Below are positions 1-64,000 of a DNA stretch of 64,000 nucleotides, in pieces; the stretch's first letter is position 1; each line of letters begins with the position of its first letter. The position numbers and the translations under genes are program-made. Origin of the DNA: Chitinophaga pinensis (GTDB lineage Bacteria; Bacteroidota; Bacteroidia; Chitinophagales; UBA10324). The stretch covers positions 1-64,000 of the forward strand of contig CAMDOA010000005.1 of the NCBI GenBank assembly GCA_945903305.1. Reading direction: 5' to 3'. The notes beneath the pieces were generated by a model. It saw only the letters and a program-made list of their open reading frames with translations, was not told the DNA's origin and ran no database searches.

Positions 1-2
1 AA

Positions 3-698
3 ACCGGCGATTTCACCAATGGGTTAATAGCCATGGAGTATTATTTGAAAAAGGCTTCGGCAAAAAAAATTATTTCTTCTGATTATGAATATTATGGTAA
101 ACTGTTATTGAAGGCCGGTAACGATTCACTCGGCGCGTTGAACATTGTGAAGGCAATTGAGATGGACAGCACAAAGTCTGAAATGTTGGGAGATGTAGCG
201 AAATTATATTACGATAAAAAATCGTATCGCAGTGCAGCATTTTATTATGATATGAAAATAAAAAAATCTGTTAAGCCCATTATTCAGGATTGGTTTTCGT
301 TAGGTCGCTCTTATTATTTTGACTCATCGTATGTGCTTGCAGATTCTGCGTTTAAACATATGATTGATTTTAGTCCTTCATGGCCAGTTAGTTATATATG
401 GAGAGCAAGAAGCAATTTGAATTTAGATAAAATGGATTCAACTGCCATTGGTTATGCGGTTCCGCATTACCTGATGATGATTGTAAAAGCTGCCATAGAT
501 TCGGTTTCAACTCTTAAATATAGTAATGAGCTAAAAGAGGCATATCAATATCTTGGAAATTATAATACTTTAAAAGGTAACTATGATGAAGCATTAATTT
601 TTTATGAAAAATTTTTATTGCTTAAGCCAGATGATGTGGATGTGAAAAAAACCATTGATGCAATCAAAGCATCAAAAAAAAGTACAAAACCAAAATAG
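3..698 (+). CDS. TPR-repeat protein, 5' end cut by window edge
   Basis: The reading frame is open from base 3, ahead of the track's ATG at 33, with no stop between, so the gene very probably begins upstream of the window. The visible part is about 230 residues of helical repeats of tetratricopeptide type; the clearest is near the C-terminus (YQYLGNYNTLKGNYDEALIF). The C-terminus is rich in lysine and serine. TPR proteins are scaffolds for protein-protein contacts; no enzymatic domain is visible, and export cannot be judged because the N-terminus is missing. A strong hairpin terminator follows the stop. The fold is fairly sure; the role is unknown. Confidence 0.75.
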   Translation, partial: TGDFTNGLIAMEYYLKKASAKKIISSDYEYYGKLLLKAGNDSLGALNIVKAIEMDSTKSEMLGDVAKLYYDKKSYRSAAFYYDMKIKKSVKPIIQDWFSLGRSYYFDSSYVLADSAFKHMIDFSPSWPVSYIWRARSNLNLDKMDSTAIGYAVPHYLMMIVKAAIDSVSTLKYSNELKEAYQYLGNYNTLKGNYDEALIFYEKFLLLKPDDVDVKKTIDAIKASKKSTKPK

Positions 699-725
699 AA
701 AATTATTTATTCTGAAATTACATTC

Positions 726-763
726 AAACCTCAATGACGAAAGTCATTGAGGTTTTCTTTTTA
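726..763 (+). terminator. Rho-independent terminator after the TPR gene
   Basis: A perfect 13-bp stem (AAACCTCAATGAC paired with GTCATTGAGGTTT) with a GAAA tetraloop runs straight into a T-rich tract (TTTTCTTTTT). It lies 28 bases after the TPR stop codon and before the uspA-like gene, so it separates the two transcription units. Confidence 0.88.
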
Positions 764-792
764 TAAGATTACTTTTATCAAAACATTTAATT

Positions 793-1605
793 ATGGCAGG
801 TATACTCTTTCCCACCGATTTTTCCGTTGATTCAATCAACGCGCTCGATTTTGCAATTCAAATTGCAAAGCGAAACAGCACCCGCATTATTCTTTTTCAT
901 GCTTACCAGTTACATGCAATGGAACCGAGCATGCCATTGCCTGAAATTACAGTAGAGGCCATTCAGGAAAGTGTAATGAAACGATTGGAAAATCTGAAGA
1001 ACGATATGTTACAGAAAGAAAATCTACACATTGAAACTGCTTCAGGTTTTGGTTTTACCACTGATGCCATAAATCAGGCAACAGAAGATTTTGATATAGA
1101 TTATGTGGTAATGGGAACCACAGGTGCTTCCGGAATTTCAAGAGTTATAATGGGAAGTAATACTGCTGCTTGTATTGATAAAATTAAAAAACCTGTTATT
1201 GCTATTCCAAAGAATTCGCAATTCAGGGGTTTCGATAAAATTATTTTTGCTTCTGCATTGCACGAAGAAGAATTGCCGGCGCTTGAAAAACTGAATGAGT
1301 TACTTAAACATTTTGGAGCCGAAGTTCATGTGGTACACACATTTAATCCGGATGATAAACAACGGATGGAATTAAATAAATTTCAGGAGTTAGCTGATGC
1401 AAAATTGTATAATGTAAAAACCTTTTATCGGCAGTTCAGCGGAAGTGTTATTGAAGGCATTGAGCAGGCAATTCGATTGCAGAAAACCGATGCACTGGTT
1501 ATGGTGACACATCACCGTGGTTTCTTTAAAAAATTATTCGACAGAAGTATTACCAAGCAAATGATTTATCACACTGATGTTCCGCTTATTGCTTTTCAGG
1601 CATAA
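793..1605 (+). CDS. Universal stress protein, two tandem Usp domains
   Basis: This is a 270-residue cytoplasmic protein made of two UspA-type Rossmann domains. The first (about 1-138) starts with the typical GILFPTDFSVDS strand and carries a complete nucleotide-binding motif G-x2-G-x9-G-S (MGTTGASGISRVIMGSN). The second (about 147-270) ends in the usual HTDVPLIAF strand but lacks the glycine motif, so it is probably a non-binding half. Tandem Usp proteins of this size are common in Bacteroidota and are linked to stress and growth arrest; no specific ligand can be given. It stands alone after a terminator. Confidence 0.92.
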   Translation: MAGILFPTDFSVDSINALDFAIQIAKRNSTRIILFHAYQLHAMEPSMPLPEITVEAIQESVMKRLENLKNDMLQKENLHIETASGFGFTTDAINQATEDFDIDYVVMGTTGASGISRVIMGSNTAACIDKIKKPVIAIPKNSQFRGFDKIIFASALHEEELPALEKLNELLKHFGAEVHVVHTFNPDDKQRMELNKFQELADAKLYNVKTFYRQFSGSVIEGIEQAIRLQKTDALVMVTHHRGFFKKLFDRSITKQMIYHTDVPLIAFQA

Positions 1606-1614
1606 CTGCCTGAA
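1595..1614 (+). other. Hairpin overlapping the uspA stop codon
   Basis: TTCAGGCA and TGCCTGAA form a perfect 8-bp stem around TAAC, which contains the UspA stop codon. An A-rich rather than T-rich stretch follows on the plus strand, so this is not a canonical terminator. It lies between convergent genes and may stabilise the 3' end of the transcript. Confidence 0.4.
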
Positions 1615-1657
1615 GAAAAAATTAGACAAGCAAAATTTTTATTTACCTGAAAAAATC

Positions 1658-3268
1658 TTAGTAGTATTTATAAATGTCTTCATAAAAAATCAATTCACTA
1701 TTTCTGATATCACACAGATTATATCGGATATACACCGGAAGTTTTTTACTTAAATCAATTTGTTTTTTTGTTTTCGTATTCAGCCAGTGTTTAATACTGT
1801 CAGCCGGATATTTAACTGAATCAGGATTGGCAATCTGATAAGCAAGATTTACTGCTTGCTCAACTCTGATACATCCATGTGATAAAGCCCGATAATCTTT
1901 TTTGAAAAAAGTGCGGGTGTTTGTTTCATGCAGGTAAACACCATACTTGCTCGGGAAAATAAATTTTACAACCCCTAATGAATTATCCAATCCTTCGCGC
2001 TGTCGAAGTATAAATGGAAAATAGGTTTTGGTGTATTTCTTCCAATTAATTTTGGAAGCATCAATTACTTCACGCGCAGAATTCAAAACTTCCATATTTT
2101 GTTTTCTTAAGTAAGCAGTATCCTTTTTCAGATGAGGAAGAATTTCTTTGGTAGCAATACTGAACGGAACAGTCCAGTATGGATACAATACAAAATAATT
2201 CACCTTACTGTTTAAAACAGGCGAGGCATGCTTTGGAGAACCACAAATAATTTTCGATTCTAATCGCATTGTGTCATTCATCCAATATTGAAGATTGAAT
2301 GATGGCAGATTAACATACAAAAAACGATCAGGAAAAGTATCGGGTTCGGCGCGCCATTGATCTAATACTAAATTGATTTGGTGAATTCGTTGTTCAACTG
2401 AAACATTCATTGCTTTCAAAGTTCTTTTTCCGGGAACTCCATCAGCAAATAATCCATGTTTTTTCTGGAATGATTTTATAGCCAATACAAGTTTCAGTGA
2501 ATCTGATTTTTGATTAGTGTTGTCGAAATCACAACTTTCAAGCAATCTTGTTTTCAAAATATTTTTAAATGAGGAAGAATAGGATGGTGTGTCTGGAACT
2601 TTAGAAAATTTATTATTCATAAAATCCATACGGTAATTTTTCAATGCCAACTTTAACTCCTTATATTGTTGGTGTTGCGGTTCAAATGTCAACATTGTTT
2701 GAGTTAGGTTTCCGGAATGAATTCCTCTGAATAACAAAAGCAACAACATGGAATCAGAAAAATGTTTCTCCTTTCTTATCCGAATGCTATCGGGTGAATA
2801 TTGTGAAAAGCATAAGCGATTTGCATAACTGAAATAAGCATCGGTCATCAGTACTTCTGCATGCGCATATAAAGCAGCATCGTTAGCATTGAGTGAATCA
2901 GTTTTTGATTTAGCAATAAGCGAAATGATTTTTGTTAATTGCAAGTATTGTGTATCAATACCATTATCGGGAGCATTGGATAATATTTTTAAAAGAGACT
3001 CTGATGCACTTAACCAGTTACTGCTATCGCTCCAAACCGGTTTAAACTTATTTTCGTCATAAAATAAAAAGACAGCTTCATTGTTTTCAATTGTTTCAAT
3101 ACTGTCAATATTTTCATGTAGAAATTTTACACGGTCTTTAATGTTTTCGGTAATTGCATGGCGAAGTCGGGATGGGTTTTTCACAACATCCGTTTCTTTT
3201 GGAACAGATGGTTTACAACAAATAAATAAAATTGATAAAGCAATAACAGTATAGAAAAAGCGAATCAT
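1658..3268 (-). CDS. L,D-transpeptidase lipoprotein (YcbB/YkuD type)
   Basis: This 536-residue protein would cross-link peptidoglycan through 3-3 bonds or attach proteins to the wall. A short hydrophobic leader ends in a lipobox-like LFICC, suggesting a lipoprotein facing the periplasm. The order resembles YcbB: a helical scaffold region, a peptidoglycan-binding helix bundle around 255-290 (FQKKHGLFADGVPGKRTLKA), then the YkuD catalytic domain at about 315-500. The active site is SHGCIRVEQA, with the nucleophilic cysteine and neighbouring arginine intact. It is convergent with the UspA gene. The family is sure; the exact wall substrate is inferred. Confidence 0.93.
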   Translation of the reverse strand: MIRFFYTVIALSILFICCKPSVPKETDVVKNPSRLRHAITENIKDRVKFLHENIDSIETIENNEAVFLFYDENKFKPVWSDSSNWLSASESLLKILSNAPDNGIDTQYLQLTKIISLIAKSKTDSLNANDAALYAHAEVLMTDAYFSYANRLCFSQYSPDSIRIRKEKHFSDSMLLLLLFRGIHSGNLTQTMLTFEPQHQQYKELKLALKNYRMDFMNNKFSKVPDTPSYSSSFKNILKTRLLESCDFDNTNQKSDSLKLVLAIKSFQKKHGLFADGVPGKRTLKAMNVSVEQRIHQINLVLDQWRAEPDTFPDRFLYVNLPSFNLQYWMNDTMRLESKIICGSPKHASPVLNSKVNYFVLYPYWTVPFSIATKEILPHLKKDTAYLRKQNMEVLNSAREVIDASKINWKKYTKTYFPFILRQREGLDNSLGVVKFIFPSKYGVYLHETNTRTFFKKDYRALSHGCIRVEQAVNLAYQIANPDSVKYPADSIKHWLNTKTKKQIDLSKKLPVYIRYNLCDIRNSELIFYEDIYKYY

Positions 3269-3294
3269 TAATCAGAAAGACTAATTCTTTAGTG

Positions 3295-3302
3295 CAAACT
3301 TA
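3295..3302 (-). promoter_or_regulatory. Possible Bacteroidota -7 element for the transpeptidase
   Basis: On the minus strand the sequence reads TAAGTTTG, an exact match to TAnnTTTG, 27 bases before the transpeptidase ATG. No clear -33 TTTG is present at the usual distance, so the call rests on the -7 match and its position. Confidence 0.4.
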
Positions 3303-3340
3303 AACTGAAATTTTTTGAAATAATTGTGTTAATGTGGAAA

Positions 3341-4939
3341 TTACTTTTTTACAAATCTGAATTCCTTTGTACTATTCTCTGAATTAACTTTTACAAAATA
3401 AATTCCGGGAGGGAGTAGTTGAATGTTTTTTCTGTAAGGAGAAAAGGAAGCATGAAAAATTGTTTCACTTGAAATAATACGACCGATAGCATCTGATAGT
3501 ACGATTTCGTAATCGCGATTCTTTTTCAGGCCAGAGAAATTCAATACATCATTGGCGGGGTTTGGATAAATGCCGAAAGCTGGTTCGTTCGTAAAGTGGG
3601 TAATACCAGTTGTATCAGTTGTTGAATCAGCAGGATAAAATGTTTCGAGATACACGCGATATAGTTTATGATTTGCAGCACTAAGCCCCATATTCGGCTG
3701 TGAAGCTTTAATTCCTCCATACAGGTAACCAATCATGGTTCTGCCGGTATCTTTCCGCAGGTTATAAATACCATAATCGAACTGGGCACCTCTTTCAGAT
3801 GCTATAAATTCCATATTGCTGCCAAGCAGACCTGGCATTTTCAAATCAAGAATAGTTTCTGTTGAAGATCCGTCAGGGTTTTTTGTTTGAATGGTAATAT
3901 CATTTATAAACGGTATAAGTGAATCCAGAATTTGTATTCCGGCACTATCTAAAAAAGTATGAAGACTTATTCCGCCAAAAAAAATCTGATACATTTTATT
4001 TTCAGTACTGTCAAACAGTGAAACAACAGGGCAGGTATATTGACTCATCTTTTGATTGAAAGTGTCAACGGTGTAACTGGTTCCATCAAAGTATATTGGA
4101 TTAAGAAATGGCCAATCCTGATTCTTGCGAAATACACCTCCATATGCGGCGATTCCGGTTTGTCCGGCTGAGTTTTTATAATATTCAACATTCAAATCAC
4201 GGCGATGAAAATTTGCTGAGTCATATAAAGAGGTGAAGTTGGATATACTAACAGTTGTACCGTTATCCGTAATCTGAAATTTTCTGATAGCTTCAGTATA
4301 ATACTGAGTATAAATTACAAATTGTTGATTATAAAAACCATCGAATCTGTTTCCCATTACCAGGAAATAATCATTACCCAATTTCATTAGTTTTCCGCCA
4401 GTAACTGCGGCAACCGTGTCGTATGTACTCCGAATGTGTTGTTGCGCACTGATTGTTGATTGATTAATTACAGCATCTATCATTTCATTCACATCAATTG
4501 AAATAATATAGGGTGCAGTATAAAATCCGGTACTGACTTCCCATGTATATCCTCCGAGGATAAACAGATTATTTCCTTCTTGCCAGAATTGGGTATTTGT
4601 GCTGCGGAGTAAAGAATGATAAATTGAATCAAGCGAGTCAACAGAAAAGGAAGTAACCTGCCAATTCGAAGTGTCGATTACTAAAATATTACTGTTGGCA
4701 TAAACTGGTTCAAAAGAATTGTTTGTACTGAATCCGTGAAGTCCTTCAATTCGTCCGGTTACAATTAACCATTTACTTCCTGATGTAGCATACGCGAAAG
4801 AATGAATGCCCGGAAGGTCAGCAATGCTGCTGTCAACTTCTTCCAGACTAATAATAAATTGAAGTGTATCATTTGCAGCCTGCGCAAAACTTAAGTAAGG
4901 CAAAATAAATAAAACAGAAATGAAAAGAATCTTTTTCAT
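3341..4939 (-). CDS. T9SS type A sorting domain protein, unknown function
   Basis: A 532-residue secreted protein. Residues 1-20 are a Sec signal peptide (ILFISVLFILPYLSFAQ). The middle (about 25-440) has alternating beta strands with recurring aromatic and glycine turns such as LFILGGYTWEV, compatible with a kelch-like propeller, but no family is recognised with certainty. The last 75 residues are a T9SS type A sorting domain: FGIYPNPANDVLNF, then IGRIISSE, and a final basic strand EFRFVKK. Proteins with this tail are exported by Sec, then passed through the outer membrane by the type IX system and usually anchored or released. It probably forms its own unit. Confidence 0.85.
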   Translation of the reverse strand: MKKILFISVLFILPYLSFAQAANDTLQFIISLEEVDSSIADLPGIHSFAYATSGSKWLIVTGRIEGLHGFSTNNSFEPVYANSNILVIDTSNWQVTSFSVDSLDSIYHSLLRSTNTQFWQEGNNLFILGGYTWEVSTGFYTAPYIISIDVNEMIDAVINQSTISAQQHIRSTYDTVAAVTGGKLMKLGNDYFLVMGNRFDGFYNQQFVIYTQYYTEAIRKFQITDNGTTVSISNFTSLYDSANFHRRDLNVEYYKNSAGQTGIAAYGGVFRKNQDWPFLNPIYFDGTSYTVDTFNQKMSQYTCPVVSLFDSTENKMYQIFFGGISLHTFLDSAGIQILDSLIPFINDITIQTKNPDGSSTETILDLKMPGLLGSNMEFIASERGAQFDYGIYNLRKDTGRTMIGYLYGGIKASQPNMGLSAANHKLYRVYLETFYPADSTTDTTGITHFTNEPAFGIYPNPANDVLNFSGLKKNRDYEIVLSDAIGRIISSETIFHASFSPYRKNIQLLPPGIYFVKVNSENSTKEFRFVKK

Positions 4940-5092
4940 GAAACGAATTTAACTTTCTTATCAATTTACTACTAAAAAATTTTAACAGTTCTTATCCATT
5001 ATCAGCTTAATAATTTTTTTGAAGGGAGTTTATTTAAACAGCATTGTTTATTTACTTTGGCGCAAATAAATTTATTATCGCAGCATTTCATT

Positions 5093-5782
5093 ATGGAAAA
5101 ATCAAAAGGTAGATTGATTAATGGAATAGTCATTTTAGTTGCCCTGCATGTAATTGCGTTATGGGGATTAAAATCGGAGTTAACGATGGATTTTTTCTTT
5201 CCATACATTGCAGTACAATTAATTTCCTGTTTTGTATTCCTTATTTATTTTCAGGAACACTGGAATGTGAATGCAGTTTTATTTTTGTTTTTTACTTTTT
5301 GTGCCGGATTTACAATTCAGGCAATAGGCGTTAATACGGTATCAAGTATCAACAATATTTTTTATGGAGGTTATCCTTTTGGTCCGTTTGAATATGGAGT
5401 TGCATTGGGTCCGAAAATTTTTAACACTCCTGTTTTAATCGGGTTAAACTGGTTGATTTTAATTTATTCAATGGGAATTTTATTAAAGAATTTGCCTTAT
5501 TCAAAAGTGCAAAAATCATTATTGGGTTCTCTGATGTTATTACTTTATGATATTGTGCTCGAAGCTATGGCCAAACGAAATGAAATGTGGTACTGGCGCA
5601 CCAAGTTAGATCCATCATCGAACATTAACCCGATACCATTGCAGAATTATGCATCGTGGTTTTTAATTTCGTTTTTATTGCTGTTGTATTTTTATAATGC
5701 AAAAGCAAAACTCAGGAACCCGATTGCACCTGCAGTATTTATTATTATGTTTTTCTTTATCGTAGCCATACAGATTTTATAG
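5093..5782 (+). CDS. Carotenoid biosynthesis protein (CruF/DUF422-like)
   Basis: An integral membrane protein of 229 residues with about seven hydrophobic segments. The motifs YGGYPFGPFEYGVALGPKIF, then VPL-like PVLIGLNWL, and YDIVLEAMAKRNEMWYW are characteristic of the DUF422/CruF family, which hydrates or remodels the psi ends of C40/C50 carotenoids. The track starts at a TTG at 5057; I prefer ATG 5093 because the added 12 residues are polar and the membrane protein begins naturally at MEKSKGR. No other carotenoid gene (crtB, crtI, crtY) is nearby, so the exact substrate cannot be told. Confidence 0.8.
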   Translation: MEKSKGRLINGIVILVALHVIALWGLKSELTMDFFFPYIAVQLISCFVFLIYFQEHWNVNAVLFLFFTFCAGFTIQAIGVNTVSSINNIFYGGYPFGPFEYGVALGPKIFNTPVLIGLNWLILIYSMGILLKNLPYSKVQKSLLGSLMLLLYDIVLEAMAKRNEMWYWRTKLDPSSNINPIPLQNYASWFLISFLLLLYFYNAKAKLRNPIAPAVFIIMFFFIVAIQIL

Positions 5783-5872
5783 ACAATTTAAATTGTCAAT
5801 AAATTGTCATAAATCATTTTTGACTTATGCAAATGTGAGGGTTTGCGTTTCTTATTGTAAACCTTTTCAATT

Positions 5873-6724
5873 ATGCAAAACGAAACCAACAAGAAATTCA
5901 GCGAACAAGGTTCGCTGTTTCCATTCGTCAACTTCATTCAACCTACCATGCATTCCGACGATTGGAACCGGATTGTATTTGCTAAGCACCATCAGGATTA
6001 TGGTGCGTTTCAATTGCGTTCGAATTATGGGCAGCAATTAGGGAAATCATTTTTTATTTCAATAGCTATAATATTCCTAAGTATCCATTTGGCCTTTTTT
6101 ATGAATCGAGATTCACCCATTTACAATGCAGGAAAATCAACCGAATATATTATCCCTGAGAATATAAAATTTGAAAAGCTTGATACTGAGAAAAAGAAAA
6201 TGGTACAAGAAAGTAAACCCAAAAAAAATTCAGCAACCATTATTACTTCTGATAGCAGCTTAAATAAAAATCCGGTTGTAAAGGAATTACCTGATTCAGG
6301 ATTCGGAAGTGGTACTGACACTTCCGGAATATTTAAACCTGTTGTTAAGGGTTCAATCGGCGGAGGAAAATCAACTGGCAGCAAAACAACAGAAAGTGAA
6401 AAAGACAGTGTGGTTACCTGGGCACCAGAAATGCCTGAATTTCCAGGAGGGATAAAGGCTTTGAATAAATACATTTCAAAAAATTTAAAAACAAATAATC
6501 AGTGGAGAGAAAGCGGGAATGCGGGGAAAATCATTTATGAATTTGTGATAGACCGTGATGGAAAAATCACCAACCTGAAAGTGATTATGGATAATGTGAA
6601 ATATGGAATAGCAGAATTAAATATGACCATGATGAATGATATGCCCAATTGGAAACCTGGAAAAAATAATGGTCACGAGGTCAGGGTTTTATTCAGGCTT
6701 CCTGTTTTATTAATGAAAGAATAA
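5873..6724 (+). CDS. TonB-family energy transducer
   Basis: A 283-residue inner-membrane protein. The N-terminus is cytoplasmic and carries the short motif YGAFQLRSNY found before the membrane anchor of many Bacteroidota TonB proteins. One transmembrane helix follows at about 60-80 (SFFISIAIIFLSIHLAFF), then a lysine- and glycine-rich periplasmic linker, and a TonB C-terminal domain at about 190-283 (EFPGGIKALNKYI ... GKIIYEFVIDRDGKI). The domain contacts outer-membrane receptors to pass on proton-motive energy; whether it serves the receptor at 14.65 kb is unknown. ExbB/ExbD are not in the window. The plus-strand ORF 5793..6041 is a shadow of this gene. Confidence 0.85.
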   Translation: MQNETNKKFSEQGSLFPFVNFIQPTMHSDDWNRIVFAKHHQDYGAFQLRSNYGQQLGKSFFISIAIIFLSIHLAFFMNRDSPIYNAGKSTEYIIPENIKFEKLDTEKKKMVQESKPKKNSATIITSDSSLNKNPVVKELPDSGFGSGTDTSGIFKPVVKGSIGGGKSTGSKTTESEKDSVVTWAPEMPEFPGGIKALNKYISKNLKTNNQWRESGNAGKIIYEFVIDRDGKITNLKVIMDNVKYGIAELNMTMMNDMPNWKPGKNNGHEVRVLFRLPVLLMKE

Positions 6725-6796
6725 CATTCGGTTCAGGAAGAAATTTGTTGAGCGATTGACGGTTTACACTCATTAATATTTATTTTGCTCCCCGTA

Positions 6797-7741
6797 ATGA
6801 AAACAGCTTACAATTTCCTTCGGCTAATCAGGTATCCGAATTTATTATTTATCATACTCACACAATGTTTTTTTCATTTTCTTATTGTCATTCCAATCCT
6901 CGCTAATTGGGGATTTATTTCAGCGGTCACTAATTTTAATTTCGGTCTTCTTGTTTTAGCTACTGTTTTACTGGCTGCTGGCGGGTATATAATAAATGAT
7001 TATTTCGATGTGAAGATTGATGCAATTAATAAACCTCAGAAACTTTTTATTAGCAAATTAATTCATCGTCGGTCAGCAATTATTGCGCATCAGGTATTCA
7101 CTTTTATTGCAATTGCCATTGGCGTTTATTTAGCCTGGCAGGTACAAAATTTCAGACTCGCATTTATTTTTCCAATCGTTGCAGCACTATTGTGGTTTTA
7201 TTCCACCACCTACAAACGACAAACTTTTGTTGGAAATTTTATTGTAGCCTTACTTACAGGCCTTGTTGTGCTGATGGTAGTTTTATATGAGCAACCCTTA
7301 TTTAAGCCGACCAACTATGAGCAGGTAATGGCGGGTTATGCCATATTTATCCGCGCTTTTTTTTATTTTCTTTTTGCTTTTTTAGTATCGCTTATTCGGG
7401 AAATAGTAAAGGATATGGAAGATAAAAACGGCGATGAGATTTATGGATGTAAAACATTGCCAATTATTCTCGGCATGCAGAAAACAAAAAGCATTGTTTA
7501 TTTATTAGGAATCATCGTAATTATACTCATTGGGTTTGTGCAAACCGAACCTTTTTTATCGCGTGATTATTTAACGGTTATTTATTTAATGCAAACCGTG
7601 CAGTTTCCCATGTTTGTTATGCAATGGCTTTTGTATCGGGCCGATACACAAAAAGATTTTAACCGAATAAGCACCTTGGTAAAAGTGGTGATGCTTATGG
7701 GCATTCTGACTATGGGATATTTTTATTTTTTAATGGCCTGA
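6797..7741 (+). CDS. UbiA-family prenyltransferase
   Basis: A polytopic membrane enzyme of about 314 residues with eight or nine hydrophobic segments. Both aspartate-rich UbiA motifs are present: NDYFDVKID after a glycine-rich helix, and REIVKDMEDKNGD. These bind the Mg-diphosphate of the prenyl donor. Bacteroidota homologues are often annotated as geranylgeranylglycerol-phosphate geranylgeranyltransferase, but the acceptor (quinone precursor, lipid or haem) cannot be read from sequence. The track uses TTG 6785; ATG 6797 gives the more usual start MKTAYNFLRLIRYPN. It lies 12 bases before maf and is probably co-transcribed with it. Confidence 0.85.
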   Translation: MKTAYNFLRLIRYPNLLFIILTQCFFHFLIVIPILANWGFISAVTNFNFGLLVLATVLLAAGGYIINDYFDVKIDAINKPQKLFISKLIHRRSAIIAHQVFTFIAIAIGVYLAWQVQNFRLAFIFPIVAALLWFYSTTYKRQTFVGNFIVALLTGLVVLMVVLYEQPLFKPTNYEQVMAGYAIFIRAFFYFLFAFLVSLIREIVKDMEDKNGDEIYGCKTLPIILGMQKTKSIVYLLGIIVIILIGFVQTEPFLSRDYLTVIYLMQTVQFPMFVMQWLLYRADTQKDFNRISTLVKVVMLMGILTMGYFYFLMA

Positions 7742-7753
7742 TCAATTTTATTA

Positions 7754-8326
7754 ATGAAAATAATATTGGCCTCACAATCACCGCGCCGTAAGGAGTTAAT
7801 GAAACTTGCGGGATATGATTTCGAAATTCGGATATCGAAGGAGGATGAAACAATTAATTCGGAGTGGAACATTTTTGAGGTTCCCGAAAAATTAGCCATC
7901 CGAAAAGCCAATGCCGTGTTCCAGTTTTTATCTGCCAATGATCAATCCATAATTATTGCCGCAGATACGGTTGTGATATTTGAAAATAAAATTTTAAATA
8001 AACCGCAAAATGAAAACGAAGCATTTGAAATGCTTAATGCACTGAATGGAAAAAATCATATTGTAATTACAGGTGTTTGTTTTAAAAGCCGAAGCAAACA
8101 AGTTTCATTCAGTGATGAAACAAAAGTATTTTTCAGGAAACTATTACCTGCTGACTTAAAATTTTATATCGAAAATTTTAAACCATTTGATAAAGCCGGA
8201 AGTTATGGAATACAGGATTGGCTCGGTGTTCGAATTGTGGATAGGATAGAGGGTTGTTATTTTAATGTCATGGGGTTACCGGTTCGAAGGGTAATTCAAG
8301 AAATAAATGCATTCAATATTTTATAA
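7754..8326 (+). CDS. maf: Maf-like nucleotide pyrophosphatase
   Basis: A cytoplasmic enzyme of 190 residues, the usual length for Maf. It hydrolyses modified or canonical nucleoside triphosphates (dTTP/UTP type) to the monophosphate, a house-cleaning reaction. Family motifs are intact: ASQSPRRKELM at the N-terminus, IIAADTVV in the middle, GKNHIVITGV, and GSYGIQDWLG near the end. It follows the UbiA gene by 12 bases. Which nucleotide it prefers cannot be decided here. Confidence 0.92.
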   Translation: MKIILASQSPRRKELMKLAGYDFEIRISKEDETINSEWNIFEVPEKLAIRKANAVFQFLSANDQSIIIAADTVVIFENKILNKPQNENEAFEMLNALNGKNHIVITGVCFKSRSKQVSFSDETKVFFRKLLPADLKFYIENFKPFDKAGSYGIQDWLGVRIVDRIEGCYFNVMGLPVRRVIQEINAFNIL

Positions 8327-8482
8327 GGAATCACCCTTTCTTAATTTATAAAAATGGATTTCTGATTTTTAAAATCTGATTTTGAATCTGGAATAAATTT
8401 TCAAATTAGCCGAACTCTTATTTTCTTTTTTGTTGAATGTCTTAATAGTTATACTTAGTTTCGTTCGAGATAATAATTTCAA

Positions 8483-11101
8483 ATGGCTCGAAAATTATTT
8501 TATTTATTTTTATTTATACCGGCTATTTCCTTTTCACAAGGGCAGGGAAATATCTGGCACTTTGGAGATAATGCGGGAATAGATTTTAATTCAGGTACTG
8601 CCGTAGCCATTCAAGGGTTTGTAAATACCACAGAAGGTTGTGCTTCTATTTGTAACAGCGCAGGTGCATTATTATTTTCTACTGACGGAATTACAGTTTA
8701 TAATAATGTCGGAGGTGTACTTGCTTCCGGGTTAAACGGCGATCCATCTTCTTCACAGTCCGGAGTTATTGTTCCTTTCCCGGGAGCCATAGATAAATAT
8801 TACATTTTTACTGCAGATGCCACAACCGGTGCGGCCGGCATTTGTTATTCAGTTATTGATATGAATTTAAACGCCGGCTTAGGTGGAGCAGTTAGTATTA
8901 ATACGCAATTAATTACTCCTGCCTGCGAAAAAATAACTGCCATACGAAATTCAAATGGTACTGATTACTGGGTGGTGGTTCATGCTTTTCCCTCCGATGA
9001 GTTTTATGCTTATCCGGTTACAGCAGCTGGAGTAGGAACACCAATAGTAACTGCCATTGGATTACCTATTAATGGTTCGGCAAATACAATAGGTTATTTA
9101 AAAAGCTCTCCAAACGGGCAGATGTTGGCTGCCGGCAGATGCTTTGTTGCCAATGACCCTATTGAGTTATTTGATTTTGATGCCAGCACCGGAATACTGA
9201 GTAATTATATTCCTATTCCAAGTATTGGAAATGCTTATGGTATTTCTTTTTCTCCCGACAATTCAAAATTATATATCGGTTATAATGATTTAACCGGAAT
9301 AAACATCGAGCAATTTGATTTATCAATAACCAATTTTCAAAATTTTCCATACACAGTAATTCAGGGAACAGGCGTTTATCATTATGCACTTCAGTTAGCA
9401 CCTGATGGAAAAATTTATTGTTCAAAATATTCTGAAACTACGCTTGGAGTTATTAATAATCCAAATCAAGCGGGCATTGCATGCAACTACGATGATTTTG
9501 GTTTTACACTTTTCCCGGGAACTACTGCAATGGTAGGATTGCCAAATTTTATCGATAATTTTTTTACTCCGATTACCTGCAATGTTAATCTTGGAAACGA
9601 TACAATGTATTGCGGAAATTTTTCGCAAACATTAAATGCAGGCTCTTCCGATTCACTGATATTGTGGAGTAATGGAAGTACCAATCAAACCATTACTATT
9701 GATACTGCCGGAATCTATTGGGTGGTAAAAACACTGGCAGGAGGATGTGTGGCAACTGATACCATAATAATTACACAACATCCTGAAACCACAGTATGGT
9801 TAGGCGACAACGCAGTCGCATGCAATCCCGGCGATATAACATTGGATGCAGGCGCAGGCTTTGCTCTTTACCACTGGAGCAATAGTACTGACTTGCAAAC
9901 TTTAACTCCGCTAACAACAGGAAATTATTTTATTCAGGTTATGGATACCAATGGTTGTTTTGACATGGACACCATCAGTGTATTATTTCTTGCGCCATCA
10001 ATTAATATTGGAAATAACACTGCGATTTGTGTAAACGATTCATTGCAGTTGAATGCCGGCAGTGGTTTTGTTTCGTATGAATGGAGTACAGGCTCTGTTG
10101 ATTCATCTATCATGATTTATTCGGCCGGCACTTACTTTGTTTCAGTTAAGGACTCATTTGCATGCACAGCATACGACACCATTATAATTTCACTTTCTAC
10201 TCCGGCAATAAATATTGGAACCGACACTCTTTTTTGCAACGCATTTAATTATTCAATCACAGCAGGCAGCGGCTTTGCCAATTATCACTGGCAAAATAAC
10301 AGCAGCAATTCAACCTACATCATTACATCGGCTGGATTGTATAGTGTGACGGTGACTGATATTTATGGTTGCACAGCAGCAGATGCCATTACTGTTTTAA
10401 ATAATCTTCCTCAAGTAAGTATTGGAAACGATACTGTCATTTGTATTAATACATCAGCCACAATTACTGCCACCACAGGTTTCGATAATTATATGTGGAA
10501 CACTGGAAGTAGCGTTGAAAATATAGTTGCCGCAACAAGCGGAGTTTATAGTGTAACCGTTACCGACAGCGAAGGATGTACCACCGCTGATTATAAAAAT
10601 ATTTCAGTTAATAATCCTGCATTATTTATCGGCAACGATACCAGCACCTGCAATGGCAATGGAATTATGCTGGATGCCGGAAATTCGTTTGTCAATTATT
10701 TGTGGAGCAATAACTCCGGTGAGCAACTAATAATCACCAACGGCGCCGGAATATATTCGGTTACTGTTACTGATTTTTATGGATGCAATATATCAGATGA
10801 AGCAACTATAACTTATAGCAATTGCGTTGATATAATTGTTCCAACCGGATTTACACCCAATGGCGATGGACTCAATAATTTCTTCCACATTTTAAATGCT
10901 TCAGATTTTAAATCAGCCGAAATAAAAATTTATAATCGCTGGGGTCAGTTGCTATTTGAAAGCAATGATGCAAATGCCAGCTGGAACGGAAAATACAATG
11001 GCGAAGATTGCGAAGTGGGTGTTTATGTTTTTGTTATTTCAGGAAAAAATTATTTGGAGCTTGCTATTTTCAAAAATGGGAACATTACTTTGTTGAGGTA
11101 G
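8483..11101 (+). CDS. Secreted propeller-like protein with Ig-like repeats and CHU_C tail
   Basis: An 872-residue T9SS type B substrate. It has a signal peptide (LFYLFLFIPAISFSQG), then a domain at about 20-365 shared with the genes at 51.2 and 52.5 kb (NIWHFGDNAGIDFN, GYLKSSPNGQML, FSPDNSKLYIGYND, APDGKIYCSKY), which reads like a WD40/lactonase-style propeller. Residues 366-780 hold six copies of an Ig-like repeat, each opening with IGNDT and closing with VTDxxGC. The last 85 residues are the gliding-motility C-terminal domain (VPTGFTPNGDGLNN ... IYNRWGQLLFES). The ligand of the propeller is unknown. Confidence 0.87.
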   Translation: MARKLFYLFLFIPAISFSQGQGNIWHFGDNAGIDFNSGTAVAIQGFVNTTEGCASICNSAGALLFSTDGITVYNNVGGVLASGLNGDPSSSQSGVIVPFPGAIDKYYIFTADATTGAAGICYSVIDMNLNAGLGGAVSINTQLITPACEKITAIRNSNGTDYWVVVHAFPSDEFYAYPVTAAGVGTPIVTAIGLPINGSANTIGYLKSSPNGQMLAAGRCFVANDPIELFDFDASTGILSNYIPIPSIGNAYGISFSPDNSKLYIGYNDLTGINIEQFDLSITNFQNFPYTVIQGTGVYHYALQLAPDGKIYCSKYSETTLGVINNPNQAGIACNYDDFGFTLFPGTTAMVGLPNFIDNFFTPITCNVNLGNDTMYCGNFSQTLNAGSSDSLILWSNGSTNQTITIDTAGIYWVVKTLAGGCVATDTIIITQHPETTVWLGDNAVACNPGDITLDAGAGFALYHWSNSTDLQTLTPLTTGNYFIQVMDTNGCFDMDTISVLFLAPSINIGNNTAICVNDSLQLNAGSGFVSYEWSTGSVDSSIMIYSAGTYFVSVKDSFACTAYDTIIISLSTPAINIGTDTLFCNAFNYSITAGSGFANYHWQNNSSNSTYIITSAGLYSVTVTDIYGCTAADAITVLNNLPQVSIGNDTVICINTSATITATTGFDNYMWNTGSSVENIVAATSGVYSVTVTDSEGCTTADYKNISVNNPALFIGNDTSTCNGNGIMLDAGNSFVNYLWSNNSGEQLIITNGAGIYSVTVTDFYGCNISDEATITYSNCVDIIVPTGFTPNGDGLNNFFHILNASDFKSAEIKIYNRWGQLLFESNDANASWNGKYNGEDCEVGVYVFVISGKNYLELAIFKNGNITLLR

Positions 11102-11199
11102 ATATACGAACTTGTATAATTAATATTTATGTATGGCTTAACTTACTGAACAAGTAAGTAAATCAAAATTTGAAAATGATTTCAGGCAACCGGCACGCT

Positions 11200-11207
11200 T
11201 ATATTTG
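11200..11207 (+). promoter_or_regulatory. Possible -7 promoter element
   Basis: TATATTTG matches TAnnTTTG exactly in the 200-base gap before the SprB-repeat gene. A -33 TTTG at the right distance is not evident (the nearest is 27 bases upstream), so this is tentative. An inverted repeat starts directly after it. Confidence 0.3.
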
Positions 11208-11208
11208 T

Positions 11209-11232
11209 GTGAGTGAATTTTAATTCGTTCAC
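11209..11232 (+). other. Inverted repeat in the leader of the SprB-repeat gene
   Basis: GTGAGTGAATT and AATTCGTTCAC pair over 11 positions (nine Watson-Crick and two G-U in RNA) around two bases. It lies at the expected transcript start after TATATTTG. There is no T tract, so it is not a terminator for the upstream gene; it could be a 5' stabilising hairpin or an operator. Confidence 0.35.
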
Positions 11233-11301
11233 CCAACCTTTCACGCTAAATAATTCGTGTATAACAAAGAGCGCTAAAACTTTCAATCAAAAAATTTCAT
11301 T

Positions 11302-14300
11302 ATGAAAAACACCACACATTTTTTCGAAACAAAAATCAGTAACAGTATGAAATCAATTCTGTTAACGATCTTTTTAATTTCATGCAGTTTGTTCAGTAAC
11401 GCACAAACTTCTAATCTCACTTTTGTTTTATTGCAACCGGTTTGCAATAACGATGGTATTTTAGAAGTGCAAACTTCCACGCTAACCATTCCATACACAC
11501 TCACTTACTATTTCCCGAGCGGAACTGTATTTGTAACTCCGGCCACAGTGAACGACACAATTTTCAATTACAATGGCTGTGATTTTTATGTTGTGGGTTC
11601 TGATGGGGTTGGTAATAGTGCTTATGGCTTTTACCAGGGCGCACCACCATTTACTTACAATGTATCAACTACCGGGGCAGTTTGTCCTGCACTTGGAACT
11701 GCCACTGCAACAGTTACAGGCGGCACAGCTCCTTACTCATATGTATGGACTGAATTAACAAGCGGTGTTGTTATGTCAACTACAAATCCGGCAAGTTTGC
11801 CAGCCGGAAATTACCAGGTATTAATTACCGATGCTGCGGGATGTGTATATGGTTCATATGCTAATTACGATTCCATCTGGATATGGAACAGTTCATCAAT
11901 TGTTTATACAGTTGCTACTACTCCGGCCAATTGCACAAATGGAACAGCTACTGTAATGGGTTTATCAGGCGGCATTGCTCCTTATTCTTATCAGTGGAGT
12001 AATGGCGCAAACTCTGCAGCTATCACAGGATTACAGATGGGAAGTTACATGGTTACAGTTACTGATGCGCAAGGATGCTATACCGTAAACTACGCTTACA
12101 TTTCTCAGGCAATCACTATAATAGCAAACCCAACTGCTACTCCTGCAACATGTTTGCAAAATGATGGAAGCGCCATTGCTTTCGGAGGGGGAGGAGTTCC
12201 ACCCTATTCTTATATGTGGGATAATGGGCAGCAAACTCAAACAGCTACCGGATTAATTGCCGGATATTATTTTGTAACCGTTACTGATGCCAACAATTGC
12301 GTTGGGCAAGGTTATGTAAATATTTTAGCAAGCACCCCCATTACAGCAACTTATTCAAGCACGCCAAGTTCATGCACTGCGCCTACAGGAACTGCTACTG
12401 TAGTTATTACCGGAGGCACCGCACCTTACACCACAATCTGGTACACTTTCCCGGCGCAAAACGGAGTTACAGCAACTAATTTATCTGCCGGTAATTATGG
12501 ATTTCATATTACCGATGCAGTGGGTTGCGTACGAACCGGAAGTGTTTCCGTAAGTCCAATCAGTATTGTAGCTGCCAATGTTTCAACGGGAAATGCTACT
12601 TGTCCGTTATCAAATGGAAGTGCAAGTGTGATGGTTACTTCGGGTGCCGCTCCATATACTTATTCTTGGAATACAGGTTCAACAAACACTTCAATCAGCA
12701 GTTTAGCTGCCGGTGGTTACTCGTGTATAATAACTGATAACATGAATTGTTCAATAACAAAATATGCGTCGGTGCAGGTTTCAAGTCCGGTGAATGTGGG
12801 TGTGGCTACCACTCCGGCAAGTTGCATTTTCAGTGCCGATGGAAATATTGTAGCTATTGTAAATGGCGGAACTCCTCCTTATTCTTATTCGTGGAGTACT
12901 GGTGGCACCACCAATTTAGCTTCAGGGCTTACTGCCGGAAACTACAGTGTGTATGTAACCGATGCCAATGGTTGTCATGATTATACCTGGACTAATCTGG
13001 GTTACAATGCAGCTAACAACAGTTGTTTCTGCACCATTACCGGAAAAGTGTATGAAGATTTAAATGGTAATTGCGCGTGGGATGCCGGTGAAGTAGGTAT
13101 TCAGAATATCATGATTCATGCAAGTGGATTGGGATATACTTTTACTGATGCCAATGGAATTTATTCGTTCATAGCACCAAGTGGTACTTATACTTTATCT
13201 GAATCAGTTCAATATTATTATCCGTTAGCAGCTTGTCAGATAAATGCGGTTGCGGTTACTGTTACTGCTGCATCGGGTTGTGTTTCAACAGTTGATTTTG
13301 CCAATGTGATTAATCCGATACATGATGTGCAGATTTCAACTACCTACATGATTCCTCCAATTCCCGGAAATATTTTTAATCAAACAGTAGTGGTTTCGAA
13401 TAACGGAACATTAACTGAAACTGATATTGATATGGGTTACACGCATGATGGTCAGCTTGTGTTCAACAATGTTTCGCCTTCATTATTTACTCAGCAAAAT
13501 GCGGGCACCTATCCGAATTGGTACAGCATCAGTGCAGGTTTTCCAATACTTACACCGGCTGCTGATCAAAGTTTTAATGTACAGTACAATGTGGCCACTA
13601 ATATTCCATTGGGAACTGCAGTAGTTTTTCAGGATACCGTTGCCTACACTTCTCCTATTACTAATTGGTTGAATGATTATACTCCGTGGAACAATGTCAA
13701 TTATTTTATCAATACAGTAGTTGGTTCGTGGGATCCGAATTTTAAAGAAGTGAATCCAAACGGAACAGGCGCTCCCGGATATATTACCGTTGATGATTCA
13801 GTTTTGAACTACACGCTTCACTTTCAAAATACCGGAACTTATGCCGCACAAAAAGTAGTGTTGATTGATACTTTGGATAGCGACCTTGATATTACTTCGT
13901 TGATGCCTTACTGGTCGAATCATAGTTATGTAACAGATGTCAGTGAAGATGGAATTGTAAAATTCACATTCGATAACATCAATTTACCCGACAGCGCAAG
14001 CAGTCCGCTTGGCAGCATCGGAATCCTGATGTATTCCATTCATCAGAAACCAAATCTGGCTGTTGGAACAGAAATAAAAAATTCGGTTTCCATTTATTTT
14101 GATTACAACGCACCGGTTAAAACAAACACCACTTTAAATACCATTGATGATTTAGAATCGGTAAATGAAATAACCGCAAACAAAGTTTTGGAGTTTACAC
14201 TTTACCCGAATCCGGCAACACAATCGGTTTCGTTGCTGATTAACAGCAACGATGCAAGCAATAATGCAAAAATTAAATTCTATACAATTTTGGGAAGTGA

Positions 14301-14442
14301 AATGCTTTCGCAAACAGTGAAATTAAATGCCGGAAAAAATGTATTGAAAGCTGATGTTAGTTCACTCACTGCCGGAATGTACTTTGTTGAAATTACTGAT
14401 GGAGCAAATAGTATGATGAAAAAACTAAGTGTGGTTAAATAA
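11302..14442 (+). CDS. SprB-repeat adhesin-like protein with T9SS type A tail
   Basis: A 1046-residue surface protein. The signal peptide begins most naturally at the second methionine (base 11347, MKSILLTIFLISCSLFSNAQ); the track start adds 15 polar residues. About seven SprB-type repeats fill 115-570, each with GGTAPYSYxW, a glycine or alanine turn, GxYxVxITDAxGC. Then comes a Cna-B/SdrD-like carrier domain (GKVYEDLNGNCAWDAGEVG), a DUF7619-like module at about 809-950 (WDPNFKEVNP ... LHFQNTGTYAAQKV) shared with the gene at 59.0 kb, and a type A sorting domain (FTLYPNPATQSVSL ... MMKKLSVVK). An adhesive or structural surface role is inferred. Confidence 0.87.
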   Translation: MKNTTHFFETKISNSMKSILLTIFLISCSLFSNAQTSNLTFVLLQPVCNNDGILEVQTSTLTIPYTLTYYFPSGTVFVTPATVNDTIFNYNGCDFYVVGSDGVGNSAYGFYQGAPPFTYNVSTTGAVCPALGTATATVTGGTAPYSYVWTELTSGVVMSTTNPASLPAGNYQVLITDAAGCVYGSYANYDSIWIWNSSSIVYTVATTPANCTNGTATVMGLSGGIAPYSYQWSNGANSAAITGLQMGSYMVTVTDAQGCYTVNYAYISQAITIIANPTATPATCLQNDGSAIAFGGGGVPPYSYMWDNGQQTQTATGLIAGYYFVTVTDANNCVGQGYVNILASTPITATYSSTPSSCTAPTGTATVVITGGTAPYTTIWYTFPAQNGVTATNLSAGNYGFHITDAVGCVRTGSVSVSPISIVAANVSTGNATCPLSNGSASVMVTSGAAPYTYSWNTGSTNTSISSLAAGGYSCIITDNMNCSITKYASVQVSSPVNVGVATTPASCIFSADGNIVAIVNGGTPPYSYSWSTGGTTNLASGLTAGNYSVYVTDANGCHDYTWTNLGYNAANNSCFCTITGKVYEDLNGNCAWDAGEVGIQNIMIHASGLGYTFTDANGIYSFIAPSGTYTLSESVQYYYPLAACQINAVAVTVTAASGCVSTVDFANVINPIHDVQISTTYMIPPIPGNIFNQTVVVSNNGTLTETDIDMGYTHDGQLVFNNVSPSLFTQQNAGTYPNWYSISAGFPILTPAADQSFNVQYNVATNIPLGTAVVFQDTVAYTSPITNWLNDYTPWNNVNYFINTVVGSWDPNFKEVNPNGTGAPGYITVDDSVLNYTLHFQNTGTYAAQKVVLIDTLDSDLDITSLMPYWSNHSYVTDVSEDGIVKFTFDNINLPDSASSPLGSIGILMYSIHQKPNLAVGTEIKNSVSIYFDYNAPVKTNTTLNTIDDLESVNEITANKVLEFTLYPNPATQSVSLLINSNDASNNAKIKFYTILGSEMLSQTVKLNAGKNVLKADVSSLTAGMYFVEITDGANSMMKKLSVVK

Positions 14443-14468
14443 AATTAATAGCTTGAAATACATGCCAG

Positions 14469-14500
14469 GAGGTCACCGGTTGGCGACCTCTTTTTTGTTT
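14469..14500 (+). terminator. Rho-independent terminator after the SprB-repeat gene
   Basis: GAGGTCACC and GGCGACCTC form a nine-position stem with one A-C mismatch around GGTT, followed at once by TTTTTTGTTTT. It begins 26 bases after the stop codon. Confidence 0.85.
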
Positions 14501-14649
14501 TACGAAACAATAACAAAATTTAATTTCCGTTCACACCGCTTTTGCATTCCCTTGTTTACATTTCGTTTTTTTTAAAAGCCAACTATTTCCAATAAGTTTC
14601 TATTAAAAAATGAAAAATATATATCCGGACAAAAACTTAAAATAACTGA

Positions 14650-17061
14650 ATGCATTTTATAAAACTCATTGCTCTCCTCTGGTTGCTTTTTTTATTCAAT
14701 ACAAATTTTTCATCGGCGCAATCATTCACCTTTAGCGGATATGTGAGCGATGCAAAAACAAATGAACGATTGATAGGCGCCAATGTTTTTGACCCAATCA
14801 GAAAAGTTGGTACAGCTACAAATGCTTTTGGTTTTTTCAGCATCACACTCACCGGAACCGATTCAGCAACTTTAATTGCAAGTTATGTGGGCTACACTAC
14901 AGAAATATTAAAATACCCGATGACGATTGATAAAGAAATCAATCTGTTGCTTTCACCATCAGTAACACTGGGTGAAATAATTGTAACCGGTTCAAGAGGC
15001 GAACAAATTCAGGAGCGCTCGCAAATGAGCGAAATAACTTTAACACCCGACCAGCTGAAAAATATACCAGCCTTGTTTGGTGAAGCCGATTTGTTAAAAG
15101 CTATTCAATTACTTCCCGGCATTCAATCTGGCGGCGAAGGAAGCAGCGGCTTGTATGTACGAGGTGGCGGCCCCGATCAGAATTTAATTTTACTGGATGG
15201 TGCACCGGTTTATAATGTGTCGCACTTGTTTGGTTTCTTCTCGGTTTTTAATCCTGACGCCATAAAAAATGTCAGCATTTTTACGGGTGGATTTCCTGCA
15301 CGATACGGCGGTAGGTTATCATCAGTGATTGATATTGCAATGAAGGATGGTAATCAGCAGGATTTTACAGTGGATGCAACTGTGGGTGTTATATCAAGCA
15401 AGTTTACTTTCGAAGGGCCAATTAAAAAAAACAAATCGTCGTTCATTATTTCAGCACGAAGAACTTACCTGGATATAATTGCCAAGCCAATAATTTATTC
15501 CATGGCACAAGGACAAGGAACAGGCGGTTATTATTTTTATGATTTAAACGGAAAGGTTAACTACACCCTCAATTCAAAAAACAGAATTTATTTAAGCGGT
15601 TACCTGGGCAACGATAAATTTTATGCCAGGAGCGAAAACAAGTACGACACCGGAATTGAACAAGTGGAAACCAGTGATAAGTATAGTTTAGGTTGGGGAA
15701 ACATTACGAGCACACTTCGTTGGAATCATCAGTACAATAAAAAAACATTTAACAACCTGAGTTTGATTTATACAAAATTCAAATTTGATATTGGTGCAGA
15801 ACTTTATCAAAAAACTATCGACGATTTTGGAACTACTATTCAGAACGATGCACTCACTTATCTTTCCGGCGTGCAGGATTATACTGTGAAAAATGATATT
15901 GACTGGATCCCCACTCCGAATCATTATATAAAAATAGGCGCTGCATACACTTATCATCAATTCAGCACCGGCGCTTATCAATATCTGTCAGAACAAAACA
16001 ACAACAGTTTGCTCGATACAACTGTGGGTGCAAAACCTATTTATTCAAACGAAGGATATATATATATCGAAGATGATTGGCAGTTATCTCAAAAACTGAA
16101 AGCGAATATTGGTTTGCACTACTCCGCGGATTTAGTAAAGGGAAAGTGGTACACCAAACCGGAACCACGCATTTCGCTTCGTTACTTGTTAAAGGAAAAC
16201 AGTTCGGTGAAAGCATCGTTCTGCACGATGCAACAATACATTCATTTGCTTTCAAACAGCAACATTGGTTTGCCCACTGATTTGTGGGTGCCAGCAACTG
16301 ATAAAGTGCCGGCACAATATTCGTGGCAACCGGCAATTGGCTACAGTCAATCGTTCAAAATAAATAATCACAATTGCGAATTCACACTCGAAGGTTATTA
16401 CAAAGACATGCATGGAGTGATTGATTATTTAGGTGGCGCCAACTTTTTAAGCACCGCCGAAACATGGGAAGATAAAGTGGCCATCGGACGCGGGTGGAGT
16501 TATGGCAGCGAAATTTTTATTCAGAAAAAAACCGGCAAACTCACCGGGTGGGTTGGTTATACTTTAAGCTGGAGCTGGCGGCAGTTTGATGAAATAAATT
16601 TTGGAAATAAATTCCCCTACAAGTACGATAGAAGAAATGATCTAGAAATTGTGGGCACTTACAAACTCACCGAAAATTGTGATTTCGGTTTCACCTGGGT
16701 TTATGGAACCGGCAATGCCATTACCTTACCGGTTGCAAAATATTTTGATGGTGGAAACAATTCGCTCAACAATATTTTAAACGGAGGCAACTATGGATAT
16801 TATGCTCCGGCGGTTGAATTTTATGGAGATAAAAACAGCACGCGCATGAAGGCTTATCACCGATTGGATATTGGTTTCAACTGGCACAAGAAAAAGAAAT
16901 GGGGCGATCGAACTTTCAGCTTGGGCATTTACAATTTGTATAGCCGCAAAAATCCATACTTCTATTTTTTAGATGCCGATAATCAGGGAAATCCGCAATA
17001 CAAAATGATTAGTCTGTTTCCAATCATTCCATCCATTTCTTACTCGCTTCATTTTAATTAG
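14650..17061 (+). CDS. TonB-dependent outer-membrane receptor
   Basis: An 803-residue outer-membrane transporter. After a signal peptide (LIALLWLLFLFNTNFSSAQ) there is a CarboxypepD_reg-like domain at about 26-110 (FSGYVSDAKTNERLIGANVF), then the plug (VRGGGPDQNLILLDGAPVYN, FPARYGGRLSSVIDI), and a beta barrel to a C-terminal strand ending in SYSLHFN. It overlaps no SusD gene; the next gene is a DUF4249 lipoprotein starting one base after the stop, a pairing often seen in Bacteroidota. The ligand cannot be read from sequence. Confidence 0.93.
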   Translation: MHFIKLIALLWLLFLFNTNFSSAQSFTFSGYVSDAKTNERLIGANVFDPIRKVGTATNAFGFFSITLTGTDSATLIASYVGYTTEILKYPMTIDKEINLLLSPSVTLGEIIVTGSRGEQIQERSQMSEITLTPDQLKNIPALFGEADLLKAIQLLPGIQSGGEGSSGLYVRGGGPDQNLILLDGAPVYNVSHLFGFFSVFNPDAIKNVSIFTGGFPARYGGRLSSVIDIAMKDGNQQDFTVDATVGVISSKFTFEGPIKKNKSSFIISARRTYLDIIAKPIIYSMAQGQGTGGYYFYDLNGKVNYTLNSKNRIYLSGYLGNDKFYARSENKYDTGIEQVETSDKYSLGWGNITSTLRWNHQYNKKTFNNLSLIYTKFKFDIGAELYQKTIDDFGTTIQNDALTYLSGVQDYTVKNDIDWIPTPNHYIKIGAAYTYHQFSTGAYQYLSEQNNNSLLDTTVGAKPIYSNEGYIYIEDDWQLSQKLKANIGLHYSADLVKGKWYTKPEPRISLRYLLKENSSVKASFCTMQQYIHLLSNSNIGLPTDLWVPATDKVPAQYSWQPAIGYSQSFKINNHNCEFTLEGYYKDMHGVIDYLGGANFLSTAETWEDKVAIGRGWSYGSEIFIQKKTGKLTGWVGYTLSWSWRQFDEINFGNKFPYKYDRRNDLEIVGTYKLTENCDFGFTWVYGTGNAITLPVAKYFDGGNNSLNNILNGGNYGYYAPAVEFYGDKNSTRMKAYHRLDIGFNWHKKKKWGDRTFSLGIYNLYSRKNPYFYFLDADNQGNPQYKMISLFPIIPSISYSLHFN

Positions 17062-17062
17062 T

Positions 17063-17989
17063 ATGAAATCAACGATTCACGAATTCCACTTGATAAAATT
17101 TCATCTGATGAGTAATAAATTTTTTCTTACTTCACTCAGCCTACTCCTCATTCTTGTTTCCTTGCAATCCTGTCAAACAATAATTGACATTGACCAGAAG
17201 GAATTTAAAAAACGGTTGGTCATGACAGCAACATTGGATGCCGATACCACCATCAGTGTATTTGTTACACGAACTGTAGGTGCTCTTGCTACCGGATTTC
17301 CGGATTCAATTACCAATGCCATTGTTGATTTGTATGAAGATGGAAATCTGTTATTCAATATTCCTTATGCGTCATTCGGAAATTATGCTCACAACTATCA
17401 TCCTGTTATTGGAAGAACATACAAGGTCAGAGTTTCAGCTCCCGGGTTTGATGAAGCCATTGAAGCAACTACATCCATTCCAGCACCTCCGCAGGTCGAT
17501 ACTTTTTCTTATTCATTAGTCCCAAGTACAACCAACCAACAATGGAGTTCAAATGCGTTAGAAGGAAGCATTACTATAAACGACCCAAGCGGCGAAAACT
17601 ATTATATGATTAAGGCAGTTGATATTTACGCTGATACTTTTTCCAATGAAGAATATTCTAGCATGCTGTATCTGACTACTGATGATCCGCTGATTGGCAA
17701 TTCACAACAATATTCTGCTGCATTAATGTTTACTGATTTTTCATTTGAGGGTTCAGTTTATACAATTCGTTTTAAAAGCGAATCATATGGAGGAAGTTTT
17801 GGAAGCAATCATTTAACCTACAAAGTTTATTCACTCAGCAGAGAAAGTTATTTATACCTGACATCGTTGCAGAATTATTACAACAATAAAGATAATCCGT
17901 TTTCAGAACCGGTGCAGGTTTATAGCAATGTAAGCAGTCAGATGGGAATTCTTGGAGCTGTGAGTAAATGGGAAACGCTGATATTTTAG
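17063..17989 (+). CDS. DUF4249 lipoprotein, receptor partner
   Basis: A protein of about 300 residues with a lipoprotein leader (LSLLLILVSLQSC), probably on the outer membrane. The body matches the DUF4249 pattern: KRLVMTATLDADTTISVFVT at the start, then ITNAIVDLYEDG and a beta-rich remainder. ATG 17108 (MSNKFFLTS) gives a better lipoprotein leader than the track start at 17063, which adds 15 residues; both are possible. The frame begins one base after the stop of the TonB receptor, so the two are almost surely one operon and probably one complex. Molecular function of DUF4249 is not established. Confidence 0.85.
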   Translation: MKSTIHEFHLIKFHLMSNKFFLTSLSLLLILVSLQSCQTIIDIDQKEFKKRLVMTATLDADTTISVFVTRTVGALATGFPDSITNAIVDLYEDGNLLFNIPYASFGNYAHNYHPVIGRTYKVRVSAPGFDEAIEATTSIPAPPQVDTFSYSLVPSTTNQQWSSNALEGSITINDPSGENYYMIKAVDIYADTFSNEEYSSMLYLTTDDPLIGNSQQYSAALMFTDFSFEGSVYTIRFKSESYGGSFGSNHLTYKVYSLSRESYLYLTSLQNYYNNKDNPFSEPVQVYSNVSSQMGILGAVSKWETLIF

Positions 17990-18043
17990 TTGAGAAATTG
18001 AAGATTATTAACTGATGCACCATAAAATGAACAAACCTGTTTC

Positions 18044-18583
18044 ATGAAAACAATTTTCATTATCGGGTTTATGACCGCCGGGAAATCACGAGAAGGAAAG
18101 CGATTAGCTAAATTGATGAAAATGAAATTTATTGATTTAGACAGGGTTATTGAAGCCAATGAAAAAAGAACGGTATCAGAAATATTTACTGAAAAGGGAG
18201 AAGAGTATTTCAGAGCAAAAGAGGGGGGGGCATTGCGAGCAATAAACACCAACGAAAATTGTATTGTGAGTTGCGGCGGCGGAACTCCGTGTTTTTTTGA
18301 TAATATGAATTGGATGTTAAAGCAAGGTATTGTGGTTTGGTTGAAAATATCTACTGAAGAAATTTTGAAAAGAGTTGGTGAATCAAAAAAGAAAAGACCA
18401 CTGCTGAATAATTTGAACGGCGTAAAGCTGATTAATTTTATTCAGGAAAAGTATAATGAGCGTGAAGTATTTTATTCGAAAGCACCAATTCAAATTAATA
18501 CAGAAAATATTTCGATTGAAAATTTAATGCAAATGATATTGAGTTATAAAAATGAAATTAATAACAAACAGCAGGGTGATTGA
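18044..18583 (+). CDS. aroK: Shikimate kinase
   Basis: A 179-residue cytoplasmic kinase that phosphorylates shikimate at the 3-hydroxyl in aromatic amino acid synthesis. The P-loop is GFMTAGKS, followed by DLDRVIE (shikimate and Mg contact), the FRxxE motif (YFRAKE), the CGGGTP turn and the lid arginine region KKRPLL. Length is normal. The gene contains a run of eight G residues at 18224-18231 coding for EGGA in the FRxxExxxL helix; the frame is intact here. It follows the DUF4249 gene by 54 bases. No other shikimate-pathway gene is near. Confidence 0.92.
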   Translation: MKTIFIIGFMTAGKSREGKRLAKLMKMKFIDLDRVIEANEKRTVSEIFTEKGEEYFRAKEGGALRAINTNENCIVSCGGGTPCFFDNMNWMLKQGIVVWLKISTEEILKRVGESKKKRPLLNNLNGVKLINFIQEKYNEREVFYSKAPIQINTENISIENLMQMILSYKNEINNKQQGD

Positions 18584-18628
18584 ATTGAAAAACAGAATTT
18601 CTATTTATTAAAAACAGAAAGATAAATT

Positions 18629-18970
18629 TTAATTTTTAGTCTTTATTTTTTTTGATTCTGAAATTAAACTATAAGATAAATCAATCCATTCTTTAAGTTG
18701 CGAGGTGGTCAGTTTTCCGGTTACAATAATGGTGTTCCAGTGTTTTTTGTTCATGTGATAGCCCGGTTGAATACAATCAAATTGTTCGCGCAATTCAATT
18801 GCTAATTCAGGAGTGCATTTCACATTAAATTGAACCGGTTCATTATTCAAAGGAAGAAGTAAAAACATTTTCCCTGATACTTTAAAAACTAAAACATCAG
18901 GCCCAAATGGCAATGATTCTTCCACTCCCGGTTTAGCAAGACAGTAGTCACGGATTGCATCAATATTCAT
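18629..18970 (-). CDS. MmcQ/YjbR-family protein
   Basis: A small cytoplasmic protein of 113 residues with the typical YjbR start (IRDYCLAKPGVEESLPFG), the central strands FKVSGKMFLLL and VQFNVKCTPELA, and the closing HWNTIIVTGKL...LKEWIDLSYSL. The fold resembles a double-wing DNA-binding domain, and members are annotated as DNA-binding, but a biological role is not established. It is convergent with shikimate kinase. Confidence 0.9.
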   Translation of the reverse strand: MNIDAIRDYCLAKPGVEESLPFGPDVLVFKVSGKMFLLLPLNNEPVQFNVKCTPELAIELREQFDCIQPGYHMNKKHWNTIIVTGKLTTSQLKEWIDLSYSLISESKKIKTKN

Positions 18971-19040
18971 TTCAAATAAAACACTTTATTAAAAAATTAT
19001 TTCAGAAACAGGGTGAATGCAAAATTGAAAACTGTATTTT

Positions 19041-19544
19041 TTAACTGAGATAAACACCTGTTTCTTCACCAAAATCTACCGTAATGTGTTCCTGCATATT
19101 CGTTGATAACAGTAAGCCCACATAATCTGCCGATACTGGAAATTGTTTATGCTTTCTATCAATCAATACCATTACCTGCACTTTTTTAGGTTCTGATAGC
19201 ATTAACGGTTTCATGGCAAAAAATAAGGTGCGGCCGGTGTGCGCCACATCATCTACCACAATAATGGTTTTGTTTTTTAACTCAACATCCGGCATGCTGC
19301 AAATTATTTTTTCAGATACAGGATTTGTTTTAGTAATAGTTATAAAACATATTTTGATTGACAAACCGGAATTGTTTTTTAATTGTTTATATAATTTGTC
19401 TGCCAGTATATATCCGTTTTCTTTAATACCGGCAATAACTATCTCTTCATTTTCATCGCAGTTTTCAAGAATCTCAAAACTGATTCGCTCAATCTTTTTC
19501 TTAATATCAGAAGCAGAGAGCAGTGGTGTTCGGTTTTTTTCCAT
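19041..19544 (-). CDS. PyrR-type phosphoribosyltransferase
   Basis: A 167-residue type I phosphoribosyltransferase. The PRPP-binding loop is IIVVDDVAHTGRT, and the C-terminal half (MVLIDRKHKQFPVSADYVG) matches PyrR, which acts as uracil phosphoribosyltransferase and, in some phyla, as a pyrimidine attenuator protein. No pyr genes or attenuator are next to it, so a regulatory role is not supported by context. Its ATG follows the TAA of the subtilase gene with no base between, so translation is likely coupled to that gene. Confidence 0.82.
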   Translation of the reverse strand: MEKNRTPLLSASDIKKKIERISFEILENCDENEEIVIAGIKENGYILADKLYKQLKNNSGLSIKICFITITKTNPVSEKIICSMPDVELKNKTIIVVDDVAHTGRTLFFAMKPLMLSEPKKVQVMVLIDRKHKQFPVSADYVGLLLSTNMQEHITVDFGEETGVYLS

Positions 19545-21854
19545 TTATAATTTTACCAGCTTACTGACCGCCAAAATAGTTTTTCCATCTTTTAAAATAC
19601 AATAGTAAATTCCGGATGGGTAATTTTTAAAATCCACTTTATTTTGATTTTTTATTTCATGATTATTTTCTGAATCAGAAATTAATTTTTTCGAAAAAAT
19701 TTCTTGCCCATAAATATTGACAATTGTAATTATTTGTTCTGCAGTTGTGTGCGAATAAAAAATATTAAACTCATTTGCAGTGGGGTTTGGGTAAATGGTA
19801 AAATCAATTGTGCTTTTTAATTCCGCAATTCCATCAACAATGCAACTGCTGTCGTTGATCGTTGCTAATGGATTGTAGTTTAAGGCAGTTGAATCGGTGC
19901 AGCCATAAACAAGTAAAGTTTGTAAAAAATTAAAGGCATCAACTTTTCCATATCCCCATTTAATATTTGGCACCAGTGTAGTAGTGAAGCTGTCGGTGTA
20001 TGCTGATGCAAGTAAAGCATCCTTTATTTCTTTCCAATCAAGCGAAGGATATCGTTGCATATACAACCCGATTACTCCGGCAACTACCGGTGCTGCCATG
20101 CTGGTTCCGCCATCAATCAGGTGAAGACTATCAGCACTAACTTTCCAGGAACTGGCCCCACCAATAAATGTCGCTTGCATACTTAACATTAATGCGCCGA
20201 AAGTATTATTGCCTGAGGCAGAAATATCCGGTTTCATTCTGCCATCGCGAGTGGGACCAATACTGCTTGTAAAGCCCCGTTCACCAACTGTATCTGTGGT
20301 AGAATAAGTACTTCCTGTAACTTCGGTCCATGTGTTCCGGTTATTGAAATTGGCAACAGTGATTACAATTTCACTGCATTGAAAACTGCTTACAATTGTT
20401 TGTGTTTGATTCGGACTTCTGTATCGTGCAACATCCGGATAAGATGAAACCGGCGGCAAACTTACTGTTTTAATCATATCACTTGTTCCGGTATAAGTAG
20501 GTTGGCTCCAGATATCAAACTGACCGACCCCCTTGGTAATTAACCTGGAAAAGTTTGAGGCATTGTTTGTATTTATTGTAATTAATAAATGATAAGTAGT
20601 GTCAATAGTTTCTGCCTGAATACTAAAATCTGCGATCGGTGTTCCTGCCCATGTTTTTAATGTATCATTTAGCTGTGCAAAGCCGCCTGAAAAAATAAAA
20701 TCGGTTAATATGTTGTAATAATTTGTTCTTCCTAAATAAGTATATGGACTGTTTAAATCAGCACCGATAGCAAATTGCACATTATCAAACTGACTTTTGT
20801 AAGCCCATAATTCGTAAATAACATTTTGAGTAGAAGGATTAACCTTAAACCAGGTAAATGCTGAATCTGTTTCAACCGGATATTGCAGATGCAATAATCT
20901 GTTTCCCGCATTACCGGCGGCTGCAACAAATGAACGGGAACTATCAGCAACAATTAAATTTGAAATGGATAAAGCGGGTAAATCCAATCCATCATGCGAA
21001 CCATTATAGGTTCCAACACTTGCATTTATTACACAGGGTTTTCCTAAAAAAACGGCTTTTGTATAAATATAATTTACTGCATCAACGGTATTGTTTAAAA
21101 AATTTGGGCCTAAGTCAGCAGCCACAAAAATAATATCCGACTTGGGTGCAACTCCCTGATAAAGTGTATTATCAGGATCGCCACAAGCTGCTCCGGTTAC
21201 CACACTGCCATGACTGAGCGCGCTCGTGGTTGGAACATATAAACAACCGGCATTTATTGAGGCTGCATCCCATTCCTGGCCATAGTTAAACGGCATGGGT
21301 GTGCTTCCGCCAGAAGTATCAATTTGCGACCATAAATATTTTATCCGAGTGTTTCCGCTGGCATCAATAAAATCGGGATGGTAAATATCAATTTCAGTAT
21401 CAATAATCCCGATTATTACTCCGGTTCCATCATATGCTTGAGGGAGAGGTGACTGACCTTGCTTTACAGGAGTAATGTTAGCATGAATATCGGTCTGATC
21501 ATCTAAAGTATGACCAATTCCATGGCGGCCTTCAATTCTTTTTATTCCGCTGGTTTGCGATAAAATAAAAATTTTATTTACCGGAAGTGTAACAGCTGAA
21601 ATTTGATTTATTGAATATTTAAAATTTCCTCCCAGATTTTTTACCGCATTTTGAATAATAGTTTCATTGCCCTGAACAAGTAACTGAAGTAATTCATTAC
21701 TGGTTGAATTTTCAATTACATAATTACGAAGCGATAGATTTATAGTGGCTTGTTCCTGTGCGTGAATAATATTTGTAAAATGCAGAAGGAATAACAAACT
21801 AAAAAGGATTTTTCTAAGTGGAAATATGTTTGACAAGGCTGTAATTTTTATCAT
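19545..21854 (-). CDS. Subtilisin-like serine protease with T9SS type A tail
   Basis: A 769-residue secreted peptidase of family S8. After the signal peptide and a short pro-region, the triad is seen in order: Asp152 in IIGIIDTEIDIYHPDF, His215 in ALSHGSVVTGAACG, and Ser in GGTSMAAPVVAG at about 585, with the oxyanion Asn in INASVGT. A large beta-rich insert separates His and Ser. The C-terminal part has one GCTDSTALNYNP motif seen in many Bacteroidota exoproteins, then a type A sorting domain (FTIYPNPTANEFNIF). It is upstream of, and abuts, the phosphoribosyltransferase gene, an odd pairing of exoprotease and cytoplasmic enzyme. Confidence 0.92.
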   Translation of the reverse strand: MIKITALSNIFPLRKILFSLLFLLHFTNIIHAQEQATINLSLRNYVIENSTSNELLQLLVQGNETIIQNAVKNLGGNFKYSINQISAVTLPVNKIFILSQTSGIKRIEGRHGIGHTLDDQTDIHANITPVKQGQSPLPQAYDGTGVIIGIIDTEIDIYHPDFIDASGNTRIKYLWSQIDTSGGSTPMPFNYGQEWDAASINAGCLYVPTTSALSHGSVVTGAACGDPDNTLYQGVAPKSDIIFVAADLGPNFLNNTVDAVNYIYTKAVFLGKPCVINASVGTYNGSHDGLDLPALSISNLIVADSSRSFVAAAGNAGNRLLHLQYPVETDSAFTWFKVNPSTQNVIYELWAYKSQFDNVQFAIGADLNSPYTYLGRTNYYNILTDFIFSGGFAQLNDTLKTWAGTPIADFSIQAETIDTTYHLLITINTNNASNFSRLITKGVGQFDIWSQPTYTGTSDMIKTVSLPPVSSYPDVARYRSPNQTQTIVSSFQCSEIVITVANFNNRNTWTEVTGSTYSTTDTVGERGFTSSIGPTRDGRMKPDISASGNNTFGALMLSMQATFIGGASSWKVSADSLHLIDGGTSMAAPVVAGVIGLYMQRYPSLDWKEIKDALLASAYTDSFTTTLVPNIKWGYGKVDAFNFLQTLLVYGCTDSTALNYNPLATINDSSCIVDGIAELKSTIDFTIYPNPTANEFNIFYSHTTAEQIITIVNIYGQEIFSKKLISDSENNHEIKNQNKVDFKNYPSGIYYCILKDGKTILAVSKLVKL

Positions 21855-21915
21855 GGTTTGTATTTTGAAATTTTCAATGAATTAAAATTAAATTTCATTA
21901 CCGATAAATTATTTA

Positions 21916-21933
21916 ATAGTTGCGAACAACTAT
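21916..21933. promoter_or_regulatory. Perfect palindrome between divergent T9SS genes
   Basis: ATAGTTG and CAACTAT flank CGAA as a perfect 7-bp inverted repeat in the 250-base divergent region between the subtilase and the sortilin-like gene. It has no T tract and could be an operator or a hairpin; nothing identifies a regulator. Confidence 0.3.
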
Positions 21934-22050
21934 AAGCGTGCTGCCTATGTAAAAAGTCGGTTTAAATTTTTTGTTTATGAATTATTCAGCTGTGGATTTT
22001 GTCTTATTTGTAGCGGTAATAAGATGTGGAATACCGATGGAAACAATTAA

Positions 22051-22080
22051 TTTGAGCAATGTGTTTTTAAGATACATTTG
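22051..22080 (+). promoter_or_regulatory. Bacteroidota-type promoter of the sortilin-like gene
   Basis: TTTG at 22051-22054 and TACATTTG at 22073-22080 are separated by 18 bases, an excellent match to the Bacteroidota consensus TTTG-N17-20-TAnnTTTG. The ATG follows 25 bases after the -7 box, implying a short leader. Confidence 0.65.
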
Positions 22081-22104
22081 AACCTCTAAAATAAAATTTA
22101 CCAA

Positions 22105-25100
22105 ATGAATAAATTCTCTCGGTTTTTTACCACTTTAATGGTGTTATTAATTTTTTGCTTTTCTTTTTCCAATGCGCAAACAAGTTGGGTGGAGTTAATG
22201 AAAGATCCAACAGCTAATTTTTTTGATGTACAAAATGCGTTCAACCAGTACTATTATAATTATGTGCAACAACATGGTAAGGAATCAAAAGAGGAGAATG
22301 GTATTTTAAAAGTAAAGCAAAGAGAAAGTGAATTTGAGGTTCCCGGGTTCGAGCAATTTAAAAGATGGGAATGGTTTATGGCTCCGCGTGTTTCGTCAAC
22401 CGGCGAAAGGTTTGACCAGTCAATTGCATATAATGAATATGTAATTAAGGTAAAACCAATGTTAAATAATACGCGATCTACAGCATGGTCGCTTATTGGC
22501 CCAACAACTCAAATGCCTGATGGCGGCGGTTCGGGGCGCATTAACTTCATTCGGTTTATGCCCGGAAATAACAATATAATTTTTGCCGGCGCACCTGCAG
22601 GTGGTTTATGGAAATCTATTGACGGTGGATCAAATTGGACTACAAATACTGATGATCTTGCCGTTATTGGTTGTTCTGATTTAGCCATTGACCCAAATAA
22701 TACAAACATTATGTACCTGGCCACCGGCGATCAGGATGCTGGTGATACCTATTCAATTGGTTTGTTAAAATCAATTGATGGCGGAGCCACATGGAATACA
22801 ACCGGCTTAAATTATAATGTGTCGAGCCGGTTAACCGTTGCACGAATTCTTATTAATCCATCAAACACAAATATTTTAATTGCAGTTACAAATGGATATT
22901 ATGGCGGTGTTAGTGGCGGTATTTTCAGATCAACAAATGGTGGAACAAACTGGACACAGGTTGGATCAGGAGGTAATTATGAAGATGCTGAATTTAAACC
23001 CGGTGATCCAAGTGTAGTTTATGCTTGTACTGAACGGTTGTATAAAAGTACAGATGGCGGTTTAAACTTCAGTTTGGTAACCAATATTCCAACAGGAGGC
23101 GATAGAATGAAAATTGCAGTTACTCCTGCTAATGCAAATTATGTTTATGCTGTTACAGCCGATAATGCGGATTGGGGATTAGGTGCTTTTTACCAATCAA
23201 CTAATTCTGGAACAACCTTTACATCAATGAATACTACTTATGATATTCTTGGGTTTAATACCAATGGAACCGGTGGCGGCGGACAAGGTTGGTACGATTT
23301 GGCAATTGATGCTTCACCTTTAGATGCTAATGCAGTGGTTGTTGGTGGTATTCATACTTATAAATCGGCAAATGGAGGTTCAACCTGGAGCATACATGGT
23401 GCAGGATATGGTACAAATGCTAAAATTCACCCTGATATTCATGAAGTAATATTTATGCCTGGAACAAGCACCTGTTTTGTAGGTTCAGATGGTGGAGTGC
23501 ACAAAACAACTAATAACGGAAGCACCTTTTCTGATTTAAGCGATGGGTTACAAATTGCGCAGGCTTACAGATTGAGTTGTGCCGCAACTAATGCAACAAT
23601 TACCATGTCGGGCTGGCAAGATAACGGTACTAATCGTTGCATAGCAGGCGCATGGGAAGAAGTATTGGGCGGAGATGGAATGGAAACAATTATATCATGG
23701 GCATCGTCTCAAACCATGTATGCCGAATTGTATTATGGCGAAATTTATAAATCAACCAACGGAGGGAATTCATTTGGAAATAATCCTATAGTAAATTCAG
23801 GCGGAACCGCAGGAACTGAAGATGAAGATGGCGATTGGGTAACACCTTATGTACAAGACCCTGTAAATTCATCAACGCTTTATGTTGGTAAAACAAAAGT
23901 GTATAAATCAACCAACAGCGGAACATCGTGGACCGCATTGGGTGCTGTTACTCCAGGATCCGGCAAATTAAAATCGCTGGCCGTTGCTCCATCAAACACA
24001 AGTTATATCTACTGCGCTAAATCTGACAGGTTTTTTGTTTCAACCAATGGCGGAACATTATTTACAGATAGAACCGCCGGGATTCCGGTTACCTCAGGAT
24101 CAATTACCTATATTGCCATAAGCAACACTGACCCAAATAAAGTTTGGGTAAGTCTTTCAGGATACAATGCTGCAAACAAGGTAATGTATAGCAGCAATGC
24201 CGGGCAAACATGGAATAATATTTCAACCGGATTACCTAATGTGCCTGCCAATTGTGTGGTGTATGTAAATGGCAGCAGCGCAAATTCATTATACTGCGGC
24301 ACTGATATCGGAGTTTTTTATCGTGACGATAACACCGGAAACTGGATTGTGTATTCTGATGCATTACCTAATGTTGTGGTTACCGAATTAGAAATCCATT
24401 ACCCTTCAAGTAAAATTCGTGCATCAACCTACGGAAGAGGAATATGGGAATGTGATTTATATGCTGCCTCACTTTCGGCGCCCACCGCCTCATTTATATC
24501 AAGCACAATGCAAGGGTGTGCCGGCATTTCAATTCAATTTACAAGTACCAGTATTTTTGCCAATACCTATTCATGGGATTTTCAAGGTGGAACACCATCG
24601 TTTGGAATATCAAATAATGAAACCGTTGTTTATAATACTCCTGGCACTTATCCTGTAAAACTTATTGTAACAAATGCACTCGGAGTGGATTCTGTTGTTC
24701 AAACCAACTACATAATCATTGGACCGGCTATTAACGCATCAGCATCGGGAACCAATATTGTTTGTTTCTCGCAAAATAATGGAAGCGCCACAGGGGCTTT
24801 TGTTGGCGGAACTTCACCTTACACTTTTGTCTGGTCAAACGGTGCAACTACTTCAACCATTAATAACCTGGCAAGCAGCAGCTATTCATTTTCAGTTACG
24901 GATGCTTTAGGATGTCTTGCCACAGCACAAATTACCATTACACAACCTCCTGCACTTTTAGGAAATGTAGCAATTACAGCTGACGATGGAACCAACAGTG
25001 GCGCAATCAATTTAACACCAACAGGCGGTACTCCAATATACACATACATTTGGTCAACCGGCGAAACCGATCAGGATATTGCTGGTTTAGCTGCTGGTGT

Positions 25101-25428
25101 TTATACAGTAACCATAACAGATACAAAGGGATGTATTAAAGTAGTTTCAACAACAGTTTCATCAAATGTTGGCATCGATGCCATTGATGAAGTGAATAGC
25201 TGGCTCATTTATCCAAACCCAACGCATGATTGGTTAACTATTGATGCAAGCAAATTAACCATTGCCGATATCGCGTTGTATAATTTGTTAGGTCAGCTGA
25301 TTACAAAACTGAAAATGGAAAATTCTAACTCCATCCAAGTGAACCTATCGGATTTACCGGTTGGTGAATACTGGTTAAAAATTACCACTGATAAAGGAGT
25401 GGCATACCGAAAAATCATGAAGAGCTAA
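22105..25428 (+). CDS. Sortilin/BNR-repeat secreted protein with T9SS type A tail
   Basis: A 1107-residue secreted protein. After a signal peptide (LMVLLIFCFSFSNAQ) and a short lead, residues about 130-790 are BNR/VPS10-type propeller blades with the recurring motif KSTDGGxxW/F (SIDGGSNWTTN, STNGGTNWTQV, STDGGLNF, STNSGTSWTAL). A PKD domain follows at about 792-870 (ISIQFTSTSIFANTYSWDF), then two SprB-like repeats (GGTSPYTFVWSNG, GGTPIYTYIWSTG) and a type A sorting domain (WLIYPNPTHDWLTI). Such propellers occur in glycan-binding proteins and glycosidases, but no catalytic residues can be assigned here. Confidence 0.88.
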   Translation: MNKFSRFFTTLMVLLIFCFSFSNAQTSWVELMKDPTANFFDVQNAFNQYYYNYVQQHGKESKEENGILKVKQRESEFEVPGFEQFKRWEWFMAPRVSSTGERFDQSIAYNEYVIKVKPMLNNTRSTAWSLIGPTTQMPDGGGSGRINFIRFMPGNNNIIFAGAPAGGLWKSIDGGSNWTTNTDDLAVIGCSDLAIDPNNTNIMYLATGDQDAGDTYSIGLLKSIDGGATWNTTGLNYNVSSRLTVARILINPSNTNILIAVTNGYYGGVSGGIFRSTNGGTNWTQVGSGGNYEDAEFKPGDPSVVYACTERLYKSTDGGLNFSLVTNIPTGGDRMKIAVTPANANYVYAVTADNADWGLGAFYQSTNSGTTFTSMNTTYDILGFNTNGTGGGGQGWYDLAIDASPLDANAVVVGGIHTYKSANGGSTWSIHGAGYGTNAKIHPDIHEVIFMPGTSTCFVGSDGGVHKTTNNGSTFSDLSDGLQIAQAYRLSCAATNATITMSGWQDNGTNRCIAGAWEEVLGGDGMETIISWASSQTMYAELYYGEIYKSTNGGNSFGNNPIVNSGGTAGTEDEDGDWVTPYVQDPVNSSTLYVGKTKVYKSTNSGTSWTALGAVTPGSGKLKSLAVAPSNTSYIYCAKSDRFFVSTNGGTLFTDRTAGIPVTSGSITYIAISNTDPNKVWVSLSGYNAANKVMYSSNAGQTWNNISTGLPNVPANCVVYVNGSSANSLYCGTDIGVFYRDDNTGNWIVYSDALPNVVVTELEIHYPSSKIRASTYGRGIWECDLYAASLSAPTASFISSTMQGCAGISIQFTSTSIFANTYSWDFQGGTPSFGISNNETVVYNTPGTYPVKLIVTNALGVDSVVQTNYIIIGPAINASASGTNIVCFSQNNGSATGAFVGGTSPYTFVWSNGATTSTINNLASSSYSFSVTDALGCLATAQITITQPPALLGNVAITADDGTNSGAINLTPTGGTPIYTYIWSTGETDQDIAGLAAGVYTVTITDTKGCIKVVSTTVSSNVGIDAIDEVNSWLIYPNPTHDWLTIDASKLTIADIALYNLLGQLITKLKMENSNSIQVNLSDLPVGEYWLKITTDKGVAYRKIMKS

Positions 25429-25443
25429 AACTATTTTCGCCGC

Positions 25444-26439
25444 ATGAATTTATTGAGCGGTAAAAAAAGACTGATACAAATTTCTTTAGCAGTTAGCATC
25501 GTGATGCTGGCTGCTAAATTTTTTTCGTACTTTCTCACTCACTCCAACATCATTTTATCTGATGCCATGGAGAGTATTATAAATGTAGTGGCAAGTGCCT
25601 TTGCAGCTTTCAGCATTCATTTATCAGCGCAGCCAAAAGATGAAAACCATCCGTATGGTCACGGCAAAATTGAATTTCTGGCCAGTGTTACAGAAGGAAT
25701 TTTGATATTTCTTGCCGGCCTTTTCATTTTTGTAAAAGCCTGTCACAACTTTTTTTTCGAACAAACCATTCAGGCAATGGATATTGGTTTGATTATAATT
25801 TCAGCTACCGCGTTGGTAAATTTTATTCTTGGAAAAATTCTGGTGCGCGAAGGAAAAAAAACAAATTCACTTTTGCTGGTGGCAGAAGGCAAACACTTAC
25901 TAAGTGATAACCTGACCACACTTGTAGGAGTTGCCGGAATTATTGTGGTGGTTATTACCAACATGCCTGAAATCGACACCCTGTTTTCGTTAATACTTGG
26001 GTTAATCATGTTGCGAAGCGGTTATCGAATTATTCGACCATCGGTTGCCGCATTGATGGATGAAGCGGATAGTGATTTAATGAAAACTGTATCAACTCAT
26101 TTTATGAATAATCGCAAACCCGATTGGATAGATGTACACAACCTGCGCATAGTAAAATATGGTTCCGATATTCATATTGATTGTCATGTTACATTTCCGT
26201 ATTACCACAGCTTGACTGAAACACATACATTGGTCAATGATATTGAAGTCATGCTTCGCAAAAATTATCCACAGGAACTGGAAATATTTATTCATGCCGA
26301 CCCATGTATTCCGGTTGATTCGTGCATCATTTGTTTAAAACAAGATTGCTCGGTCCGACAAAATCCTTTCATTAAAAAAATGGAATGGACGCCACTTTTA
26401 TTGGCCGCAAATAAGAAACATCATTTTCATAACATATAA
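25444..26439 (+). CDS. Cation diffusion facilitator metal transporter
   Basis: A 331-residue inner-membrane exporter of divalent metals (Zn, Fe, Mn or Co type) driven by proton exchange. Six hydrophobic segments fill about 10-210; metal-site residues include ILSDAMESIIN in TM2 and the HxxxD of EGKHLLSDN in TM5, and the loop HPYGHGKIEF is typical. The cytoplasmic C-terminal domain ends in a cysteine-rich tail (CIPVDSCIICLKQDC) that probably binds metal. TM2 has E and N where the YiiP model has a second Asp, so specificity may differ. It starts 15 bases after the sortilin-like gene. Confidence 0.92.
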   Translation: MNLLSGKKRLIQISLAVSIVMLAAKFFSYFLTHSNIILSDAMESIINVVASAFAAFSIHLSAQPKDENHPYGHGKIEFLASVTEGILIFLAGLFIFVKACHNFFFEQTIQAMDIGLIIISATALVNFILGKILVREGKKTNSLLLVAEGKHLLSDNLTTLVGVAGIIVVVITNMPEIDTLFSLILGLIMLRSGYRIIRPSVAALMDEADSDLMKTVSTHFMNNRKPDWIDVHNLRIVKYGSDIHIDCHVTFPYYHSLTETHTLVNDIEVMLRKNYPQELEIFIHADPCIPVDSCIICLKQDCSVRQNPFIKKMEWTPLLLAANKKHHFHNI

Positions 26440-26542
26440 TCAGTTAATTAAAATAATTGCACTTACTTACCTAAATTTGCAAAGCCAAAAAAAATTAAAA
26501 TTTAAGTTCCTGAAAATAATTTCGTTCCCTTCAATAGTTAAT

Positions 26543-27101
26543 TTATTTTTTAAAAATATACTCCAAATGAATGGCCTTTTGAAAGTCATCATTTTGATAT
26601 CCTAAACTTTTTACAGATGGAAATCCGGCTGATGCAATATAAATATTTGCACTTCGCTGAACCATGTATTCATTTCCACCATCATTATCATATAAAATAA
26701 AATCATAAGCAGTTTCTAATTCAGTAATTTCAAGCGCAGGAACAATATTAAATTCATACGAGTTATTATAAATGGCATCTGTTACAGTACTTGTTTTACT
26801 CGACCACAGAGTTGTACTGTTATCATCCTTTATCATTGGAAAAATATCAGGAAGGCCAATAGCATCTGTATCCCAGTTGTCATCAAAATCATTGTATCGT
26901 GGAAATTCGGAGATGACAATTTTAGTGATAAGAACCTTCTCAACGGATTTCCGGATAAAGCAATCGTTGGCGGTATCCATATGGACAAACACAGGTATCA
27001 CCATCGCAATAACCTCCGTTCAGGCAACTGAATTCTTTACAGGCATCGTTTCCACAGCTGATAAAAAGTAAAGGAATCAGAAAAAGAAAAAGGAATTTCA
27101 T
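26543..27101 (-). pseudogene. EGF-like lipoprotein gene broken by a one-base frameshift
   Basis: The track lists only 26543..27004, but a better start lies at 27101: MKFLFLFLIPLLFISCGNDA, a clear lipoprotein leader, followed by an EGF-like module (CKEFSCLNGGYCDGDTCVC). That frame runs into a stop soon after PYGY, while the downstream frame continues with ANDCFIRKSVEK. Removing one base from the CC in ACCGCC near 26972 joins the two as CVCPYGYANDCF, which completes the EGF cysteine pattern, and gives an intact 185-residue protein. The rest is a beta-rich domain of unknown function. The extra base is either a real inactivating mutation or an assembly error. Confidence 0.8.
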
Positions 27102-27172
27102 ATTTTAAATTGACCGGAAATGTAAATGATTATTGTAAAATTTTTAATGTTCAAATTGAAAAAAAACTTTCA

Positions 27173-27583
27173 TCACAAGGTTCGTGTTTCACCAATCATT
27201 TTATCATACTCAATATCGTTGGCTTCCCATAACTCAAGTTTATTTCCTTCCGGGTCAAGTATATGCACGAACCTTCCATATTCAAAAACTTCAATTTCAT
27301 CACACACTGTTACCCCTTCTTTTTTTAATTCTTCAACTAACCATTCCAGATTTTCAACTCTGAAGTTGATCATAAATTCTTTTTGTGAAGGTTCAAAATA
27401 TCTTGTGTCATTCTTAAAAGTGCTCCAAACCGAAAATGCTTTTTCGCCTGTTGATTTCTTCCATTCGAAACTGGTTCCGTAACTATCCGTTTTCAAACCC
27501 AGATGAGTTGCATACCACGCACGGATATTTTCAGGATTATCGCATTTGAAAAATAATCCGCCTATGCCGGTAACTTTTTTTTT
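27173..27583 (-). CDS. VOC/glyoxalase-family protein, start uncertain
   Basis: A small cytoplasmic protein of the vicinal oxygen chelate fold. The track begins at a TTG (27496), but the same frame continues upstream with KKKVTGIGGLFFKCDNPENI, the usual N-terminus of this family (first strand and helix), up to a stop at 27608-27610. No ATG, GTG or TTG lies in that extra piece; only ATT or ATC could serve. The coordinate given is the start of the conserved part, not a proven start codon. The C-terminal half is typical (FVHILDPEGNKLELWE, with the metal-ligand-like Glu). Substrate unknown. Confidence 0.75.
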   Translation of the reverse strand, partial: KKKVTGIGGLFFKCDNPENIRAWYATHLGLKTDSYGTSFEWKKSTGEKAFSVWSTFKNDTRYFEPSQKEFMINFRVENLEWLVEELKKEGVTVCDEIEVFEYGRFVHILDPEGNKLELWEANDIEYDKMIGETRTL

Positions 27584-27654
27584 ATATTTATTTTTATTAA
27601 TTGAGATTCAAAAATAGACTTCCTCATAAAATATTTGAGTAATGTTTTCAATCG

Positions 27655-27702
27655 TCGGTTCACCTCTCCATTTATTCATTGAGAGGGGTTAGGTGTGAGG
27701 TT
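27655..27702. repeat. Short G/C-rich interspersed element (REP-like)
   Basis: CCTCTC and GAGAGG form a small hairpin followed by GGTTAGGTGTGAGGTT. Closely similar CTCTCC...GGAGAGGGGTTAGGG sequences recur between genes in many Bacteroidota genomes (recalled, not searched). It lies between the VOC gene and nuoA and is unlike the AT-rich surroundings. Confidence 0.45.
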
Positions 27703-27861
27703 AATAAGTTGCAATGTCTTTTTCTAAGTAGTATGTTTTCAGAATGAATTTCAGATTCAGATTAATACTTAAAACGAACTTGTCAAACCTGATTTTCCTC
27801 CTTGTTTTATTGATAGTGCTTACCTTATTTTGTCGCGCATAAAAAAGTGTAATTTTTTTTC

Positions 27862-28227
27862 ATGAACAGTTCTCCGGTAGATTTTTTTCCAATTGTTATT
27901 CAGTTTTTTGTGGCCGCAGGTTTTGTTGGTGTCACCATGTTTGTTACACACATTATCGGGCCGCGACTTTCGACCAAAAAAAAATTAAAACCATTTGAAA
28001 GCGGAATTGAATCTGTTGGCAATGCACGGCAACCATTTGCCATCAAGTATTTTTTAACAGCCATTCTTTTTGTATTGTTTGATGTGGAAGTAATCTTTTT
28101 ATATCCATACGCAATTAACTTTCTCGATTTAGGAATGAGCGGTTTAATCACCATGTTACTGTTCATGGGTTTGTTGTTGTGCGGTTTAATTTATGTAATC
28201 AGAAGTGGTGCGTTGGATTGGGAATAG
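27862..28227 (+). CDS. nuoA: NADH-quinone oxidoreductase subunit A
   Basis: A 121-residue membrane subunit of respiratory complex I with three hydrophobic helices. The loop KPFESGIESVG and the helix FVLFDVEVIFLYPYA with its conserved acidic residues are the family signature; this loop helps form the quinone channel at the junction of the arms. It is the first gene of an eleven-gene nuo cluster. A poor promoter-like TTG...TATTTTG is visible about 30 bases upstream of the ATG. Confidence 0.96.
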   Translation: MNSSPVDFFPIVIQFFVAAGFVGVTMFVTHIIGPRLSTKKKLKPFESGIESVGNARQPFAIKYFLTAILFVLFDVEVIFLYPYAINFLDLGMSGLITMLLFMGLLLCGLIYVIRSGALDWE

Positions 28228-28297
28228 AAAATATAAATTAATACGCTATCAAGTTAACCTGAAACAATAAACACAAAACATTTTAACTCTTAGCCAA

Positions 28298-28858
28298 ATG
28301 GCACTCGATACAAATACAGTACAGGCAAAAATAGTAGCACCACCACTTGGAGTTGGCGGTCCCGGTTACTATGCCACCAGTTTTGATAAAGCAATTGGAT
28401 TGGCAAAACAATATTCCATTTGGCCATTGCCATTTGCAACTTCATGTTGCGGAATTGAATTTATGGCCACCATGGGACCGCATTATGATTTGTCGCGCTT
28501 CGGTGCCGAGCGATTAAGTTTCTCGCCACGCCAGGCAGATTTATTAATGGTGATGGGAACCATTGCAAAAAAAATGGGTCCTGTTTTAAAACAGGTATAT
28601 GAACAAATGGCTGAGCCACGCTGGGTCATTGCAGTAGGCGCATGTGCATCGAGCGGTGGAATTTTTGATACTTATTCCGTGCTACAAGGAATCGACCAGA
28701 TTATTCCTGTTGATGTTTATGTACCCGGTTGCCCGCCGCGCCCTGAGCAAATTATTGATGGCTTCATGCGCATACAGGATTTGGTTCATAACGAATCGCA
28801 GCGTCGCCGAAACTCACCCGAATACAAAGCATTATTGGAATCATACGGAATAAGATGA
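28298..28858 (+). CDS. nuoB: NADH-quinone oxidoreductase subunit B
   Basis: A 186-residue peripheral subunit that holds cluster N2, the last iron-sulfur centre before quinone. The ligands are visible as the adjacent cysteine pair in TSCCGIEFM, the cysteine in VGACASSGG and the one in [10 protein letters not shown]. The stop overlaps the nuoC start by four bases (ATGA), so the two are translationally coupled. Confidence 0.97.
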
Positions 28859-29379
28859 ACGAAACAATTGATTATAAAAAAGTAACAGAACGGATTGCTG
28901 AAAAATTCGGAGCAAAAGTTCATTCACCCGAAGAACCGTATGGGATGTTGACTTTGCGAACAGATAAAGATTCAATCATACCATTACTTCAATTTCTTCG
29001 AGATGATGAAGCCATGCAGTTTATTTTCCTCACTGATGTTTGCGCCGTTCATTTTCCAGATAAAGCCGAAAAATTCGAAGTGGTTTATCACATTCATTCT
29101 TTAATGCACAATCTTCGGGTAAGAATAAAAGTTGCCCTAAGTGGCGAACCAAAAATTCCAACCGCTGTCAATGTATTCAAAGGAGCGAATTGGATGGAAC
29201 GCGAAACATATGATTTCTATGGAGTGATTTTCGAAGGGCATCCGAATCTAAAACGGATTTTAAATGTTGATGAAATGACAATATTTCCAATGAGGAAAGA
29301 ATATCCATTGGAAGATAACACGCGCATTGATAAAGACGATAAAATGTTTGGAAGGATAAATGTGAACCGTGAAAACTAA
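28855..29379 (+). CDS. nuoC: NADH-quinone oxidoreductase subunit C
   Basis: A 174-residue peripheral-arm subunit. The family signature [20 protein letters not shown] is complete and is followed by PLEDN. Separate nuoC and nuoD genes, rather than the fused nuoCD of enterobacteria, fit Bacteroidota. It overlaps nuoB by four bases and ends six bases before nuoD. Confidence 0.95.
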
Positions 29380-29384
29380 AACAG

Positions 29385-30590
29385 ATGAGCAAACAGGATC
29401 ACATTAAACATTCAGCCGACTCTTTAGAAAAAGAGACCATCACCCTCAATATCGGACCAACTCATCCAGCCACTCATGGCGTGTTTCAGAACATTGTTGA
29501 GATAGATGGAGAACGAATTGTCAGCGGCGATTCAACCATTGGATACATACACCGCGCGTTCGAAAAAATTGCCGAACACCGTCCGTTTTATCAGGTAACA
29601 CCTTTAACCGACAGATTAAATTATTGCAGCTCTCCAATTAATAATATGGGCTGGCACATGACCGTTGAAAAATTGCTCGGTGTACAAGTACCAAAGCGCG
29701 CACAATACCTGCGAGTAATCATTATGGAACTTGCCCGCATTGCCGATCACATAGTATGCAACAGTGTAATTGGAGTCGATACCGGCGCACTCACCGGCTT
29801 CACCTATGTGTTTCAATGGCGCGAAAAAATTTATGAAATATGGGAAGAAGTTTGCGGCGCCCGACTCACCACTAACATTGGAAGAGTGGGCGGTATGGAG
29901 CGCGACTTCAACGAAATTGCATTTAAAAAACTCGAAGAGTTTCTGCGCGATTTTCCAAAAGGATGGAAGGAGTTTGAAAATTTATTGGTGCGCAATAGAA
30001 TATTTATGGACAGAACGCAAACGGTTCCCACTACTCCTGAATTTGCATTGCAATATGGTTTCACCGGCCCAAACCTGCGCGCAACAGGCGTTGATTACGA
30101 TGTGCGTGTTATGAGTCCTTACAGTAGCTACGAAGATTTTGAATTCAACATACCGGTAGGAACTAAGGGAGATACTTACGACCGCTTCATGGTTCGCAAC
30201 CAGGAAATATGGGAGAGTTTAAAAATCATTCGTCAGGCATTGGATAAATTACCAGCCGGACCTTATCATGCTGATGCACCACAGTTTTATCTTCCTCCAA
30301 AAGCAGAGGTGTATAATAACATGGAAGCGCTCATCTACCACTTCAAAATTGTAATGGGTGAAATTGATGCACCAAAAGGAGAGGTGTATCATTCAGTTGA
30401 AGGTGGTAACGGTGAACTTGGATTTTATTTAATCAGCGATGGTGGTCGCGCAGCTTATCGCTTGCATTTCCGTCGTCCGTGTTTTATTTATTACCAGGCA
30501 TTTACTGAAATGGTAAAAGGTTGCTTGCTGTCCGATGCTATTGTTGCCATGAGTAGTATGAACATTATTGCCGGTGAATTGGACGCATAA
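29385..30590 (+). CDS. nuoD: NADH-quinone oxidoreductase subunit D
   Basis: A 401-residue subunit forming, with NuoB, the quinone pocket. The start has the GPTHPATHGVF loop whose histidine and a downstream tyrosine contact quinone. GRVGGMERDF and the closing SMNIIAGELDA are also as expected. It lacks nickel-ligand cysteines, as complex I proteins do in contrast to hydrogenases. Confidence 0.97.
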   Translation: MSKQDHIKHSADSLEKETITLNIGPTHPATHGVFQNIVEIDGERIVSGDSTIGYIHRAFEKIAEHRPFYQVTPLTDRLNYCSSPINNMGWHMTVEKLLGVQVPKRAQYLRVIIMELARIADHIVCNSVIGVDTGALTGFTYVFQWREKIYEIWEEVCGARLTTNIGRVGGMERDFNEIAFKKLEEFLRDFPKGWKEFENLLVRNRIFMDRTQTVPTTPEFALQYGFTGPNLRATGVDYDVRVMSPYSSYEDFEFNIPVGTKGDTYDRFMVRNQEIWESLKIIRQALDKLPAGPYHADAPQFYLPPKAEVYNNMEALIYHFKIVMGEIDAPKGEVYHSVEGGNGELGFYLISDGGRAAYRLHFRRPCFIYYQAFTEMVKGCLLSDAIVAMSSMNIIAGELDA

Positions 30591-30662
30591 TTTTGATTTG
30601 ATAATGAAGTTCGACAGAGAAAGTTTTTTCAATTTTTAATATTTAATTTTTGATTTAATAAA

Positions 30663-31190
30663 ATGCTTGCCGTAAAAACTAACAAACCATTTAATCCTTC
30701 CGAAGAAATTCAGAATCAGATTCGTGGTGTAATGGATCAATATCCCGAAGGAAAAAGCAAATCTGCTTTGCTGCCGGTATTACACATTGTGCAAAATGAA
30801 AATGCAGGATGGTTGAGCGTGGAAGCAATGGATAAGGTTGCGGAGCTGATGAACCTGCGCCCGATTGAAGTTTATGAAGTGGCAACATTTTATTCTATGT
30901 ATAATCTCAAACCCGTTGGAAAATTTCTGTTGGAAGTATGCCACACAGGTCCATGTGCCATTATGAAAGGAGAGTGGTTGATTGATTATCTGAAAAGGAA
31001 ATTGAAAATAAGTATTGGTGAAACAACTTCTGATGGATTGTTCACTTTAAAAACTGTTGAGTGCCTCGGCGCTTGCGGTTATGCTCCTATGATGCAAATC
31101 GGAGAATATTATTACGAGCATTTAAACTCAGAAGAAAAAGTTGACAAATTGTTGGAGGATTTTAGAATGAAAGGATTTAACAGGAACTGA
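30663..31190 (+). CDS. nuoE: NADH-quinone oxidoreductase subunit E
   Basis: A 175-residue thioredoxin-fold subunit of the NADH-oxidising module carrying a [2Fe-2S] cluster. The four ligands lie in CHTGPC (Cx4C) and CLGAC (Cx3C). The helical N-terminal part VYEVATFYSMYNLKPVG is typical. It ends one base before nuoF begins. Confidence 0.96.
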   Translation: MLAVKTNKPFNPSEEIQNQIRGVMDQYPEGKSKSALLPVLHIVQNENAGWLSVEAMDKVAELMNLRPIEVYEVATFYSMYNLKPVGKFLLEVCHTGPCAIMKGEWLIDYLKRKLKISIGETTSDGLFTLKTVECLGACGYAPMMQIGEYYYEHLNSEEKVDKLLEDFRMKGFNRN

Positions 31191-31191
31191 T

Positions 31192-32550
31192 ATGGCAAAG
31201 AAAATTTTACTCGAACACATTGATAAACCCGGAATAAAATCTTACGAAGTATATCGGCAGCAAGGCGGATACAATTCTGTTGAGAAAGCTTTGCGCGAAA
31301 TGAAACCCGCCGATATTGTGGAAGAAGTAAAGAAGAGTGGATTGCGTGGTCGTGGTGGCGCAGGATTTCCAACCGGAATGAAGTGGAGTTTCATTGACAA
31401 AAAATCCGGCAACCTTCGCTACCTCGTTTGCAATGCCGACGAAAGCGAACCCGGAACTTTCAAAGATAGATTTTTAATGGAGTTCATTCCTCACCTGTTG
31501 ATTGAAGGAATGATTACATCAAGCATCGCGCTCGAAAGCAATCTCGGATTCATTTATATCCGCGGCGAATTCCGTTGGATAAAAACAATTCTTGAAAATG
31601 CCATTGCCGAAGCACGCGCAGCCGGCTGGCTCGGACATAACATTCTTGGAACAGGATATAGTTTGGAACTTGTCGTGCACCCCGGAGCAGGCGCTTACAT
31701 CTGCGGCGAAGAAACTGCGCTGCTCGAATCCCTCGAAGGCAAAAGAGGATTGCCAAGAATCAAACCTCCCTTCCCTGCCGTGAAAGGTTTGTATGGAAAT
31801 CCAACAGTGGTGAATAATGTGGAAACCATTGCAGCCGTTCCGTGGATAATAAATAATGGCGGCGATGCTTACGCAAAAATCGGAATCGGTCGCAGCACTG
31901 GAACAAAATTGATTTCTGCTTGCGGAAACATCAACAAGCCTGGTGTGTATGAAATTGAATTAGGATTACAGGTTGATGAATTTTTAAACTCTGATGAATA
32001 TTGCGGAGGAGTGTTGGATGGAAAAATGTTGAAGGCAGTTGTGGCAGGTGGTTCATCTGTTCCTATTCTTCCTGCCGAGTTATTTTTCAAAACAAAAAAA
32101 GGCGAACCGCGCCTCATGAGTTACGAATCACTCAGCGATGGCGGTTTCGAAAGCGGCACCATGCTCGGCTCCGGAGGTTTCATAGTTTATGATGAAGACC
32201 AGTGTATTGTTCGCAACACATGGAACTTTACACGCTTTTATCATCACGAAAGTTGCGGTCAATGTAGTCCGTGCCGTGAAGGAACCGGCTGGATGGAAAA
32301 AGTCCTGCACAATCTCGAAAGCGGTCACGGCAAACTCAGCGATGTTGATTTACTCTGGGACATTCAGAAAAAAATTGACGGCAACACCATCTGTCCCCTC
32401 GGCGATGCAGCCGCATGGCCCGTTGCAAGCGCCATCCGTCATTTCCGCGAAGAATTCGAGTGGCATGTTGAACATCCGCACGATGCACAAAAAAGAAATT
32501 ACGGTTTGTTAAAATCAACAAAGGAATATTTTGTTGCCTCAGCAATTTGA
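31192..32550 (+). CDS. nuoF: NADH-quinone oxidoreductase subunit F
   Basis: A 452-residue subunit that binds NADH and FMN and takes the first two electrons. The flavin site GRGGAGFPTGMKWSF, the NAD-contact CNADESEPGTFKDR and the [4Fe-4S] ligands CGQCSPCREG plus the later ICPLGD are all present. Length is normal for the family. Confidence 0.97.
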   Translation: MAKKILLEHIDKPGIKSYEVYRQQGGYNSVEKALREMKPADIVEEVKKSGLRGRGGAGFPTGMKWSFIDKKSGNLRYLVCNADESEPGTFKDRFLMEFIPHLLIEGMITSSIALESNLGFIYIRGEFRWIKTILENAIAEARAAGWLGHNILGTGYSLELVVHPGAGAYICGEETALLESLEGKRGLPRIKPPFPAVKGLYGNPTVVNNVETIAAVPWIINNGGDAYAKIGIGRSTGTKLISACGNINKPGVYEIELGLQVDEFLNSDEYCGGVLDGKMLKAVVAGGSSVPILPAELFFKTKKGEPRLMSYESLSDGGFESGTMLGSGGFIVYDEDQCIVRNTWNFTRFYHHESCGQCSPCREGTGWMEKVLHNLESGHGKLSDVDLLWDIQKKIDGNTICPLGDAAAWPVASAIRHFREEFEWHVEHPHDAQKRNYGLLKSTKEYFVASAI

Positions 32551-32564
32551 AATAAAAATTAGAA

Positions 32565-33539
32565 ATGAAAGTTACAATTGACAACATAGAAATTGAAGTT
32601 GAGGCAGGTACCACAATCATGAACGCCGCACGCAAAGTCGGCGGCGAAATCGTTCCACCTGCAATGTGCTACTACACATCGCTAAAAGGAAGCGGCGGAA
32701 AATGCAGAGCCTGTCTCGTAAAAGTTTCTCAGGGCTCCACTGCCGACCCGCGACCAATGCCAAAATTGGTTGCAAGTTGCTGCACCACTGTGCAGGAAGG
32801 AATGGTAGTGCAAAACATCACCTCACCCGAAGTATTAGAAACAAGAAAAGGAATTGTAGAATTTCTCCTCATCAATCATCCGCTCGATTGCCCCATCTGC
32901 GACCAGGCAGGCGAATGTGATTTACAGAATTTTGCTTTCGACCACGGTCGTCAGAAAACACGATATGATTTTGAGCGCCGCACTTTCGATGTCATAAATA
33001 TTGGCGAGGATATAAAGTTGCACATGACCCGTTGCATACTTTGTTATCGCTGCACAATGGTGGCCGACCAACTAACCGACGGACGCGAGCACGGCATTCT
33101 ATGGCGCGGCGATAAATCTGAAATCAGCACCTACATACAAAAAGCAGTGGAAAATGATTTTAGCGGAAACATGATTGATGTGTGCCCGGTTGGTGCTCTT
33201 ACTGATAAACATTTTCGTTTCCGCAATCGTGTTTGGTTTTTAAATCCGATGGATGCGCATCGCGATTGCAAGAAGTGTTCAGGCAAAGTAGTGTTGTGGA
33301 TGCGCGGCGAAGAAATTTATCGCGTGACCGGAAGGAAGGACCAGCATGCTGAGCTAAAAGAATTCATATGCAACGATTGCCGCTTCGAAAATTACGATAC
33401 AAAGAACTGGACCATTGAAGGACCGCGCGAAATTGAAAATGAAAGCGTGATAAATTCTAATCACTATGAAGAAGGAACAAAGGCATTACCCAAAGAACTT
33501 TTTTCGAAATTGAACAATGAGAAATGGGGGGATTTTTAA
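32565..33539 (+). CDS. nuoG: NADH-quinone oxidoreductase subunit G, short form
   Basis: At 324 residues this is only the iron-sulfur part of NuoG (the full-length family is about 700-900). It holds a [2Fe-2S] ferredoxin domain (GKCRACLVKV, ASCCTT), the His-Cys cluster segment HPLDCPICDQAGECDLQ and a [4Fe-4S] segment (CILCYRC ... DVCPVGA). The molybdopterin-like C-terminal domain is absent. Some Bacteroidota carry NuoG of this length (recalled), and the ORF ends cleanly 15 bases before nuoH, so this looks like a natural form, not a truncation. Confidence 0.93.
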   Translation: MKVTIDNIEIEVEAGTTIMNAARKVGGEIVPPAMCYYTSLKGSGGKCRACLVKVSQGSTADPRPMPKLVASCCTTVQEGMVVQNITSPEVLETRKGIVEFLLINHPLDCPICDQAGECDLQNFAFDHGRQKTRYDFERRTFDVINIGEDIKLHMTRCILCYRCTMVADQLTDGREHGILWRGDKSEISTYIQKAVENDFSGNMIDVCPVGALTDKHFRFRNRVWFLNPMDAHRDCKKCSGKVVLWMRGEEIYRVTGRKDQHAELKEFICNDCRFENYDTKNWTIEGPREIENESVINSNHYEEGTKALPKELFSKLNNEKWGDF

Positions 33540-33554
33540 ACTGAAATTAACTAA

Positions 33555-34616
33555 ATGGAAACAATCATAAATTTTCTTCCATCGATTATAATCATCGTAA
33601 TAATGTTCGCGGTGACTTTGCTTATTGCATTGTATTCGACTTACGGCGAACGAAAAGTTGCGGCATTTCTGCAAGACAGAATCGGGCCAAATCGCGCCGG
33701 CCCGTGGGGATTGTTACAACCATTTGCTGATGGAGTGAAAATGTTTACCAAGGAAGAAATCATTCCGGTTGCTTCTAATAAATTTTTGTTCGTACTCGGT
33801 CCAAGCATCGCAATGGTTTGTTGCCTGATGACCGGAGTAGTGTTGCCATGGGGAGCAGAATTAACTTTGTTCGGTCGAACATTTTATTTGCAGGCAGTTG
33901 ATTTAAATGTTGGTGTGTTGTATGTTTTTGCAGTTGTATCTGTTTCGGTTTACGGAATTATGATTGGTGGCTGGGCATCAAACAACAAGTGGTCGCTGAT
34001 GGGAGCCATTCGTGGATCATCGCAAATTATCAGTTACGAATTGTCAATGGGCTTATCAATCATCGCACTGGTGTTAATGACCGGAACATTAAGTTTTCGT
34101 GACATAGTTGAACAACAACACGGAGGAATTATGCATTGGAATTTTTTAATGCAGCCGTTGAGTTTTCTCATCTTTTTAATTTGTGCTTTTGCTGAATGCA
34201 ATCGTTCACCATTTGATTTACCTGAATGTGAAACTGAATTGGTTGGAGGTTTTCATACCGAATATTCATCAATGAAACTTGGCTTCTATCTTTTCTCAGA
34301 GTACATCAACATGTTTATTTCGTCTGCAGTTATCGCCGCTTTATTTTTTGGCGGATTTAATTTCCCCGGAATGGATTGGCTGCTCGAGACCACTCAATCA
34401 CAAAACATAGTTACACTGGTTGGTGTGGGGGCCTACTTCTTAAAAATTTTCTTCTTCATCTTTTTCTTCATGTGGGTTCGCTGGACAATTCCAAGATTCC
34501 GATATGACCAGTTAATGAATTTAGGATGGAAAGGATTAATTCCATTAGCATTGATTAACCTTGCAGTAATGGCTGTAATTGAAATGTTAAAACATCAACA
34601 CGCTTTTGGATTTTAG
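33555..34616 (+). CDS. nuoH: NADH-quinone oxidoreductase subunit H
   Basis: A 353-residue membrane subunit with eight or so helices that joins the quinone site to the proton channels. The signature loop ECNRSPFDLPECETELVGGF is complete, with the acidic residues of the quinone chamber, as are GPNRAGPWGLLQPFADGVK at the start and the aromatic-rich C-terminal helices. Confidence 0.97.
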   Translation: METIINFLPSIIIIVIMFAVTLLIALYSTYGERKVAAFLQDRIGPNRAGPWGLLQPFADGVKMFTKEEIIPVASNKFLFVLGPSIAMVCCLMTGVVLPWGAELTLFGRTFYLQAVDLNVGVLYVFAVVSVSVYGIMIGGWASNNKWSLMGAIRGSSQIISYELSMGLSIIALVLMTGTLSFRDIVEQQHGGIMHWNFLMQPLSFLIFLICAFAECNRSPFDLPECETELVGGFHTEYSSMKLGFYLFSEYINMFISSAVIAALFFGGFNFPGMDWLLETTQSQNIVTLVGVGAYFLKIFFFIFFFMWVRWTIPRFRYDQLMNLGWKGLIPLALINLAVMAVIEMLKHQHAFGF

Positions 34617-34664
34617 AACCTAACAACTAATCACTAACAACGAACAACTAACAACTAATAAAGA

Positions 34665-35213
34665 ATGCAAACATCATTCACCAATAGAAAACAGGTACTG
34701 GAACAAAAGGAGATGAACATTTGGGAACGGATGTACTTACCAGCTATTGTAAAAGGAATGGCAATAACAATCAGTCACTTTTTTCGCAAACCGGCAACCA
34801 TCAGGTGGCCTGAACAGAAACGAACAGTTAGTGAAGCATATCGCGGATTGCATATTTTAAAGCGTGATGAAATTGGCGCGGAGCGTTGTACTGCCTGTGG
34901 GTTGTGTGCACTTGCTTGCCCTGCCGAAGCAATTACTATGGAAGCTGCTGAAAGAAAGCCTGGAGAAGAAAGTTTGTATCGTGAAGAAAAATATGCTAGC
35001 AAGTACGAGATAAATATGTTGCGCTGCATCTTCTGTGGTTTCTGCGAAGAAGCCTGTCCAAAAGCAGCCATTTACCTCGAAGAAGATTTTGCAGTAGCAA
35101 ATTACACACGCGATACTTTCATTTACGGAAAGGATAGATTGGTTGAAAAACCAAAACAAGGAACAAAAGCTTTCGAAATTGTGAAAGTGGGAAGAGAAAG
35201 AGAATTGAGTTAA
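34665..35213 (+). CDS. nuoI: NADH-quinone oxidoreductase subunit I
   Basis: A 182-residue subunit carrying two [4Fe-4S] clusters (N6a and N6b) that relay electrons toward N2. Both binding motifs are intact: CTACGLCALACP and CIFCGFCEEACP. The leader before its ATG is a G-poor, repetitive stretch (ACTAACAACGAACAACTAAC) unlike the other gaps in the cluster. Confidence 0.96.
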   Translation: MQTSFTNRKQVLEQKEMNIWERMYLPAIVKGMAITISHFFRKPATIRWPEQKRTVSEAYRGLHILKRDEIGAERCTACGLCALACPAEAITMEAAERKPGEESLYREEKYASKYEINMLRCIFCGFCEEACPKAAIYLEEDFAVANYTRDTFIYGKDRLVEKPKQGTKAFEIVKVGRERELS

Positions 35214-35287
35214 TTCTTTTTGGCAAATGAAACTCCATCATCAAATCATAAATGAATCAATAATCTAAAATCTCAACTCTAAAACAA

Positions 35288-35791
35288 ATGTTGTCTTCTC
35301 TCTTTTACTTCCTCGCATTTGTCTCCATCTTTTTCGCATTTATGGTGGTTGTAAGTAAAAATCCTGTGCATAGTGTATTGTATCTTATTCTGACTTTCTT
35401 CACAGTTGCAGGTCATTACCTTTTATTGAATGCGCAATTTCTAGCACTTGTACATATTGTTGTTTATGCAGGAGCTATAATGGTTTTATTTCTTTTCGTA
35501 ATTATGTTGTTAAACCTTAATGCGGAAAAAGAGCCAATTAATACCAACTTAATGAAATTCGCTGGTGCAATTGCCGGAGGAAGTTTAATGCTGGTATTAA
35601 TTGCAGTATTTTCAAAAATAAATACCTTAGAACCTGCACATGCTGCAAATACACAAATCGGTTTGATAAAAAATTTGGGTATGGTTTTATATACAGAGTA
35701 CATTTTACCGTTTGAGATCGCGTCAATTTTATTTTTAGTCTCAATGATTGGGGCAGTGATATTGGCAAAAAAAAATCCACATACTTCTTAA
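35288..35791 (+). CDS. nuoJ: NADH-quinone oxidoreductase subunit J
   Basis: A 167-residue membrane subunit with five hydrophobic helices. Family features include [11 protein letters not shown] in the second helix and the glycine-rich pi-bulge helix [17 protein letters not shown]. Helix three moves during turnover and helps couple electron transfer to proton pumping. Confidence 0.95.
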
Positions 35792-35808
35792 ATATAAAAG
35801 TTTTCAAA

Positions 35809-36129
35809 ATGAATAATATATTTTCCACTGTTCCAATTCAGCACTATATAATTCTTTCAGCTGTTTTATTCTCAATTGGTGTAATAGGTGTACTTACACG
35901 CCGGAATGCAATTATCATTTTTATGTCAGTTGAAATCATGCTCAACTCTGTAAATCTTTTGCTTGCTGCTTTCTCTACTTATCATAACGATGCAGCCGGA
36001 CAAATTTTTGTTTTCTTCATTATGGCAGTTGCCGCAGCTGAAGTGGCTGTGGGTCTTGCAATTATTGTGATGATTTATCGAAACATTAATACCGTTGATA
36101 TTAATGATTTGAATAGGTTAAAAGGATAG
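35809..36129 (+). CDS. nuoK: NADH-quinone oxidoreductase subunit K
   Basis: A 106-residue, three-helix membrane subunit homologous to Mrp antiporter MnhC. The conserved membrane glutamates are in [11 protein letters not shown] and [11 protein letters not shown]. It is the last nuo gene of the cluster; nuoL, nuoM and nuoN do not follow and are nowhere in the window. Confidence 0.96.
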
Positions 36130-36262
36130 GAAATTAGAATAAGAATAGTTACAATCTTTAAGTCCGAATTTAATAAGCGGGTTTTTTATTCCGTACTACA
36201 AGAAATTGATTTTATATAATACTCTTCACCCAAAATTATATTTACCAATCAATAGAATTAAC

Positions 36263-37030
36263 ATGAATACCAATAAAGAAATTATAAAAGTTCAGAATTT
36301 ATTTAAACAATACGGAGTTTTCACTGCTGTTAACAGAATCAGTTTTAATGTTTATGAAGGCGAAATTTTTGGATTGCTCGGACCGAATGGAGCAGGCAAA
36401 ACCACTACTCTGGAAATCATTGAAACATTGCGTAATAAATCAGGCGGTGAGGTTTGGGTGGATGGAATGTCAGTTGACGATGAACCGAACGAAATAAAAA
36501 AAATAATTGGAGTTCAATTACAAGCTGCAGGATATTATCCGAGTTTAAATCTCACAGAACTGTTATCACTTTTCAGCGGACTATATAATGTTGACATTGA
36601 TATAATGAAATCATTGAAATCAGTTGGATTGGAAGACAAAGCAAAAGCAAAGTTTAAAGAACTGAGCGGCGGACAAAAACAACGATTCAGTATTGCGACC
36701 ACGCTAATCAACAATCCCAAAATTGTTTTCCTTGATGAACCAACAACTGGATTGGACCCTCAGGCAAGAAGAAATTTGTGGGATTTAATTCGTGGCATTC
36801 GTGATGACGGAACTACCGTTGTTATAACTACCCACTACATGGATGAAGCAGAACAACTATGCGACAGAGTTGGAATAATGGAAGCAGGAAAAATTATGAC
36901 ACTCAATACGCCTGATTCGTTGATTGATGAATTACTTGCCACTGGCTTTACCAAACAAAAAGTTTTTAAGGGTGCAAACCTCGAAGATGTTTTTATCAAT
37001 CTCACAGGACACGAATGGCGAGATGAGTAA
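36263..37030 (+). CDS. ABC-2 type transporter ATPase
   Basis: A 255-residue ATP-binding subunit. Walker A is GPNGAGKTTT, the signature LSGGQKQRFSIA, Walker B IVFLDEPTTGLDP, and the H-loop TTHYMDEAEQ. This class drives drug, polysaccharide or lipid export. The track uses a TTG at 36206; ATG 36263 (MNTNKEIIKVQNLFKQYG) gives the normal start. It is followed by a permease gene 92 bases later, with a REP-like element between them. Confidence 0.93.
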   Translation: MNTNKEIIKVQNLFKQYGVFTAVNRISFNVYEGEIFGLLGPNGAGKTTTLEIIETLRNKSGGEVWVDGMSVDDEPNEIKKIIGVQLQAAGYYPSLNLTELLSLFSGLYNVDIDIMKSLKSVGLEDKAKAKFKELSGGQKQRFSIATTLINNPKIVFLDEPTTGLDPQARRNLWDLIRGIRDDGTTVVITTHYMDEAEQLCDRVGIMEAGKIMTLNTPDSLIDELLATGFTKQKVFKGANLEDVFINLTGHEWRDE

Positions 37031-37034
37031 CGCG

Positions 37035-37078
37035 CTTCGATAAACTAAGGGTGACATGTCAGTCTGAGCTTGTCGAAG
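37035..37078. repeat. Palindromic interspersed element (REP-like)
   Basis: CTTCGATAAACTAAGGGTGACA is an imperfect reverse complement of TGTCAGTCTGAGCTTGTCGAAG, making a near-continuous 44-base palindrome between two genes of one operon. I recall the arm CTTCGACAAGCTCAGACTGACA as widely repeated in Bacteroidota genomes; this was not searched. Confidence 0.65.
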
Positions 37079-37122
37079 GATGATGATTTGATAATGAATT
37101 TAATTTTTTAGAAAGTAATAAA

Positions 37123-38211
37123 ATGAAAAAATATTCTCAGCTGCGGGCGATGCTTGCAATAGCAAAAGCAAGTTTCAGAAGCTCTACACGAAGCCCAAGT
37201 GCAGTAGTGTTCACACTTTTATTCCCACTTATTTTTATTCTCGTTTTTGGATTTATAAGTAACAGCGGTGGTGTTCGGCTGCATGTGGCAATTGATGATA
37301 ACAGCGATACAACCAACGCAATCTTTCAGGAAATAAGATTCAATCAGGCTATTCAACTTTATGCTGACAGTGATTCTGAAATAATTCGTTCGCTGCGAAA
37401 AGGCGATCTGGATGCAATTGTTCATATTGAAAAGATGGATTCAGGTTTTGAAGTAAATGTGGTAACTTCTGATATATCAGTTCAAAACGGAATCCTGTTT
37501 AAGGGAATGGTTAAACAAATTATAAGCGAATTGAATTTGCGTGCAATGCCCGATTTTAATTTGCCTTTTAATATGATTGAACAACCTGTTATTCATGGTC
37601 GCGAATACAAAACAATTGATTTCATTCTTCCCGGTCAGTTAGGCTTTTCATTGCTGAGTACAGGAGTTTTCGGTACTGCATTTGTGTTTTTAAATCTCCG
37701 ACAAACACTTGTTATAAAACGATTTTTCGCCACACCAATCAAGCGACCATACATTGTTTTAGGGGAGGCCTTGAGCCGAATAGTTTTCGGACTAATAGGT
37801 GCAGCATTTATTCTAGCACTCGGCCATTTTGCTTTTGGTTTTACAATGATTCATGGCATTATAACCTTTCTAACAATGATGTTGCTATGTGCGATTGGCT
37901 TAATCATCTTTATGGGATTCGGTTTTGTCGTTAGTGGTTTAGCGAAAAATGAAAGTGCTGTTCCGCCATTGGCAAATCTGATTACACTACCTCAATTTCT
38001 ATTATCAGGAACATTTTTTTCCATCACTAATTTCCCTGATTGGCTGCAACCTTTTTGCAGAGTTTTACCACTCACTTTTTTAAATGATGCCATGCGAAAA
38101 GTTTCGTTCGAAGGCGCTGGTTTTATCGATATCTGGAAAGACCTTGGTGCTTTGGGAATTTGGGGAGTGATAGTTTATGCACTCGCAACTAAATTATTTA
38201 GATGGGAATAA
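37123..38211 (+). CDS. ABC-2 type transporter permease
   Basis: A 362-residue membrane protein with one N-terminal helix ([17 protein letters not shown]), an extracytoplasmic domain of about 140 residues and five or six C-terminal helices, the standard ABC-2 layout. [26 protein letters not shown] is split by a family-typical amphipathic turn before the last helix. With the preceding ATPase it forms an exporter of unknown substrate. Its 3' end overlaps queG on the opposite strand by 18 bases. Confidence 0.92.
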
Positions 38212-39132
38212 AAATGAAATATTCCTTTTCATACCTGTTAATTTTGTTCGCTTGATTGGGGAATCTTTAAACAGTTTATTAAAAACTTCAGTTGTCATTT
38301 CAATCCATTCTCTTGATGATAAATTTAATTTTTCCTGAGTTGAATTAAACTGCGGTTCACTGTGTGGTTTCAAAAACCGATTCCACGGACAAACATCCTG
38401 ACACACATCGCAACCAAAAGCCCACCCATCCATTTTGTTTTTAAACTCCAACGGAATTTCTTCTTTCAGTTCAATGGTTAAATATGAAATGCACTTGCTT
38501 CCTTCTATAACTTTATCAGGAAGAATGGCTTCTGTTGGGCACGCATCAATGCATTTTGTACAAGTGCCGCAATAATCTTTTGTCATTGCCGAATCATAAC
38601 TCAGTTCAATATCAAGAATTAATTCGGCCAGAAAAAAATAAGATCCCGCATTTTTATTTATTAGCATTCCGTTTTTTCCAATCCAACCCAAACCGGATTT
38701 CTGAGCCCAAGTTCGTTCCAGCACCGGCGCCGAATCAACAAATGCTCTGCCGTTTACTTCGCCAATGTTTTCCTTGATGAAAGCAAGAAGCATTTTTAAT
38801 TTTTCCTTAATAATAAAATGATAGTCATTACCAAAAGCATACTTCGAAATTTTGGGAATATCAGTTTGCTGAATTTCTTCAGGATAATAATTCAGCATCA
38901 GTGAGATTACCGATTTTGCATCCGGAACTAATTTTCTTGGGTCAACTCTTTTATCAAACCAGTTCTCCATGTAGTGCATTTTTCCATGCATGCCTTGTTG
39001 CAACCATTTCTCTAATCGTTGTGCATCATCATTTAAAAATTCTGCTTTTGCAATTCCACAAAAATCAAAACCCAAGCGCGCTGCTTCGGTTTTAAGTTGC
39101 TGAGTGTAGTTTGCAATTGCAAGTTTTTCCAT
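38194..39132 (-). CDS. queG: Epoxyqueuosine reductase
   Basis: A 312-residue cobalamin- and iron-sulfur-dependent enzyme that reduces epoxyqueuosine to queuosine in tRNA anticodons. The N-terminal domain has the typical [12 protein letters not shown]; two [4Fe-4S] motifs follow, [12 protein letters not shown] and [10 protein letters not shown]. Length is close to that of bacterial QueG proteins without the C-terminal HEAT extension. It is transcribed against the ABC permease. No other queuosine gene is in the window. Confidence 0.95.
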
Positions 39133-39243
39133 GAGTGGTCAAAAATAATTGCATCCAGATGAAAACACTTTTAATAATCAGGTGAAAATAATTTTCATCG
39201 AACAATAAAAATTCATCAATACTTTTATAAAAAATTTAATCAA

Positions 39244-39609
39244 ATGAAAAGAAATACAATTTCAATTATTACAGTTTATTGCTTTGCAATTGTCATTATG
39301 TTCGCCTGCAACAGTTCAAACACAACAGATGTTAAAACCACTCCCGAAATGGAAGAATTCATGAATTCATTGGATGGTAAATACGAATCAGTTACAGCAG
39401 CCATTCAAAAATTTGCAAAAACTTCCGACTTAAATACCGCTGATATGGACATGAAGGATTTGCGTGAACCCATCATTATTTCGGCGCATGTAAATGATTC
39501 AACTACCTGCTACCTTATAAAAACCAACGACGGAGCAAAAGATTGTCAGTACGAATTATGCTGGAACAATGGAAAAATAATTGGCATTGCCGATAAAACT
39601 CCACTGTAA
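39244..39609 (+). CDS. Small lipoprotein, unknown function
   Basis: A 121-residue protein with a lipoprotein leader ending in IVIMFACNSS. The mature part is acidic (PEMEEFMNSLDGKYE) and closes with CYLIKTNDGAKDCQYELCW, where three cysteines lie close together. I do not recognise a family. It stands alone between two minus-strand genes, so it has its own promoter. Confidence 0.75.
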   Translation: MKRNTISIITVYCFAIVIMFACNSSNTTDVKTTPEMEEFMNSLDGKYESVTAAIQKFAKTSDLNTADMDMKDLREPIIISAHVNDSTTCYLIKTNDGAKDCQYELCWNNGKIIGIADKTPL

Positions 39610-39640
39610 ATATTAAATCAGCGGATTACTTTATTTTCAA

Positions 39641-40399
39641 TTAAAATTCAGATTGCACCGGAGGAGCACCCAGGTTTTTCACCTTAATTATCCGCAACCA
39701 GTTTAAAAATAAAATCACCGGATAAAGCGGATCAATTTCATACCATCGCTTACCGAAGTTAATGGCCGATGGATATTTATGATGGTTGTTATGATAGGAT
39801 TCTCCCAACATTAATATATCAACACGGAAAAGATTTTTGGAAGTATTTTCCTGAACATACTTGGTGTTACCATATTTATGAGCAAACCAATTAATTATAG
39901 CTCCATGAAAAGGCCCCATTACAATTTGTATTGGAAGCAATAAAAAGAACCACAACGCAGGAGCAAAATAAATATAGAAAGCAATATAAAGTCCCACCCA
40001 CATTAGCCGTGAAAACCAACTGTGACCGAATAGGTCAAGTGCCCGCCAGTTCGGAAGATTTTTTTCAAAGCGCTCTTCAAAATTTAATTTGCCTGTAAAC
40101 AAATCCATATAAACTTTAGCAGTAGTCCACATCATTGAAAAAATACTTGAAAAATATTTTGGTGAATGCGGGTCTTTTTCGGTATCGGTATATGCGTGAT
40201 GTGCACGGTGAAGTATGGCATAAGTCCTTGGACTCAGATACGACGAACCCTGAAACACATATGAAAGAACATAAAAAACTTTCTCCCATGTTTTATTCAT
40301 TGTAAAAGCACCATGTGCTGCATAACGATGATAAAAGAAAGATTGAGTGAAAAGCGACAGGTACCAGTGAAGTACGAAAAAAAGAATTATTGCAATCAT
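39641..40399 (-). CDS. Acyl-lipid/acyl-CoA desaturase
   Basis: A 252-residue membrane di-iron enzyme that introduces a double bond (delta-9 type) into fatty acyl chains. All three histidine boxes are present: HRYAAH, HRAHHAYTD and ESYHNNHHKYP. Membrane helices lie before the first box and between the second and third. There is no fused cytochrome b5, so electrons must come from a separate protein. Desaturases of this kind help adjust membrane fluidity to cold; regulation is not visible here. Confidence 0.93.
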   Translation of the reverse strand: MIAIILFFVLHWYLSLFTQSFFYHRYAAHGAFTMNKTWEKVFYVLSYVFQGSSYLSPRTYAILHRAHHAYTDTEKDPHSPKYFSSIFSMMWTTAKVYMDLFTGKLNFEERFEKNLPNWRALDLFGHSWFSRLMWVGLYIAFYIYFAPALWFFLLLPIQIVMGPFHGAIINWFAHKYGNTKYVQENTSKNLFRVDILMLGESYHNNHHKYPSAINFGKRWYEIDPLYPVILFLNWLRIIKVKNLGAPPVQSEF

Positions 40400-40528
40400 G
40401 TTTTTTGAAGACGGTAACCGACAGTTTAAATTGTTAAGACTTAAAATTTATTTCTTTAAGGCGGCGGCAATGATAAAGCAATCTCATTGTCCGCACAAAT
40501 ATTTGACTGTTAACAAAGTAAACTCTAT

Positions 40529-40595
40529 GTCTTGTTTGGCAACAATGAAATAGTATTCAGGTCAAGAAGTCTTGTTTGGCAAATGATTCAGGTCA
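40529..40595. promoter_or_regulatory. Duplicated bipartite motif upstream of clpB
   Basis: GTCTTGTTTGGCAA occurs at 40529-40542 and 40569-40582, and ATTCAGGTCA at 40555-40564 and 40586-40595, in the same order both times. The pair lies 70-140 bases before the clpB ATG and could hold regulatory sites; TTGTTTGG resembles part of a promoter but no full consensus is present. Confidence 0.4.
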
Positions 40596-40667
40596 TTTTT
40601 TCTTATTCTTTATCACAATACCTTCATGGAATTACATTTGAGATGCAGCAGCAAAACATTCAATACT

Positions 40668-43283
40668 ATGAACTTAAATCAATTCACAATCAAATCGCAG
40701 GAAGCTGTTCAGAAGGCGCAGGAAATAGCAACCGGTTTTCAGCAGCAGCAATTAGATACAGCTCATATTCTGAAAGGAATAATTGAAGTGGATGAAAATG
40801 TTACTCCGTTTCTGTTGAAGAAATTAGGTGTGAATGTTTCCTTACTTGAACAAAAGGCAGATGCCATTATTCAGAAGCAACCGAAAGTTACGGGCGGACA
40901 AATTTATTTATCTGGTGATGCCAATGCTGCTATTGCAAAAGCACAATCATTACTCAAAGAATTCAAAGATGAATTTGTATCCATCGAACATTTAATACTT
41001 GGATTGCTTTCAGGTAAGGATGAAACTGCACGGTTGATGAAAGAAAGCGGATTGAATGAGAAGGATTTAAAACTTGCGATAAAGGAATTAAGAAAAGGAA
41101 GTACAGTAAAAGACCAGAATGTTGAAGCCACTTACAATGCACTGAACAAGTATGCAAAAAATTTAAACGACTTAGCTCAAAGCGGAAAACTGGATCCTGT
41201 TATTGGTCGCGATGAAGAAATCCGAAGAGTGTTACACATTCTTTCGCGTCGCACAAAAAATAATCCTGTTCTTGTTGGTGAGCCAGGAGTTGGTAAAACA
41301 GCAATCGCTGAAGGCATCGCGCACAGAATTGTAAATGGCGATGTTCCTGAAAATTTAAAAAGTAAAATTATTTTTTCTCTCGATATGGGCGCGTTGATGG
41401 CAGGTGCAAAATATCGCGGCGAGTTTGAAGAACGGTTAAAAGCAGTGGTGCGCGAAGTGACTGAAAGCAACGGAGAAATAATATTATTCATTGATGAAAT
41501 TCATACGCTCATTGGAGCCGGTGCCGCAGAAGGTGCAATGGATGCCGCAAATATTTTAAAACCTGCGTTGGCGCGAGGTGAGTTAAGAACTGTTGGTGCA
41601 ACCACTTTGAATGAGTATCAGAAATATTTTGAAAAAGATAAGGCACTCGAACGCAGATTTCAGAAAGTAATAATTGATGAACCTAATGAAGAGGATGCTA
41701 TTTCCATTTTGCGTGGATTAAAGGAACGATATGAAACACATCATAAAGTTCGTATAAAAGATGAAGCCATTATTTCCGCTGTTGAACTTTCTAACCGTTA
41801 TATCAGCGATCGTTTTTTACCTGATAAGGCCATTGATTTAATTGATGAAGCTGCGGCAAAGTTGCGTTTGGAAATGGATTCACTCCCCGAAGAATTAGAT
41901 GAAATTGAAAGAAGAATTCGTCAGTTGGAAATTGAGCGAGAAGCCATCAAGCGCGAAAAAGATGTAAAGAAGGTGAAAGAACTGAGTGAAGAAATTGCCA
42001 ATCTATCTGAAGAACGAAATAATTTAAAAGCAAAATGGCAAGCCGAAAAAGATGTGGCCAATGCGGTGCAGGAAATTAAATCTGCTATTGAAAATTATAG
42101 GCTCGAAGCAGAACAGGCAGAGCGCGCCGGTGATTATGGTAAGGTGGCGGAAATCCGTTACGGAAAAATTCGTGACGAAGAATTGAAACTGAAAAAGGCG
42201 GAAGATGAAATTAAGAAATTGAATCAGGGCACCCGCATGCTGAAAGAAGAAGTGGATGCTGAAGACATTGCTTCCATCGTTTCGAAGTGGACCGGGATTC
42301 CGGTGACAAAAATGTTGCAGAGCGAAAGAGAAAAACTGTTGCACCTCGAAGTTGATTTGCATAAAAGGGTAGTAGGGCAGGAGGAAGCAATTACTGCAGT
42401 GAGTGATGCAATACGCAGAAGCCGCGCAGGATTGCAAGACCCGCGCAAACCAATAGGTTCATTTATTTTTTTGGGAACTACAGGAGTAGGCAAAACAGAA
42501 TTGGCAAAAGCATTGGCTGAAATGTTATTCAACGATGAAAGTGCTTTGACACGAATAGATATGAGTGAATACCAGGAACGACATTCTGTTTCTCGATTGA
42601 TTGGTGCACCTCCGGGTTATGTAGGTTATGATGAAGGCGGTCAATTAACCGAAGCAGTTCGCCGCAAACCTTACTCTGTTGTGTTGCTCGATGAAATTGA
42701 AAAAGCGCATCCCGATGTTTTTAATATTTTATTACAGGTGCTGGATGATGGAAGACTGACTGATAATAAAGGCAGAACAGTCAACTTCAAGAACACCATT
42801 ATCATTATGACCAGCAACATGGGTTCACATATTATTCAGGAAAATTTTGCGAAGATTAATGAGAAGAACAAGTATGGAATTCTGGAAACCACCAAAGTAG
42901 AAGTGATGGACTTGTTGCGCAAAACCATTCGCCCTGAATTTTTAAACCGCATAGATGATATCATCATGTTCACTCCTTTGATGAAAAATGAAATTGTTGG
43001 AATAGTGGAAATACAAGTGAAGCAATTGCAGGCGATGCTGATGAAAAACAATATCAAATTAAATATTTCTGATAAAGCAAAAAAGACACTTGGCGATTTA
43101 GGTTACGACCCGACTTTAGGTGCACGACCATTGAAGCGTGTGATACAAAAAGAACTGGTAAATGAGTTATCGAAAAAAATTCTTTCCGGCGAAGTACAAT
43201 CCGAATCAGTAATATGGGTGGATATTAATAAGGCAGGCGATTTGGTTTTCAGCAATGAAGCGAGTGTGATTTCGATGAATTAA
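40668..43283 (+). CDS. clpB: ClpB disaggregase
   Basis: An 871-residue AAA+ chaperone that pulls proteins out of aggregates together with DnaK. The order is: Clp N domain (1-150), AAA1 with [13 protein letters not shown] and [13 protein letters not shown], a coiled-coil middle domain at about 400-530 (typical of ClpB rather than ClpA or ClpC), AAA2 with [13 protein letters not shown] and [13 protein letters not shown], and a C-terminal oligomerisation domain ([15 protein letters not shown]). ATG 40668 ([17 protein letters not shown]) is the usual start; the track begins 14 codons earlier with unrelated residues. Its end overlaps the next gene by four bases. Confidence 0.97.
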
Positions 43284-44287
43284 ACGACTAACAAATTGCA
43301 CCCTCTAACATCACTGCTATCCATTCTGCCTGAAACAGAAAAACTTCCATCAGCATTTATTCTTCCCAAATCATCAGTAGCTATGAATGAGCAGGAGTAA
43401 ATGTTTGCCAGGTCAATAATATTTATGGCACCTGCATGAGTGAGCGAAAGAATTTCAAACGGGTCGTTTGGTTCGCGAATAAAAACTTTCATCCACGGAG
43501 GTGTAGAATAATTTCCATCAGTTTTTGAATAGGCTTGTGAAAGCAGTTCGGTCATTCCGTATTCTGAATAAATTGTTTTTACTCCGAATTTATTTTTCAG
43601 TTCTGCATGCACTTCTTCACGAATCATTTCTTTTTTCCGTCCCTTCATTCCACCGGTTTCCATAATCATTGTTTTCGAAAAATCGTGGGATGATTCGTTT
43701 GGAAAATCAAGCAAAGCGAAAGTCACTCCCAACAAAATATGTTTTTTATTTTCTGAATTCAATTGTTGAAGCAACTGAATTAATTCAGTTGTTGCATTCA
43801 AATAAAAACCAGAGCGGTCATCATTACTCTGTTCAATTAATTTCTTCGTCATGTAAATCAATGATGAATCGTTCCGTTCTAAGTAGGAGGGAAGCAAGGC
43901 GAGAAAAGTGAAATCTTCCGGTGAACCCAACGCAGATTTAAAATTGGTGATAAAAGATTTTTCATACAGTGAAAGGTCTTTAACATAATGACTGCTTGTT
44001 TCCAATCCGGTGGTGCCGCTGCTTTTAAAAATTGCTTCTGCTGTAAAATTTCCGGTTACCACTTCCTGTGTTTTAAAAAATTCAATAGGGAGAAAAGGAA
44101 TTTGTTGTAATGATTTTACATCGGTCACATTTATTTTCAGGTTTTTAATAAACTCTTTATAAATTTTATTGTGTTCGGCTTGCACCTGAAATATTTCCAA
44201 TGCCAGTTGTTCAAACTGAAGTTCATTCTCAATAGAAAAAATTCTTTTCTCAATATCTTTTTTGAACACCTGATTTATTTTCAACAA
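43280..44287 (-). CDS. LuxE/acyl-protein synthetase-like protein
   Basis: A 335-residue adenylate-forming-like protein. [15 protein letters not shown] is the phosphate-binding loop and [14 protein letters not shown] the second ATP motif; [11 protein letters not shown] and the final [11 protein letters not shown] fit the LuxE branch, which activates fatty acids and passes them to a protein cysteine or reductase. No luciferase or fatty acid reductase gene is near, so the Lux pathway itself is not implied. It is convergent with clpB. Confidence 0.82.
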
Positions 44288-44337
44288 AGGTGTAATTCAT
44301 TCAGCGCAGAAAAAAAGTATTTACTGATTTCTGTAAA

Positions 44338-44371
44338 ATAAAAAAAGGGCTGCACACCACATGCAGCCCTT
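44338..44371 (-). terminator. Rho-independent terminator after the PorP/SprF gene
   Basis: On the minus strand AGGGCTGCA and TGCAGCCCT form a perfect nine-base stem around a seven-base loop, followed by a T tract (TTTTTTTATTTTA). It lies about 60 bases after the PorP/SprF stop and ends the minus-strand adhesin operon. Confidence 0.9.
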
Positions 44372-44431
44372 AGCCCCGGATTAATTTGCCGTTGCTGTCA
44401 ACCTTGTTTTTAGGGTATTCTTAATTCTATT

Positions 44432-45424
44432 TTAAAAGTGCGGACAAAAAACTTTGTTTTTCTTCAGTGATGGAATGGTACCTATGTACTGAATGGCAAT
44501 TTCGGGTCCGCCCTGCGCATGACTTACTTTGGCGAGTTTAGAATAATTCAGATCGTAAGAAAATGTTAAGGAAAATTGATCAATATCCATTCGAACCACA
44601 AAAATCACAGCATCTTTCCACCGGTTTAATGCACCGAAATAAACCGATTTCTCCTGGCCTTTTCGTTTATCCATTGCCACTTTTCCAAAGGCGCCGAATA
44701 CTAATTCCTGATGTGGCCCCTGCACACTGTAAGCAACTTTAGGATAAATGGCTGCCATGGAAGCGATGGGTAATGTTGCACCAAAACTTCCAACATATTT
44801 TCTTGGAACTGCTGAAGTATTATCATTCATAAAAGTTTGCACAGGGTTATTAATGTGCGAAATATTGAAACCGAAATTCACATTTGAATATTTTGTTGGC
44901 ATATAATTGTATTCCACTCCGGCATTTACATCCACATATCCTGCTGTGTTGTAAGCAAAATTTTCGGTAGTGTTTCCACCTTCAAAATTTTCGTCGAAGC
45001 TGAGATAAGTATAATCGAGAAAGCTATTGATGTATCCTGCCTGAATTCCAAAGCCTAAATAATTTCTTCCCCATCTGTCGAGTGATTTATTGTAGGCAAC
45101 TGATGCTTCAAACAGGTTGGTTGTAAAATGCGAATCGCCGGCACGGTCAGAAAATGTGACTAAGCCAATTCCGAATAAATCTTTTTTATTAAATCCGGTA
45201 GGTATGCTGAAATCTAAAGAACCGCTGATAGTTTGATAAGGTACAGTAACACTTTTCCATTGATTTCTGTAAATCGCAGTCATACGATAATTACCATTGA
45301 AGAAACCGGTCTTCGCCGGATTCATGTATAAGGGTGCAGCATAAAACTGCGAGAAGTGAATATCCTGAGCTTGGGTGCCGAACACCGAGAAGCTGAGAAG
45401 CAAGACTATGTAAATCTTTTTCAT
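44432..45424 (-). CDS. PorP/SprF-family T9SS outer-membrane protein
   Basis: A 330-residue beta-barrel protein. After the signal peptide (VLLLSFSVFGTQAQ) comes the family opening DIHFSQFYAAPLYMNPAKTG, then paired strands such as YRMTAIYRNQWKSV, and a closing segment FSLTFSYDLNYSKL. SprF-like proteins are needed to secrete or attach their cognate type B substrate and are usually encoded next to it. Here the 1860-residue CHU_C protein ends 41 bases upstream, so the two form a likely pair. The C-terminus FCPHF is unusual in having a lone cysteine. Confidence 0.92.
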   Translation of the reverse strand: MKKIYIVLLLSFSVFGTQAQDIHFSQFYAAPLYMNPAKTGFFNGNYRMTAIYRNQWKSVTVPYQTISGSLDFSIPTGFNKKDLFGIGLVTFSDRAGDSHFTTNLFEASVAYNKSLDRWGRNYLGFGIQAGYINSFLDYTYLSFDENFEGGNTTENFAYNTAGYVDVNAGVEYNYMPTKYSNVNFGFNISHINNPVQTFMNDNTSAVPRKYVGSFGATLPIASMAAIYPKVAYSVQGPHQELVFGAFGKVAMDKRKGQEKSVYFGALNRWKDAVIFVVRMDIDQFSLTFSYDLNYSKLAKVSHAQGGPEIAIQYIGTIPSLKKNKVFCPHF

Positions 45425-45465
45425 GCTGCAGGATTTATGTGGTGAAAAATCATTTTCGTACTTTA

Positions 45466-48400
45466 CTATCTAATTACCGTAATGTTTCCTTGTTTGTTAA
45501 TATTTTGACCACCGGAGCAAAGTGCCTGTAAATAGTACACATACACACCCGGCGGCAGTTTTATTCCATTATATGTTCCATCCCAACCATCGTTTAAATC
45601 TGATGTTTCCCAAATTAATTGACCCCATCGATTATATATTTTGAAATAATTCAATTCTTTTATACCGATGGCACGCACCCTGAATTTTTCATTTTTATTA
45701 TCTCCGTTAGGTGTAAACGCATTGGGTACAAATAGTATATCATTCGGGCACGCCACTTTTATAATCATTTCATCTTCGCTCTTACATCCATCTTGCGAAA
45801 TAGTTGTGAGCGTATAGGTTGTATTGACAGTTGCAGTAACCAATGGAGTTAAACAATCAGTACAACTTAATCCATCAGCAGGGCTCCAGCTATAAGTTGC
45901 AAATGGAGTTGCTGTTCCGTTTAATTGAATTTCTGTTCCTGAAGGAATTTCAAAATCCTGACCTGCATTGCAATACGGCGATGGATTTACGATAACTACA
46001 ATACTCAATGTATCCACTTCACAAATTCCATCCGATACAATTACAGTATAAGTTGTAGTTTGAATTGGTGATGCAAATGGATTTGGTGAAAACGGATTAT
46101 CTAAACTATTCGATGGTGACCATAGATATTGATTGCCACCTGAAACCCCTAGCTGAAGAACACCACCAATGCAAATGGTTCCACCGTTGGCGGCAATGGC
46201 ATTTAATTGTGGGAGCACAAAAACGGATACAGAATCCTGTGCACTGCAACCATTCATATCGGTTCCTATAACAGTATAAACTGTTAACGAATCAGGCGAG
46301 GCATTGACAATAGAACCTGTTGAAGAATTTAATGTGAGAGAAGGACTCCATAAATAATTTGTTGCACCTGTGGCACTCATTAATGTACTTGCCTGAAAAC
46401 AAATTTGAACATCAGCACCGGCAACAACAATTGGTAAAGGATTTACTATAACAAGAACCTCATCGGTTGCTGTGCATCCATTAATATCAGTTACATGTAA
46501 ATTATAAGTTGTTGTAGAAATTGGATTTGCTGTTGGATTAAAAACTGCTGATGAATCGAAAGCTGATGAAGGCGACCAATTAAAAATTATTCCTCCCGCT
46601 CCATTTAATTGCACCGCATTTCCAATACAAATGGAAGTATCATTCCCGGCATTGGCAATGGCAGATGGAAATAAATTAATAGAAACGGTGGCCGTGTTCG
46701 AACATCCATTAATATCAATTCCGGTTACAGAATAATTTGTTGGTGTTAGTGCATTACAAATTGGATTTGCAATGCCGCCATTGTTCAGATTATTTAACGG
46801 AGACCATGTGTAGGTGCTTGCACCGCTTGCCTGTAGTTGAATATTTTGTCCGGGGCAAACTGTTGAATCGGGAACAGCAACCACAATTGGAAGTGAATTG
46901 ACATTTACAATTACAATATCGGTAGCTATACATCCATTTATATCTGTTACAGTTAATGAGTAAGTAGTATTTACTGTTGGTGATGCATTCGGATTGAAAA
47001 TTGTTGAGTCGCTTAATCCGATTGATGGCGACCAGTTGAAGTTTATTCCTCCACTTGCATTAAGTGTGGTTATTGCATTTAAACAAATTGTTGCATCGGG
47101 TCCGGCAGTTGCAATTGGATTATTTACTACGGTAATACTATTTGTAATTGTATCAATGCATCCATTTATTGATTGAACAATTAATGTGGTTATATAAATT
47201 CCGGAAGCAGAATAGGTATGAGTCGGAGATTGAATAGTAGAAAAATTTAATGCACCACTTGCAGCATCTCCGAAATTCCAGTTCCATAAAGTTATAGTTC
47301 CTGTAGGCTGAGAAAGATCAGTGAATGCAACCAACTGATTCGGACAAACTGTTGAATCATCCATGGAGAATGCAGCAGTTGGTGAAGCAAAAACATAAAC
47401 CGTATCAATGTACTGACCGGTGCATCCAACACTGGTTATAACATCAAGTGTTACAGCATAAATTCCGGGCGATGAATAATTGTGTGAAGGATTTTGTAGC
47501 GATGAAATATTATTTGCACCACTTACCACATCACCAAAATTCCAACTCCATGATGAAATGGAAACAAACGAAGTTGTTAAATCAGAAAACGAAATCAGGC
47601 CACTGTCGCAAATAGGATTTGGGTTTATTCCAAAACTTACATCAGGATTGCCAACCACAACGGTATCAAGAGCAATAGCAACATTGCATCCCTGACCATC
47701 ACTTATAATTACTTCAGGATAAAAAATTCCTGATGAAGTATAGGTATAACAAATTGTATCGTTTGAATTGGTGATAACAGTTCCATCTCCAAAATTCCAA
47801 TCGAAACTTACCGCGTTATTGGTAAATGCCTGAAAGCATGCATTCAATGGAATACAACCTGCACCTATAATGGAAGCAGTGATTCCTGCTGGTCCGCTGA
47901 TTGAAATGTAATTGTTAAACAGAATCATATTACTGCAACCATTTGAATCGGTTACAATTAAACTCACATCATAAGTTCCGGCAATGTTATAAGTATGAAA
48001 TGGATGTTGAAGTGATGAAGTATTTCCATCACCAAAATTCCAGAGATAAGTTGTGGCGCTATCAATGTTTGTTGAAAGATTGCTGAACTGAACTGCAAGC
48101 GGCGGACATGATGAATTGGTGGTGTCGGCAGTAAAATTTGCAGCAGGCATACTCACGGTTACAGTAACAGTATCAATTGTGGTTGATACACAACCGGAAG
48201 TATCAGATGCAGTTAATGTTACATTATAAATTCCGTTTGCCGAATAATAATGACAAGGTGTTGCGGCAAAAGAAATATTCCCATCACCGAAATCCCAAAC
48301 AAAATTCAGATTGCTGTTTCCGAAAGTGTTATTAATAAAGCATGCAGGATCGCCCAGGCAAATATTGGTAGCAACAGCATTGAAATCTATAACCGGAGAT

Positions 48401-51048
48401 AAGGCATTGACAAAATTCATTTTTTTCAACGAATCAATACAGCCATGATTATCAGTAATAGAAAGTGTAACAGAATACGAACCCGATTGGTTATAAATAT
48501 GAAACGGATTTGGCTGATTGGATGAGTTTAAATTAACAGAAGCTGGGTCACCGAAATTCCAGTTCCAACTTACCGGAAAAGAGTTATTGGAAGTTGAGCT
48601 ATCGGCAAACTGAACATTAAGTGGAGTGCAGCCGCTAAGAGGTGTACCACTGAAGTTTATATAAGTGCCATAAACAGTTATATAATCTTGCATAAACAAT
48701 GTATCAGAACACAGATTAACATCTGTCGAAATTAATTGGACCGAATATTTGCCGGAATTAATTAAGGTTGGACAAGGAAAAAAAGCAGATGAAGCAAATA
48801 CAGTATTACCAACGGTATCGGTTATGAGCCATTGGTAAGAACTGGCATCAACTGAAGTATTATTTAAACAAAAACTAAATGGTTTGCATCCACTGGTCGG
48901 CGCATTAAATCCGGCTTGTACATTTCTTATTTGTACTGTTTTAATATTTTGATCGGTACATCCGGTTGCCAGATAAGTTACTGTTAGTTTTATCTGATAA
49001 CTGCCACTTGCGGAATAAGTAATAGTTATAACACTGTCGGTAAGTGATGATGCTGTAGCTCCTGTAACCTGCCAGCTGAATAAATCGGCATTAATGGAAC
49101 TGCCTGCATGAAGTGTTAAAGTATAAGGGTTGTTACAATCTTTTTCAATTGTGAATTTGGCAACCGGCGGAAGAATATGAATGGCGCTATCCATTATTAA
49201 GGTATCGCAGCATCCGTTATTACATACAATTAAAATTACATCGGCCCATCCCGTATCACTATAATTGAAAAATGGATTTGCATTTGTTGATTGTGTGTTA
49301 AATGGCAATCCACCGAAATCCCAGAAGTAATTGGTGTTGGCATTTACTCCGGTGCTGGTATTAGTGAATTGAATATTCATTCCCGCACATGCCGGGTTGG
49401 GTGATACTGTGAAACTGGCGGTTGGAATTTCTCCAACACAAACTATATCATTCATTAAAAAAGTATCAGTACATCCTTGAGCATTAATTATTATTAACCG
49501 AACATCATAACAACCCGGATTAACAAATGTGTGCGATGGATTTTGCTGATTGCTTTGTATTGAGTTTGAATTTCCCGTATCGCCAAAATTCCATTTCCAT
49601 ATTGTTGGAGTACCTGTTGAAGTAGTGCTTGTAAATTGAACAGTGAGTGGTGCGCATCCCGAATTGGGTGTGGCAACAAATGCGGCAACCGGGCAATCAA
49701 TATTTACTAAGTTTAATACAGTATGAGTATCACTGCATCCCGCGGCATTCGTAACGGTTAATGTGGTTGAATAATTTCCGCAACTGTTGTAAACAATATT
49801 CGGCGGATTATTGGTTGACCATGTCGATGGTATTCCACCCGGAAAACTCCATGAATAACTTAATCCATTTCCCCCTGAAAGATTATTGTAATTAACAGTC
49901 AGCGGTGGTGCACAAGTGGGAGTATTTCCGGTTTGCGAAAAATTTGAGTTTGGTGTTGGTGCAATAACAACAGTTGTACACTTCTGTGCAGTGCATCCGT
50001 TGCTGAAACTGATATTTAAACAAACCTGGTAACTGCCCGGCGTATTAAATGTGAATGAAGCATTTTGTCCACTTGCCGTTGCCGGAACCGCATTTGGATT
50101 GGTTGTCCAGTTCCAACTTATAGCACCATTGTTTTGAGATGAAACATTAATAGTTTGTGGAGCGCATCCTTGTGTGGCTGATATTGAAAACTGCGCTTGC
50201 AGATTTCCAACATTGATGTAATTATTTTTTATCAAAGTATCCTGACAACCATTCGCATCAGTTACAATTAACTGACTGCTGAATTGCCCCGATGAATTGT
50301 ATGTTACACTTTGAGTAGCGGAAGTAGATGAAGCCGGTGTTCCGCCCGGAAAACTCCATTGATAAGAATAAGGTGCTGTACCCCCGGTTACATTTGAATT
50401 ATATGTTGTTGTAAATGGAGAACCACAACCATTGAGAGGTGAAGCTGTGTAAGTAATTGTAGGTTTTGTAGTAACACAAACTGCAGCGGCGGTGGTTATG
50501 TTATCAGTGCAGCCGAATGAATTGGTGATGATGAGTGTAATTGTTTTACAACCTTGTGTGGTGTAAGTATGATTTTCAACTGAGTCGGTTCCTGTACTTC
50601 CATCACCAAAATCCCATTGATATGAAGTGATAGTTCCGCTTCCTGCTGAACTTGTGCTTGTTAATGTTGAAAGGAGTGGAGCGCAACCTGCCGCGCCTGT
50701 GGTTGTAAAACTTACAACAGGTTTGCAATGAATTATTACCGGTAAAATTTTTATCTCCTGTAATCCGTTTCCATCAGTTACCGTTAGCGTTACACTGAAA
50801 GTGCCGCAAGCAGAATAAGTTGTTGATGGATTTGTAAGAATGCTGTTCACACCTGCATTCACTCCAAAATTCCATTGATAAGTTAATGGTGGAACTCCGG
50901 TACTTAAATTAGTGAAACCTGCTACAGCAGGATTACAGACCGGATTGGGTAAATTGATAGAGAAGTCAGCAATTGGCTGCGCAAAAAGGCTGAATGTCTT
51001 TAGAAAAAGTGAAAAAAATAGAGTTATAACTATGTAAAGGCGGTACAT
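45466..51048 (-). CDS. Giant PKD-repeat surface protein with CHU_C tail
   Basis: This 1860-residue protein is the largest in the window. A signal peptide (LFFSLFLKTFSLFAQ) is followed by about 15 PKD-type domains to near residue 1280 (YQWDFGDGSTG, FVWDFGDGNIS, WNWNFGDAASG), some degenerate where FGDG is lost. Six Ig-like repeats of another type follow (FNWSPSIGLSDSTIFNPNAS and relatives, ending TDINGC). The last 85 residues are the gliding-motility C-terminal domain (VPNAFTPNGDNKNEKF ... IYNRWGQLIWETS), the type B T9SS signal. It is probably a filamentous adhesin, exported with the PorP/SprF protein encoded next. Confidence 0.93.
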   Translation of the reverse strand: MYRLYIVITLFFSLFLKTFSLFAQPIADFSINLPNPVCNPAVAGFTNLSTGVPPLTYQWNFGVNAGVNSILTNPSTTYSACGTFSVTLTVTDGNGLQEIKILPVIIHCKPVVSFTTTGAAGCAPLLSTLTSTSSAGSGTITSYQWDFGDGSTGTDSVENHTYTTQGCKTITLIITNSFGCTDNITTAAAVCVTTKPTITYTASPLNGCGSPFTTTYNSNVTGGTAPYSYQWSFPGGTPASSTSATQSVTYNSSGQFSSQLIVTDANGCQDTLIKNNYINVGNLQAQFSISATQGCAPQTINVSSQNNGAISWNWTTNPNAVPATASGQNASFTFNTPGSYQVCLNISFSNGCTAQKCTTVVIAPTPNSNFSQTGNTPTCAPPLTVNYNNLSGGNGLSYSWSFPGGIPSTWSTNNPPNIVYNSCGNYSTTLTVTNAAGCSDTHTVLNLVNIDCPVAAFVATPNSGCAPLTVQFTSTTSTGTPTIWKWNFGDTGNSNSIQSNQQNPSHTFVNPGCYDVRLIIINAQGCTDTFLMNDIVCVGEIPTASFTVSPNPACAGMNIQFTNTSTGVNANTNYFWDFGGLPFNTQSTNANPFFNYSDTGWADVILIVCNNGCCDTLIMDSAIHILPPVAKFTIEKDCNNPYTLTLHAGSSINADLFSWQVTGATASSLTDSVITITYSASGSYQIKLTVTYLATGCTDQNIKTVQIRNVQAGFNAPTSGCKPFSFCLNNTSVDASSYQWLITDTVGNTVFASSAFFPCPTLINSGKYSVQLISTDVNLCSDTLFMQDYITVYGTYINFSGTPLSGCTPLNVQFADSSTSNNSFPVSWNWNFGDPASVNLNSSNQPNPFHIYNQSGSYSVTLSITDNHGCIDSLKKMNFVNALSPVIDFNAVATNICLGDPACFINNTFGNSNLNFVWDFGDGNISFAATPCHYYSANGIYNVTLTASDTSGCVSTTIDTVTVTVSMPAANFTADTTNSSCPPLAVQFSNLSTNIDSATTYLWNFGDGNTSSLQHPFHTYNIAGTYDVSLIVTDSNGCSNMILFNNYISISGPAGITASIIGAGCIPLNACFQAFTNNAVSFDWNFGDGTVITNSNDTICYTYTSSGIFYPEVIISDGQGCNVAIALDTVVVGNPDVSFGINPNPICDSGLISFSDLTTSFVSISSWSWNFGDVVSGANNISSLQNPSHNYSSPGIYAVTLDVITSVGCTGQYIDTVYVFASPTAAFSMDDSTVCPNQLVAFTDLSQPTGTITLWNWNFGDAASGALNFSTIQSPTHTYSASGIYITTLIVQSINGCIDTITNSITVVNNPIATAGPDATICLNAITTLNASGGINFNWSPSIGLSDSTIFNPNASPTVNTTYSLTVTDINGCIATDIVIVNVNSLPIVVAVPDSTVCPGQNIQLQASGASTYTWSPLNNLNNGGIANPICNALTPTNYSVTGIDINGCSNTATVSINLFPSAIANAGNDTSICIGNAVQLNGAGGIIFNWSPSSAFDSSAVFNPTANPISTTTYNLHVTDINGCTATDEVLVIVNPLPIVVAGADVQICFQASTLMSATGATNYLWSPSLTLNSSTGSIVNASPDSLTVYTVIGTDMNGCSAQDSVSVFVLPQLNAIAANGGTICIGGVLQLGVSGGNQYLWSPSNSLDNPFSPNPFASPIQTTTYTVIVSDGICEVDTLSIVVIVNPSPYCNAGQDFEIPSGTEIQLNGTATPFATYSWSPADGLSCTDCLTPLVTATVNTTYTLTTISQDGCKSEDEMIIKVACPNDILFVPNAFTPNGDNKNEKFRVRAIGIKELNYFKIYNRWGQLIWETSDLNDGWDGTYNGIKLPPGVYVYYLQALCSGGQNINKQGNITVIR

Positions 51049-51222
51049 GCTTTTTGGTTGACATGGCCACTTTACGCCTCAATTTCTCGATAGTTTCTAT
51101 TTTTATTTAATATATCATGAATTAAAACAGTTTGAAAACTTATTGAATAAATTGTTTCGGAAATAAAAAAAATAAAAACTCAAAATGAAGAGCGCTTCAT
51201 TACAAGCGGAAATAAAATATTT

Positions 51223-52356
51223 CTATGGTCGATTAAAATAACTGGTTATATAATTGGGTAAACCCAACTGTGGTTCGCCGCCATTCAAATAAATTCCCTG
51301 CTCAATATATCCGCAACCAATTCCTTTAATATTCGGATATTGAATGCATCCTAAATAATCACTGTTCTTTGCCACATATATTTTACCATTAATTGCATTT
51401 TGTATTGCCCCCATTTTTTTATCCATTGATTGCGCAACCAATACCGCCGATTGCATTATTGCTGCAGTAGTAGTGAGCGTTACATCCCATTGATATATTT
51501 CATTGGTGACATAAAAACTCAGGTATAATAATTTACTGTTCGGGCTGAACTCGCAACCGTAAGCCAGTTTACTTTGCGGAGTGAAAATCAATTTGTATTC
51601 ACTCAACACACCGGTTTCGTTATTGAAATCATACAACTCGGCAAAATTGTTTTCATAAATAACTGAACACAATCGTTTACCATCAGGAGAAAATTTCATG
51701 TAGCCGATTGCATTTCCATCAGTGGATATTCCACCTTGATAAACACTCCCGATTCTTGTGATGACTGCATTTTTTGCAACACCTTCCTTAGTTACTAAGT
51801 AGCAATAAAAATTTCCGGTATTCCAACCGTGCGCCATTACCCAAATGTCTTTTCCGTTTTTGTGTTTTACTGCGGTTAATTTTTCAGCAGCATTGGGTAA
51901 AAGCAAAACATCTCTGCCAACTACATCACCCAACCCGCTTTCCTTCGTCATATCTATTGTGTAATAACTCACACCGTTGTTTGGTGGATTGGCGTAAGCA
52001 CCGGCATCGGAAGTAAACAAATAAATAATATTTGGGTTGCCGGGATTGGGTATTGCGATTGCTGATTGCGAGGAAGAGTCGTGACCTTTTAAAGTTTTAC
52101 CATGCGGCATAATTTTATGATACTTGTTCCACACCTGCATTCCATTTGTATAGAACTGCAGCCATCCACCGCTGTTGCACATAGTTACGCAACCTTCTTT
52201 CACATTCATTTCACTTACTGTAACAGGCACAGGATACGAATACGAGAAATCAATTCCGGCTTCTTTTCCAAAAAACCAGATGGATGATTCTTTTTGTGCG
52301 AATGAGAAATTGGATATTGAAAGTACGGTGAGAAGAAGTAAAAACTTTTTTGTCAT
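51223..52356 (-). CDS. Propeller-domain secreted protein without sorting tail
   Basis: A 377-residue protein with a signal peptide (LLLLTVLSISNFSFAQ) and one domain that aligns along its length with the N-terminal parts of the genes at 8.5 and 52.5 kb: SSIWFFGKEAGIDF, the SSSQSAIAIPNPG turn, EKLTAVKHKNGKDIW, GYMKFSPDGKRL, and the closing GLPNYITSYFNRP. It stops exactly where the others pass into repeats, so it lacks Ig-like repeats and any T9SS tail and is expected to stay in the periplasm or leave by another route. No function is known to me. Confidence 0.85.
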   Translation of the reverse strand: MTKKFLLLLTVLSISNFSFAQKESSIWFFGKEAGIDFSYSYPVPVTVSEMNVKEGCVTMCNSGGWLQFYTNGMQVWNKYHKIMPHGKTLKGHDSSSQSAIAIPNPGNPNIIYLFTSDAGAYANPPNNGVSYYTIDMTKESGLGDVVGRDVLLLPNAAEKLTAVKHKNGKDIWVMAHGWNTGNFYCYLVTKEGVAKNAVITRIGSVYQGGISTDGNAIGYMKFSPDGKRLCSVIYENNFAELYDFNNETGVLSEYKLIFTPQSKLAYGCEFSPNSKLLYLSFYVTNEIYQWDVTLTTTAAIMQSAVLVAQSMDKKMGAIQNAINGKIYVAKNSDYLGCIQYPNIKGIGCGYIEQGIYLNGGEPQLGLPNYITSYFNRP

Positions 52357-52491
52357 GCGCTAAAATTAAATTCAAGATAAGCGATTGTACGAATCGTTTT
52401 CCTAATAGAAATGTGGATTGTTCGTGAAATAAATTTTGTGTTAAAATATATTTACTTATAACAGATAACTGTAAACTAATAACTTTTTCAC

Positions 52492-54897
52492 TCAGCGAAT
52501 GAGTGTGAAATTTCCTTTGTAAAAATAACTTTCACCTTTGTCAGTTGCCACTGCAAAGTAAACATACACGCCCATTGAACAGGGCAGGTCGAAAAATGTG
52601 CCATCCCATCCATCGTGCGGTAAATCAGTTTCGTAAACCATTTGGCCCCATCGGTTATAAATTCGAAGCCATACTTTATCAAATCCAAAATTGAGGTAGT
52701 CAAAAAAATCATTAGTGCCATCACTGTTTGGCGAAAAGGCATTTGGGAAATATAATATTGGTTCAATTCCGTCATTTACAAAAATCACAACTGTATCAGT
52801 GGCAAGACAACCAAAACCATTATCAACTGTAATAATATAAGTAGTTGTTACGATGGGTGAAGCAAGTGGTGTTAGCACCGTTGAATCATTGAGCCAGCTA
52901 CCGGGTTGCCACAAAAACGAAAGGGCATCCGAGGTGGCATCAATCAAAACAGAATTGCCAAGAATAATTGTGAGATCCGGACCAGCATCAACTAATGGAA
53001 GTGAAAGAATATTCACAGTAACAGATACTGTATCGGATTCGCATCCGGGAAGTGAAACGATTACAGAGTAGGTGGTAACTTGTGTTGGTGAAGCAATAGG
53101 ATTTGGAATGGTAACTGAAGAAAGTGTTACATCGGCAAACCATATATATCCTGAACCACCCGAAGCAAGTAATTGGGCAGATTGCCCCGGACACACTGAT
53201 GTGTCATTTGAAGTGGATGCAACCACACCACTTGAAATTGTTACAACAATTGTATCCTCATCATGACAAGCAGGACCATCATCAATTGAAACAATATAGG
53301 TAGTGGTAACAGCAGGGCTTGCTTTTGGCGATGCGCAATTAGTACAACTTAAACCGGTTGAAGGAGTCCATTGATAATTAGTTCCGTATTGAAAAGAATT
53401 GGTGAGTTGAACGCTATCGCCATTGCAAATAGTAATATCATTTCCATAATCCACCTGAAAACTATCGGCTAAATCAACGATAATGTTATAGGTAAAGTAG
53501 GTACATCCGGCTGTGATGGTCATGGATACATTAAAACTCCCTGATGTAGTGAACAGATGGGTCGGATTAAAAAGTGTGGAAGTGTTATTTGCACCACTTG
53601 CGGGGTCGTCAAAATTCCAGACTACTGTAACCGGCAGTGGAATAACAGTATCAAGTAAAGTGGCAGTATAAGTTCCGCCGCATCCATCATAAGTTAATTT
53701 GAATTCGGTTGGTGTATTAAACAGTTCCACAAAATTCGGAAGGCCGAAAGTACTCGTGTGCTGCCCCTGCGAATTTCCCATTTGCAATCCATTGGAAACA
53801 AAGCCACAAGCTGCACCTGCATTATTCGGATTATTAATTACATCTAAATAAGCACTTCCGGGTTTTGCACCATAAATTTTTCCATTAGGTGCCAATTGCA
53901 ACGCACCATAATATTGAATAGCTGCCGAACTGATTTGTGTTCGCGAAGCTAAAATTGTTGCGCTGATTCCCGAACTTAAATCATATTGAAAAACTTCGCT
54001 CGGAAATACAGTACCATCAATTGCTGACACATATAATTTAGAATTATCGGGTGAAAAGGCGATGCCATACAAACCTGAAAATCCTGAATAATCATTCCAT
54101 GTGGTGTCGGTAATATTATTATTAATTACTCCGGTTGTGTAATTGAAATCAAATATTTCAACTGTTTGTACATTGGCATAACAGGCAAGCGCTAATTTTT
54201 TTCCATCAGGTGAAATTTTCATGTAACCGATTGCTTCAAAACCATCTCCGCCTAATGTATCTTCATGCATGATACCTGCCGTGCTTACTACAGGAAATGC
54301 TGATAAACCAGCTGAGGTCAACAGATATGAATAAAATTCGTCGGAATTGAATTTGTGAACCACTACCCAATAGTCAACTCCATTGCAATGAAGTGTGGCG
54401 GTTAGCTTTTCGCACACAGATGAAAGTACTAACTGATTTTTAACTGTTACATCTCCAAGTCCTCCATTCAAAGTCATGTCAACTATATTACTTTCAAAAT
54501 TTCCATTACAGGTATCTAATCCTGCCCATCCGCCAACTGTGAAAATATAGAATTGTGTTGAGCTTCCTGGTTTAGGAATAACAAGTGCTGATTGTGTGCT
54601 TGAATAACATCCCCCTAATCCGGTGCCATTCGGCATTATTATATTATTCTTATTCCAAACATTTACTCCATCTGTATAAAAAAGTAATTGTCCGGTTTGA
54701 GGGTCTGAGTATCCGCTGCAGCCTTCCTGTGTATTCAATTGGCCAGTACCGATTGCTGATAAAGTTCCATTAAAATTCAATCCGGCTGTATTGCCAAAAT
54801 ACCAATGATTTGCCTGCTTTTGACCATTTGATATTAATGGAAAAAGAAAGCTAATGAATATTACAATCAGAAATCTGTGGTGTATCATTCTTATCAA
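52492..54897 (-). CDS. Secreted propeller-like protein with PKD, Ig-like repeats and CHU_C tail
   Basis: An 801-residue T9SS type B substrate. The signal peptide (LIVIFISFLFPLISNGQ) leads into the shared propeller-like domain at about 28-400 (NHWYFGNTAGLNFN, GYMKISPDGKKL, FSPDNSKLYVSAIDG, APNGKIYGAKPG, FGLPNFVELFNTP). Then comes one PKD domain (VVWNFDDPASGANN), three Ig-like repeats (YQWTPSTGLSCTNC and relatives) and the CHU_C domain at about 715-801 (FPNAFSPNSDGTNDFF ... IYNRWGQMVYET). It is next to the tail-less paralogue, 136 bases upstream of it. Confidence 0.88.
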   Translation of the reverse strand: MIRMIHHRFLIVIFISFLFPLISNGQKQANHWYFGNTAGLNFNGTLSAIGTGQLNTQEGCSGYSDPQTGQLLFYTDGVNVWNKNNIIMPNGTGLGGCYSSTQSALVIPKPGSSTQFYIFTVGGWAGLDTCNGNFESNIVDMTLNGGLGDVTVKNQLVLSSVCEKLTATLHCNGVDYWVVVHKFNSDEFYSYLLTSAGLSAFPVVSTAGIMHEDTLGGDGFEAIGYMKISPDGKKLALACYANVQTVEIFDFNYTTGVINNNITDTTWNDYSGFSGLYGIAFSPDNSKLYVSAIDGTVFPSEVFQYDLSSGISATILASRTQISSAAIQYYGALQLAPNGKIYGAKPGSAYLDVINNPNNAGAACGFVSNGLQMGNSQGQHTSTFGLPNFVELFNTPTEFKLTYDGCGGTYTATLLDTVIPLPVTVVWNFDDPASGANNTSTLFNPTHLFTTSGSFNVSMTITAGCTYFTYNIIVDLADSFQVDYGNDITICNGDSVQLTNSFQYGTNYQWTPSTGLSCTNCASPKASPAVTTTYIVSIDDGPACHDEDTIVVTISSGVVASTSNDTSVCPGQSAQLLASGGSGYIWFADVTLSSVTIPNPIASPTQVTTYSVIVSLPGCESDTVSVTVNILSLPLVDAGPDLTIILGNSVLIDATSDALSFLWQPGSWLNDSTVLTPLASPIVTTTYIITVDNGFGCLATDTVVIFVNDGIEPILYFPNAFSPNSDGTNDFFDYLNFGFDKVWLRIYNRWGQMVYETDLPHDGWDGTFFDLPCSMGVYVYFAVATDKGESYFYKGNFTLIR

Positions 54898-55077
54898 GCC
54901 ATAAAATTATAAACTTAACGCATCAAATGATTACTTAGTTTACCGACGGCAAAAATTATTTCAACAACATCTTATTCCTTCATAATTTATTGAAGAAGGT
55001 AAACCCCTGACTTTCAGCTTTAAAATTTACCGGAACAGTTTTCAATTAAAATGTTAAAAACTATTTTCATCACGATG

Positions 55078-55110
55078 TTCGTACGTGTAATGGTTTTCAG
55101 TTTACATTTG
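55078..55110 (+). promoter_or_regulatory. Promoter of the SRP RNA gene
   Basis: TACATTTG at 55103-55110 is an exact TAnnTTTG match. TTCG at 55078-55081 may stand for the -33 TTTG, with a 21-base spacer. The predicted start, five bases after the -7 box, coincides with the first base of the SRP RNA terminal helix, which supports both calls. Confidence 0.65.
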
Positions 55111-55114
55111 CCGT

Positions 55115-55209
55115 GGGCAAGTCTTATACGACCAGCTCCTGTGAACTCCCCCAGGGTCGGAAGGCAGCAAGGGTAAACGGTTGAGCGGTGCGATATAAGT
55201 AACTTGCCC
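55115..55209 (+). ncRNA. ffs: Signal recognition particle RNA, small bacterial type
   Basis: The conserved core CTCCTGTGAACTCCCCCAGG, then GTCGGAAGGCAGCAAGGGTA, is the helix 8 region with the GGAA tetraloop that binds Ffh. GGGCAAGT at the 5' end pairs with ACTTGCCC at the 3' end to close a 95-nt hairpin. The RNA joins Ffh to target ribosomes making membrane and secreted proteins. The track's ORF 55204..55887 begins inside this RNA, which is an artefact of an early TTG. No clear terminator follows, so it may be transcribed on into the transaldolase gene. Confidence 0.93.
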
Positions 55210-55230
55210 TTTCTTACACGAAAGTTCATT

Positions 55231-55887
55231 ATGAAATTCTTCATTGATACAGCCAACATTGCCCAGATAAAGGAAGCCAAGGATCTTGGAATTCTTGATG
55301 GTGTTACCACTAATCCTTCATTAATGGCTAAAGAGGGCATTAAGGGCGACGATAACATTATGGAGCACTACCTGAAAATATGCGCCATTGTTAAGGGGGA
55401 TGTAAGTGCCGAAGTTATTTCTACTGATTATAAAAGCATTATTGCTGAAGGTAAAACACTTGCAGCTTTGCATCCGAGTATTGTGGTGAAGGTGCCCATG
55501 ATAAAGGATGGTATTAAAGCCATTAAATATTTATCAGAACAGGGAATTAAAACCAATTGCACACTTGCGTTTTCGGCTGGGCAGGCCATACTTGCAGCAA
55601 AAGCCGGTGCTACTTATATCTCACCGTTTATTGGTCGTGTGGATGATGGTAACTGGGATGGCATACAATTGATTGCGCAGATTGTACAGATATATGGTAT
55701 TCATGGTTTTCAAACTCAGGTGCTTGCTGCTTCTATCAGAAACTCGTTGCACATTGTTCGTTGTGCTGAAGTGGGTGCGCATGTGGTAACTTGTCCGTTA
55801 GATGCTATTCTTGGATTGTTGAAACATCCATTAACCGATATAGGATTAGAAAAATTTTTATCAGACTTTAAAAAATCTCAGGCATAA
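55231..55887 (+). CDS. Transaldolase family / fructose-6-phosphate aldolase
   Basis: A 218-residue cytoplasmic enzyme of the short transaldolase class. It begins MKFFIDTANIAQIKEA, with GVTTNPSLMAKEG, the Schiff-base lysine in IVVKVPMIKDG, and the phosphate-binding TQVLAASIRN. It moves a dihydroxyacetone unit in the pentose phosphate pathway, or cleaves fructose 6-phosphate; sequence alone does not decide which. ATG 55231 is preferred over the track's TTG 55204, which lies in the SRP RNA. The start is only 21 bases after that RNA. Confidence 0.93.
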   Translation: MKFFIDTANIAQIKEAKDLGILDGVTTNPSLMAKEGIKGDDNIMEHYLKICAIVKGDVSAEVISTDYKSIIAEGKTLAALHPSIVVKVPMIKDGIKAIKYLSEQGIKTNCTLAFSAGQAILAAKAGATYISPFIGRVDDGNWDGIQLIAQIVQIYGIHGFQTQVLAASIRNSLHIVRCAEVGAHVVTCPLDAILGLLKHPLTDIGLEKFLSDFKKSQA

Positions 55888-55934
55888 TGAAATAAAAAAG
55901 GCGGAGACCTTGTAGCCATAGTTAAAGCTTTTTT

Positions 55935-55972
55935 CTGTCCCGGTTCTTCACTGAATCGGGACAGTTTTTTTT
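55935..55972 (+). terminator. Rho-independent terminator after transaldolase
   Basis: CTGTCCCGGTTC and GAATCGGGACAG pair over 12 positions (one G-T) with a six-base loop, followed by TTTTTTTT. It lies about 50 bases after the transaldolase stop. Confidence 0.92.
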
Positions 55973-56101
55973 ATAGCCATCTCTTTAAACCACTTTTATT
56001 TATGAGTATGTTTTATAAAAATGTATTCTATAATCATTCTATATATGTTTTTCAACTAATCGAAAACATCACCAGAAAATAATTATTTATTAAACCTGAA
56101 A

Positions 56102-56482
56102 CTATTTTTCTTTCACCCTCACATATTTACTCCTTATTGCTTCACACATAAAACACCAGGTTGACACTTCCAGCGTATCAGATGAACTTAGATACAAAGC
56201 ACAATCAAACGGAGGCCAGTTCGGAGCCCATCCTTTTAACTGCATCACTCCAAGTGAATCTTTTAAAAAAAAATAACCGCCTGCTACTCCAACTTCAGCT
56301 TTCAACTTCACTGCCCACTTTTCATCAATAAATTCAATCCGGTATTTATTTGAATCAGCCGATTCCCAAAAACCAATAATCAACTTTGCATCAACTCTTG
56401 TAGTATCAATATTAAATTGTGATGGCTGCTGAGCAGAAACTGAACTGTAACAGAAAAGAAAAAGAAGCAGAATGTTTTTCAA
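56102..56482 (-). CDS. Small secreted protein, unknown function
   Basis: A 126-residue protein with a signal peptide (ILLLFLFCYSSVSAQ). The mature part has a beta-rich pattern (LIIGFWESADSNKYRIEFID, WAVKLKAEVGVAGGYFF) reminiscent of lipocalin-like or DUF2147-type folds, but the match is too weak to name. Two cysteines (WCFMC) sit near the end. It follows the permease gene on the same strand by 19 bases. Confidence 0.75.
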   Translation of the reverse strand: MKNILLLFLFCYSSVSAQQPSQFNIDTTRVDAKLIIGFWESADSNKYRIEFIDEKWAVKLKAEVGVAGGYFFLKDSLGVMQLKGWAPNWPPFDCALYLSSSDTLEVSTWCFMCEAIRSKYVRVKEK

Positions 56483-56501
56483 GTAATGCTTTTTTATTGG
56501 T

Positions 56502-57947
56502 TTAAAATTTTCTGAAAACAGTAAACAAGGTGAGCAATATAATTCCTATCACATTAAAAATAAATCCAACTCTATACATGGTTTTTAAATCAATGTAGCC
56601 ACTGCCATATACTATTGTGTTGGCCGCTGTAGCTACCGGCAGCATGTAACCGAATGATGCGGCAATGGTGGCTGGTACCATGAGTGTTAATGGGTCAACT
56701 CCAAGGGTTACACTCAGCGGTATCAGTATCGGAAGTATCAATTGTACACTCGCCACATTGCTTGCCATTTCTGATAACAAGGTTACGAATGCTACCAACG
56801 ACAATATGATTAACCACGATGGCATTGCTTTAAGTGCCACCAGATTAGTTGCTAAAATTTTATCTAATCCGGTTGTTTCGAAACCTTCGGCTATGGCGAA
56901 ACCGCAACCGAACAATAATATTATTTTGAATGGCAGTTTGGTTACATCCTTCCATTCTAAAATATTCTCATTTTTGTGTTTTGATGCGGGGATTAAAAAA
57001 AGCACGAAGCCCGCAAGTATGGCCACTGTACTGTCCTTGATGTAGGATGGTAAACCAAACAGATTATTCCATCCGGTCATTTTAAAATTTCCGAAATCAA
57101 TATCGGCGCGGGTGAACCATAACAACACGGTGATAAAAAAAACGGTCATCACCGATTTTTCTTCTCTGCTCAGTTTACCCATCGTGTTTAATTCATCGCG
57201 GATGTGCTGCATATCAAAAGGCAAATCATATTTTTTCCCGATCACATAAAACCGCAACACACAGTAGGCCAACACAAAAAAGGTGATGCTGATTGGAAAT
57301 GCAAAAACAAACCAACGCAGAAAATTAATGGGCTCAGCACCTGAAACCATTTTTTCATAGAACCCTGCGAATATCATATTGGGTGGCGTGCCAACTAAAG
57401 TAGAGAAGCCACCAATGGAAGCAGTGTAAGCAAGCGCCAGCATATAGGCAGCTGCTACGCGCTTATGACCAAGCGGATGAAATAATTTTTCGTTGCGGAT
57501 GATGGCCAGCACTGCCGAAAACAACATGATGGTGGTGGCTGTGTTTGAAATCCACATGGTGATGAGGTAAGTAGTAACCATGATGCCGAGCAGAATGCGC
57601 GATGGTTTATTTCCAAGCAGCAATATGATTTTAAAAGCCATGCGGCTGTGCAGGTGCCATTTCTCCATGGCATATGCCAGGAAAAATCCGCCGATGAAGA
57701 GGAAGATGGTTTGTTCCATGTACTGCGCCGCGGTAGTATCGGCACTCATGATGCCCATTAACGGAAAAAATATGATTGGTATGAGTGAGGTTACTGCGAG
57801 GTCAATGGCTTCGCTCATCCACCAGCCTGCTATCCATATTAATAAAAAACTCATGCGGGCTGCGGGGGAGGGCAGTCCGGAGTTTTCCATCCACTGCATG
57901 ACTATAAATCCTGCTATTGGAAAAAATAAAAGTTTAAACCATTTCAT
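56502..57947 (-). CDS. DASS-family (SLC13) sodium/carboxylate permease
   Basis: A 481-residue inner-membrane transporter with about eleven helices. The SNT motifs that bind sodium and substrate are visible: WISNTATTIML in the first half and the second-half hairpin region EMASNVASVQLILPI, followed by PVATAANTIVYG. Likely cargo is a C4-dicarboxylate, citrate or sulfate; specificity cannot be told. It is the first of a two-gene minus-strand unit with the small secreted protein. Confidence 0.92.
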   Translation of the reverse strand: MKWFKLLFFPIAGFIVMQWMENSGLPSPAARMSFLLIWIAGWWMSEAIDLAVTSLIPIIFFPLMGIMSADTTAAQYMEQTIFLFIGGFFLAYAMEKWHLHSRMAFKIILLLGNKPSRILLGIMVTTYLITMWISNTATTIMLFSAVLAIIRNEKLFHPLGHKRVAAAYMLALAYTASIGGFSTLVGTPPNMIFAGFYEKMVSGAEPINFLRWFVFAFPISITFFVLAYCVLRFYVIGKKYDLPFDMQHIRDELNTMGKLSREEKSVMTVFFITVLLWFTRADIDFGNFKMTGWNNLFGLPSYIKDSTVAILAGFVLFLIPASKHKNENILEWKDVTKLPFKIILLFGCGFAIAEGFETTGLDKILATNLVALKAMPSWLIILSLVAFVTLLSEMASNVASVQLILPILIPLSVTLGVDPLTLMVPATIAASFGYMLPVATAANTIVYGSGYIDLKTMYRVGFIFNVIGIILLTLFTVFRKF

Positions 57948-58053
57948 TGCGGGTGAAAGGTAAGGATGTAATGGTGCCGTGGCTGAATGTTTTTATTAGT
58001 GTTTGTCATCACACAACAATCCGCTGCTTATTTTATAAAACTTTTTCATTTCA

Positions 58054-58809
58054 CTACTTCTCCTCCACCTTCCACACACAGGTGTTTTTATCTTCTTCCA
58101 CATTAAAAAAATAAACTTCCCACTTGCTCTTGCTGATGTATTTGTAGTTCAGCACAAAGCGCGGTTGGCCCGATATTTTGGTAGGTAAATCGGCAAGCAC
58201 ACGAAAGAGTCTGCCGCCTTTGTACAGATAGCGGGCATAACTTTTCCGGGAGCTAACGGTGTCGCGCAATCCACTTGCAACATTGGTGTGAAGGATAAAC
58301 GAAAAACGAATGGACCAATCGGGTTTTCCGTGGTCGGCATAATGGTGGTAGGTGCAATCGTAACTGGTATCGATAATGCTGATGGGAATTATAAATGCAT
58401 GGTACGAAATGCGCCCGAGCTTATCATATCCGTAAGTATCCATGGAGTGCTCGCTTATCTCTCGGGCCAATTGCCCGTTCTTATTATACATGGCTTTATG
58501 CGAATTAATAGTTGCCGAATCAGGATGGGCAATAAATACAGGATGTGTTTTACAGCTATCGCAAGCGGCGGTTCGCTTGCTCAGCAGCTTGCCACTATCA
58601 TCGAACCGAAAAAAAGTAACAAGGTCGGGTTGTGTTAATGTGGTTAGCGCTTCTTTGGAATAAAAAGTTTTGATTTTCAGTTGGTGAATTTGCTTAATGG
58701 CAATGCTATCGCCGTTGTATGGAAATGGAAACAGCATGCGGTATTCAGAAAGCTGTGCGTTACATACAGCACTGACGGTTATGAAAAAAATTAGGCTGAT
58801 GAATTTCAT
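58054..58809 (-). CDS. Secreted protein, unknown function
   Basis: A 251-residue protein with a signal peptide (LIFFITVSAVCNAQ). The body has strands of the type MYNKNGQLAREISEHSMDTY and YGYDKLGRISYHAF that resemble the YD-like repeats of bacterial surface proteins, though only two or three are visible. No sorting tail is seen. It lies between the permease and a divergent LRR gene. Confidence 0.75.
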   Translation of the reverse strand: MKFISLIFFITVSAVCNAQLSEYRMLFPFPYNGDSIAIKQIHQLKIKTFYSKEALTTLTQPDLVTFFRFDDSGKLLSKRTAACDSCKTHPVFIAHPDSATINSHKAMYNKNGQLAREISEHSMDTYGYDKLGRISYHAFIIPISIIDTSYDCTYHHYADHGKPDWSIRFSFILHTNVASGLRDTVSSRKSYARYLYKGGRLFRVLADLPTKISGQPRFVLNYKYISKSKWEVYFFNVEEDKNTCVWKVEEK

Positions 58810-58979
58810 TGAAACGAGGTAACGAAAATAATAGGTAATTATGTTTTTGTTGAAAGCAAAATAATTAAAACTGTTGAAGTCTCAATTAAAAGAATCGTGA
58901 CGAAAAAACTGATTTATTGGGCGTTTTTTTATTTTGTAAAGGGCTTTCATTTTTCTGAAATGATTGCGAATAGTATAAT

Positions 58980-58987
58980 TACTTTTG
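58980..58987 (+). promoter_or_regulatory. Possible -7 promoter element of the LRR gene
   Basis: TACTTTTG matches TAnnTTTG exactly 19 bases before the ATG of the LRR gene. No -33 TTTG stands at the expected distance; TTTCTG about 25 bases upstream is the nearest candidate. Confidence 0.4.
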
Positions 58988-59006
58988 ATAGAAATTATAT
59001 TTCGCA

Positions 59007-62000
59007 ATGAAAAAACTCCTGCTCCTTTCCTTTTTCATTTTAAGCTTTTCAGCATCAAAAGCACAGTGGGTCAATATACCTAGTGCATATTTTGTTGCTT
59101 GGTTGCAAGCAAATTATCCGAGTTGTATGAATGGGAATTTGATGGATACAACTTGTAGTGGAGTTGTGAATACAACTTGGGTTATTTGTAGTGGTCAAAA
59201 TATTTCAAATCTAGAAGGTATTCAATATTTTAATTCATTAATTGGTCTTGACTGCAGTGATAACAACCTAAGTTATTTACCAACCCTTCCGAATTCATTA
59301 ACATTTCTTTCTTGTAGCTATAATTCTATAACAAGTTTACCTACTCTTCCTACTTCATTAATAGAATTTGATTGTGATTATAATTCATTAACAAGTTTAC
59401 CTGCTCTTCCTAATTCATTGACTATGCTTGGTTGTTATACTAACTCATTAACAAGTTTGCCAACCCTGCCAAGTTCATTAACTCATCTTGATTGTTCTAA
59501 TAATTCATTAACAAATTTGCCCTTCCTTCCGAATTCATTAACATATCTTGGATGTTCTAATAATTCATTAACAAGTTTACCTCTCCTTCCGAATTCTTTA
59601 ACAGATCTTTATTGCAATAATAATTCGTTAACAAGTTTACCTCCTCTTCCTAATTTAATTTCAGATTTATATTGTTCTTGGAATTCATTAACGAGTTTAC
59701 CCTCCCTTCCGAATTCATTAACACGACTTGATTGTAGTTATAATTTATTGACAAGTTTACCAACCTTACATCCATTAATGTATTGTTTTATAATTAATTA
59801 TAACACTGGAATTTTTTGCATGCCAATTTTACAAAATTTTGGAGGTTCCGCGGCTTTATTTAATATTCTTAATACTGGCATTGCCTGCCTTCCGAATGTA
59901 ATTCAACATACAGGTTATATTGGACAAATTGATGGATGGCCAATTTGCGATTTAACTTTTAATCCTAATAACTGTGATTTGGGTTGGAATATTATTGGGA
60001 AGGTTGCTTTTGATGTAGATAGCAGTTGTGCAACAACAACTGATGGAATTGAAATGCCAATGATAAAAATGAAATTGTTTGATGGCGGAGGAAATCTTTT
60101 GCAACAAATGATTGCAAACTGGGAAGGATATTATTCTTTCGACACTCAAATTGGAAATTATTCAACTTCAGTTGATACATCTAATATTCCTTTCAGTGTT
60201 TTATGTCCATCAAATAATAGCATCATTAGTAATCTTACTGCAATTGATTCAATGGATTATAATGTTGATTTTAGAATGGTTTGCAAACCTGGATTTGATA
60301 TTTGTGTTTGGAATATTTATAGAAATGCACCGAATTTTTTCCCCGGAAATACAACTCCAGTTCGCATTGTAGCAGGAGATTTTGCTTCAAGTATATCAAA
60401 TGGTTTTTGCGGTTCAACAATCAGCGGAGAAGTAAAAGTTATTATCAATGGTTCTGCAACATATCTCTCACCAATAGCAGGATCACTAACTCCAATAGTA
60501 AATGGAGATACATTGATTTATACCATTGCTGATTTCTCATTGGTAAATGAAACAAGTGATTTTGCATTTAATGTTATAACCGATACAACAGCACAAATTG
60601 GAAATCAGATTTGTTTTGATGTGACAGTCACTCCTTCAGCCGGAGATAATAATATTTCGAATAACACACTCACACATTGTTTTGCAGTCAGCAATTCTTT
60701 TGACCCAAATGAAAAAGAAGTAAGTCCCATTGGCAGTTTAACTTATCCTTATAATGATTGGCTCACTTATACCATTCATTTTCAAAACACAGGCACTGCA
60801 GCAGCGCAACACATTCAGTTGCTTGATACATTGGATGCTGATTTAGATGCAAGCACTTTTCAGTTACTCTCTTATTCTCATACACCCATGGTGCAGATAA
60901 TTGGAAGCGAGGTGGCTTTCAATTTTGTCAATATCAATCTCCCTGATAGCACAACAGATTTAGCAGGCAGTCAGGGTTATGTTAGTTACAGAGTAATGCC
61001 AATGACAAATCTGCCAATGGGAACTGTTATAGAAAATACCGCAAGCATTTATTTCGATTTCAATGCACCTGTTGTAACAAACACAGTAAGCAATTTGATT
61101 TGCAATCCTATTATTCCAACTAATATTTCAGAAGCTATTTGTTCAGGAGATTCATACAACTTGAATGGAACAAATATTTTTATAGCAGGAAATTATTCTA
61201 CAACTCTCAATGCAATAAATGGTTGTGATTCGGTTGTAAATCTTTCGCTCACTATACTCAATCCGGTTTCAAATTCTATCAGCGCCTCCATTTGTTCAGG
61301 AATCACTTTTGACTTCAACGGACAACAACTTTCAGTTGCAGGAAATTATGCGGATACATTAACAGCAGCAACCGGATGCGATTCCATTGTGAATCTTTCG
61401 CTCACTGTTTTAAATCCGATTACATCATCCACCAATCAAACAATCTGTTTTGGTGACTCAATAAATTTCAACGGAGTTTATTTTGATACTACAGGAATTT
61501 ATACCGACACATTATCAAACGCGAGTGGTTGTGATTCTATTGTGAATCTTAGTCTCACAGTTCTTAGTCTCGCAACATCTTCATTCAATCAAACAATCTG
61601 CATTGGCGAAACATTTTTGTTCAATGGAATAAATGAAACCGCAACCGGAATTTATTACGATACTTTAAATGCTGCCAGCAATTGCGATTCAATTATTGCA
61701 TTGCACTTAACAGTCAACAATCCGAATGCAACCATTTCACTCACCGGAAATACTTTAACTGCAACCGGCACAGGAATCATACAATGGATCAATTGCGACA
61801 GCGGAACTTTTGTGCCGGGTGTTATCGGCGGAACATTTACTCCAACCACCATTGGTAATTATGCAGCATGGGTATGGGATGGCCTGTGCAGCGACACCAC
61901 CAATTGCGTTGAAGTTTTATTAGATGGAATAAATGAATTGACAATTTACAATTTACAATTCACAATTTTCCCGAATCCTGTTGATGAAAATATCACTGTT

Positions 62001-62186
62001 CAACTTTCGCAATCTTGTAATAATTGCCGAATAGAAATCAGCAATACACTCGGGCAAATTCTTTACACTGAAATAATAAATGATAAAGTTGAAATTATAA
62101 ATCTTGTCGAACTGCCTGCCGGAATATACTTCGTTGCGGTGCGCTCTGATAAATTCTATTCTATAAAAAAATTGGTGAAGCAATAA
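59007..62186 (+). CDS. Leucine-rich repeat surface protein with T9SS type A tail
   Basis: A 1059-residue protein. Signal peptide (LLLLSFFILSFSASKAQ), then nine perfect-length 20-residue leucine-rich repeats at about 81-260 with the consensus LTSLPxLPNSLTxLxCSNNS, a compact solenoid. A beta-rich region leads to a DUF7619-like module at about 565-695 (FDPNEKEVSPIG, LTYTIHFQNTGTAAA), shared with the SprB-repeat gene at 11.3 kb. Then four copies of an ICSGxxFxFNG...GCDSIVNLSLTV repeat, and a type A sorting domain (FTIFPNPVDENITV ... SIKKLVKQ). The LRR part probably binds protein or sugar ligands. Confidence 0.9.
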   Translation: MKKLLLLSFFILSFSASKAQWVNIPSAYFVAWLQANYPSCMNGNLMDTTCSGVVNTTWVICSGQNISNLEGIQYFNSLIGLDCSDNNLSYLPTLPNSLTFLSCSYNSITSLPTLPTSLIEFDCDYNSLTSLPALPNSLTMLGCYTNSLTSLPTLPSSLTHLDCSNNSLTNLPFLPNSLTYLGCSNNSLTSLPLLPNSLTDLYCNNNSLTSLPPLPNLISDLYCSWNSLTSLPSLPNSLTRLDCSYNLLTSLPTLHPLMYCFIINYNTGIFCMPILQNFGGSAALFNILNTGIACLPNVIQHTGYIGQIDGWPICDLTFNPNNCDLGWNIIGKVAFDVDSSCATTTDGIEMPMIKMKLFDGGGNLLQQMIANWEGYYSFDTQIGNYSTSVDTSNIPFSVLCPSNNSIISNLTAIDSMDYNVDFRMVCKPGFDICVWNIYRNAPNFFPGNTTPVRIVAGDFASSISNGFCGSTISGEVKVIINGSATYLSPIAGSLTPIVNGDTLIYTIADFSLVNETSDFAFNVITDTTAQIGNQICFDVTVTPSAGDNNISNNTLTHCFAVSNSFDPNEKEVSPIGSLTYPYNDWLTYTIHFQNTGTAAAQHIQLLDTLDADLDASTFQLLSYSHTPMVQIIGSEVAFNFVNINLPDSTTDLAGSQGYVSYRVMPMTNLPMGTVIENTASIYFDFNAPVVTNTVSNLICNPIIPTNISEAICSGDSYNLNGTNIFIAGNYSTTLNAINGCDSVVNLSLTILNPVSNSISASICSGITFDFNGQQLSVAGNYADTLTAATGCDSIVNLSLTVLNPITSSTNQTICFGDSINFNGVYFDTTGIYTDTLSNASGCDSIVNLSLTVLSLATSSFNQTICIGETFLFNGINETATGIYYDTLNAASNCDSIIALHLTVNNPNATISLTGNTLTATGTGIIQWINCDSGTFVPGVIGGTFTPTTIGNYAAWVWDGLCSDTTNCVEVLLDGINELTIYNLQFTIFPNPVDENITVQLSQSCNNCRIEISNTLGQILYTEIINDKVEIINLVELPAGIYFVAVRSDKFYSIKKLVKQ
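59247..59786 (+). repeat. Nine 60-bp tandem repeats encoding LRRs
   Basis: Nine units of exactly 60 bases run head to tail inside the LRR gene. Each carries a version of TCATTAACAAGTTTACC and CTTCCGAATTCATTAAC. No copy is broken, so the frame is kept whatever the copy number. Confidence 0.85.
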
Positions 62187-62220
62187 TCAGCAAATATTTT
62201 TATTGGAGTAAGAATCCATT

Positions 62221-62365
62221 GCCCTACCTTTAAGTCGTGCTACTAATCCATTGCCCCGACCTTCAGGTCGGGAGAATAATAATAACAAAGGACTTTAGCC
62301 AAACAACACTGTGCTAAAGCCCATTTAATTTTCGATTCATTAATCCACTACCTTAAGGTCGTGGC
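62221..62365. repeat. Cluster of REP-like hairpins
   Basis: Several palindromic modules lie in a row: CCCGACCTTCAGGTCGGG (about 62254-62272), GGACTTTAGC...GCTAAAGCCC (62290-62322) and CCACTACCTTAAGGTCGTGG (62345-62364), with a diverged CCTACCTTTAAGTCGTG at 62224-62240. Similar AGGTCGTGG and GGACTTTAGCC modules recur between genes in many Bacteroidota (recalled, not searched). They are intergenic and noncoding. Confidence 0.65.
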
Positions 62366-62425
62366 AATAAATCAGTTTCTCAATCACGAATCTTAGTTTG
62401 GTTCGAGGCGAGAAGTGTTACAGTA

Positions 62426-62840
62426 TCATAGAGCAAAGATTCCTTCGCAACGAATAGAGATTGTTTCGCGGAAGGCAGAGTCAGCGTGTCATAGAGCAAA
62501 GTTTCCTTCGCAACGAATAGAGATTGTTTCGCGGAAGGCAGAGTCAGCGTGTCATAGAGCAAAGTTTCCTTCGCAACGAATAGAGATTGTTTCGCGAAAG
62601 GCAGAGTCAGCGTGTCATAGAGCAAAGTTTCCTTCGCAACGAATAGAGATTGTTTCGCGAAAGGCAGAGTCAGAGTATCATAGAGCAAAGTTTCCTTCGC
62701 AACGAATAGAGATTGTTTCGCGAAAGGCAGAGTCAGCGTATCATAGAGCAAAGTTTCCTTCGCAACGAATAGAGATTGTTTCGCAGAGGTCATAGTAGGA
62801 ATATCTAAAGGCAAAGTTTCCTTTGCTTATCTTAGAGATT
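62426..62840. repeat. 63-bp tandem repeat array, six full copies plus a degenerate one
   Basis: Units start at 62426, 62489, 62552, 62615, 62678 and 62741, exactly 63 bases apart, each beginning TCATAGAGCAAAG and holding TTCCTTCGCAACGAATAGAG; a degenerate seventh runs from 62804. Because 63 is divisible by three, both strands stay open (track ORFs 62380..62814 and 62415..62795), giving pseudo-proteins of 21-residue repeats. Neither has a signal peptide, a recognisable domain or a convincing start, so I treat it as noncoding. Confidence 0.88.
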
Positions 62841-62860
62841 TGAACAAAAGATGGTAAATT

Positions 62861-64000
62861 TTACCTTACGATAGTAACTGTTCCGCTTGTGGCATAACGG
62901 CCGTTCGGATACTTCATTCCGAGCCAGATGGTATCATCCATAAATGTGGCTTCGCATCTCCATACATACGAATCCTGCGGCATCAACTCTCCTTTGTAAT
63001 AACCATCCCAACTTTCGGCGGGTACTGTTCTGTCTAATTTATATGATTCCCACATCAGATTTCCCCAGGTGTTAAATACCTGTATGTGATAAGTTTTCAA
63101 TCCAAATCCTTTAGGAGTAAAAATTCTCGATTCAGGCGGACCATATTCGGGTGTCATTGCATTCGGAATAAATAATCCTTTATAGAAATCTAAAAATATA
63201 GGTTCGTATACTGTATCAACACAACCAAAAATGTTGGAGGCCACCAGCATCACATTGTATTCTCCTGCAAATTCATAAACATGAATCGGACTGTAATCAT
63301 CGCTGGTATCGCCATCAGCAAAATTCCAGAACCACGCATCAGAATTTTGGGAGTGATTGTAAAAAGTAACTTCACCATTCAATAATGGGGTAGTGCTTTG
63401 CATATAGGAAAATGAAGCAACAGGTTCAGGATATACATTAATAATATTATTCTGAAGGATTACATCATTACAACCACCTAATCCGCTTACATAAAGTGAA
63501 ACACTATAACTCCCAACACCGGAAAACACATGCACCGGATTTTGAATAGAATCAGTTCCACCATCGCTGTATGTCCATGCCCAGTTCAAGGCATAAATAG
63601 ATGAATCAGAAAAAGCAACAGTAACAGGATCGCAACCATCCGGCGGATCAAAACCGAACACAGCAATCGGCTGCGGGAAAACAGTCACTATACTTTGCAA
63701 TGTATCAGTGCAATTGTATTGATCATACCCAATCAAAGTATAGGTTGTGGAAAGTGTCGGGCTCGCAGTAACCGTTGCTGTAACAGTAGAATTTAATCCT
63801 GCAGCCGGAAACCACTGGTAAGAAACAGCGCCATTCGAAACAATGTTGGTTGATTGGCCATCACAAATAGAAGTTGAATCGGGAGCAATACTCATCACCG
63901 GAAAATGCACCACAACAGCAAGCGGCCATGCAGCAGTGCAACCATTAACATCTGTTCCGATTATGGTGTAAGTTGTGTTAAAAGAAGGAAATACAGTTAC
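62861..64000 (-). CDS. PKD/Ig-repeat protein with CHU_C tail, 5' end cut by window edge
   Basis: The frame is open to the right edge (the track's ATG or GTG at 63913 is internal: TDVNGCTAAWPLAVV precedes it), so the N-terminus lies outside the window. The visible 379 residues hold part of one Ig-like repeat, a second (YQWFPAAGLNSTVTATVTAS), two PKD domains (WAWTYSDGGTDS, WFWNFADGDTSD) and a CHU_C sorting domain (IPNAMTPEYGPPESRIF ... VFNTWGNLMWES). It is a T9SS type B substrate like the giant protein at 45-51 kb; no PorP/SprF gene follows it here. Confidence 0.9.
   Translation of the reverse strand, partial: VTVFPSFNTTYTIIGTDVNGCTAAWPLAVVVHFPVMSIAPDSTSICDGQSTNIVSNGAVSYQWFPAAGLNSTVTATVTASPTLSTTYTLIGYDQYNCTDTLQSIVTVFPQPIAVFGFDPPDGCDPVTVAFSDSSIYALNWAWTYSDGGTDSIQNPVHVFSGVGSYSVSLYVSGLGGCNDVILQNNIINVYPEPVASFSYMQSTTPLLNGEVTFYNHSQNSDAWFWNFADGDTSDDYSPIHVYEFAGEYNVMLVASNIFGCVDTVYEPIFLDFYKGLFIPNAMTPEYGPPESRIFTPKGFGLKTYHIQVFNTWGNLMWESYKLDRTVPAESWDGYYKGELMPQDSYVWRCEATFMDDTIWLGMKYPNGRYATSGTVTIVR

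Follow-up and report, generated by a model that had tools for sequence, protein, structure and literature searches.

A tail-less member of an unnamed beta-propeller family in Bacteroidota and its possible place in the periplasm

Two neighbouring genes in the window (the whole stretch of 64,000 nucleotides analysed here) raise the question of where a protein works when it consists of the N-terminal domain of its exported paralogue and carries none of the tail by which that paralogue would be sorted to the surface. The shorter gene (51223-52356, reverse strand) encodes a protein of 377 aa made up of a putative Sec signal peptide (52297-52356; ..SNFSFAQ|KESS, without a lipobox cysteine) and one propeller domain; its hydrophobic N-terminus, ending AQ|K, looks signal-peptide-like by eye, and the cleavage site was likewise read by eye. 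Upstream on the same strand, with 135 bases between the two, lies the full-length paralogue of 801 aa (52492-54897), in which a signal peptide is followed by the propeller domain (53716-54876; profile match over residues 8-394), weak PKD/Ig repeats, and a type B sorting domain (CHU_C, 52513-52749; PF13585, E 9.9e-15; TIGR04131, E 2e-11) of the type IX secretion system (T9SS). A second tailed paralogue of 872 aa (8483-11101, forward strand) combines the propeller (8495-9568; profile match over residues 5-362) with weak repeats and a type B tail. Downstream of the tail-less gene, and also on the reverse strand, are a giant PKD-repeat type B T9SS protein of 1860 aa (45466-51048; 14 matches to PF18911, plus PF13585 and TIGR04131) and a shuttle of the PorP/SprF family (44432-45424; PF11751, E 8.9e-35) with the C-terminus ..FCPHF, whose final-segment cysteine is retained in all four genomes read. 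Next after the shuttle gene comes a protein of 335 aa (43280-44287) that looks LuxE/acyl-synthetase-like by eye and has weak AMP-binding matches only.

The original prediction had these three paralogues share an N-terminal domain, and this was borne out by the ORF calls and by the alignments: the domain spans about 365 residues, and the copies in the long proteins are 38-40% identical to the short one over its whole length. A search of the window's own genome returned the domain matches with E-values of 2e-68 and 2e-61 and counted ten copies. CHU_C/TIGR04131 was found by Pfam and NCBIfam in both long proteins, as foreseen, while the 377 aa protein matched none of TIGR04131, TIGR04183, PF13585, and PF18962 in the same libraries; it does end at the domain border, its stop lying two residues beyond the end of the domain model. 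The motifs quoted for the family hold only approximately, in that GLPNFI is exact in the 872 aa protein alone (the short protein has GLPNYI and its neighbour GLPNFV) and SSSQSA in the short protein alone. The Ig-like repeats proposed for the two long proteins leave a weak PKD/Ig signal that stays below the Pfam cut-off. The congener copies of the tail-less protein similarly have no tail by our tail profiles. The mature tail-less protein has an odd number of cysteines (seven), in identical positions in all six congeners; one of them may be free or paired with another protein.

As to what the domain is, no Pfam or NCBIfam model matched it in the window proteins at cut-off, and no PDB sequence matched it significantly. 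Thirty diverse relatives gave no match to NCBIfam and hit four propeller models of Pfam, each with a single member. A named family with a known ligand, which would have refuted the original prediction, did not emerge from the libraries searched, and we found no paper naming the domain in a literature search. The guess of a propeller also proved sound: an AlphaFold2 model built from 17 sequences is all beta (mean pLDDT 83, pTM 0.85), with the radial four-stranded blades that define a beta-propeller as its predicted fold, and the recognised matches among the top 50 of Foldseek against the PDB are propellers or propeller-containing proteins of many kinds, none a specific relative. It thus shares its fold class with the WD40, YVTN, and lactonase propellers, but falls below the cut-off of every such family in sequence and reaches a TM-score of about 0.5 at best. 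An enzymatic or ligand-sensing role in the periplasm, perhaps a lactonase-like one, comes to mind here, since 6-phosphogluconolactonases and one periplasmic gluconolactonase are among the many propellers matched by Foldseek and since Lactonase (PF10282, E 1e-7) and SGL (PF08450) are each matched at E < 1e-3 by one of the 30 members. The 377 aa protein itself matches neither model above the Pfam cut-off, however, and all kinds of propellers score alike in the structural search. Moreover, the nine strictly invariant positions across the 30 members are mostly W, F, G, or Y and form no obvious catalytic set, though two are Glu, and no linked transducer gene was seen; we therefore consider an enzyme or sensor unlikely. 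What is new is an unnamed propeller family with four modes of delivery, and not a new system.

Could the short gene simply be a truncated, decaying copy of a tailed one? Its end at the domain border and its position beside a tailed paralogue would fit, but its history refutes this, and we practically dismiss the idea. Tail-less orthologues are present in seven other genomes: all five congeners sampled (90-93% identity), a member of another genus (G010; 73%), and a member of a third (G007; 52%, in two pieces at contig ends). In a tree whose bootstrap had not fully settled, the eight tail-less copies from three genera form one clade with support of 100/100, and the sister of this clade is not the one formed by the tailed neighbours. 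Among the congeners the tail-less gene has a dN of 0.054 and a dN/dS of 0.035; in the tailed neighbour this domain gives 0.166 and 0.100, and the transaldolase gene used for comparison gives 0.028 and 0.035. Synonymous changes are near saturation, which makes dN the safer measure. The tail-less protein is thus the product of a real, constrained gene under strong purifying selection. The isolated truncation that would have spoken against the original prediction was not found: the short copy is conserved in relatives and usually adjoins a tailed copy.

This pairing brings up a second explanation, namely that the tail-less protein binds the product of the tailed gene just upstream, as its partner or inhibitor, and is secreted with it through the outer membrane. 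The two genes sit side by side in the same orientation, about 30-140 bases apart, and the order from tailed to tail-less is retained in seven genomes of three genera (G000, G001, G002, G004, G005, G010, and G007; G000 is the window's own genome). A further tail-less copy, in G011, adjoins a type A tailed sister. Against this stands the congener G003, where the tail-less gene (90% identical to the window copy) directly adjoins the transaldolase gene with no tailed gene beside it, and whose assembly, 100% complete by its listing, holds no orthologue of the tail of that gene elsewhere (best other match 41%). The tailed and tail-less proteins also differ greatly in evolutionary rate and are not sisters on the tree, and a second group of tail-less copies, described below, has no tailed paralogue nearby in the three loci inspected. 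Co-secretion accordingly seems improbable to us. Nor is there support for the idea that a tail-less copy depends on docking to the full-length protein next to it: G003, the second group, and the fusions of the propeller to an OmpA peptidoglycan anchor (see below), which suggest periplasmic work in its own right, make docking possible in the window's clade but not required.

The giant type B gene and the PorP/SprF shuttle gene lie downstream of the tail-less gene in G000-G004. In G005 the pair is not beside it and the shuttle is on another contig, so the linkage looks looser, although close relatives of the shuttle are present in eight of eight genomes. The 801 aa and 1860 aa proteins have tails that are 45% identical. 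In Flavobacterium johnsoniae three orphan type B tails that are more than 44% identical are served by one shuttle (PMC12618676); by this analogy, the two proteins may possibly share one PorP here. In three congeners (L050:7107-7811, L051:7633-8340, and L052:9134-9844) the stop of the tail-less gene overlaps the start (TAATG) of a frame for a membrane-like protein of about 235 aa. We considered whether this overlapping frame was a lost tail, but it is unrelated to one; it has no Pfam match and was not seen in G000, G001, or G002.

How common are tail-less copies? We classed 86 distinct copies of the domain with home-made tail profiles, in a sample biased toward relatives of the window: 9 were cut at contig ends, 63 carried a T9SS tail, 3 were fused to OmpA, 2 could not be assigned clearly, and 9 had no tail. 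The last comprise the eight orthologues of the window gene and the G011 copy, which is best read as an independent loss of the tail. NCBIfam assigned 36 of 66 C-termini to type B and 30 to type A, with overlap. Short frames also turned up in G009, in G002 (C116 and C152), and elsewhere, but these had been cut by contig ends and were rejected as tail-less genes; an open frame of 24,510 residues around a domain copy in G187 proved to be an artefact of N-masking. A wider sample of the phylum (396 genomes, with at most five candidates scored per genome) added a second tail-less group in another family, f29, which we take to be the Hymenobacteraceae, putatively, from its gene content. Here a match was found in 117 of 121 genomes, mostly in frames of 365-450 aa, and meaB is close to the gene in about 20 of the 23 loci read. 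With no Pfam or NCBIfam family at cut-off, it amounts to a conserved putative envelope protein. An AU test (p 0.35) speaks neither for nor against a common origin of the two tail-less groups. SprA (SprA_N) is encoded in all 17 genomes tested, which indicates that the T9SS is present.

A pointer to a place of work comes from a third family, f18, in which three proteins (in G238, G294, and G354) join the propeller to a regulatory-like stretch and an OmpA domain (PF00691, E about 1e-18). In the one tested (G354, L082), 188 residues of the C-terminal half align at 46% identity with a PorE/CHU_0125-like protein encoded in the window's own genome, and in the two that were scanned NF053607 and NF052230 match this half only. 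PorE is a periplasmic lipoprotein of the outer membrane that likely bridges peptidoglycan and the complex of PorP with type B proteins, and its propeller or its TPR domain is the proposed contact of PorP (PMC9143113); deletion of CHU_0125 harms the integrity of the outer membrane (PMC5891637). Given that PorE is reported to be periplasmic, the window-type propeller in f18 would, judging from these sequences, occupy the place of PorE's periplasmic front half in that lineage. The window protein resembles PorE/CHU_0125 (TPR, PD40 propeller, regulatory domain, and OmpA) in being a predicted envelope-exported beta-propeller, but has neither TPR nor OmpA domain (the latter by Pfam; it was found only in the f18 fusions), nor a lipobox for a lipid anchor, and its propeller is not detectably of the same family: hhalign gave a probability of 20% for the 30-member profile against two PorE-like proteins of its own genome, these two sequences being the whole PorE side of the comparison. 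With T9SS cargo of type B and type A (TIGR04131 and TIGR04183) it has the N-terminal propeller and, putatively, the signal peptide in common, but it is without any sorting domain.

Putting these lines together, our preferred reading, which we hold at a little short of even chances, is that 51223-52356 encodes a Sec-exported, soluble periplasmic propeller that serves T9SS or outer-membrane surface complexes as a scaffold for binding proteins. The 377 aa single-domain protein would be exported by Sec and, lacking a T9SS sorting tail, a lipid anchor, and a peptidoglycan anchor, would stay in the periplasm; we infer both residence and scaffold role, the former from the missing tail and anchors. 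It would probably bind proteins on the inner side of the outer membrane, as proposed for the PorE propeller, with PorP/SprF shuttles, a PorE-like anchor, or the associated type B cargo as candidate contacts. The tail-less clade, its low dN/dS, the f29 group, the OmpA-anchored propeller, the published work on PorE, and the presence of the T9SS in the genomes tested favour this reading. Against it, about 63 of the 77 copies with a readable C-terminus belong to T9SS cargo, which puts the domain to work at the surface as well; only in G000-G004 does the giant/PorP pair adjoin the tail-less gene; in the loci read, no gene next to an f29 copy was recognised as part of the T9SS; and there is the missing family relation to the PorE propeller. 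The preponderance of tailed relatives, which act outside the cell, might even suggest that the tail-less protein reaches the surface or the medium by a route that needs no recognised C-terminal tail. We give this little credence, as no alternative signal was seen and no other secretion genes were recognised near the gene, and as the PorE-like fusions place the domain in the periplasm. That the soluble tail-less form is a near-universal periplasmic part of the assembly of the outer membrane or of surface proteins, in two or more lineages of Bacteroidota and with the T9SS-tailed copies as derived, surface-exported forms, appears rather doubtful to us. In any case, a single domain that is delivered with a type A tail, a type B tail, a PorE-like peptidoglycan anchor, or none offers a way to study how tasks are split between periplasm and surface in Bacteroidota.

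Some further copies and neighbours deserve mention. A protein of 1,837 aa (L088, G360:C35) carries two propeller copies in tandem and adjoins another copy. In the window's own genome, a type A tailed copy is split over two ORFs (L017:5559-7088, G000:C54) and may be a pseudogene or an assembly error. The same genome encodes a PKD-like protein of 7,777 residues with a type B T9SS-like end (G000:C16:20846-44179; L138 and L139), whose frame contains no N and therefore is not a masking artefact; a PorP/SprF relative lies just upstream of it.
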